NCBI RefSeq assembly: GCF_001029265.1
Contig: NZ_CP011856.1
Coordinates: 806,001 to 870,000 of the forward strand
DNA: 64,000 nt
Direction: 5' to 3'
DNA from: Spiroplasma eriocheiris
Lineage (GTDB): Bacteria > Bacillota_I > Bacilli_A > Mycoplasmatales > Mycoplasmataceae
This document shows, one piece after another, positions 1 through 64,000 of the stretch (the stretch's first letter is position 1; every line of letters begins with the position of its first letter). The translations under genes were made by a program, and so were the position numbers. The notes under the pieces were generated by a model. The model saw nothing but the letters and a program-made list of their open reading frames with translations. It did not search any database and had not been told where the DNA came from.

Positions 1-627
1 TGCTGCTGTGTTTACAAATGAGGCTGCAATATAATCAATCCCTTGTTCAATTCCATATTTGATATCATTAATATCTTTTTCGGCTAAGAATGGTAAGGTA
101 AAGTCAACCCCTGGTAAATTAATTCGTTTGTTTGTTTTAACTAAATGATGATTAAAAGCGGTGGTTGTAATAACCCCTGGTTTCACATCATTAACATTTA
201 ATTGTAATTTTCCGTCATCAACTAACACCATATCGCCAATTTTTAAATCTTGTGACATGTCATATGAGACAGTAATTTCAGTTCCGGTTCCTTGCCGAGC
301 TTGGTAATCTTCGGGCATTGAATAAATGGTTACTTTATCCCCCGCTTTAATTTCTTGTTTACCATCTTTCATTTGACCAACTCTAATTTCTGGTCCTTTA
401 GTATCTAGTAAAATTGAGATTGGTTTTCCAATTTTTTCGCGAACTTGTTTAGCTCACACAATCCGTGCTCCTTGCTCTTCATGATCCCCATGGGAAAAGT
501 TTAAGCGGATAGTTGTCATTCCACAATTAAACAATTCTTCAATTGCTTCAGCTGAATGCGTACTTGGTCCAATTGTTGTGATAATTTTAGTACGTTTCAT
601 TTTATCTTTTAAATCAATTGTTGTCAT
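1..627 (-). CDS. pyk: Pyruvate kinase, N-terminal part (cut by window edge)
   Basis: Makes pyruvate and ATP from phosphoenolpyruvate in the last step of glycolysis. About 209 N-terminal residues are present; the rest lies beyond the window start. The family signatures RLNFSHG near residue 43 and DTKGPEIR near residue 80 are intact, followed by the B domain. I chose the ATG at 627 because an AAGGAGA box lies just upstream; an internal ATG at 600 would lose it. One in-frame TGA encodes Trp in the VWAKQ segment. It follows pfkA by about 60 bases, so the two glycolytic genes probably share one transcript. Confidence 0.95.
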
Positions 628-686
628 TCTTTATTTTATCTCCTTCTTCAAAAATTTACTTACAAAATTATTGTATATTAAATTTC

Positions 687-1667
687 CTACTTTTTATACA
701 TATTATTATTTAATTCATCAAATTCTAACCAAATATCTTTGCGGCTAGCACGGGGAATACTTAAGGCTTCCATAATAGGGCGCGCAACAATTTCATCGCC
801 AATATTACCAATTGCTAACCCCCCCCTGTTTGCAATTAACTGCTTAACAGCAAACTGGGCCATTCGAAAAGCACGGTAGCGTTCCATCGCCGTTGGAACT
901 CCTCCCCGTTGGGTATGTCCTAACACTGTGGCTCTCGTAACATAACCACTTATCGCTTCCACTTTTTTAGCTAGCTTATGAACATCGGGGTAAATCATCT
1001 CACTTACAACAATCACCACACTGCGTTTATTTGCTAAAAATAATTGTTTAGCCCGTTCAGCAATTTCTTCTTCGGTTAATGCTGCTTCATTAATAGAAAT
1101 AATATCAGCCCCGCCGGCAATTCCAGCATATAGCGCAATATCGCCACAAGCATGACCCATTACTTCCACAATTGAACAACGATGGTGTGATTGCATTGTG
1201 TCACGTAAGCGATCAATGGCTTCTACCACAATATTAATTGCCGTATCAAATCCAATTGTATAGTCAGAAGAAGTAATATCATTATCAATTGTTCCTGGTA
1301 ACCCAATACAGTTAATCCCCATATCCGTTAACTTTTGAGCCCCTTGATAACTACCATCGCCGCCAATCACAACTAAGGCATCAATCTGGTGCTTTTTTAA
1401 ATTAGCAACTGCTTTTTCACGGACACTAACTTCTTTAAATTCTGGCAAGCGCGCACTACCAATAATAGTTCCTCCTCAACGTATGATGCTATCGGCAAAG
1501 TTGTTATCAACACTCTCAATCCAATCATTTACTAGTCCTAAATAACCATCACGCACAATATATGTTTCTAACCCTTTCGCATGGGCTGTTTTAATGACTC
1601 CGGCAATCGCCGCGTTCATTCCTTGTGAATCACCACCCGAGGTTAAAATCCCAATTCTCTTAATCAT
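687..1667 (-). CDS. pfkA: ATP-dependent 6-phosphofructokinase
   Basis: Phosphorylates fructose 6-phosphate to fructose 1,6-bisphosphate, the committed step of glycolysis. The 326-residue length is normal. The nucleotide loop [10 protein letters not shown] is near residue 10, IGGDGSYQG near 101, the catalytic TIDND near 126 and LGHTQRGG further on. The usual first loop reads GGDAPGMNAA, so Ser and Gln replace Ala and Pro here. A TGA at 1473-1475 is read as Trp, giving a continuous frame. It is the first gene of the pfkA-pyk pair, an order conserved in Firmicutes and mollicutes. Confidence 0.96.
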
Positions 1668-1769
1668 TTCTTACATCTCCTTTTATCTTTTTTTATTTAC
1701 ACAATTATTATTTTATTCTTAAAAAAGACTTTGTAAAGAATTTCAAGAAAATATTTCAGAAAAACCAAA

Positions 1770-1800
1770 TTAAAAAAACCATTTAAGAAATTAAATGGTT
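1770..1800 (-). terminator. Rho-independent terminator after the rpsB-tsf operon
   Basis: A 10-bp stem (AACCATTTAA pairing with TTAAATGGTT at 1777-1786 and 1791-1800) with a 4-nt loop runs straight into seven T residues on the minus strand. It begins six bases past the stop codon of the membrane protein gene at 1807. Confidence 0.85.
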
Positions 1801-1806
1801 TGGTGG

Positions 1807-2436
1807 TTATTGTTCTGAATTTTCACTTGGTGGGGTTGGTTCGCTAGGTTGGCCACTTGGTTTCGAACTTGTTGGTTCTGATTCAGCTACCAACAATTGT
1901 TGGTTTAATAACGCTATGTTATTTAACACAAATTGACCAGATTGACTAGCTAACGAAAATTTACATTTCTTTTTACTCCGTGAACCTTCAGTATAATAGA
2001 TAATAATTTGTTTTAAGCGGTTATTTTGTTCAACTTTCGTAATTTTGCGAATCAAAATTCGTTCTCCTAAAAAAGCAATTTCTTTATCATCAATCCCAAT
2101 GGCAATTGTTTGTAAAAAGAAGAAAATATAAATTCCCACAATAATTGTAATTGCAAACGCAATGACAATTAAAACAATCATTGTTGCTTGGTTTGTACTA
2201 TCAATCGCAAATCCAAAGACATAGTTAATAACTAAAATTGGAATGTTTAAGGCCAAAATACTAGCCATAAAAATTAATACTTTTTTATTAATAAATTTTT
2301 GGGTAAAATCACGTTTATTAAAACTAACTAAATACCCGGCAATTGATAAGCTAACAGCGACAAACAAGAAGGTTGCCATTGCTAAGGCAATTAACATTCC
2401 CTTTTGATCATCTAAATATGCGCTAAAATATAGCAT
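1807..2436 (-). CDS. Hypothetical membrane protein, third gene of the rpsB-tsf operon
   Basis: I do not recognise the family. The 209-residue protein has three hydrophobic segments (about residues 13-36, 52-75 and 85-110), then a basic cytosolic stretch of about 70 residues, and ends in a low-complexity tail rich in Ser, Pro and Glu. The start at 2436 has a GAAAGGTG ribosome site 8 bases upstream. It lies 24 bases after tsf and is followed by a terminator, so it is probably cotranscribed with rpsB and tsf. In most bacteria pyrH and frr occupy this position. Confidence 0.8.
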   Translation of the reverse strand: MLYFSAYLDDQKGMLIALAMATFLFVAVSLSIAGYLVSFNKRDFTQKFINKKVLIFMASILALNIPILVINYVFGFAIDSTNQATMIVLIVIAFAITIIVGIYIFFFLQTIAIGIDDKEIAFLGERILIRKITKVEQNNRLKQIIIYYTEGSRSKKKCKFSLASQSGQFVLNNIALLNQQLLVAESEPTSSKPSGQPSEPTPPSENSEQ

Positions 2437-2460
2437 AAGTTACTCACACCTTTCGTAATG

Positions 2461-3354
2461 TTATTTTTTATTTACTTGAGCCATAACTTCAGCGGCAAAG
2501 TCAACAGTTGATTTTTCAATCCCTTCCCCAACTTCATAACGAATAATTTTGGCAACAGTACCGCCGTTATTTTTTACAAAATCACTAACTTTAAAATTAG
2601 GGTCAACAACAAATTGTTGGTCTAATAATGACATTTCTGATAATTGTTTGTTTAAACGACCTTCAATCATTTTTTCCAAAATATTATCTGGTTTTCCGAC
2701 ATTTTTAGGGTCATTTTTTGCTTCATGAGTTAAGATTTCTTTTTCTTGGGCTAAGTACTCTTTTGATACTTCATCACGTGAAACAAATTTTGGATTCATT
2801 GCCACAACGTGCATTGCCACTTGTTTTCCGTGTTCTTCTTGCACTTTCCCATCAAATAATACTAACGAAGCAATTCTTTTATTTGAATGTCAGTAAATTC
2901 CAAATGATTGGTCATTGTTTTTTTCAACAATGGCAAAACGGCGAAGGGTAATTTTTTCCCCAATTGTCGCAATTGCATGGGTAATTACTTCTTGTAAAGT
3001 TGTCCCGTCAATTTTAATTTGCATTGCATCTTCAATATTTTTAACATCGGAATTAACCAAGGCATCCCCAATTTTTTTTACTAAATCTAAGAATTTTTGG
3101 TTGTTAGCAACAAAATCAGTTTCGGAATTTAGTTCATAAATAACTGCTTTGTCCCCTTTTTGGACAATTCCAGTTAACCCCTCCGCCGCAATCCGATCAG
3201 CTTTTTTAGCGGCTTTGGCAATTCCTTTTTCACGAAGTCATTTGATTGCTTCGTCAATATTACCGTCTGTTGCTTCTAACGCTTTTTTAGAATCCATAAT
3301 CCCAGCGCCAGTTTTTTCGCGTAATTCTTTTACTAATTGTGCTGAAATAGCCAT
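2461..3354 (-). CDS. tsf: Elongation factor Ts
   Basis: Nucleotide exchange factor that regenerates EF-Tu-GTP during translation. At 297 residues it has normal length. It opens with the N-terminal ubiquitin-associated-like domain, and the EF-Tu-contacting motif reads ETDFVA near residue 80. The start at 3354 has an AAGAAAGGAGT site. It lies 70 bases after rpsB, the conserved pairing. An in-frame TGA Trp codon is present in the segment KWLREKG. Confidence 0.97.
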
Positions 3355-3424
3355 TATTTCAACTCCTTTCTTAATTAAATGCTTGTATATTATGTTAAAG
3401 GTTACAATATTTATCCTTTGTTAA

Positions 3425-4537
3425 TTATTTTGCTGTGATTTTGCCATCCACAATATTTAAGTGAGGAATTAAAGCATTGATCATGTCAGCTTTTTTTCCT
3501 TTTTTAACCGCAAAGGGTTCACCAATTGTTTCTAATTCAGCAACGGTTAATTTTGCTAAACTTTTTTCTAAATCATTGTCAACAACAGTGATGGTACTTA
3601 ATTGGTTATCTGCTGCTTTTGCAGGTGCTTGTGGTTCGACAGTTGGTTTAACTTCTGACTTTACAGTTGGCTCATTGTTAACTTTTACCGCTGGTTGTTC
3701 TGAGTTATTACCAGTTGGGTGGTTGTTACGGGGGTCACTTGCATTGCGATCTTCTGATCTTTGGTAATTACCACGGCGATCATTGTTATTACGATTATCA
3801 TTATTAAACTCACGCTTAAATTCCGAAGGTTTAAATTGGGGTTCTGGCATTTTAAGACCCATCGCATCCCCATATAAGTCAGCAACATAATGCGTTAAAA
3901 TAGCAATACTACGAGCAGTATCATCATTTCCCGGAATAACATAGTCAATTCCATCCGGATCAACATTGGTATCACAAATTGCAATAACTGGAATTCTTAG
4001 TTTCCGTGCTTCGCGGACAGCAATGTGTTCTTCTTTCGGATCAACTACAAATAACGCTTGGGGCAATTCTTTCATTCCTTTAATTCCCCCTAAGAATTTT
4101 TCTAACTTCTCTTTTTCCTTTTTAATTAATATTTGTTCTTTTTTTGGTAATAACTTTAATTCACCACTTTTTTCTTGGCGTTCAATGTTTCACAATCTTT
4201 TTACCCGTAAGTGAATAGTTTTTAGATTGGTTAAAGTTCCTCCTAGTCAACGTTGGTTAACATAAAAGTTCTCACTTCTTTCTGCCGCATCTTTAACAAT
4301 TCATTTTGCTTGTTTTTTAGTTCCGACAAATAGGATTTTCCCTTTTTTGCTAGCAATGACAGCCATTAATTTTTTAACATCTTCTAATCGTCAAATTGTT
4401 TGTTGCAAGTCAATAATATGAATTTTATTTTTTTCACCATAAATATATGGTTTCATCTTTGGATTTCATCGTTTTGTTTGATGCCCAAATTGCGTTCCGG
4501 CTTCTCATAACATTTCTCTTGTCAATTCTTTTACCAT
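3425..4537 (-). CDS. rpsB: 30S ribosomal protein S2 with a long C-terminal extension
   Basis: Small-subunit protein needed for S1/mRNA docking and late 30S assembly. Residues 1 to about 250 match ordinary S2 (GTKKQAKWIVKDAA, NQRWLGGTLTN). The total is 370 residues, some 110 more than usual. The extra part has an Asn/Arg-rich linker (about 245-280), a Pro/Thr/Glu/Val-rich stretch, and a final 45-residue module, [11 protein letters not shown] through [11 protein letters not shown], that looks like a SAP or Rho-N type nucleic-acid-binding helix bundle. The module assignment is inference from pattern alone. Start at 4537 with an AAAAGGAG site; tsf follows in the same operon. Confidence 0.95.
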
Positions 4538-4583
4538 AATATATTTAATTCTCCTTTTCGTTAAAACTTCCATTTATTTCGAA

Positions 4584-4625
4584 CATTTACCACTTATTAA
4601 TTCAACTATAAGCACTCGGTAAATG
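4584..4625 (-). promoter_or_regulatory. Structured leader hairpin of the rpsB mRNA
   Basis: Between the rpsB promoter and its ribosome site the RNA can form a long hairpin: CATTTACC pairs with GGTAAATG (8 bp), then an internal loop, then CTTAT pairs with ATAAG around a 10-base loop. Leaders that bind their own protein product are known for many ribosomal operons, including rpsB in other bacteria; an autoregulatory role here is inference. Confidence 0.5.
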
Positions 4626-4674
4626 AATCCATAAATGTGTATTGTATACCCGATATATGAATACAAGCAAATTC

Positions 4675-4683
4675 ATTATAACA
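4675..4683 (-). promoter_or_regulatory. Extended -10 promoter of rpsB-tsf
   Basis: The minus strand reads TGTTATAAT, a perfect -10 hexamer with the TGn extension. No good -35 box lies at 17 bases. The predicted start is about 130 bases upstream of rpsB, leaving room for the hairpin leader. The stretch 4538-4840 otherwise holds only this leader and the terminator of the next gene. Confidence 0.6.
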
Positions 4684-4710
4684 TAAAAAGCAAATTATCC
4701 TAGCAAAAAT

Positions 4711-4738
4711 AAAAAATGCTAAAAAGTTAGCATTTTTT
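4711..4738 (-). terminator. Terminator downstream of the split membrane gene
   Basis: A near-perfect palindrome, AAAAAATGCTAA pairing with TTAGCATTTTTT around an AAAG loop, ends in six T residues on either strand. It lies about 100 bases past the stop at 4841. Confidence 0.8.
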
Positions 4739-4840
4739 AAAGGCTGTTTTTTTAAATTAATATTATTATTCGGTCCGACTTATTATTTAAATCTTTCTTA
4801 AAATAGTTTGTTTTTCTGAAATAATTATATTAATTTAATT

Positions 4841-5764
4841 TTATAGATTTAACGCCTCTTTTCACCCATTCACAAATATTTTAATATCCTTATTCGGAAC
4901 AAGCAAGATATTTTGCGCACTAATTTCCCCAAATAAATTATTATCAAGATCACTAGCAAGGTGGCTTAGTTGTTCTTTATTTTCTTTTTGCTTGTTTAAA
5001 ATTGCCATTGCGCTGGTATATAAGAAATAAATAAAGGCAATTCCATAACCAAAACTAATTGCTTCGCTTAATAAATGGGCAAACCTAATTTCATTAAACA
5101 TCAACGGTGAAGTGTTAATTCGGCCAAGTTTTTCAAACAGCGTTGTGATTAATAATAAATAACCAAATTTAAAAACATTACTTTTTTCATCACTACGAGC
5201 AATTCAACCACATAACTGTAAAATTAGAGCAAAAATAACCATCACTGCTAGCGTTGATAAAACAAAAGTTCAGTTAATTCGCGTAGAATTAAGACGTGAA
5301 AGATTATTAATTATTTCCGGAACTACAATAATAAAGGGTAACCCATAAATTATGTATAATAAGGAATGCACCAATTTGCGATTATTAGCTAAAATCGCAA
5401 AGGTAATTAGTAATTGGATATAAGAATAAAAAGTTAGGAGAGAAAAGTAATACTGCTCATCAAGTCGTCACATTAATTAAAATTCTTCAAATAACGTTTC
5501 CAAAAAAAACATCCCAAATCCAAAAATGATGGCAATTATTTTACTAATCGCATAAACTAGTTGGTGACGTTTATACTGGCAATTATAATAAATAAAGATT
5601 CATGATGATAATAAAGTAACAAGAAAAATTCCGGCCAACACAAACATTCATAAAAATAAACTAAAAGTTCCGGTTTCCAAACGGTTTTTATCAATTCACT
5701 GAACTAAGTTTGGACTATCGAAGATATTTTTGATTAAAATATCTCCTAAAAAAACTTTCCCCAC
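4841..5764 (-). pseudogene. Multi-pass membrane protein split by one in-frame TAA stop
   Basis: Unrecognised integral membrane protein. From a GTG at 5764, preceded by GGTGAGG, one frame runs for 308 codons to the TAA at 4841 and encodes about seven hydrophobic segments. It is interrupted once by TAA at 5477-5479. Both halves read as membrane protein in the same frame (LFEEF before the stop, LMWRLDEQYY after), so a single nonsense change is the simplest explanation. The second half could restart at the ATG at 5473, which has only a weak ribosome site. Alternatives are two separate genes, or a sequencing error near the A8 run at 5502-5509. Confidence 0.6.
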
Positions 5765-5906
5765 TTCCTCACCTACTTTACTGTTAACAATTATTCATTC
5801 TTGCTCTTATTGTATCGTTTTCTTAAAAATTTACAACTTTTTCGGACCAAAGTCAGGAAAAAAAGCAAAATTTTTAAATATTTTTAGAAAATATTTCATA
5901 AAAATA

Positions 5907-5938
5907 TAAAAATAGTTAACATTTGTTAACTATTTTTC
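5907..5938 (-). terminator. Terminator overlapping the acpS stop codon
   Basis: The minus strand reads AAAAATAGTTAAC, loop AAAT, GTTAACTATTTTT. The acpS TAG is inside the left arm of the hairpin. Confidence 0.8.
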
Positions 5939-6274
5939 GGATAAAATTGCGATCCCAACACTATATTCTTCTTCATGACTTAAGGAAATGTTTAAAAACT
6001 CATTTTCAACTAAGTTTAGCCCTGTGACTTTTAATTTATTGTCATCGCCCGTGGCAATACAAACAGTATTAAGTGGAAAATTATATTCTAAGGCCTTAAT
6101 TAAAGCTTCTTTAACCGCTCATCTTCCTGCTAAGTATTCTCGTTTGCGTGTTTTACTATCAATACTACTATAATATTGAAATTCTTTTTCCGCTAAAATT
6201 TTACTGGCAAACTGATCATTAACCTTAATACGTTTATTTTTAATAATATCGATCCCCACATTTTTAATCATCAT
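5930..6274 (-). CDS. acpS: Holo-[acyl-carrier-protein] synthase
   Basis: Transfers 4'-phosphopantetheine from coenzyme A to acyl carrier protein. The 114-residue length fits. The Mg-binding start GIDIIKNKRI (about residues 7-16) and the signature KEFQYY...REYLAGRWAVKEA are present, followed by SLSHEEEYSVGIAI at the C-terminus. Two tandem ATGs occur at 6274 and 6271; an AGTAGGA site fits either. It is divergent from rnhC, with a 67 to 79-base shared promoter region. Confidence 0.93.
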
Positions 6275-6296
6275 TTTTCCTACTTTCTGATCTTTT

Positions 6297-6327
6297 TTGA
6301 CATTATAACATTTAAAAACGATATAAT
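6297..6327 (+). promoter_or_regulatory. rnhC promoter
   Basis: TTGACA at 6297-6302 and TATAAT at 6322-6327 are both consensus hexamers, but their spacing is 19 bases, longer than the ideal 17. The -35 overlaps the -10 of acpS on the other strand, so the two promoters may compete. Confidence 0.5.
6302..6310 (-). promoter_or_regulatory. acpS promoter, extended -10
   Basis: The minus strand reads TGTTATAAT at 6310-6302, the same extended -10 pattern seen at rpsB. It lies 28 bases upstream of the acpS start, inside the divergent region with rnhC. Confidence 0.5.
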
Positions 6328-6353
6328 AAAGAAAAAGAAATATGGAGAAAGTT

Positions 6354-7241
6354 ATGACAAGTTGTAGTTTTAAAAAAGTTAATAATAAAGTAATTGCTAA
6401 CATACAAGCTTATTATCAACCATTTCAAATCGCTAATAAAGACCCCAATAAAGTGGCAGTATATTTCGTTAATAACATTACGATTAGTATTTACCACACA
6501 AAAACAGTTCTTTTTCAAGGTGAACATTGTGAACAAGAAGCTAAAAAGTTTTTTCAAATTAATAATCCTCAGTTAACCCCGCCTAAAACTAGTCTTAATT
6601 ATTATGAACCAAATGTCATTGGTAATGATGAAGTTGGAGTTGGAGATGTTTTTGGTCCCTTAGTAGTAACTAGTTGCTTTATTGATAAGAATGTCATTCC
6701 GCAGCTAAAAACATTAGGAATTAAAGATAGTAAAAAACTAAGTGATTATCAAATTATGCAAATTGGGGGGCAACTAAAAAAAATCATCCCCTACCATAGT
6801 GAAATTATTGATAACCAAACTTATAATGATTGATATGATCAATATCAAAATTCCCATGTTATCAAAGCAATTGCCCATAATAATGCTATTAAACACTTAA
6901 TTAAAAAATATCATTGTCATTACCGGCAAATTATTATTGATCAGTTTGTCAATGAAAAGAAATATTATGAATATTTAGCAGCCCAACCCGAAGTTATTAA
7001 CCATAATGTTATTTTTGTTACTAAGGGTGAAGATAAATCGCTAGCTGTTGCTTGTAGTGCCATTATTAGTCGTTATTTGTTCTTAGAATCAATTATGAAG
7101 TTGGAGTATCAATTTCAAATTGCCTTACCATTAGGGGCAAGTGAGCAAGTTAAACTCCTTGCGAATGCTTATAAAAAACAATTTAAACCAACTGAATACC
7201 GCCAGTTTATGAAGATTCATTTTAACTTAGCAAAAAAATAA
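6354..7241 (+). CDS. rnhC: Ribonuclease HIII
   Basis: Degrades the RNA strand of RNA-DNA hybrids. The N-terminal 75 residues form the extra substrate-binding domain of HIII enzymes. The catalytic domain begins VIGNDEVGVGDVFGPLVV (about residues 85-102), with the DEVG acidic pair, and continues with the conserved KDSKKL and IDQFVNEKKYYEYL. I chose the ATG at 6354 because GGAG at 6344-6347 is correctly spaced; an ATG at 6342 would add four residues but lacks a ribosome site. The protein has 295 residues. It is one of very few plus-strand genes in the window. Confidence 0.92.
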
Positions 7242-7276
7242 AAACCACGAGTTATTTCGAAACTTGTGGTTTTTTA
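7240..7276. terminator. Bidirectional terminator between rnhC and comEB
   Basis: AAACCACGAGTT pairs with AACTTGTGGTTT around a short loop, with A and T runs on both sides. It starts at the rnhC stop codon and overlaps the last codons of comEB, serving both convergent transcripts. Confidence 0.85.
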
Positions 7277-7740
7277 ATAATTACTTCAAGGGGACTAATC
7301 GCACGGAATTTAACATTTGCTTTGTTAAGCATCAATTTTGCCGCCTGGTTATCTTCAGTTTGGTCATATTTATCATTATCATAAATAACTTCCGTAATCC
7401 CCGCCTGGATAATAATTTTGGTACATCCCGAACAAGGAAATAAGGTGGTATAGATTTTGCAACCACTTAAATCAACCTTAGCACTCAAAATAGCATTTAA
7501 TTCCGCATGGGCCACATAAGGATATTTGGTTTCTAGATATTCTCCTTCACGATCCCACGGAAATTCATCATCATTTAAACCGCGGGGTAAACCATTATAA
7601 CCGGTTGCAATAATTTGTTTAATCTCATTAACTACACAACTGCCGACTTGGGTTACCGGATCTTTACTACGCATTGCGCACACATGTGCAACACTTAAAA
7701 AGAATTCATCCCAAGTTAAATAATCTGTTCGTTTGTGCAT
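7252..7740 (-). CDS. comEB: Deoxycytidylate deaminase
   Basis: Converts dCMP to dUMP, feeding dTMP synthesis. The zinc site is complete: HAELNAI near residue 78 (His and catalytic Glu) and TTLFPCSGCTKIII near 98-111 (PCxxC). The 162-residue length is typical. It is the last gene of the ileS-lspA-rluD operon: its ATG lies 2 bases past the stop of the rhomboid-like gene, and a terminator follows directly. Confidence 0.95.
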   Translation of the reverse strand: MHKRTDYLTWDEFFLSVAHVCAMRSKDPVTQVGSCVVNEIKQIIATGYNGLPRGLNDDEFPWDREGEYLETKYPYVAHAELNAILSAKVDLSGCKIYTTLFPCSGCTKIIIQAGITEVIYDNDKYDQTEDNQAAKLMLNKANVKFRAISPLEVIIKKPQVSK

Positions 7741-7742
7741 AA

Positions 7743-9107
7743 TTATTTTCGATTCCCAAACAGATTAAACAAATTAGAAAAGAAAGTGTTGGTTGTCTGT
7801 AATCCTGGTGGTCATTCACTACGCGGATAGTGGTAATAATTTAGGAGCATATCCTGAATGGCTCCTTTTGAAGTTAACCCCGCATTTCAATAAACAATTA
7901 AGGCATTAACTACGGGAGCATTTAACGGAGGAGAATAACGATGGATTGATAATAACACAATACCAATAATTAACACGGCCATTAAAATAAAGACTGGGTA
8001 TAAAATTGACAGGTTAATCTTTTTAATTTTAAATTCAAATAAGAAACCTAGCGCACTCCCAATAAAGAATCCACTAAAAACAACTAAATACGAGGGAAAA
8101 TTGCTAGTAATTAACGGTAAAATAATTAACCAGATTGGAACAATAATTGTTCGCTGGTTAGAAACTAGGGAAGCTAAATCTTCTTTCCCAAAATTATAAC
8201 TAAATAAAGCCCCTCACAAAATTGCTAACACCACAAATGAACCCGAAAAAATCGTATTGGGCATTGTTGCGGATAAGAATAATCCCGCTAACGGAACACC
8301 AATAATAACAATCAGTGTTAATTTTCACCGCCCTAAGACCGCTTCATTATAACGAGAAATATTAAATAAAATAAAGATGTTTAAAATTAATAAAAAGATA
8401 TTACTATCAAACAAGGGAAAAGTTCATAACCGTCACCACTGTTGGGATCATACGAGTAAATCACGAGTGATTCCCCCATACACAAGGGTTACCGAATCAG
8501 CATCAAGACCTTGAGTTTGAAAAAGCTGGTTACCAAAGAATACCTGAATAATTGGGATTACTAATAATAACACGACAAAAATTCAAGTGACCATTAAGTT
8601 ATTCATACTTAATTTATCACTTAACTGTTTTAAATTTTTTGTTAACTTACTATTGGGGTCTTTAATATCCTCTAAAATTTGCTCGGCGGACATATTTTTT
8701 AAGTTTTCTTCTTCCCCACTATCATTTTGTTGTAAACTAGGGAAGAATTCCGCTACTTTATTTTGATAATTATTATTATCAACAAATAACGTAACATCAC
8801 CATTATCATTGCGGATTTGCTGAGAATTATTGGCAATTAAGACAATTGATAACACATTCAATTTGGCACGCTGAAACTTTTTCGTTAAATACTCACGTAA
8901 TGAAAGGACAACTTCATCATCAATTTGATAATGCATGGGATCATTGTTAAAATTATCAACAATTTTAATGATCTGAAACTGCTTATTATCAACTTTATAT
9001 AAATAAACATTATTATTACTACGCGGTTTAACCTTATAAACATTGTACTTTTCAACTTTTATAAAGTAGTCAACTAATGATAATTTTTCTTTATCAAAAC
9101 TATTCAT
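7743..9107 (-). CDS. Rhomboid-like membrane protein, probably missing its catalytic His
   Basis: Polytopic protein of 454 residues. Residues 1-174 are a hydrophilic N-terminal domain; from 176 on there are six or more hydrophobic helices. Several features match the rhomboid intramembrane protease fold: WWRLWTFPLF (about 224-233) like the L1 loop, LNIFILFN...NEAVLG, and IFSG (Ser about 288) in place of GxSG. The helix that should carry the catalytic His reads VVFSGFFIGSALG, where active rhomboids have a His before GG. It may be a pseudoprotease. The start overlaps the end of rluD by 8 bases. Confidence 0.7.
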
Positions 9108-10038
9108 ATGATGTTCCTTTCTCTGCTAACTCAGCTAGTTTATTGCGAAACTCGATAGGGAGTTCAGAAGTAAATGTTAGCTGTTCACCCGTATGGGGTT
9201 GAGTTAAAACTAATTGGTAAGCATGCAAATATTGCCCAAACGGAATGCTTTTATCTTCAGGATAACCATATAGCGGATCACCGAGAACTGGATGGTTAAT
9301 ATATTTTAAGTGCACCCGAATTTGATGGGTTCGTCCAGTTTCCAAATTACATTCTATATAAGTATAATCTTTAAATCTTTGAATTACAACAATATTTGTA
9401 ATTGCATTTTTAGAATTTTTACTAGTGACATTCATTTTCTTACGATCATTAGAGTCACGGCCAATCGGAGCAGTTATTTTTGCTTTATCCACCGCAATTA
9501 CTCCGTGCACAATTGCTAAATACTGGCGATGCATTGTTTTTTGCTGAATTTGTTCTTGTAAGTGTTGGTGGGCAAAGTCATTTTTGGCAACCACCAATAA
9601 CCCCGTCGTTTGGCGATCAATCCGATGGACAATTCCCGGACGTTCAGCACCCCCAATTGTTGACCATTTGCGATCTAACGCCAAAAGACCATTTACCAAA
9701 GTGCCTTCATAATGCCCTGGCGCTGGATGGACAACTAAATTATTGGGTTTATCAATAACCATTAAATCCTCATCTTCATAAATAATTGATAATTCCATTG
9801 GTTGGGGTTTAATTGCAGATGGCTGGTCTTCTCCTACTGGCACTAAAATTTGAATGTGATCATTAATTTTTAACTGATAATTATTTGTAACAATAGTGTT
9901 ATTAACTAAAATTTGGTGATTATTAATTAATGTTTGAATTTTGGTACGCGATATTGGTTCGGAACTATTACTAAAATATTGTTGTAAATATTTATCAATC
10001 CGCATTTCTTGGTCACTAATAATTTCTTTGTTATTCAT
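9100..10038 (-). CDS. rluD: Ribosomal large-subunit pseudouridine synthase (RluD family)
   Basis: Isomerises uridine to pseudouridine in 23S rRNA. The 312-residue protein has an N-terminal S4 domain (about 10-75) and the catalytic motif HRIDRQTTGLLVVAK (about 138-152), with the essential Asp. LETGRTHQIRVHL near 235 is the second family signature. I chose the ATG at 10038 because AGAGGAAG lies before it and the gene then overlaps the lspA stop. In Bacillus the same order ileS-lspA-rluD is found. Which uridines are modified cannot be told from the sequence. Confidence 0.93.
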   Translation of the reverse strand: MNNKEIISDQEMRIDKYLQQYFSNSSEPISRTKIQTLINNHQILVNNTIVTNNYQLKINDHIQILVPVGEDQPSAIKPQPMELSIIYEDEDLMVIDKPNNLVVHPAPGHYEGTLVNGLLALDRKWSTIGGAERPGIVHRIDRQTTGLLVVAKNDFAHQHLQEQIQQKTMHRQYLAIVHGVIAVDKAKITAPIGRDSNDRKKMNVTSKNSKNAITNIVVIQRFKDYTYIECNLETGRTHQIRVHLKYINHPVLGDPLYGYPEDKSIPFGQYLHAYQLVLTQPHTGEQLTFTSELPIEFRNKLAELAEKGTSYE

Positions 10039-33590: not shown

Positions 33591-33622
33591 AGAAAAACCA
33601 CAAAGCTTAACAAGGTGGTTTT
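33591..33622 (-). terminator. Terminator after the four-helix membrane gene
   Basis: AAAACCAC and GTGGTTTT form an 8-bp stem on the minus strand with a 13-base loop and a T5 tail, 7 bases past the stop at 33629. Confidence 0.7.
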
Positions 33623-33628
33623 GATTGT

Positions 33629-34927
33629 TTAATTATTGTGCTCGTCATTGTTATTGCGGGGCGGATAGTTATTAGCCGGTGGGTTTTGGTTATTAAACTC
33701 ATTATGTTGCGGTTTTTTAACTGTAATATCTTCACGATATTTTTTCCCTGCTTTTCAGATTTTATCAATATCGCCTAAAAATACTTTGCCATCATAAGAA
33801 TGATCAACCTTGGCATTTGGATTCGGACGAGCGCCCACAGTTCCTTTAGTATAAGGACCCCCAACTTTTTGTTCAAGTGTTCTGGTATCAATCTGGGCAC
33901 TTTGTTTTGATTTAGGAATAAATAACGAAGTTTTGGGTTGTGCTTTATTAACTTGGTTCGGAGTTTGGTAATGATATGATTCATGGTGTTTAATAACATC
34001 ACCTTTTTGCACTAACTCCGCACGGTTAGCAATGTCAACTCCTTTTGGTGATTCATCCAAAACTTCACCATCGCGTAAGGTACGCAAATATTGTCCCTCG
34101 GCACCCACACGAATTTCTTCTTTTGGTTCAGTCTTTCTAGTTGCACTAACTCAGCGACTATTATTAATACTATTTTCATTCGCAATTTTTTGGGCACTAG
34201 CCATCCGTTGTTTTAACTGCGCCATTTTTAATTTTAAATCATTATTAACGCTTGGGGTTTGATTAACCGGCGGAACCGCACGTGGTTTAATTTCATTTTC
34301 TTGAACAAATTGTTTTTGGGGAACTGTCCCACGGGCTCCAATTCGCCCCGCAGTTAGGTTAATAGCACGTTGACGGTTACGGTCAGCTTCTGATAGTTGC
34401 GAATTATTCATTGCGGCAAAACTATATTTTAAACCAATAATCGCCCCAATTGTTAATAAGAAGGGACCAATTAAAAATAAGATTTCTAATGGTTGAAATT
34501 TTAAACCATAACGATATTTTTGGTCAATTGTCGTTGGGGTTACCGTGGCTAAATAAATTGCCACAATTGTTAAGATTAATGACCCCAATCCCACAATAAA
34601 TGCTAAAAAGTGACCAAAAACTTTAAAACCATTATTTTGAGGAATTAACACTGGGATTAAGTATAATAAAGCAATTCCAAAAGTAATTGCAATTAACACC
34701 CCCCCAACCGCGGTTTGGTTGGCAAGCATTTTTGTGACTGCACTACTATTATCGCCCCCAATTGCGTGCACAACGTTAACAAGATCAGCAAAAATTATTG
34801 TTCCCGGAACTTTAACCCCTTCATCCGTAGCATCTTTGGCAACAATAATTAACACCCCAAAAATTATTGTTGATAAAAGTGCCCCAATAATAATTAAAAT
34901 TCTTGATGATATTTTTAAACTCTGCAT
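33629..34927 (-). CDS. Hypothetical four-helix membrane protein with long polar tail
   Basis: I do not recognise the family. The 432-residue protein has four hydrophobic helices (about 8-32, 73-97, 103-128 and 147-173), then a 260-residue cytosolic tail rich in Gln, Asn, Lys and Pro that ends in NNPPRNNNDEHNN-type sequence. A predicted short coiled coil is near 230-250. Two TGA Trp codons connect the frame. GGGTGAG precedes the ATG. It stands alone, flanked by terminators. The tail may be a scaffold for cytosolic partners; this is inference. Confidence 0.75.
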
Positions 34928-35085
34928 ATTTACTCACCCATATTTCTTTATATATTGTCTGACATATAACCATTACTATACTATTTTATTTTACATTATT
35001 TTTAGCAAAAAGGAATTAGTTTAAGAAAATTATTTACTTTTCGAAGTTAATTGGGATATCTTGATAAACAAATAATAAACTAAGA

Positions 35086-35113
35086 AAATAAAACCCCTAT
35101 TTACCTAGGGGTT
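35086..35113 (-). terminator. Terminator after the secreted protein gene
   Basis: AACCCCTA and TAGGGGTT form a GC-rich 8-bp stem on the minus strand, followed by TTTATTTT. About 35 bases past the stop at 35147. Confidence 0.85.
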
Positions 35114-35146
35114 AATAAATCTTAAATTAAAAATTAATAAATAATC

Positions 35147-36061
35147 TTAATTCAATGTTAAGTTTTCTAATAATAAGTGGAATGTTCCTGTTGCTTCAGT
35201 TGAAGTTATTGCTAAATAAAATAGTTTATCTTGCACAATTGTGTCATCACTATATTTATCTCCAGGTACATATGTTCCTTCCGAACCAGGAGTTGCAATT
35301 TCTAGCTGATCAATACTAATTTCACTAATACTCATTGATAATGTTTTATTAATATAATCAATTGCCGCTGTTTTATATGTGGAATCTAAATTAAACATAT
35401 CTTTTAACTGTCAAGCATAGTAATAAAATCCGTGGTTAGGTAATGCAATCGCTGATTGTGGTGTTGTATCTTGGTGATCAATACTTTCTGATTTTGTATA
35501 GTCAATTGTTAGATTATTACTAAATGGCGAAGTAATTTGGAAATTTGCATATTCTTGGTTTGGTTGGTAACCATTTAAACTGAATTCTTGACTAGCACCA
35601 TTAAAATAAACAGATGCTATTAAAGATCATGAATAATTACCATATCCCACATTGGTAACAATTCCATTAACTGCAACGACACTAAAATCTGAATAGTCAA
35701 CTGCTGCATGCAAAATTTTATTATAATTTTGAGCAAGTAATGCTAATGTACCAGCTAAAGCTGTTCCCTGAAATTGAGAAGTGGCTTCAGTAACTTCAAA
35801 TTTAGAAACATTGTTTTCTTTGATAAATGGAAGAAATTCATTTTTAATAAAATCTGCTAATGTAGCAGTAAAATCAGTTGTTGTTTGTTCACCTTCATTT
35901 GCAGGCAATTGCATTGCTGTTGTATCATAAGAATCTCTAAAATCTTGGATATCTGATACTTTTGTTTGGTTTTCACTAAAATTATCATAATTATGAATAA
36001 TTAAAGGTGTTGTAGCTGATGCAGTTGTTAAAACTGACAATATAGTTAATAATGTTTTCAT
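35147..36061 (-). CDS. Secreted surface protein lacking the lipobox cysteine
   Basis: A 304-residue exported protein. The leader MKTLLTILSVLTTASATT is closely like the leaders of the lipoproteins nearby (MKKLLTILSALTLISGTT), but no Cys follows it, so it should be released or cleaved by ordinary signal peptidase rather than lipidated. The mature part is polar, rich in Thr, Asn and Ser, with no recognisable domain. AGAAGGT precedes the ATG. It begins the accessory surface-protein region. Confidence 0.75.
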
Positions 36062-36254
36062 AATTCTACCTTCTCTTTCTTGTTTCCAACCCTCTAAAGT
36101 TCCTAAAATGCAATTAAATACTACATTCCCCCATATAACATAAATAAGTTCTTTAAAAAAGATAATTAACAAAAAAAATATAATATTATGTAAAAATTAT
36201 ACCTTATAATTTCAAATTTTTCATAAAAATTTCAAATTTTTTTAGTAAAAAATA

Positions 36255-36292
36255 AAAAAAACTTATTAATTAACTTAAAAATTAATGAGTTT
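36255..36292 (-). terminator. Terminator after the frameshifted basic gene
   Basis: AACTCATTAATT pairs with AATTAATAAGTT (one mismatch) on the minus strand, followed by T8. The stop codon of the downstream frame is inside the left arm. Confidence 0.7.
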
Positions 36293-36850
36293 TATTAATA
36301 TTTAGCAACTGATTGTGTTCTGGAAAAGTATGATTAAAATATGGATTTACTCATCGAGTAACAGTTCGTCCATCACGTTGATAAGTATTAACAGCATTTC
36401 TTAAATTTGTTACCTTATTTTTAATCTCATTATAAATATCGCGTTTAGCAAAAGAAACCGAACTTGTTTGCTTTTTTATAATAACTGGGGGTGTTACTTG
36501 AAGCCGTGTCTTAATAAAATGTTGATGTTGAATTCTAGTTTTTATCTTATTGAGTTTGGGTTTCTCAACAATTATTGAAGAATCACTGGTTATCTTTTTT
36601 TCCCGCTTGTTTTTGTTGCTAATTTATTAACTTTAATCCCGGTTTTCTTAGGAACTGTTGGACTATGTAAGTTATGATTAATAATTGATAAAACAAATTT
36701 TTTTTCCTTATTATTTAATTCTCGTTTTGATCTAACAATTCGTTCTATAATTGTATAATTTAGTCTTAATGCTAATAATTTTTTAACAACCTGCTTTAGT
36801 TTTTTATTTTCTATTGCATTAATTATTTGCTGATCACCAAAAGTTTTCAT
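36282..36850 (-). pseudogene. Basic hypothetical protein gene with a single frameshift
   Basis: From the ATG at 36850 a Lys-rich frame runs 86 residues to a TAA at 36590 just past an A7 run (T7 at 36595-36601 on the plus strand). One extra A would restore a second open frame of about 100 more residues (from KITSDSS to NKTH, stop at 36282) that ends directly at a terminator. The whole would be about 190 residues, basic, with no known domain. Options are a decayed gene, a homopolymer sequencing error, or slippage during transcription. AAAGGAC precedes the ATG. Confidence 0.6.
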
Positions 36851-37016
36851 CTTACTTGACTGTCCTTTCTTAGTTTAGTATTATCAAAAATTTTCTATTT
36901 TTATTATACATCTTTTGCTAAAAATTTAAGAAAAATATTAAAAATATATATTTTTCATTAATTTTATAAAAGGAAGGACTAAGGTTAAATAGTATAAAGT
37001 TAATTTTGCAAATAAA

Positions 37017-37047
37017 AAAGTTATTTTAATTAATTAAAATAACTTTG
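37017..37047. terminator. Palindromic terminator
   Basis: AAAGTTATTTTAATT and AATTAAAATAACTTT form a long perfect AT-rich hairpin, just past the stop of the lipoprotein pseudogene at 37062. Confidence 0.65.
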
Positions 37048-37061
37048 ATATATTAATTCTT

Positions 37062-38600
37062 TTATTGTTTTACTATGTAAAAGTTAGTTTCTTCATATTT
37101 ACTTCCAAATGGAATATAACTAAAATAAGGATCATAAATGCTTCTACCATACATAAATTTAACTTCTCAATTTACTTCATTATTTTGATCATCATTAAAT
37201 AATATGGTTGAATCATCTATGAGCTTAGATTTTGAGGCATTTTTAAAACTATTTTCTAATCAAAAATAATTTGCGTCAATTAAAGCATTTTCTCTAAAAT
37301 GGTTACTTAAAATATCTAAAATTTTACTTTTAGATGTAATATTACTTTTAATTTGGTTAAAAATATTACTATTTACAAAAAGTTTTATTCTATCGCCATT
37401 TTTTGTAGCATTATAAAATTTAAAAAACTCGTAAATTAAGGTTCCAAAATTATTAATTTTATTATTTAAAGCTTCTTTTGTTAAATAAATATTAATTTTT
37501 TCATTTGCAAAATTATTGCTAATTAAAGGGATTCCCCAAATTTTAAAATAGCATAAATTAAAACTAAAAGAATTTAATAAAATTTTATTATCTCATTCTT
37601 CTCTTAAATACTGTTTATTAAAATCATCGCCATTATCTTTTAACTTATTATTATTAAATAACCAGTTTAAATCTTGGTCACTAATATTATCCCTATAAAC
37701 TGAATAGTCATAATATAATTTTCATCCCTCCTGGGAAGGTACAGAATGTAATAATTCTTCATTATCATTAATTTGATAATTAATTTCATCTTTATTTATA
37801 TTGTTATTTAAAAAATTTAAAAACTCATATTTTATATACTTACTAGTTTCTCTTACAGCAATATTATTAAATAAAAAATTATTGTTTTCATATAATTTTT
37901 TATATAACGAATTATTTTGTGGATCATCTATTATAATTTCATTATTTTTTTCACCATTAAATTTTTTTATTTCTCCTAAAATTTTTGAGGCATACTTATT
38001 TACTAGACCCTGAATATATTCCTTATGATTAGTAAAAATAAATTCACCAATTAAATTTATTTTGGTTTTGTGTTCTTTATAATTTAATTCTATTTCAAAT
38101 TTATAACTTAAATTAATTGTTTTAATACTTGATATATCAAATTGGGTAGTCTTATTAAGATTGTAAACTTCTGGATTAATATAACTTCCGATAATTTCAA
38201 TCGAATTTTTGATAATTTCAATAGGTGGTTTAATATTGCTAATATAAAAATTAGAATATTCATTCATAAGTTCTCTATTTTGAGATTTTTGTCAATTATT
38301 AATAATATAATCCATAATATTTTTTTCAGTACCATTTTCTATTTTAATATTATCATTCGCTTCTGTAATTTGTGAAAATAATTGGCTATTTTCTAGCTTA
38401 ATAATACCTTCGCTATTTACTTTTTCATAAAATTAATTTTGTACTTTATTTTTTATATCATTTAAAGTTTCCATATCTTTTATTTTTTCTGATTATTTTT
38501 TATTAGTGTTTTCTTTCTTAAGAGTTGTACAAGCGTTTATATTACTCACTATCGATGTTGTTAAAGTAAATATTCCTAATAAACTCATTAATTTTTTCAC
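37062..38600 (-). pseudogene. Lipoprotein pseudogene with two in-frame TAA stops
   Basis: A GTG at 38600 (GGGAGG upstream) begins a lipoprotein leader with lipobox SNINAC. One frame runs 513 codons to 37062 but is broken by TAA at 38493-38495 and 38433-38435, early in the mature part. After the second stop 456 codons are open. The protein is related to the intact lipoprotein at 38943-40499: EYSNFYISN matches DYSNVYVSS, and WEVKFMYGRSI matches WNFDLMYGGKSI. It looks like a decayed paralogue; internal restart without a signal peptide is unlikely to be useful. Confidence 0.75.
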
Positions 38601-38942
38601 TTTTTCTTTAACCTCCCATTATCAATTATTAAAATAATTGATAATAAAATTATATAAATTTAAAATTATATAATTAATTCCTTACATAAAAAAATTTCTA
38701 AAAATACAAAAAAATTGATAAATTTAGAAAAATTTAATTTTTGAATTCAATATATATAAATTAAAATAAAGACTACTAATTTTAATTAAGGTTTATTACT
38801 CAAAAAATTGTTTTAATTATTACTAAAAATTATTAATAAAAAACTCTTTTTTATATAACAAAAAGAGTTTTAAAATAGAAAAGTTTTCTTTTTAAAGTAA
38901 TTTTTATTTGATAAATTTAAACAATTTACTTTTTAAATGTTA
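38601..38942. other. Gene-free stretch between two lipoprotein genes
   Basis: Very AT-rich. It contains the GGGAGG ribosome site of the pseudogene on its left and the terminator of the intact lipoprotein at 38838-38872. Nothing else is evident. Confidence 0.5.
38838..38872 (-). terminator. Terminator after the lipoprotein gene
   Basis: AAAACTCTTTTT and AAAAAGAGTTTT form a stem on the minus strand followed by TTTTTTATT. It lies about 70 bases past the stop at 38943. Confidence 0.75.
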
Positions 38943-40499
38943 TTATACTAAATCATCTTTAATTAGTAAATAAAAATATCAAGACGTTACCGGTGTATAA
39001 CAAATTGAATTATTGATGCTTTTACCACCATACATTAAATCAAAATTTCATGTTATTCTTTTTGGAAGTTTAATAGTATGTTCATCAACTATTGTTCAAG
39101 TATGATTTTGCTTAGTTTCATCTCCTAAAGTAAACATATCAATATCCTCTAATTTAGCGATATCTTCTTGATTAATAAAATCATTGGTAAGATCTATCAA
39201 TGCATCATCATATTTTTTATTTCTAATTTGGTCAAACAAATTTTTTGGTACATGAAGTACTCAATGATCACTTTCTGACTCAATATGATAATTTTTCATA
39301 AATGAAGTAACAATTTTAGCAAAATTAAATAGCTTTTTATCTAATCCATCTTTTGAAATACCAACTGTAACTGTTAGGGGTTTTCCTTCATTTGAAACAA
39401 TTCCCGATAATGGTAAACCGGCTATACTAATTTTTGCTAAATTAACATTAAAACTAGCCAATTGTAATTCATCACTAATAATTTCAAACACTTTTAAGAT
39501 TTGTTTATAAAATGGTAAAAAGTTTTCTGGGGTAATTTGATCTGGTTGAAATCCCTTTCCTGCCCAGTGATCAGAAGAATATTTAGAATCGGCAACTCCA
39601 ATTCCATTTGTTGTTTGGTCAATGGCAGAAGATAACAACGTTAAAATTGATTTATCATCATTTCATGTTACTTGTTGCATTATATCAGTTAGTTCTGGAT
39701 CACTATTTAAAAAACTAATCAACTCAGATTGAACAATATTGTCTAGATTAATATGTGAAGTTGTATAATTAATATCAAAATTATCATATAATTTTTGGTA
39801 GGCAAGCTTTTTATCAATTATAATATCTTCGTCACTAAAATAATTAATAATATCACCTGATAATTTAGCCATTGATTCAGTTTGAAATTGATTAATCTTT
39901 TGCGGATCATTAGAAATAATAAAATTAAAGGTAAAATTATTAGATGAAGAGATTTTCTTATATTCTATATTATAATGAATATTAAATTGATAAGAAACAG
40001 CTTTTAGGCCAGTAATATCCACACTTGGATTTAAAGAACTTAATTGGCTTAAATCAATGTATCCTAAAGAGCTACTATCTTGGTCATGGTTTCAATTTAC
40101 TGGATAACTGCTTACATATACATTGGAATAATCTTGCGCGATTTGAATGTTAACTTGATTTAAATAGTTTTGAAATAATGTAGTAATATCTTTAATTTCT
40201 TCTTTAACATCACTATCATTTGGATTTAAAGTTACATTTTGATTACTTTCATTTACTTTGCCAAAAAAGTTATCAAAAATCGTTCCATAATCAGTTGAAT
40301 TAATAACTTGATTAGAATTTAAAAAATCTAAAAACTTGGTGTTAAGTTCATTTGCAATATCATTTAAAACTTTTGCATCTTGAGCTGTGGAATCCGAAGG
40401 AATGTCGCTACTTTCATGATTTCCACCACATGAAATGATACTTGTGGTAGTTCCCGATATCAAAGTTAATGCACTTAAAATTGTCAGTAATTTTTTCAT
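38943..40499 (-). CDS. Lipoprotein of the export operon
   Basis: A 518-residue lipoprotein: leader MKKLLTILSALTLISGTTTS, lipobox SIISC with the lipidated Cys at about residue 24, then a Ser/Asp-rich spacer and a large outside domain. No family is recognised beyond its paralogue, the pseudogene just downstream. Several Trp are TGA. It begins 28 bases after the ABC ATPase gene with an AAAAGGAG site, so it is probably in the same transcript as the ATPase, permease and single-pass protein. It may be a substrate-binding or exported partner; this is inference. Confidence 0.82.
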
Positions 40500-40526
40500 A
40501 TTTTTGTTTCTCCTTTTAATTATAAT

Positions 40527-41486
40527 TTATTTTTTATTACTTGCTATTCTATGATTTAAAAAGTTAAAACTAAAATCAGCTGGGGAAATTTTATTAACAA
40601 TAATTTTTTGTTGAATAGCAAAATTAGTGACATAATATAATGCTAATGGCGAAGGAATAATAAAGAATAACCGATTTGCATTTTTATCATATCAATTGGG
40701 CACCTGCCGTGTGGTTAAATATTGAGAAAGTAAATTGGGTTTATTACATTCAATAAAATATGTATTTTTAATATTAAATTGCTTTAGACTTCCGGTGTAA
40801 TATTGAGTGCCATTCATCATCATTGTAAACTCATCAATATAATCTTTAATTTCATTTAGTAAGTGTGATGAGAAAAAAACTGTTTTTCCTTTTAAAGTTA
40901 AAGACTTTAAATATTTAATTATTTTTTCTCGGTTTTCAACATCTAACCCGGCTTCTGGTTCATCTAAGATTAAAATATCAGGATCATGGATAATTCCTTG
41001 AATAATCATCACCCGTTTTTTCATACCCGAAGAAAAAGAATTGACATCTCTATGGCGAGAATCTCAAATTTTTAGTGACTTCATTAAATATTCTAAACGA
41101 TAGTATAAATACTTACCATTAACCCCGTTAGCTTTCCCAAAGTTTTTTAAAAAACTCCAGGCACTAATATTTTCCGGAAAAGTAATATATTCAGGAACAT
41201 ATCCAATCTTTTCTTTAGCAGCAATGCTGCCAGCTTTTTTGCCTTCAATAGTAATTGATCCCTTATAACCTTTTAACCCCCCAATAAGGGATTTAATTAG
41301 CACTGTTTTTCCACTTCCCGAAGCACCCAAAATAGTATGCAATTTGCCTTGAGTTACAATAAAATTAAAAGGTCCAATCTTATTCTTTCGAAATTTTCGA
41401 ACAAAATTTTTTACTATAATTATTGGTTGTCCTCTCGGCACAATACTATTAACCGTAGGTAGTTTTAAACTATTTTGTTTCTCCAT
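40527..41486 (-). CDS. ABC transporter ATP-binding protein of the accessory operon
   Basis: A 319-residue ATPase: Walker A GASGSGKT near residue 54, signature FSSGMKKR near 150, Walker B ILILDEPE near 170, and the switch region VFFSSHLL. The signature has Ser-Gly-Met in place of the usual SGGQ, as in ABC-2 export ATPases. A C-terminal extension of about 90 residues follows. AGGGGGTGA precedes the ATG at 41486. It lies 31 bases after the permease gene. Confidence 0.92.
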
Positions 41487-41516
41487 AATTCACCCCCTCT
41501 CTGCATATAAACCACA

Positions 41517-43307
41517 TTATACTATATTTTTTCGCTGTAAAATTATTGTTGATATAATAATTAAAACTGCAGCTAAAATTAAGTAAACATTTCGGATTAA
41601 ATTAATATTCAAATAAAACTGATAATTAAGATTAATTTTGTTATTGCTATTTATTGCCAAAGGAAAATCTTGATAACTCATTAGTAAGTTTTTTTGGCTG
41701 TCAAAATCAATATGACTATTTTCTAACGGAGCAAAACCGACTGGTAAATAAGAAAGTGAACTTGTTCAAATTTGATTTCAATGTTCAATAACATTTAATT
41801 TTGAGATTAAACTATAATTTTGCGATAAGGCAAGGTATTTTTTTAATCCAGTAGTTTCTTTTAAGGGTTGAGTTTGAATAATTTTATAGTCATAAACTTT
41901 TTGAATAATATCTTTTTCAAATTCTTGCATCACAAATAAAACTGGGTTTTCAAAAAAATTTTCTAACTCTTGTTTAAAAGTTGAATCCCCAATATTATAG
42001 TAAATAGCAGCACTACCATTATCTTGTTCATATAAATTTTGAAATATATCGACTGGGTCTATATTTTTATCATTCACCGTAGGTACAGAGTCACCATCCG
42101 CATAAACATCAAAATATGTATGATCAGAATCAAATGTCAGCAAAGAATTAAAGTAAAATAGTCTTAAATTATAGTATGTATTCCAATCAAAGTTTTGAGC
42201 ATAATAATCAACTAATTGTTTTATTTCATATTGATAAGGGTTATTTTTATCTAATTCATCAATTGTTTTAAAAGCATAATTGTTTGTTATAGTAACTGTA
42301 ATATTGGTTTCTTTACCATTAGCAACATTTTCCGTAATAATACTACTAATTGATTTACCATTGTACGTTCCTTTTCATGAAGAAACATCAGTTCCTGTCA
42401 AGTTTTCAAGTTTTTGAACTTTTGTTAAATTAAAAACTTTATTGTATAAATTATCTAATCGATTAACTTTTGAACTATTATTATCATTATTAGCTAAAAT
42501 TAAATTAATTGTTGGTAAATATTTTTGCATATAAAAATCATAAATTGCTTTCGACATTTTTGGATATTGAATATCTTCGTGCTCTACTTTTTGATTAAAA
42601 AGAAGAGCATTTTTAATATTTTCTACGGTGTATTCTTGGGTTACATTTTCAAAATTTAAACTAATATTATTACCAATATTCATAATTAAGGAATAAGGCA
42701 TTCCTCCAATTAAAAATAAACTACAAAAAATTACCACAATTAATAGAACTGCCTGAGAACTTAAAAATGTGGAAATAAAAATAATTCCACTTGATGCAAA
42801 GTAACTTAGCATTAAAGAATAAACTAATAATTTTAAAATTAAAGAATTATATAATTGGAAATAAACTTCATTTTTAGTAATTGCTTGGCTTAAAAAACCA
42901 ACTAAAAATGCAGTTAACATGTTAATTCCTAAAAAAATAAAAATCATTAGTCAAATTGATATATATTTAAGTATAAAAATAGTAAAGCGAGAATAAGGTT
43001 TTGATAAAATTAATAAATAGGTCCCGTTTGAGAATTCTTGACTAAATATTTTTGCTACAATTAATAAAATCAAGAGTAGCAAAAATATATTATTAAATAT
43101 TAAAACGCCATACTGAAAATTAACCATAAAGCTCTCAACATTAGCCGATGATAAAAATAACATTAAACCTATCCCAATAAATAATGCTATTGATAATCCT
43201 AATAATACTCAAATAATAATTGAAGTATGAACTCTAATAAGAGCAAATTTAATAATCGACCAATGTGATGCTTTCCGTTTAATTTTTTTAGTTTGACCCA
43301 AAAACAC
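41517..43307 (-). CDS. ABC permease with a large extracellular domain
   Basis: A 596-residue membrane protein: about six hydrophobic helices in the first 250 residues, then a polar outside domain of about 300 residues, and a final helix (LIRNVYLILAAVLIIIS) near the C-terminus. The layout resembles ABC-2 subunits with an inserted ectodomain. The start is uncertain: an ATG at 43326 has a good AAGGAG site but meets a stop after 12 codons, while the long frame offers only a GTG at 43307. A single-base shift near the T5-G3 run would join the two. It is upstream of the ATPase gene. Confidence 0.75.
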
Positions 43308-43343
43308 TTTTTCTCTTGAATCCCATGATTTTAAAGTCTCCTT

Positions 43344-44527
43344 TTATTTAATAACAAAACTAACAACTAGCTTTACCACACCAAGGTAATCATCAGTTTG
43401 CTCTGCATTAATATTTACCCCCACAATATGAGCACTCCCATCATCAGGAATTGTTTGATTAATTTTAATAATTATTTTTGGATCTTGTAAAGCGATGAAT
43501 AATGTTTCAGCAATGCTATGGTAAACAACTTCTGAATTTAATAAACCTTCCCGAATACTTTGAGGGGTTGTGTTTTTAATTTCCACATTTCCTAAACTAC
43601 TAATATCTTGATTAAATACACTAATATCTATTTGTTTAACCCGCAAATTCATATTGATAGTTGCTATTCCAGCAAAATTTAAGGTATTGTTTGCATTTAT
43701 TTCAATAGGAACATCATGATATTTACCATCATAAGATAATATTGATGTTGTTGTTAAAAATGAGTTAGGATCATTAACCACAAGTTTTAAATTAATATCT
43801 AACGTTGGAATTGACAAAACTGCATTTTTTAGTTCAGTGCTTGTGGTATCTTTAATAACTGACTGATATGTAGAATAATCATGACTATATTGATTAATAT
43901 TAATAATATTTTTATGCTTTTGATTAGAATTTTGTCCAACTTGTCAAAAAGTAATTATAATTCCAATTGATAATAGTATTAAAACACCAAAAAATGTTCA
44001 AAAATAATACCAAAAGTTCTTAATTTTTTTATTTAAGTAATTATTATATTGCAAGAAAAATCTTTGCAATAGTTGGTTATTTTCATTTTGTGTAAGAAGT
44101 TTATTATTATTATTATTATTTATTGTAGCTGGTAAAATTTCTGGAGTACTATTTTCTTTTGATTTAATCTCTACGATAGGAGAACTTGTTTGATTATTTG
44201 CAAAATTATTTTTTTTGATTTTCTAAAACTTGAAAATTATTTGTTCCATTATTAATAATATTTTCTAAAACAATATCTTTATATTCGCCATCGTTATTAA
44301 ATAAAGAACTTTTTACAAATAAACCATAATGGCGGGTCCCACAACGCAAATATAAGACTATTTTAATATCATATTCTTCTTTTAACTCAACTAAACTTTT
44401 ATCCTTAATTTCTAAAAAAATCAAATTTTTAAAAAAATTTGGTCTTGTTATTTTTATAATTCTCAATTTATTTTTTAATTCTTGTGTACATGTTTGGACA
44501 CAAAAAATCATGGCTCATATTTTTCAT
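43344..44527 (-). pseudogene. Single-pass surface protein gene with two A-run frameshifts
   Basis: The reading is in three pieces. The ATG at 44527 (GAGGAAG upstream) gives 19 codons to a TAA at 44468; a second frame from there runs to a TAA at 44206; a third runs to 43344. Removing one A from the A6 run (44471-44476) and one from the A8 run (44209-44216) would join them into about 394 residues: a Cys-containing cytosolic part, an Asn-rich linker, one transmembrane helix (FWYYFWTFFGVLILLSI) and an outside domain of about 190 residues. It is first in the export operon, next to the IS element. Confidence 0.6.
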
Positions 44528-44622
44528 AGTTTTATTCTTCCTCTCGAATGACCAATTTTAATTCAAAGTCATTGTACCAAAAAATACCAAAAAAAACAAG
44601 CACACCCTAAATAATAGTTTTA

Positions 44623-44626
44623 TCGC
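44623..44626 (+). repeat. Target-site duplication, left copy
   Basis: TCGC directly before the left inverted repeat; the same four bases follow the right repeat at 45949-45952. Confidence 0.75.
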
Positions 44627-44651
44627 ATTACTGCGCCCTAATTTGTCACAA

Positions 44652-45492
44652 TTATTTTATCAAAATTTTCATTGGAGCAGTGTCTCATTTTGAATGAATT
44701 CTTTCAAAATTATAAAATTCTTCGTACAATTTGATATCCTTTATTGCACCTGCAATTATCTGATATGTTTCATATAGCAATCATTCTACTGCTAAATGAT
44801 AAAAAGCATTTTCAGATAATGCATTATGCCCTAATTTGTAAGGTTTCTTTTTTACTTAATCTAAAATTATTGTCTTGTGCATATTTAATTAAATCTTGAT
44901 GGTAATATTGCAATCCATTATCACTATGAATAATTAAATTATTTAAATCAATATTATTGGATTTTAATAACTCGATAGCTCTTTGTAGACTTGGTTTTGC
45001 TAATTCAAAATAACTCATATTTTTACTATAAGCGAATCCTATAATTGCATGTGATTTTAAATCTTTCACTCAGTTAAAATACAAGTATCCTTCTAACGTT
45101 TTAACATATTTTATATCCATTGATATTACTGGTGTACTGATCATTTTGAATTTTTCTTTAATTAAATCCATATCTTCAGTTCAATTAATAGTTGAACGCT
45201 TTTCGTTTTTATATGGCAAACCAGTTCTGTTTTTTCCATGCAAATTATGATCTTTCATAATTTTACGCATTTGTTTTTCTGTTAAATTGTGCCCATAATA
45301 TCCTTCACCTTTATTTTTACTATATGAAACAAAAGCACTTTTTAATCTTCGATATCCATATATTCTACCTTTTCTGGAATTATGAAAAATAATTAGTCTT
45401 GAACAAAAATTAGATTTAAAACCATGACATTCTGCTTTATCTGTCCTAATATCAGTTTTAATAATTCTTCTTAAAGTTCTACTTGAAATCAT
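44652..45492 (-). pseudogene. IS3-family transposase OrfB, frameshifted
   Basis: DDE integrase-core transposase. The first Asp is in SMDIKYV and the second in IHSDNG. The third acid is in LSENAFYH. The frame breaks at an A6 run (plus-strand T6 at 44848-44853). Removing one A restores both the frame and the canonical D-x35-E spacing, so the shift is real relative to the ancestor. The frame extends upstream of the ATG at 45492 in the -1 phase to overlap the end of orfA, as expected for programmed frameshifting in IS3 elements. C-terminal segment WDTAPMKIL. Confidence 0.82.
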
Positions 45493-45551
45493 AAATACTT
45501 TAGCTGCATTATCAATGTGAAAAGTTCTTAAATAAAATAAATAATAATTTT

Positions 45552-45863
45552 TTATTTTATAGTTTCTTTCTTCCTTGCTTCTTCAACAAAGGCTTTGAAC
45601 TTTTTTTGATGTTCATTAACTAATTCCAATTCTTCAATCTTTTTTTGTTGTAATTTAATTAATTTTTGATCTTCAGTTTCAATATTTCGCCCTTGTTTAA
45701 GTACATCAGTAAAAAGCTTTTCACCATGAATTATGTACTGATCCTTTATATAACTAATTGCAGCTGGTTCAACATTAAACCGAGTAGCAATTGCTTTAGT
45801 TTTATATCCTTGTTTTACTAAATTGATTATTTCAAATTTTTGTTCTTTTGATAATTTAGCCAT
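45552..45863 (-). CDS. IS3-family OrfA, DNA-binding subunit
   Basis: A 103-residue protein with an N-terminal helix-turn-helix (KLSKEQKFEIINLVKQGYK to PAAISYIKDQY) and a C-terminal coiled coil (LIKLQQKKIEELELVNEHQKK region). It binds the IS ends. Its stop is followed by the -1 frame of orfB, where production of the OrfAB fusion would need a ribosomal shift within the A-rich end of orfA. Confidence 0.85.
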   Translation of the reverse strand: MAKLSKEQKFEIINLVKQGYKTKAIATRFNVEPAAISYIKDQYIIHGEKLFTDVLKQGRNIETEDQKLIKLQQKKIEELELVNEHQKKFKAFVEEARKKETIK

Positions 45864-45948
45864 AATAAAAACCCACTTTCTTTCACTAATTTTATCTTAT
45901 TTTATTTGTTAAAAAAGAATTATTTGTGACAAAAGTGGGCTCAGTAAT

Positions 45949-45952
45949 TCGC
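45949..45952 (+). repeat. Target-site duplication, right copy
   Basis: TCGC directly after the right inverted repeat, matching 44623-44626. Confidence 0.75.
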
Positions 45953-46052
45953 ATAGCATATAGGCAGATAACTTCCTGCAATTCTAAACACGATATAAAT
46001 ATTTACTTTAATAGCTTAAAGCGACTATCAAAAAAATCATAATCAGATATTT

Positions 46053-47855
46053 TTAATCATCAATTTTTAACACTGCCATAAAAGCTTCCTGGGGAACTTC
46101 CACCGATCCAATTGCTTTCATCCGTTTTTTTCCTTCTTTTTGTTTTTCTAACAGTTTTTTCTTACGGGAAATATCTCCCCCATAACATTTTGCTAAAACA
46201 TTTTTTCGTAAGGCTTTAATATCTTCACGAGCAATAATCTTATTATTAATTGCGGCTTGGATGGGCACTTCAAAATTCTGACGCGGAATAATTTCTTTTA
46301 GTTTGGCACATAATAATTTTCCCCGGTGGTAGGCAAAATCCCGGTGCACAATTGTTGATAACGCGTCAATTACTTCGCCATTTAAAAGAATATCCATTTT
46401 TACTAGTTTACTAGTTTGGTAGCCAGCAAATTCATAGTCAAACGAGGCATAACCCTTACTAATTGATTTTAATCGGTCAAAAAAATCAAAAACAATTTCA
46501 TTTAATGGCATTTGGTAAGTTAAAATTCGGCGGGTATCATCAATATATTCTAAGTTTTGATAAATTCCTCGCTTGTGCTGACATAATTCCATTAACGGAC
46601 CAATGTAAGTGTCCGGAGTCATAATTGTTGTTTGCACATATGGTTCTTGAATATAATCAATTTTTTGAACGGGAGGCAGTTTACTTGGATTATCAATTTT
46701 AATCATTTCTTTATTGGTTAAATAAACATGGTAAATTACCGAAGGGGCAGTAGCAATTAATTCCAAATTGTATTCGCGTTCTAAGCGTTCTTGAATTACA
46801 TCCATGTGCAATAATCCTAAAAAACCACAACGAAAACCAAAACCTAAAGCTTGTGAGGTTTCTGGTTCATATACAAGAGAAGCATCTGACAATTGAATTT
46901 TTTCTAACGCTTCTTTTAAATCTTTATACTTTGCAGAATCAATTGGATATAACCCACAAAAAACCATTGGATTTAGTTTTTTATACCCTAGTAATGGTTC
47001 CTGGGCAGGATTAGCAACACTAGTAATGGTATCTCCCACATTAATATCTTTAATAGTTTTAATGCTCGCCGCAATTCAGCCAACCTCACCTGCTTCTAAC
47101 TGGTCCTTTTTAACTTCTTTTGGTGTTTTAATTCCCACTTCAGTAACATCATAAACCGCATTGGTATTCATTAACTTAATTTTTTCCCCGACTTTAATAA
47201 TCCCTTGCTTTACTCGTACCGAAAGCATTACTCCCCGGTACTTATCATAATAAGAATCAAAGATTAAAGCCCGCAAGGGTTTGTTATCATCCGCATCAAT
47301 TGGTGCGGGAATATATTTAACAATTGCTTCCAACACTTGGTCAATATTAACGCCTGTTTTTGCGCTAATTAAAGGCGCTTGTTCAGCGGGAATACCAATT
47401 ATTTTTTCAATTTCAGCTTTTACCCGTTCAGGATCAGCAGATGGCAAATCAATTTTATTAATAACAGGAATAATTTCTAAATTATTATCAATTGCTAAAT
47501 AAACATTTGCTAAGGTTTGGGCTTCAATTCCTTGGGCCGCATCAACTACTAATAGCGCTCCTTCACAAGCAGCTAAACTCCGGGATACTTCGTAAGTAAA
47601 ATCAACATGGCCGGGAGTGTCAATTAAATGAAAAATATAATCTTCACCATTTTTAGCATGGTATGTTAATTGGACTGAATTTAATTTAATTGTAATTCCC
47701 CGTTCACGCTCTAAATCCATCGAATCTAATAATTGGTTTTGCATTTCTCGTTTTTCTACGGTACCAGTTAATTCCAAAATTCGATCAGCTAAAGTTGATT
47801 TTCCGTGGTCAATATGGGCAATAATACAAAAATTGCGAATATGTGATTTTTCCAT
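46053..47855 (-). CDS. lepA: Elongation factor 4 (LepA)
   Basis: Translational GTPase, 600 residues, the family norm. G1 reads [10 protein letters not shown] near residue 13, G3 DTPGHVDF near 80, G4 NKID near 135. The LepA-specific C-terminal domain is present, with [18 protein letters not shown] near 555. A TGA Trp joins two parts at VGWIAAS. AAGGAAG precedes the ATG. The IS element lies about 100 bases past its stop. Confidence 0.97.
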
Positions 47856-47933
47856 TAATTAACTTCCTTCTTTTTACATTAATCTTGTAATCTCTAATAA
47901 TTATAAAGGATAATTTGGATAAATAACATTAAA

Positions 47934-47957
47934 ATAAAAAAATCACACTTGTGATTT
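47934..47957 (-). terminator. Terminator after rpsO
   Basis: AAAATCAC and GTGATTTT form a stem on the minus strand around AAGT, followed by T7. It starts 8 bases past the rpsO stop. Confidence 0.88.
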
Positions 47958-47964
47958 TCTCCTT

Positions 47965-48231
47965 TTATTTTCTAATTTTTAGCGCTTCAATAATAGCTTT
48001 ATAACGTTCAAAATCTTTGTTTGCTAAATATGATAACAAGTGTTTTCTCTGCGCAACATTTTTTAACAAACTACGACGTGAAGTAATATCTTTTTTATGT
48101 GTTTGCAAATGTTCTGTAGCGTTATTAATTTCTTTGGTTAGAATTGCAATTTGCACTTCTGGTAACCCTGTATCATTTTTATTTCGACCGTATTTTGCTA
48201 CAATCTCAGCTTTTTGCTCTTTAGTCAACAT
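47965..48231 (-). CDS. rpsO: 30S ribosomal protein S15
   Basis: An 88-residue ribosomal protein that starts the assembly of the 16S platform. The family signature runs from [14 protein letters not shown] near residue 18 to [16 protein letters not shown]. The ATG at 48231 has an AAGGGAGA site; an upstream in-frame ATG at 48252 is unlikely. It has its own promoter and terminator. Confidence 0.96.
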
Positions 48232-48329
48232 TACGTAATATTCTCCCTTCATTTAATGGTTTATTTAATGTCAGATCAAAGTAATTAACAAAGGGTGATG
48301 TTAATAACAACGAAATAACAACCTTATTA

Positions 48330-48358
48330 ATCATAGCGGATTATTAAACGAAATTCAA
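48330..48358 (-). promoter_or_regulatory. rpsO promoter
   Basis: TTGAAT at 48358-48353 and TATGAT at 48335-48330 are spaced by 17 bases. The transcript would have a leader of about 90 bases, long enough for S15 autoregulation as known elsewhere, but I see no clear structure. Confidence 0.6.
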
Positions 48359-48413
48359 TAAAAATTAAAGAAAAAACATAACTAATCATCTCAACTATAA
48401 TTATTAAACTATA

Positions 48414-50573
48414 TTAAATTACACAAGCATCACATTCATAATTTTCACTATCTGCTAATACTTCCTGGCGGACACGAACATAATAAATTGAGGAACACCC
48501 TTGTTTAAAAGCTCTAATATATGCTTTATTTAAATCGCGGGTGGTAGCAGTATCGGTCATAAATAATGTTAATGAAATTGCTTGATCAACATGTTGTTGA
48601 GCAGCTGCGGCAATATCAATAATTGGGTTTGGTCCAACTTCATAAGCTCCTAAGGCATAATAACCCATATTATCAAAATTAATTTGGTAAGCAGGCACAT
48701 ATACCCGCCCTAATTTTCCTTCCTTGCGAACTTCAACAGGAGCAACTACAGGTTGTAGACTTGGTGTACATGATGAAAGATAACTAATCGAGCCAGTTGG
48801 GGCGATGGCCATTAAATGAGAATTAGCCAGTCCCGTAGTTTTAATTTGTTCACATAACATAATTCAATCTTGTTGTGTTGGAATTGTCACATTATATTTG
48901 GTAAATAATGCTTTGACTTTATCAGTTTGCGGTTGGTATTGGCCCGATGCGCACTTGGTATATTTATCGAAATAAGAACCATCGGCAAATTTAGATTCAC
49001 TAAAGCCTTTAAAAACACCAACTTGTTGAGCCAGTTGATTTGATGCTTTAAAAGCATGGTAGGCCATTACATAGAAAAAGATATTTGTAAAATCAATTGC
49101 TTCCAGAGAATTATAAAATATATGATTAGTTGCTAAAAAACCATGGAGATTCATCGCTCCGAGACCAACCGCATGGTTTTTTTGGTTACCATATTCAATT
49201 GAAGGCGCACTTGCAATATTACTGTTGCGTGACACATGATCTAATGCCTTAATTGCTTGATAAATTGCTTCAGAAAACTCACTTCCACTTTCCATCATTT
49301 TGGCAATATTAACACTCCCCAAATTACAACAAATGTCTTCCCCAATTTTCTTAAAACTAAGATCTTCATTGTATTCACTGGGCGTACTTAACTGGACAAT
49401 TTCACTACATAAGTTACTCATCACAATTCGACCGGGATGGGCATTACGATTATTAACGGTGTCATCAAATAGTAAATAGGGATAACCACTTTCAAAATGT
49501 AATTCCGCAATTGTTTGGAATAATTTTCGCGCATCAATAAAGGTTTTTTTAATCTCCGGATTATTTAACATATTATAGTATTCTTTACTAATAGCAATAT
49601 CACTCATTGGTTTTCCATAAACTTTTTGAATGTCATACGGACTAAACAACGCCATTTTTTCATTATTTTTTGCTAATTCAAATGTAATATCAGGAATCAC
49701 CACCCCTAATGATAAGGATTTAATTCGAATTTTTTCATCAGCATTTTCTCGTTTGGTATCTAAAAAGAGCATAATATCGGGATGATGAACATTTAAATAC
49801 ACTGCCCCAGCCCCTTGCCGTTGGCCTAATTGATTAGCATATGAAAATGAATCTTCTAAAATTTTTATCACGGGAATAACCCCCGTGGCTTGATTTGCAA
49901 TGTTTTTAATGGGCGCCCCAAATTCACGAAGATTAGTTAAACATAAGGCCACTCCCCCACCGCGTTTTGATAACTGTAAAGAAGTTGAAATCGCACGACA
50001 AATAGATTCCATATTATCTTCAACTCTTAATAAATAACACGAAATGTATTCTCCCCGTTGTTTTTTCCCCGCGTTTAAAAAAGTTGGTGTTGCAGGTTGA
50101 AAGCGCCCTAACATCATTTCTTTTAAAATTGCTTGGGCAGCTTTAAAATCACCATCGCCAAAAAATAACGCATTCATTACTACCCGCTCTTCATAAGTTT
50201 CTAAATATTGTTGATTATCAAATGTTTTTAAAGCATAGGAGTTAAAAAATTTTAACGCTCCCATAAAACTAGGAAAGTGATGATGATAGTTTTTAGCAAG
50301 CGTTGTTAATTTTTCAATTTCTTCTATTTGATATTTATTAATAATTGTTTCATCATAGTATTGTTCTTTTACTAAGTAGGCGATGCGTTCTTTAACATCG
50401 CTAAACTTTTTAAGATTTGGTAACACATGGTGGTTTAAATAACTTTCAGCAGCTAACACGTCTAATTGAAAATTATCTTTTCCCCGTTCAAATAGTTTTG
50501 ATTTTGCATTTAAAGCAATGTATTCTTCATTATCTCCATTATTTGCTAACAGAGAAACTTTATTTGTCTTCAT
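48414..50573 (-). CDS. nrdE: Ribonucleotide reductase alpha subunit, class Ib type
   Basis: Reduces ribonucleoside diphosphates to deoxy forms. The 719-residue length fits NrdE. The ATP-cone is short or absent. Active-site Cys lie in YISCYLL, NLCSEIV and the C-terminal pair in CDACVI, which shuttles electrons from NrdH-type redoxins. GGGVALCLTNLRE and ISYLSSCTPSLQPV are family segments. I chose the ATG at 50573 with AAAGGAAT upstream. It is last in the nrdF-nrdI-nrdE operon under the cobalamin riboswitch. Confidence 0.95.
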
Positions 50574-50578
50574 AAATT

Positions 50579-51034
50579 CTATTCCTTTCAAAAATCACTT
50601 AATATTTTTTTGATAGTTTTAACATCTTGGGGAGTTCCTAGTAATTCAAATTGGTATAATAGCGGAACCTGTAATTTTTTGGAAAGAATTGGTCCAGCCA
50701 CCGCAAAGGTGTCGCCAAAATTAGTATTTCCTGAGGCAATGACCCCACGGCAAAACTGACGATTTTGGTGGTTATTTAAAAATTTAATTACTTGTTTAGG
50801 AACTGCTCCTTTATAATCATTGCCTCCACCCCCATATGTGGGACAAATCAAAACATAATCTTTCTCAACTAAGATTTCTTCTGATAAATCATAAGGAATT
50901 CGTGTATTTTTAATATTTAGTTTTTGGATAAAGCGGTAAGTATTATTTGATGGTGAGGAAAAATAAACAACATACATTTCACCTGTTGGTTTGGTAACTG
51001 ATTGATCGGAAACTCTAATAAAATCCTTATGCAT
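50579..51034 (-). CDS. nrdI: Flavodoxin-like NrdI
   Basis: FMN protein that activates NrdF. The 151 residues contain the phosphate loop [12 protein letters not shown] near residue 24 and the flavin-contacting segments [14 protein letters not shown] near 65 and [13 protein letters not shown] near 102. The gene does not end at TGA 50588-50590 but at TAG 50579-50581, adding Trp-Lys-Glu. In class Ie systems NrdI generates the oxidant that converts the active Tyr to DOPA. Confidence 0.95.
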
Positions 51035-51049
51035 AATTATTCCTTGAGT

Positions 51050-52072
51050 CTAAAATTCTCAATCTTCATCTTCAGTTTCTTCAGTAATCCCCATTACATA
51101 AGAAGAACCATTCCCAGAAAAGAAATCATGGTTTTCATCGGCACGGGCTGATAACTGGGTAAAAATCTCGGGGGCAATTCTTGTTTCTTCCTCACTAAAA
51201 GGTGATTCATAACCTAAATTTTGTAAAAATTTCCCAGCATTATATAAACTAAAGCGAATCGCATCTTCAGCTAATCCAAATCCTTCATAAAGTTCATGCA
51301 AATATTTTTTTTCTAAAATAATTAACTCATTTAGTAAATCAAAAACAAATTGTTTCATTTCTTCCTGTTGCGCGGGTGGTAATTTAGCAACTTTTTGTTG
51401 GTATTTATAACCACTATAATAATTATGAATAACTTTGTCTCTTAAAATTAACCGGATAATATCGGAAGTATTTGGGAGCTTACCACGCGCTGATAAATAA
51501 AATGGTAAATAAAATCCACCATATAGTAAAAATCCTGGCATTAAAGCAGCGGCGACTTTTGATTTTAGCGGATCATCACCAACATAATATGGAATTAATG
51601 CTTGGGCTCGTTCTTGTAAACTTTTTGTATTAATAACTCATTCATGAGCTTCTTCAATTTGCTCACTTGAACATAAAGTTGAAAAAATGGTTCCGTATGA
51701 TCGCGCATGAACAGCAACCATAAAGGCAAAGTTTGTATAAATAACTTGTTCATGATCGGTCAATGAGTTAGGAATTTGGGCAACATCGCCAACCGTTGCT
51801 TGGATTGTATCCAATAATGTTAAACCAGTAAATGTGCGGGTAATTAGTTGTTGCCATTCCGGATTTAAAGTACGTCATGATGTTAAATCATTAGAAACTG
51901 GGATTTTTTCTGGTAACCAAAAATTTTGGGTAATTCTGGTTCATACTTCTAAATCTTTATCATCATTAATGACATTTCAGTTAACTGACCGCATTTTCCC
52001 CTGAAAATTATTTTGCGCATATTCAAGGGGCGAAAGTGAATTTTGATAATATTTATTTTTTTGTGCTGCCAT
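51050..52072 (-). CDS. nrdF: Ribonucleotide reductase beta subunit, metal-free (class Ie) type
   Basis: Radical-generating subunit of 340 residues. The overall match to NrdF is strong (NWNVINDDKDLEVW, FTGLTLLDTIQ, ADENHDFFSGNGSSYVMG). Of the six metal ligands, Asp88, His122 and His216 remain, but the three Glu are replaced: Val119 in FMVAVHARSY, Pro179 in LMPGFL, Lys213 in RDKVIH. This Val-Pro-Lys set, with Tyr126 in HARSY, is that of the DOPA-radical enzymes described from Mesoplasma and Mycoplasma. AAAGGAG precedes the ATG. Confidence 0.95.
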
Positions 52073-52104
52073 AATTGCTCCTTTCAAAGATATATTAAAA
52101 ATAT

Positions 52105-52305
52105 CTATCTAAAATAATTTAGTAATTGCTTAATTAGCGATACTAAAATAAACCCAAAAGTAATCTGGATTTTTATAGTGTTCATCAATATTAATTCCCG
52201 TTCAATGCTAATGGGAGTTGTTAATAAATTATGAAGAGTTAACAAAAAACTTGTAATAATCCCTAAAACAACTTTTCCTTGACAACTAAAAAGCATTCAC
52301 TTCAT
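52105..52305 (-). CDS. Small membrane protein between riboswitch and nrdF
   Basis: A 66-residue protein with two hydrophobic segments (about 11-30 and 45-62), unrecognised. The ATG at 52305 has no ribosome site; the sequence before it (CTCCTTTCCC) is instead the complement of one. It lies directly between the cobalamin riboswitch and nrdF, so it is the first gene the riboswitch would control. It could be spurious. Confidence 0.4.
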
Positions 52306-52430
52306 TAGGGAAAGGAGTACAAATATTTTTAAATTATTTAAAAGTAATCAAAAAAAGCATTCGCAACATTATTAAAGATTACAAAATAATTTTGTTATTT
52401 CATTCCCAGGAATAACATAAATTTAGTGAG

Positions 52431-52571
52431 ATAACAGACTGGTTTCCTGGCTTAGCATCATTTTACTAGTTACCCTTCTCAAAGTTTCCTTTAATGGCTA
52501 TGTAACGTTCATCCGCATCACAGTTGCTGGGACAGCAAGAGAATCTAACTCTTTTCCCAAACATCTATTAT
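52431..52571 (-). ncRNA. Cobalamin (AdoCbl) riboswitch
   Basis: The minus strand carries the conserved blocks in order: GGGAAAAGAGTTAGATTC, then TTGCTGTCCCAGCAACTGTG, then GAAACTTTGAGAAGGGTAAC, and the B12 box ATGCTAAGCCAGGAAACC. AUAAUAGAU (52571-52563) pairs over nine bases with GUCUGUUAU (52439-52431) to close stem P1. The expression platform may be the stem AAATTATTTTGTAATC / GATTAC...AAATAATTT downstream, with a T7 in its loop; how it gates expression is unclear. It precedes the small membrane gene and nrdF-nrdI-nrdE. Confidence 0.88.
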
Positions 52572-52596
52572 TCCAAAGCTATTTAGTTGTAAACAT

Positions 52597-52625
52597 ATCT
52601 TACTATATTATTTTTAATTTGTAAA
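52597..52625 (-). promoter_or_regulatory. Promoter of the riboswitch-nrd operon
   Basis: TTTACA (52625-52620) and TAAGAT (52602-52597) are spaced by 17 bases. Transcription would start about 20 bases before the riboswitch. Confidence 0.55.
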
Positions 52626-52632
52626 ATAATAA

Positions 52633-52663
52633 AAAAAAGAATAATAATTATTCTTTTTTTATC
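52633..52663 (-). terminator. Terminator after the frameshifted gene
   Basis: AAAGAATAAT and ATTATTCTTT form a stem on the minus strand ending in T8, just past the stop at 52669. Confidence 0.8.
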
Positions 52664-52668
52664 CTTAG

Positions 52669-53849
52669 TTATAAAGATTTTTCGTTTTCATCAACATTTG
52701 ATGAAGAAAACTCATATGAGTCAAGGCGAGATATCTTCCCTATTTTAAGTCTTTTTTCTACATTAATTTTTTTCCGTAATAATAATTGCTTTCTTTTTTT
52801 AAAGTTTTTTGATTGTGTTACTACTAATTCACCCTCATTAATCTCTTGTTTTCATTTTTCTTGAATTTTGTGAATGGTATTCAAATAATTATCTATTAAT
52901 TTCTGGTTAAAAACTTGTCCATAATTATTAGCAGTTATAAATCTTAATAATCGGCTTTGAGCATTTAAAACATTTCACAAAAAAATTTCAAATTCCCCAG
53001 TATCGCTAAAAATAACATCGGTCATTTTGTGTTCTTTCTTTTGTAACTTTCTATTACTTAAAATTTGTTGTTTAAAATTTTTGAAAAAAGTAGGCCATTT
53101 TTCTTTTTTGATATAGCCTCATTCTTGATAACCCATAATTTGAAATTGCTCACTAAAATCGACCATTTCTTTAGTACGAATTTTAAAAGAATTTAAAAAT
53201 TTAAAATAATGTTGTGCAATATCAATAATAAGAATACGATCATGGAATTTTAAAAGCTCAATTAATTGATTAGTTTCGGTTTTAATTTTATGCAAATAAA
53301 ATTTTGCATAAAATTCAAGTAACTGAGAATTAGATTTAATTTCATTAAAATTAATTATTGTATCATCTTCAACAATAACATATTTTTCTAAAATTTTTTC
53401 AAAAGTTAATTCATTAAGTACGCTAAGAACTTCAAAATATTTTGGTTCTGACTTGCTATTAGTTGCTGAAGAATCATCTTGAGAAGCATTGGTCTCCGAA
53501 TCTTCAGACCCAATTGCTCGAATTTCTAATTTAACTTTACGCGGATGAATTGTGACGGTAGGAATAATTGCCCCTCGTATTTACTAAACTTAAAAATAAA
53601 ATTTGTCAATTCAGAAAATAATAATTGTCCTAAGTTTATTTGCAATTGTTGGTATATTGTTAACATTTTTTGTATTTTAGCAGACACTTTTTCTCATGCT
53701 CAGTAAGTTCCAAAAGGTTGGCGTTTATGTTTACTTATATCAAGTAATTCATTAAGACCAACTATTTCTGATAAATTTAAAGCAGTAATATCTTCTTCAA
53801 AAATACGATTAATTTCATTAATCAAAAGATTAGTTGAAATTGGATTCAT
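52669..53849 (-). pseudogene. Hypothetical gene with one frameshift in a G run
   Basis: From the ATG at 53849 a frame of 107 residues ends at TAG after a G4 run (C4 at 53571-53574 on the plus strand). One more G would continue into KYEGGAIIPTVTIHP and about 285 more residues to 52669, giving about 393 in all. The restored protein is soluble, with long helical Lys/Gln-rich segments and many aromatic residues. I recognise no family. The product, if frame is lost, is truncated to a quarter. Confidence 0.6.
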
Positions 53850-53940
53850 AAGTGATCACTCTTTCTAAATAATGTTTAATTTTAATATTTTAAAATAACA
53901 ATCCTAAAAATAAGATTGTTAAGATTATTAAAATTAGATA

Positions 53941-53982
53941 TAAAAAAATACCAAAAATCTTGTTCACAAGAAATTTGGTATT
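53941..53982 (-). terminator. Hairpin with T7 tail between promoter and gene
   Basis: ATACCAAA pairs with TTTGGTAT, with four more inner pairs, on the minus strand and is followed by T7. It lies about 150 bases past the stop at 54128 and 90 bases before the start at 53849, downstream of a TGTTATAAT promoter at 54042-54034. It could end the symporter transcript, an RNA of about 87 bases, or act as an attenuator. Confidence 0.6.
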
Positions 53983-54033
53983 ATATATACTCTAAAATAT
54001 GAAATTATTAATTTTTATATCTAATCCTTTATT

Positions 54034-54042
54034 ATTATAACA
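54034..54042 (-). promoter_or_regulatory. Extended -10 promoter
   Basis: TGTTATAAT on the minus strand, like those at rpsB and acpS. It would drive either the gene at 53849 or a short RNA ending at the hairpin at 53941-53982. Confidence 0.45.
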
Positions 54043-54127
54043 CTTTCTTTTAATTCTAGTGTGCTAATTTATAAATCTTATCAATAACTGTCATCGTAAA
54101 AATAAGTTTTTTAATTTTTAATAAAAG

Positions 54128-54316
54128 TTATTTTATGGTTTCTTGTTCTAATTCACTTTCTAAATCAACTTCTAATAAATTATGCTCAGCTAGTTCTTGA
54201 TCAAGTTCAATTGTGTGTTCAGTTCGTTTTAAATCTTTGTAAATAAAAAAACCAAACAAAATTCCTAAACAAATTAAAATTACTAATAATACTGTTAAAG
54301 CTACAATTGTTAACAT
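54128..54316 (-). CDS. MetS-like small subunit of the sodium symporter
   Basis: A 62-residue protein: one hydrophobic helix (about 3-26) followed by an acidic cytosolic tail. Small single-helix partners (MetS) are encoded directly after NSS symporters such as MetP and are needed for their activity. Its ATG lies immediately after the TAG of the symporter, and GAGGTGGAG in the end of that gene is the ribosome site, so translation is coupled. Confidence 0.75.
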   Translation of the reverse strand: MLTIVALTVLLVILICLGILFGFFIYKDLKRTEHTIELDQELAEHNLLEVDLESELEQETIK

Positions 54317-55918
54317 CTACTCCACCTCGTCTTCTAATTTAGATTGTGCTACTTTGGAAATTTCATTTTGAATAATTGTCTTCTTAATTTTATTTTTAGC
54401 ATTAAAAATTTCAGGACTATTAGCTAGCGCCGAAATGATTGGCACCAGAATTCCTAACATTAATGCTAAGATCGAAATATATCATGGGTTAGTTGTTGTT
54501 GAAATTACAAAATCATAAATTGAAAAGCCAATAATAATGAATAAAACAACCGGAATGACATAATACATCATTAGGCGGTATAATGTTCCTAATTTAATTC
54601 AAGAAACTTTATTGTTATATTTAATTAGAACATCTAATTTTTTAGCTTTATGAACAAAGAAGATTACTTGCGCAAATGATACTAAAATTAGATCTAACCC
54701 CGCAGCTAGTAATTGGAAGGAATTAATTAACTGGTAAGTATTTTCAAATACTAATGCTAACCCAACCATAATGATTAATGCACATATCCCAAAAATAACT
54801 CGCCGCTTTTTAAAATGATACTGGGTTTCAATTGCATCGACAATAACTTCGGTATTTCCAACCGTAGTACTTAACCCTGCAATAAACAAGGCTAAGAAAA
54901 AGAGAATTCCTAAGAAGTTGCCAAATCCCACCGCAGTATTTTGGTTAATAATATGAAAAGTTTCTGGAAGCACATTAAAGACAAACACCATTGAATCACT
55001 ACCAAATTTATTTTTAATTTCTTGTTGGAATAATAAAATATTAGTTTTATCACTTATACTATTATTAACAATTGCCCCCGATGAACCGAAGATAAAAATT
55101 AAGTTAGTAACTGATAAAAACAAAATCCCAATTACTAATAAATATGTTTTAGAAGTATTATCTTGGTTGTGCGGAGCAACACCAGCAAAACGCATCATCA
55201 TTCCCATTCCTAATGAAGTGGTAAAGAATGCTAAGGAAAAAACACTACTTCAAGTTTGGGTTGTTCCTAATTTTTTTAGATTATCTTTTAAAAATAAAGT
55301 TGCTAACCCTTCTTTACTGCCCGGAACAGTTAAAATATAAATTGCTAAAATAAAAATAATAATAAATAATAAAGGCATAAATACTTTGTTTAATTTTTCA
55401 ATTCCTTTAACCCCAAATGATAAGATTAGTCCCACTAAAATAACAACTAAGAGAAAGGCTAAAAATACAATTCATTGAAAACCACCATGCGTGCTAACAC
55501 CAAAACCACCACTCTGCAAAATATGCTTATTAAAAATGTTGCCACCCATATCATTAATAAGACTGGGACTAAATTCAATTCCAATTGAAACAATTGTATA
55601 ACCAACTAAAACTGAATAATAAATTGAAATAATAATCATTAAGGTTGACTGAAACCATCCAATAAATTTGCTTACTTTAACATTTTCTTTTTCAAAAATA
55701 TTAATTACACTTTTACGACGTAAGTTTCCTAAATTAAATTCAAAGATTAATAACGGAATCCCAACAATAATCATTGCAACAATATATAGCAAGAAAAAAT
55801 AAAATCCCCCGTTCTTATTAATATAACCAGGTAATCCTCAAATTACCCCTAGTCCAATTGCTGCTCCTAAAGAAGAAACAATAAAACCAACTTTGCTCAT
55901 TTGCTTTTTCTTATTCAT
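54317..55918 (-). CDS. Neurotransmitter:sodium symporter (NSS/SNF family)
   Basis: A 533-residue transporter with about 12 hydrophobic helices. The N-terminal signature MSKVGFIVSSLGAAIGLGVIWG (first 20 of which match TM1 of LeuT-like proteins, with the unwound GAAIGLGxxW) is clear, and QTWSSVFSLAFFTTSLGMGM is the TM6 region. Transports an amino acid with sodium; the MetS-like small subunit next to it suggests methionine or alanine. Several Trp are TGA. AGGAGATGAC precedes the ATG. Confidence 0.92.
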
Positions 55919-56084
55919 AGTCATCTCCTAACTTTTATAATAAAATTTTAACTATTATGGAAAATAAGATAAATTTATAAAAATTTTTATCTTTTATATT
56001 AAATAATTCTACCATGATTTTGATAATTTGTCATTAATTTTAGATCTTTTTTTATGACCTTAAATTTTAATTAACTGGTAAAAG

Positions 56085-56115
56085 AAAGAAATCTCTTTAT
56101 AAATAAAGAGATTTT
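56085..56115 (-). terminator. Terminator after the FIVAR-type lipoprotein
   Basis: AATCTCTTTAT and ATAAAGAGATT form a stem on the minus strand followed by TCTTTCTTTT. Confidence 0.75.
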
Positions 56116-56138
56116 TCAATATAATATTTAATTAAAAA

Positions 56139-56837
56139 TTAGTTTGTTTCTGATGATGTATCATCTGCTGAATTATTAAAATCATCAATTGCTTTATTTA
56201 AAGCAGTCAAAGCATCTTTTGCTGCAACTTCATCAGTAACTTTTTCTGCTATTGCAATTGCATCTTGTAAATTTTTAAAAGCAGCAGCAGTTTTTTTACC
56301 TTGTTCAATTTTTTTAGCTTCAGCAATTTTAGCTTTTAAAGCATCCAAATTAGGTGTTTTTTCTTGGTCACCACCATCAGGTTGGCTTAATTGGATAACT
56401 TGTTTAGCCATTACTGTTAATGCTGGAACTTTTGGTAGTTCGCCTTCTTGAGGGATCTCAATTTTTCCTTCCATTTTATTTAAAATTAAAGTAATTTCAG
56501 TGGCTCCTTGTTTTGCTTCCACAGTAAATGCATATGCTAATACATTTCCCGCTTCGTCAATTGAGTTTTTAAAATCTTTTGTTTCTTGGAATAATGCTAA
56601 AATTGGTTCACTCTCTTGTTGCTGTGCTGGATCTAGAACAAATCAAGTTGGATCACCAGTGATGCCTTCTTGAGTTGTAGTATCAGCAACAACTTTTCCA
56701 TCAGCAATCTTACCATCAACAAATGTTAATTGACTAATTTCTTCTGAATTTTTATCTGATTTATCACAAGCAATAACTGAACTTGCCCCCATTGCTGTTA
56801 AACCAACAGCTCCTAAAATAGCTAATAACTTTTTCAT
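56139..56837 (-). CDS. Lipoprotein with a C-terminal FIVAR-like helical domain
   Basis: A 232-residue lipoprotein. The leader MKKLLAILGAVGLTAMGASS and lipobox SVIAC (Cys about 24) are typical of Spiroplasma. The middle part is polar. From about residue 170, NLDALKAKIAEAKKIEQG to ALTALNKAIDDF looks like a FIVAR/GA-type three-helix module seen in surface adhesins. This is a pattern-based guess. AGAGAGGTAAT precedes the ATG. The lower GC-skewed Ala/Lys use differs from the accessory lipoproteins at 37-40 kb. Confidence 0.8.
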
Positions 56838-56877
56838 TCAATATTACCTCTCTTATTTTGTATTTATAAGAAAAACT

Positions 56878-56930
56878 TAAAAAAGACCCATAATCATCAT
56901 AATAAACCTACTATAATAATTACTGGGCCT
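56878..56930 (-). terminator. Imperfect long hairpin with T6 tail
   Basis: GGCCCAGTAATTATTAT pairs imperfectly with ATGATGATTATGGGTC on the minus strand and is followed by T6. It lies about 75 bases past the ribF stop and in front of the lipoprotein gene, so it could end ribF transcription or be part of the lipoprotein leader. Confidence 0.5.
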
Positions 56931-57004
56931 AATGCTTTTCATAGTCTTAATTTAACAAAAAAAAGCAACGCTTTTAAATATTTTTGTAAAAATCTTACTA
57001 TTTA

Positions 57005-57901
57005 TTAGTTGCTGTAATTACTATAATGCTGTTTTCAATAACTTAAATCACTATTAACTAATTCTGATAATTCAGCAATGGAAGAAATTTTAATATTTGG
57101 CCGAATATATTCTAAAAACAAGACCCTAATTTCTTGACCATATAAATTCATATTTTGATCAATTAAATAAGTTTCAACTGCTTCTTGGTTTTTACTATTG
57201 ACCATATAAGAAGTTAGCGAGGGATAAGAATGATTATTAATTAATGTTTCGCTAACATATACTCCGTAAGGTAATAAACACTTTCTTGCTAAATAAATAT
57301 TAGCTGTCGGAAAATTAATTGTTCGTCCCAATTTTTTACCATGGTCAACAACCCCGGTCACTGAATATGGAAAGGCTAATAATTTATTAGCATTAATTAA
57401 ATCATGGCTATTAGTAATTAAATTACGAATATAAGAAGAAGCAGGACTGGTTGGATCTCGTCTAATTATTGTAACATTATCTTTGCCAAAAAAATCTTGT
57501 AAAGTTTTAACATTCCCAGTTCTCTTATTACCAAAAGAAAAGTCTTGTCCAACTACTACTTTTTGGGCCCCGTATTTTTCTTTTAGAATGGTTAAAAATT
57601 GGTGGGCAGTTAAGTTAATAAATTCATCATTAACAATACCTTCCAAATAATAATCAAAACCCCGAGCAGCAATTAGTTCTTGCTTAACTTTGTTTTCCAT
57701 TAGTTTAGTATTCATTTTTTTAAAGTAATCACTAACGCTTTCTGATAATGTAAAAAATAACGATAATAAATTATTTTTGTGGGCACTTGCTAAAGTAGCA
57801 TTGATAACTTTTAAATGACCTTCGTGTAAACCATCAAAAAAACCTAAGCATACGATTTTGGGAGTATTATCAAAATCTTTCTTTCATCTTAAAATTTGCA
57901 T
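57005..57901 (-). CDS. ribF: Bifunctional riboflavin kinase / FAD synthetase
   Basis: Makes FMN from riboflavin and FAD from FMN. The 298-residue protein has the N-terminal nucleotidylyltransferase (CLGFFDGLHEGHLKVI near 20, with a Phe-Phe-Asp-Gly-Leu-His signature; VVGQDFSFGNKRTGN near 110) and the C-terminal kinase (GVVDHGKKLGRTINFPTANI near 180). It follows truB by 4 bases. No strong ribosome site is visible; coupling to truB is likely. FMN from it is needed by NrdI. Confidence 0.95.
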
Positions 57902-57905
57902 AATT

Positions 57906-58811
57906 TTAGTTTTCACTTTCACTTTCTAATTTTTTAACATTAGGGTCAGGAGTTCAAATTCCCCGTTGGGAAGCAAACACATGACGACCAATATGTTTAT
58001 AAATTGCTAATACTTCTTTTTGTTTATTAATAATAAAAATAATGGGATCAGTATGGTTAATAATTACAATTGGTTTCCCGTGCTTAATTTCATCTTCATA
58101 ATGGTATAACAATAATGGTTGCTTATTAATAAATAACGCATCATACATTGAAATAATATGTTTAGGCTCTAAATTTTCAATTTTAACAGCTCTGGTTAGG
58201 GTAAAATTTCCTGATAAAGTTCGAGTTAATTTACTAACCGTAGCAATTGTTCCCAGTTTATCAGCAAGATCAATCACTAAACTACGAATATAAGTTCCTT
58301 TTGAACAAATAACACTAAATTTAATAATATGCTGATGGGAATTATATTCTTTTAGTTTAATTTCATGAATTGTTACTGTGCGTGGTTTGATTTCAACATC
58401 CTGATTTTGGCGAGCATATTCGTATAATTTTTTACCGTTTACTTTAATAGCTGAATATTTAGGGGGATATTGTTCATATATAAAACCATTAAACGCGGCA
58501 AAAACTCTTTTAATTTCTTTTTTCTTTAGTTTCCGTGGTAGTTCTTCTTTAATAGTTTCTCCCGTAATATCACCACTATCGGTTTCTTGAAATAATTTCA
58601 TTTCCACATCATAAACCTTATTAGCGCTTAATAAATATTCACTAATTTTTGTTGCATTGTTAATTAACACTACTAATAAACCCGTTGCCAAGGGATCTAA
58701 CGTTCCCGCATGTCCAATTTTTCGCACATTTAATTTTTGTTTGATTTCTTGGATCACTTGATGGCTTGTTTTACCCTCTGGTTTATCAATTAAAATAACA
58801 CCATCTTTCAT
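57906..58811 (-). CDS. truB: tRNA pseudouridine(55) synthase
   Basis: Forms pseudouridine 55 in the T-loop of tRNAs. The 301-residue protein has the catalytic KIGHAGTLDPLATGLL (about 31-46, essential Asp) and GTYIRSLVIDLA near 180, plus a C-terminal domain. The C-terminus passes one TGA Trp and ends in SESESEN. AAAGGGG precedes the ATG. truB-ribF is the conserved order. Confidence 0.96.
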
Positions 58812-58894
58812 CTGCTAAAACCCCTTTAAGTCTGTACTTTAATTCATTATATCATTTAATTTGTTCTAAATTAGTTATATTTTACTAAAAAATC

Positions 58895-58923
58895 TTGATA
58901 ATTTTTCATAAATAATTTATTAT
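58895..58923 (+). promoter_or_regulatory. Promoter of the first candidate small RNA
   Basis: TTGATA at 58895-58900 and TATTAT at 58918-58923 are spaced by 17 bases; TATAAT at 58921-58926 overlaps. The predicted start is at about 58930, exactly where a long hairpin begins. Confidence 0.65.
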
Positions 58924-58929
58924 AATTGC

Positions 58930-59135
58930 GTATGAAAAATAATTATTGTTACATTTATATCTTTCTTACAAATTATTAATGCCTTTCCTTTTGTGCTTAA
59001 TAATTATTCTTTTGTAGCAGTATTTAAAAAATAATTATAATCTTAAAATAGTTTGTTTTTCATACACTTATATTGAAGGGCAGATTTGGTTTTCTAGGCT
59101 GTTCATTTTACCAAATCTGTTTTTTTTTTTTTTTA
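58930..59135 (+). ncRNA. Candidate 6S-like small RNA
   Basis: About 200 bases of plus-strand RNA with its own promoter and a strong terminator, and no open frame. The ends pair (GTATGAAAAATAA with the TTGTTTTTCATAC region), enclosing a large internal bubble, then a second stem (CTTACAA / TTTTGTAG and AATTATTAA / TTAATAATT) with a pyrimidine-rich loop. That rod with a central bulge is the shape of 6S RNA, which binds RNA polymerase. Its terminator is CAGATTTGGT / ACCAAATCTG with T15 at 59119-59134. No coding gene lies in 58812-59435. Confidence 0.6.
59090..59135 (+). terminator. Strong terminator of the small RNA
   Basis: CAGATTTGGT (59091-59100) pairs with ACCAAATCTG (59110-59119) and is followed by about 15 T. 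Confidence 0.85.
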
Positions 59136-59232
59136 TTTTAACAAAAATTACGACCACTATTAAAACCTTGAATTTTAAGGCTCTAAATGTTGTTAAAATA
59201 TATCAAATTGTCAAAATTTTGCAAAATTACTG

Positions 59233-59260
59233 TTGCATTTTTAAAAATAAGTGATATTAT
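59233..59260 (+). promoter_or_regulatory. Promoter of the second candidate small RNA
   Basis: TTGCAT at 59233-59238 and TATTAT at 59255-59260 are spaced by 16 bases. Confidence 0.55.
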
Positions 59261-59266
59261 TTAATT

Positions 59267-59442
59267 GTCTTAAGTAGACAAAACAATAAGTAAATTAAGA
59301 ATGCACATATAAAGAGAACATGTTAGGTAATTATTATATTTTAAATATAATAGAACGAACGTTGACCGTGTATGATACCTAAATGGTCTTTTAAACAAAA
59401 TATCTCAAAAAAATAGTAGTGAAGACTACTATTTTTTATTTT
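59267..59442 (+). ncRNA. Second candidate small RNA, unknown class
   Basis: Between a promoter and the bidirectional terminator at 59408-59440 lie about 170 bases of plus-strand sequence without an open frame. TTAGGTA pairs with TACCTAA, enclosing a smaller hairpin (TATTATATTT / AAATATAATA). It lies right after the 6S-like RNA and convergent with coaX. It matches no RNA class I know. Confidence 0.45.
59408..59440. terminator. Bidirectional terminator between coaX and the second small RNA
   Basis: AAAAATAGTAGT pairs with ACTACTATTTTT around GAAG, flanked by A and T runs. The coaX stop codon at 59436 is at its edge. Confidence 0.8.
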
Positions 59443-60203
59443 ATTAAATTATTATGGTGCAAAGCATATACTAATCCCTTAAATAATAAGAGTTTATCAA
59501 ATAAATAATTTGATAATAACTGCTCAAAATGATAACTATTTCCCCCAGTAATTACAATAATGGGGTTTTTTAAATGAACAACAATTTCATCAACAAGGGC
59601 TCTAATTGCTAAACCATGACCTTTGACCAGACCAATATTAATAGCTTGTTTAGTATTCTTACCAATATAGGCATCTTCATAGGAAATCTCAAATTGTTGC
59701 AATAATTGTGCACGAGAAAACAAGGCTTCACTGGCTGTTGCTAAGCCAGGCATAATAACTGTTCCTTCAAATTGATGGTTCTTAACCATTGTAATGGTGG
59801 TGGCGGTTCCCATATTAATAACAACACTATCATTTTTATTAAACTCATGATAACTAGCATAAGCAGCAGCTAATAAATCAGCACCTAAATTACGGGGATT
59901 AGGAACATTAATTGTAAAATCATCAAGAACTAAATTTTTTTTCAGTTGGTAAAATGCCAGATGGTGATTACTTGCTAAATCACGAATAACTCCATCCCAC
60001 ATTGGACGGACAGAAGATAAACAAATTAATTTAATCATTGTTCATGTAATACCAATTCTATTAAAAGCAGCATTAATTTTTTGCAATAAGTGTTTTTCAA
60101 TAATTAAATTTTGACTTGGTAAGGTTAAAAAATGATTAATTTCTTGGCCATCATAATTAGCAAACTTGATGGCAGTATTCCCAATATCAATTAATAAGTA
60201 CAT
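59436..60203 (-). CDS. coaX: Type III pantothenate kinase
   Basis: Phosphorylates pantothenate, the first step to coenzyme A. The 255-residue protein has the ASKHA-fold phosphate motifs of CoaX: LIDIGNTAIKFA at the N-terminus, NLGADLLAAA near 115 and VINMGTATTITMV near 135, and VITGGNSYHF near 225. A TGA Trp occurs at IGITWTM. AAAGGAG precedes the ATG at 60203, one base past the coaBC stop. It supplies the next enzyme, CoaBC. Confidence 0.94.
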
Positions 60204-60204
60204 A

Positions 60205-61368
60205 TTATTGCTCCTTTTGCTGTAAAAATAAAATTTCATTGATAATTGCTTTCGCAATTCCTAATTTTGAACTATTATCCACCGGTAACGTTCTTGTTTT
60301 TGATAATAAAATAATTTTATTTTCCTCACTATTCATTGCTGAAATTTCGTTAACGACAATTAAGTCTAAATTCTTCTGTATTAACTTTTCTTTCGCATAT
60401 TCTAAGTCAAAATTATTTTGGGCACTAAACCCAACTAAAAATTGGTGTGTTTTCTGCGCTCCTAATTCTTTTAAAACATCAACATTTGCTGTTAATTTGA
60501 CTTCCAACTCCGGATGAGTTTTTTTGCTAATTTTCCCCGTTAGCGGATCAGCAATTTGGTAATCATTTAAAGCGGCACAAGCAATCACGATATCTTGCTC
60601 GGCATAATTTTTTAACATTACCTGGAGCATTTCTTGGTTAGTGGTTACTTTTGTGGTTGAGTAATTTATGGGGATATCAACATCCCCTTGTACAACAGTA
60701 AGGTCGGCTTTTGCTCACTGTAAAACATGAGCTAAGGCATCCCCCATTTTACCCGATGAATTATTTGTTATGTAGCGAATGCCATCAAGATAAGTTCTCG
60801 TGCGACCAAAGTTCAATAAAACTTTACGATTTTGAAACTGGTCTTGGAAAGAAAAATACTCTTCGACATGGGTCAAAACATCTTCTCATCCCCACGCACG
60901 ACCAATACCATAAATTTTACATGCTAATAACCCATATTTAGCTGGTAAAACTTCCACCCCATCCCTGGTTAGAGTTTCTAAATTACGTAAATTAGCTGGT
61001 GAATTATACATTACCGTATTCATCGTTGGAAATACCATTTTATAAGCATCCGTGGCACTATATACTAAACTTGCTAAACTATCCGTAAAACCATTCGCAA
61101 TCTGAGCAATAAAATTATGGGTCGCAGGATAGCAAATAAATAAATCACTATCTTTGGCAATCCCAATATGCTCAGAGGGATCATTTTTACTATAATAGTC
61201 ATGAGTAAAAATTTCAGTATTAATTTCTGCCGGTAGATTTTCTAAAAAATGCAGAGCTCCTTTGGTAAGCACTAACTCAACATGGTATTTCTTTTTTAAA
61301 GCTTCATATAATTTTAACCCCTTAAAAGCAGCAACACTACCAGTAATTGCTAATACAATCTTTTTCAT
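60205..61368 (-). CDS. coaBC: Phosphopantothenoylcysteine synthetase/decarboxylase
   Basis: Bifunctional enzyme for the second and third CoA steps, 387 residues. The N-terminal flavin decarboxylase (CoaC) has ITGSVAAFKGL near 9, the active-site His in PATHNFIAQIANG near 85, and PTMNTVMY near 125. The C-terminal synthetase (CoaB) has FGRTRTYLDGIRYITNNSSG near 200 and VGFSAQNNF and KNLDLIVVNEI. Trp codons in the joining region are TGA. AAGGAGA precedes the ATG. It forms an operon with coaX. Confidence 0.95.
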
Positions 61369-61419
61369 TTTCTTGTCTCCTTAATTTTGCCTTGTTAAGG
61401 TTATTCTATAATATAATGG

Positions 61420-61452
61420 CCAAGAAAAAAAGAGATAATTATAATTATCTCC
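61420..61452 (-). terminator. Terminator after the three-gene operon
   Basis: GGAGATAATT and AATTATCTC form a stem on the minus strand followed by T7, directly after the stop at 61453. Confidence 0.85.
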
Positions 61453-61944
61453 TTACTCATCATCTTTTTGCTCTTCACTTGGAATTAAATTATAGCCTTC
61501 TAGTAATTCTTGAAATTCATCATCTAGCGCTTCTTTATTAATAAATTCTGCTAATTCTTTTTGATTAATTTGAAATTCCCCATTATTTTTTTCAAGATTT
61601 TCAATAATTTCCGATACTTTGTTAAAATTACTTTCGTTGTCTTTACTTACCATAATTGCTTCTTCAAATAAAATTTTAGCAATTTCTGTTAAAGTTCCGT
61701 AAATTGTTTTTTGTAAATCACTAATTATTAAAATTTTGTCCCCGATCAAGCGATAATTTTGTTGAGCTACCGCCAATGTCTTTTTTAGATGAGGATTACT
61801 TGCTAAAAATTGTTCAAAATCTTTATTATTATCTAAAACAATTTTTGTCAATTCGCCCATTGCCTTTGATAATTCTAAAAAGCTGTTTTGAACATCTTCA
61901 ATTAAATCGTTGCGTTGAAGCAAACGCTCATAACTATTAACCAT
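61453..61944 (-). CDS. Hypothetical helical protein, third gene of operon
   Basis: A 163-residue protein that is almost wholly helical, with predicted coiled coils and an acidic C-terminus (LIPSEEQKDDE). Unrecognised. I chose the ATG at 61944, which overlaps the stop of the gene before it by 8 bases; a longer frame to 62007 would overlap the neighbour by 71 bases without a ribosome site. Its context is a helical protein and an NTase-like protein. Confidence 0.7.
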   Translation of the reverse strand: MVNSYERLLQRNDLIEDVQNSFLELSKAMGELTKIVLDNNKDFEQFLASNPHLKKTLAVAQQNYRLIGDKILIISDLQKTIYGTLTEIAKILFEEAIMVSKDNESNFNKVSEIIENLEKNNGEFQINQKELAEFINKEALDDEFQELLEGYNLIPSEEQKDDE

Positions 61945-62416
61945 TCTTGTGGTACCCCGAGCGAATTTTTTTAACCGCTTGTGAACGTAAATCTTGCAAG
62001 TTTTCATTTCACATCATTCATTCTAAATAACGGAAATAAAAAGTTTTAACATAATTTAATTTTTGACCATATAACTCCTGAGCAACTAACTTAACTTTTT
62101 TTAAAATTTTAATATAAGTATAGTGTAACTCGGGTTCTTTTTGATAAAGACGTTGGTAAGCATCAGCATATTCTTTAACTAGCCCACTAATGGTATGTTC
62201 TAAACTACGAGTTTTTTCGATAATAATGCGTTTCATAATATCATCTTTTTCTGTCATTGTATAATTACCATTCTTCTTAATATAATATAATTTAATTTCT
62301 AATGATAAGATTGGATTAATTTGGTTCACAATATTTTCGGTTTCCACAATTAAAGATAGTTCTTTAATAACAGCATTATAGAATGGACTACCCCTACCAA
62401 TTTCATTACTTTCCAT
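61937..62416 (-). CDS. Hypothetical helical protein, second gene of operon
   Basis: A 159-residue mostly helical protein, unrecognised, rich in Lys, Glu and Tyr. It reads through two TGA Trp codons (YLEWMMWNENL) to end at TAA 61937. AAGGAGAG precedes the ATG at 62416. The gap to the NTase-like gene is 149 bases. Confidence 0.75.
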
Positions 62417-62565
62417 ATTTTCTCTCCTTATTAGACAAATATTTTTCTGCAACTCAATATAAATAATAAATTTATATACTATTAATTTTATCCTATTTTC
62501 TTAAATTATGAAAATCATTTGAATTATATTTTTATCATTTTATTAATGACTTAATTATTAAAAAA

Positions 62566-63903
62566 TTAAGTATCATATCCAATAATATAGTCATCATTTT
62601 TTAGATTATCCACCGAAGAAATAATTGCTTGGATTTTCATATAGTAGTTAGTCCCAGATAAAATTGGATATTTTCGATCAAAATAAGTTTTAATATATGT
62701 TAATTTTTGCCGATAAGTTGTTAATCACTTGTGGGCAATTAAATTTAATTCTTCCATAATTTCGCGTTGATTAACACTAATCGCATCTTTCCGTTTTTCA
62801 GGATCTAGTTTTTTAAATAATTCAGTTGCTTTCTTTTTAAAATTAATCGCATAGTCAATAAAACCAACCACTCCTTCAATTTTAATAGGAGTCACATAAA
62901 TCCCTAAATCATGGGAACGACAATAATCATATTGAATGCGAGAAATTTGGGAATTTTTTAATTCATTCTGAACTATATTTAAATCATTAAATTCTTTAAT
63001 ATTATAAATTTTAAAATCAACATAGTAATCATATGGTGTTAAAAAAACACTATTAGTATACCAACTATAACGAGAAATTGATTCAAAAATTTCTTCTTCA
63101 ATAAATTCAAACTCACGGAAATAATAAGTTTCTGAACGTCAAAAACGCTCTAAAATATAAAAGATTAATTCTTCGCCATCAATATTTTTATTAAACCAGT
63201 TTTTTTGATAGTTAATATTATTATATTTTTCTAAGTCCTTTTTCTCAAGGCGATTAATACTATCAATCTTCTGCAAAAAAGCATCATAGCGTTTGATAAA
63301 ATATTCATAAAATCAACGCAAAACTAGGGTGTATAAAATATAATAATAAGCAAAGTCTCCTTTTAAGACATATTTAATTAGTTTAACTAAACATCGCAAT
63401 AAATTATTTGAAATTTTATTAGCTTTGTTAAAATGCTGGACAACCTGAATCATATTATCAGTTTTTTCCACCCCGTTGCGTCAAAAAAAGTAATCAAGTT
63501 TCCCATTATTATTTTTATAACAAAACGGAATAATACGAACTTTAATGGTAACTTCCTCTTCAACTAAATATTCTAAATAACCATCATTTTGCGTATTTTT
63601 TGAGTCAGTGTAATTATTATTTTTACGAATTTCACTAGCAATATTCTGAAACATTTTTTCCCGCAAACCAGTTGCTGTTTTTGGCAAGTATTTAACAACC
63701 GCAATTTCTAATTCAATCTTTTCATATTTTGTTAAGGTTTTACAGCCAAATTCGCCAAGGGCAATTGTTTGATAACCATATTTTTTAAACGCCTGGCGGT
63801 AATTATCAAAAATTGTTTTTAACTTTCGTTTAATATTGGTCTGTAAATTAAAATGTTTACTAACAATACTATTCAATTCTAAAAACTTTGGTTTCTTGTC
63901 CAT
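62566..63903 (-). CDS. Degenerate nucleotidyltransferase-like protein
   Basis: A 445-residue protein with an N-terminal region like pol-beta/CD-NTase folds. IALGEFGCKTL (about 46-56) resembles the hG[GS] loop; nine residues after the Cys comes ELEIAVV, an acidic [DE]h[DE]h pair. The third acid should lie in a strand like VDVVP, but here it reads VRIIP (about 122), with Arg for Asp. The remainder is helical and Tyr-rich with no known domain. The assignment is from motif spacing only. AAGGAC precedes the ATG; a TATAAT at 63954-63949 is the likely promoter. Confidence 0.5.
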
Positions 63904-63948
63904 CTGTAGTCCTTCTTCTATTGAATTTAAAAATTCCTCTTCTTATTA

Positions 63949-63954
63949 ATTATA
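63949..63954 (-). promoter_or_regulatory. -10 element of the NTase-like operon
   Basis: TATAAT on the minus strand, 46 bases upstream of the ATG at 63903, with a weak TTAAAT 17 bases further up. Confidence 0.4.
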
Positions 63955-64000
63955 TCTTGAATTAAAAAATTATTTAATGTTAATTATTGTATTATCTTGA

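Follow-up and report, generated by a model that had tools for sequence, protein, structure and literature searches.

A class I ribonucleotide reductase (RNR) operon of the crab-associated bacterium Spiroplasma eriocheiris raises two questions: does its small subunit NrdF work without a metal, and when would the organism make use of such an enzyme? The operon lies in a stretch of 64,000 nucleotides (the window), and the features discussed below are collected in Table 1. The genome is a single contig of 1,365,714 bases.

The VPK-type NrdF and its operon

Reading TGA as Trp, the nrdF frame translates from its ATG into 340 aa, with five in-frame TGA codons decoded as W32, W44, W66, W145 and W338, and the product scores over the TIGR04171 cut-off in a profile search. 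The initial annotation of this DNA had claimed that three Glu metal ligands are replaced by V119, P179 and K213, while D88, H122, H216 and Y126 are kept. The translation contains exactly these residues at the ligand and radical positions, and a phmmer search of solved structures aligned NrdF residues 1-340 without gaps to residues 6-345 of the chain in PDB 6gp2, the R2e protein of Mesoplasma florum (E 6.6e-207). Because this alignment is ungapped from residue 1 to 340, the NrdF numbering is that of M. florum, and the earlier assignment of the residue set and of the Tyr126 number to class Ie is upheld over the full length of the protein. The structures that follow 6gp2 in the ranking are further entries that we take to be class Ie, and then class Ib entries. 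NrdF also has Q91, Y163, L183 and F187, residues that rearrange with the radical in the M. florum structure (PMC7615503).

Across 139 related NrdF loci, the same seven columns read D-V-H-Y-P-K-H in 62, D-E-H-Y-E-E-H in 73 and D-Q-H-Y-S-K-H in four, and no intermediates between the VPK, three-Glu and QSK forms were found among them. The alignment of ligand columns that the initial annotation had proposed as a check gives NrdF the stated residues at these columns, and the recurrence of the VPK set at 62 of the 139 homologous loci, with no intermediates, rules out a sequencing or alignment artefact or chance. Identity to the VPK-type NrdF proteins of Mollicutes relatives is about 77-99%. The assignment of NrdF to class Ie, as a typical representative of the VPK branch already described, is well supported by these comparisons and by the gene order given below; the protein itself is one more sequence in that branch, from which 93 VPK genes have been counted in Mycoplasmatales (PMC11846895). 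QSK-type class Ie R2 proteins, as in Gardnerella vaginalis (PMC11846895), are likewise of the DOPA type and NrdI-dependent, but have Q/S/K where S. eriocheiris NrdF has V/P/K, and occur in different gene orders.

Retention of D88, H122 and H216 could be taken to mean that NrdF still uses a metal despite the VPK substitutions. We regard this as highly improbable, since the VPK enzymes of M. florum, S. pyogenes and A. urinae are described as metal-free R2e (PMC11846895) and NrdF has the same residues as these enzymes, including Q91, L183 and F187 in the second shell. By analogy with the characterized homologues, S. eriocheiris NrdF would carry out metal-free DOPA-radical chemistry. Apart from this protein the genome encodes no class I small subunit; a second, metal-dependent one was looked for and not found.

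The genes nrdF, nrdI and nrdE follow one another on the same strand, in the order found in virtually all VPK genomes (PMC11846895). NrdE scores 977.4 bits against TIGR04170 (RNR_1b_NrdE; cut-off 750) and has the Tyr-Tyr and Cys motifs. The M. florum enzyme MfR2e (PDB 6gp2, 6gp3, 8bt3, 8bt4) shares the seven active-site residues, the numbering and the nrdFIE operon. A 66-codon reading frame in the nrdF leader was rejected as a real gene because it has no family match in profile searches; no Shine-Dalgarno-like sequence precedes its ATG. Elsewhere on the minus strand (region 52669-53849), the reading frames 53849-53526 and 53295-52669 would join into a single protein through a frame change near 53575 (after ...SKYEG / RGAIIPTV...), due either to a frameshift in the gene or to an error in the sequence.

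Table 1. Features of the nrdFIE operon and its leader (positions in the window).
Feature	Position	Strand	Basis or remark
nrdE, catalytic R1 subunit, 719 aa, C-terminal CDACVI	48414..50573	(-)	TIGR04170
nrdI, flavodoxin-like activator	50579..51034	(-)	TIGR00333 179.2 bits (cut-off 74.65); PF07972
nrdF, class Ie VPK-type R2 subunit, 340 aa	51050..52072	(-)	ligand-column residues, ungapped match to 6gp2
66-codon ORF in leader, probably not a gene	52108..52305	(-)	
Weak terminator-like hairpin, then U-rich stretch (tentative)	52245..52277	(-)	
P13 hairpin GTTATT..AATAAC, L13 CTGGG at 52409-52405	52394..52416	(-)	read in sequence
Cobalamin riboswitch aptamer	52420..52583	(-)	RF00174, full model 1-189
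Aptamer loop L5 CCCAG, predicted kissing partner of L13	52527..52531	(-)	complementary to L13

Cobalamin riboswitches and the other reductases

A search of the whole window with Rfam at the gathering threshold returned one RNA, a cobalamin riboswitch whose aptamer lies 347 nt ahead of the start codon of nrdF (RF00174, 77.6 bits, gathering 31.5, E 2.2e-17). The genome contains exactly three cobalamin riboswitches, located before nrdFIE, before nrdDG (L036 6179-6349, with nrdD from 6524; whole locus L036:6179-9239) and before a putative B12-uptake operon that starts with membrane proteins of 165 aa and 243 aa (L038 4559-4728). At the last locus (L038:4559-9248), the riboswitch has a clear terminator and is followed by small membrane and lipoprotein-like genes. 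As the proteins of this operon match no Pfam family, the uptake label is tentative, and they are candidates for B12 uptake and binding.

Two further RNRs are encoded. The second large subunit in the genome is a class II NrdJ (1321 bits, cut-off 854), and class III NrdD and NrdG both score over their cut-offs; the presence of NrdJ and NrdD excludes class Ie as the only RNR. A CobA/BtuR-type cobalamin adenosyltransferase is also present (PF02572, E 5e-46; below the NCBIfam cut-offs) and, judged by its family, would make AdoCbl from imported cobalamin, while a PduO-type adenosyltransferase is absent from the genome. No cobalamin riboswitch precedes nrdJ in the genome, so that the B12-dependent enzyme lacks a riboswitch and the B12-independent RNRs sit behind one, which is the pattern of a B12-riboswitch RNR set.

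These genes alter the conclusion that this organism likely makes its DNA precursors without metal in NrdF. The class Ie (VPK) assignment behind that conclusion stands, but the wider picture of NrdJ, NrdDG and the riboswitch had been missed. With NrdJ and NrdD/NrdG encoded as well, and a cobalamin riboswitch ahead of nrdFIE, the metal-free enzyme is in our view probably an alternative that B12 represses, and not the sole dNTP route. The case also cautions that one enzyme does not tell the metal needs of a whole organism.

A close parallel is known from Propionibacterium (Cutibacterium) acnes, in which cobalamin riboswitches are found at nrdAB and nrdDG, but not at nrdRJ; the proposal there is that NrdJ takes over dNTP synthesis in response to B12 (PMC3848588). 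Riboswitch placement and proposed isozyme logic are the same in S. eriocheiris; the class I operon differs, being nrdAB in P. acnes, while S. eriocheiris, a Mollicute, has the nrdFIE of a metal-free class Ie enzyme. With M. florum the enzyme type is shared, but S. eriocheiris additionally has NrdJ and NrdDG, and the nrdF leader carries a cobalamin riboswitch instead of the 2'-deoxyguanosine (2dG-I) riboswitch of Mesoplasma. We found no report of a B12-controlled class Ie operon, or of such a circuit in Mollicutes, in the open-access full-text papers searched, which is weak evidence of novelty. The enzyme kind is already known; the new part is its regulatory setting.

Distribution across the order

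The positions of riboswitches, NrdF, NrdJ, NrdD and CobA were compared in 320 genomes of the order. Among the genomes that have NrdF, an intact riboswitch was observed directly upstream of nrdF in 13 of the 17 whose NrdJ is intact and in 4 of the 124 others (Fisher p 6e-12, a value that ignores shared ancestry). Counted by genus, the figures are 7/9 with intact NrdJ versus 0/23 without (p 1e-5, again ignoring shared ancestry). Counter to this association, NrdF and intact NrdJ occur together without an nrdF riboswitch in G179, G209, G067 and G293. A CobA match was obtained in all 17 genomes that have NrdF and intact NrdJ (17/17), although it is interrupted in G318.

Of the four genomes with an nrdF riboswitch but no intact NrdJ, three are close relatives of one genus (G314, G315 and G316; f11) that run counter to the association: the riboswitch is strong and CobA remains, although NrdJ is absent or broken. 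Loss is documented at several stages. NrdJ and CobA are both broken in G195, the fourth of these genomes, where the nrdF aptamer scores 38 bits, and four genomes without NrdJ and CobA (G183, G188, G189 and G190) contain aptamer remnants of 22-27 bits at the same site. At the class III locus, a close relative of S. eriocheiris, probably S. mirum (G168), has an nrdD pseudogene, and its nrdD riboswitch is down to 51 bits.

The class Ie nrdF genes of Streptococcus ictaluri, Lactobacillus kitasatonis and Atopobium, and those at two Mycoplasma/Mycoplasmopsis loci, showed no cobalamin riboswitch nearby. The Mesoplasma-type nrdF leaders that were tested have a 2'-dG-I riboswitch at the same position instead, a known arrangement in M. 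florum (PMC12268651). Outside the Mesoplasma genus group, 2'-dG-I riboswitches were also seen at class Ie nrdF at L159, L160 and L161 (genomes G202, G204 and G205) and at L139 (G153), two of the four barely over the gathering score. Within the genus of S. eriocheiris, six genomes (G165, G166, G169, G170, G174 and G175) gave no match to NrdF, NrdJ or NrdD in our scans and may import deoxynucleosides; all of these except G174 keep cobalamin riboswitches.

Leader architecture and the proposed circuit

A kissing loop between L5 and L13 is a feature of cobalamin riboswitches (PMC9600662). In 21 of 21 leaders we observed a CTGG loop equivalent to L13, and the partners change together in relatives, CCCAG occurring with CTGGG, and ACCAG with CTGGT or CTGGC. 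Judged by sequence complementarity of the motifs, L5 and L13 match in 20 of the 21; a small insertion interrupts the L5 loop of one leader. Most relatives have a clear terminator hairpin and U-tract downstream of the aptamer, which suggests that the bound riboswitch ends transcription in these bacteria. The S. eriocheiris leader is less easily read. In most relatives the nrdF leader is much shorter, a consensus terminator scan of this leader detected none, and its best terminator candidate was matched by 8 of 60 shuffles. The weak hairpin in Table 1 is the homologue of one in G168 (probably S. mirum), with one G-G mismatch in S. eriocheiris.

This leader could therefore be seen as a relic, with class Ie serving as the main dNTP source at all times behind an expression platform that has decayed in this lineage. 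The length of the leader, the want of a clear terminator and the mismatch in the hairpin homologous to that of S. mirum are all consistent with such decay, as is the loss of functional nrdD in the close relative G168. We nevertheless judge a relic to be quite improbable: L5 and L13 are still complementary, the aptamer score of 77.6 bits lies within the 68-91-bit range of functional-looking copies, and NrdJ and CobA are present here, whereas true loss elsewhere is accompanied by aptamer decay to 22-38 bits. A platform that acts on translation, in which the anti-Shine-Dalgarno sequence CUCCUUUC masks the GAAAGGAG site of nrdF, was also considered, as 8 nt of the leader, kept in G168, are perfectly complementary to the ribosome-binding site of nrdF. 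Partition-function folding gave this pairing a probability of 0.006 in S. eriocheiris and 0.29 in G168, the predicted pairing showed no dependence on the state of P13, and folding of the S. eriocheiris leader revealed no B12-dependent change at the ribosome-binding site. Relatives, moreover, use terminators. The complementarity is thus real, but with folding in S. eriocheiris against it we consider the translational platform unlikely.

Taken jointly, the evidence makes it very probable that nrdFIE encodes a B12-repressed, metal-free class Ie RNR that serves as an O2-dependent alternative to NrdJ. We infer ligand binding, the sense in which the switch works and, for this genome, its expression platform; the proposed circuit is as follows. 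With cobalamin in plentiful supply, the riboswitch ahead of nrdFIE would bind it, L5 would kiss L13 and nrdFIE expression would stop; nrdDG and B12 uptake would be shut off by their own riboswitches, leaving NrdJ, which has none, to make dNTPs. When B12 is scarce, nrdFIE would be released under oxic conditions or nrdDG under anoxic conditions, and NrdI together with O2 would supply the oxidant that converts Tyr126 of NrdF to the DOPA radical.

The metal-free enzyme of this crab-associated Spiroplasma is thus probably a backup for B12 scarcity, and its regulatory setting suggests the conditions under which bacteria rely on an RNR of this kind, namely a shortage of B12 in the presence of oxygen. 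The genomes of relatives form a natural series of joint decay that affects the B12 enzyme, the adenosyltransferase and the riboswitch. It is likely, if less so than B12 repression of the operon itself, that in a Spiroplasma lineage one metabolite-sensing RNA decides whether a cobalt-based (AdoCbl) or a metal-free (DOPA) radical generator serves the synthesis of DNA precursors, and that once the B12 enzyme is lost, the switch at the metal-free operon decays.
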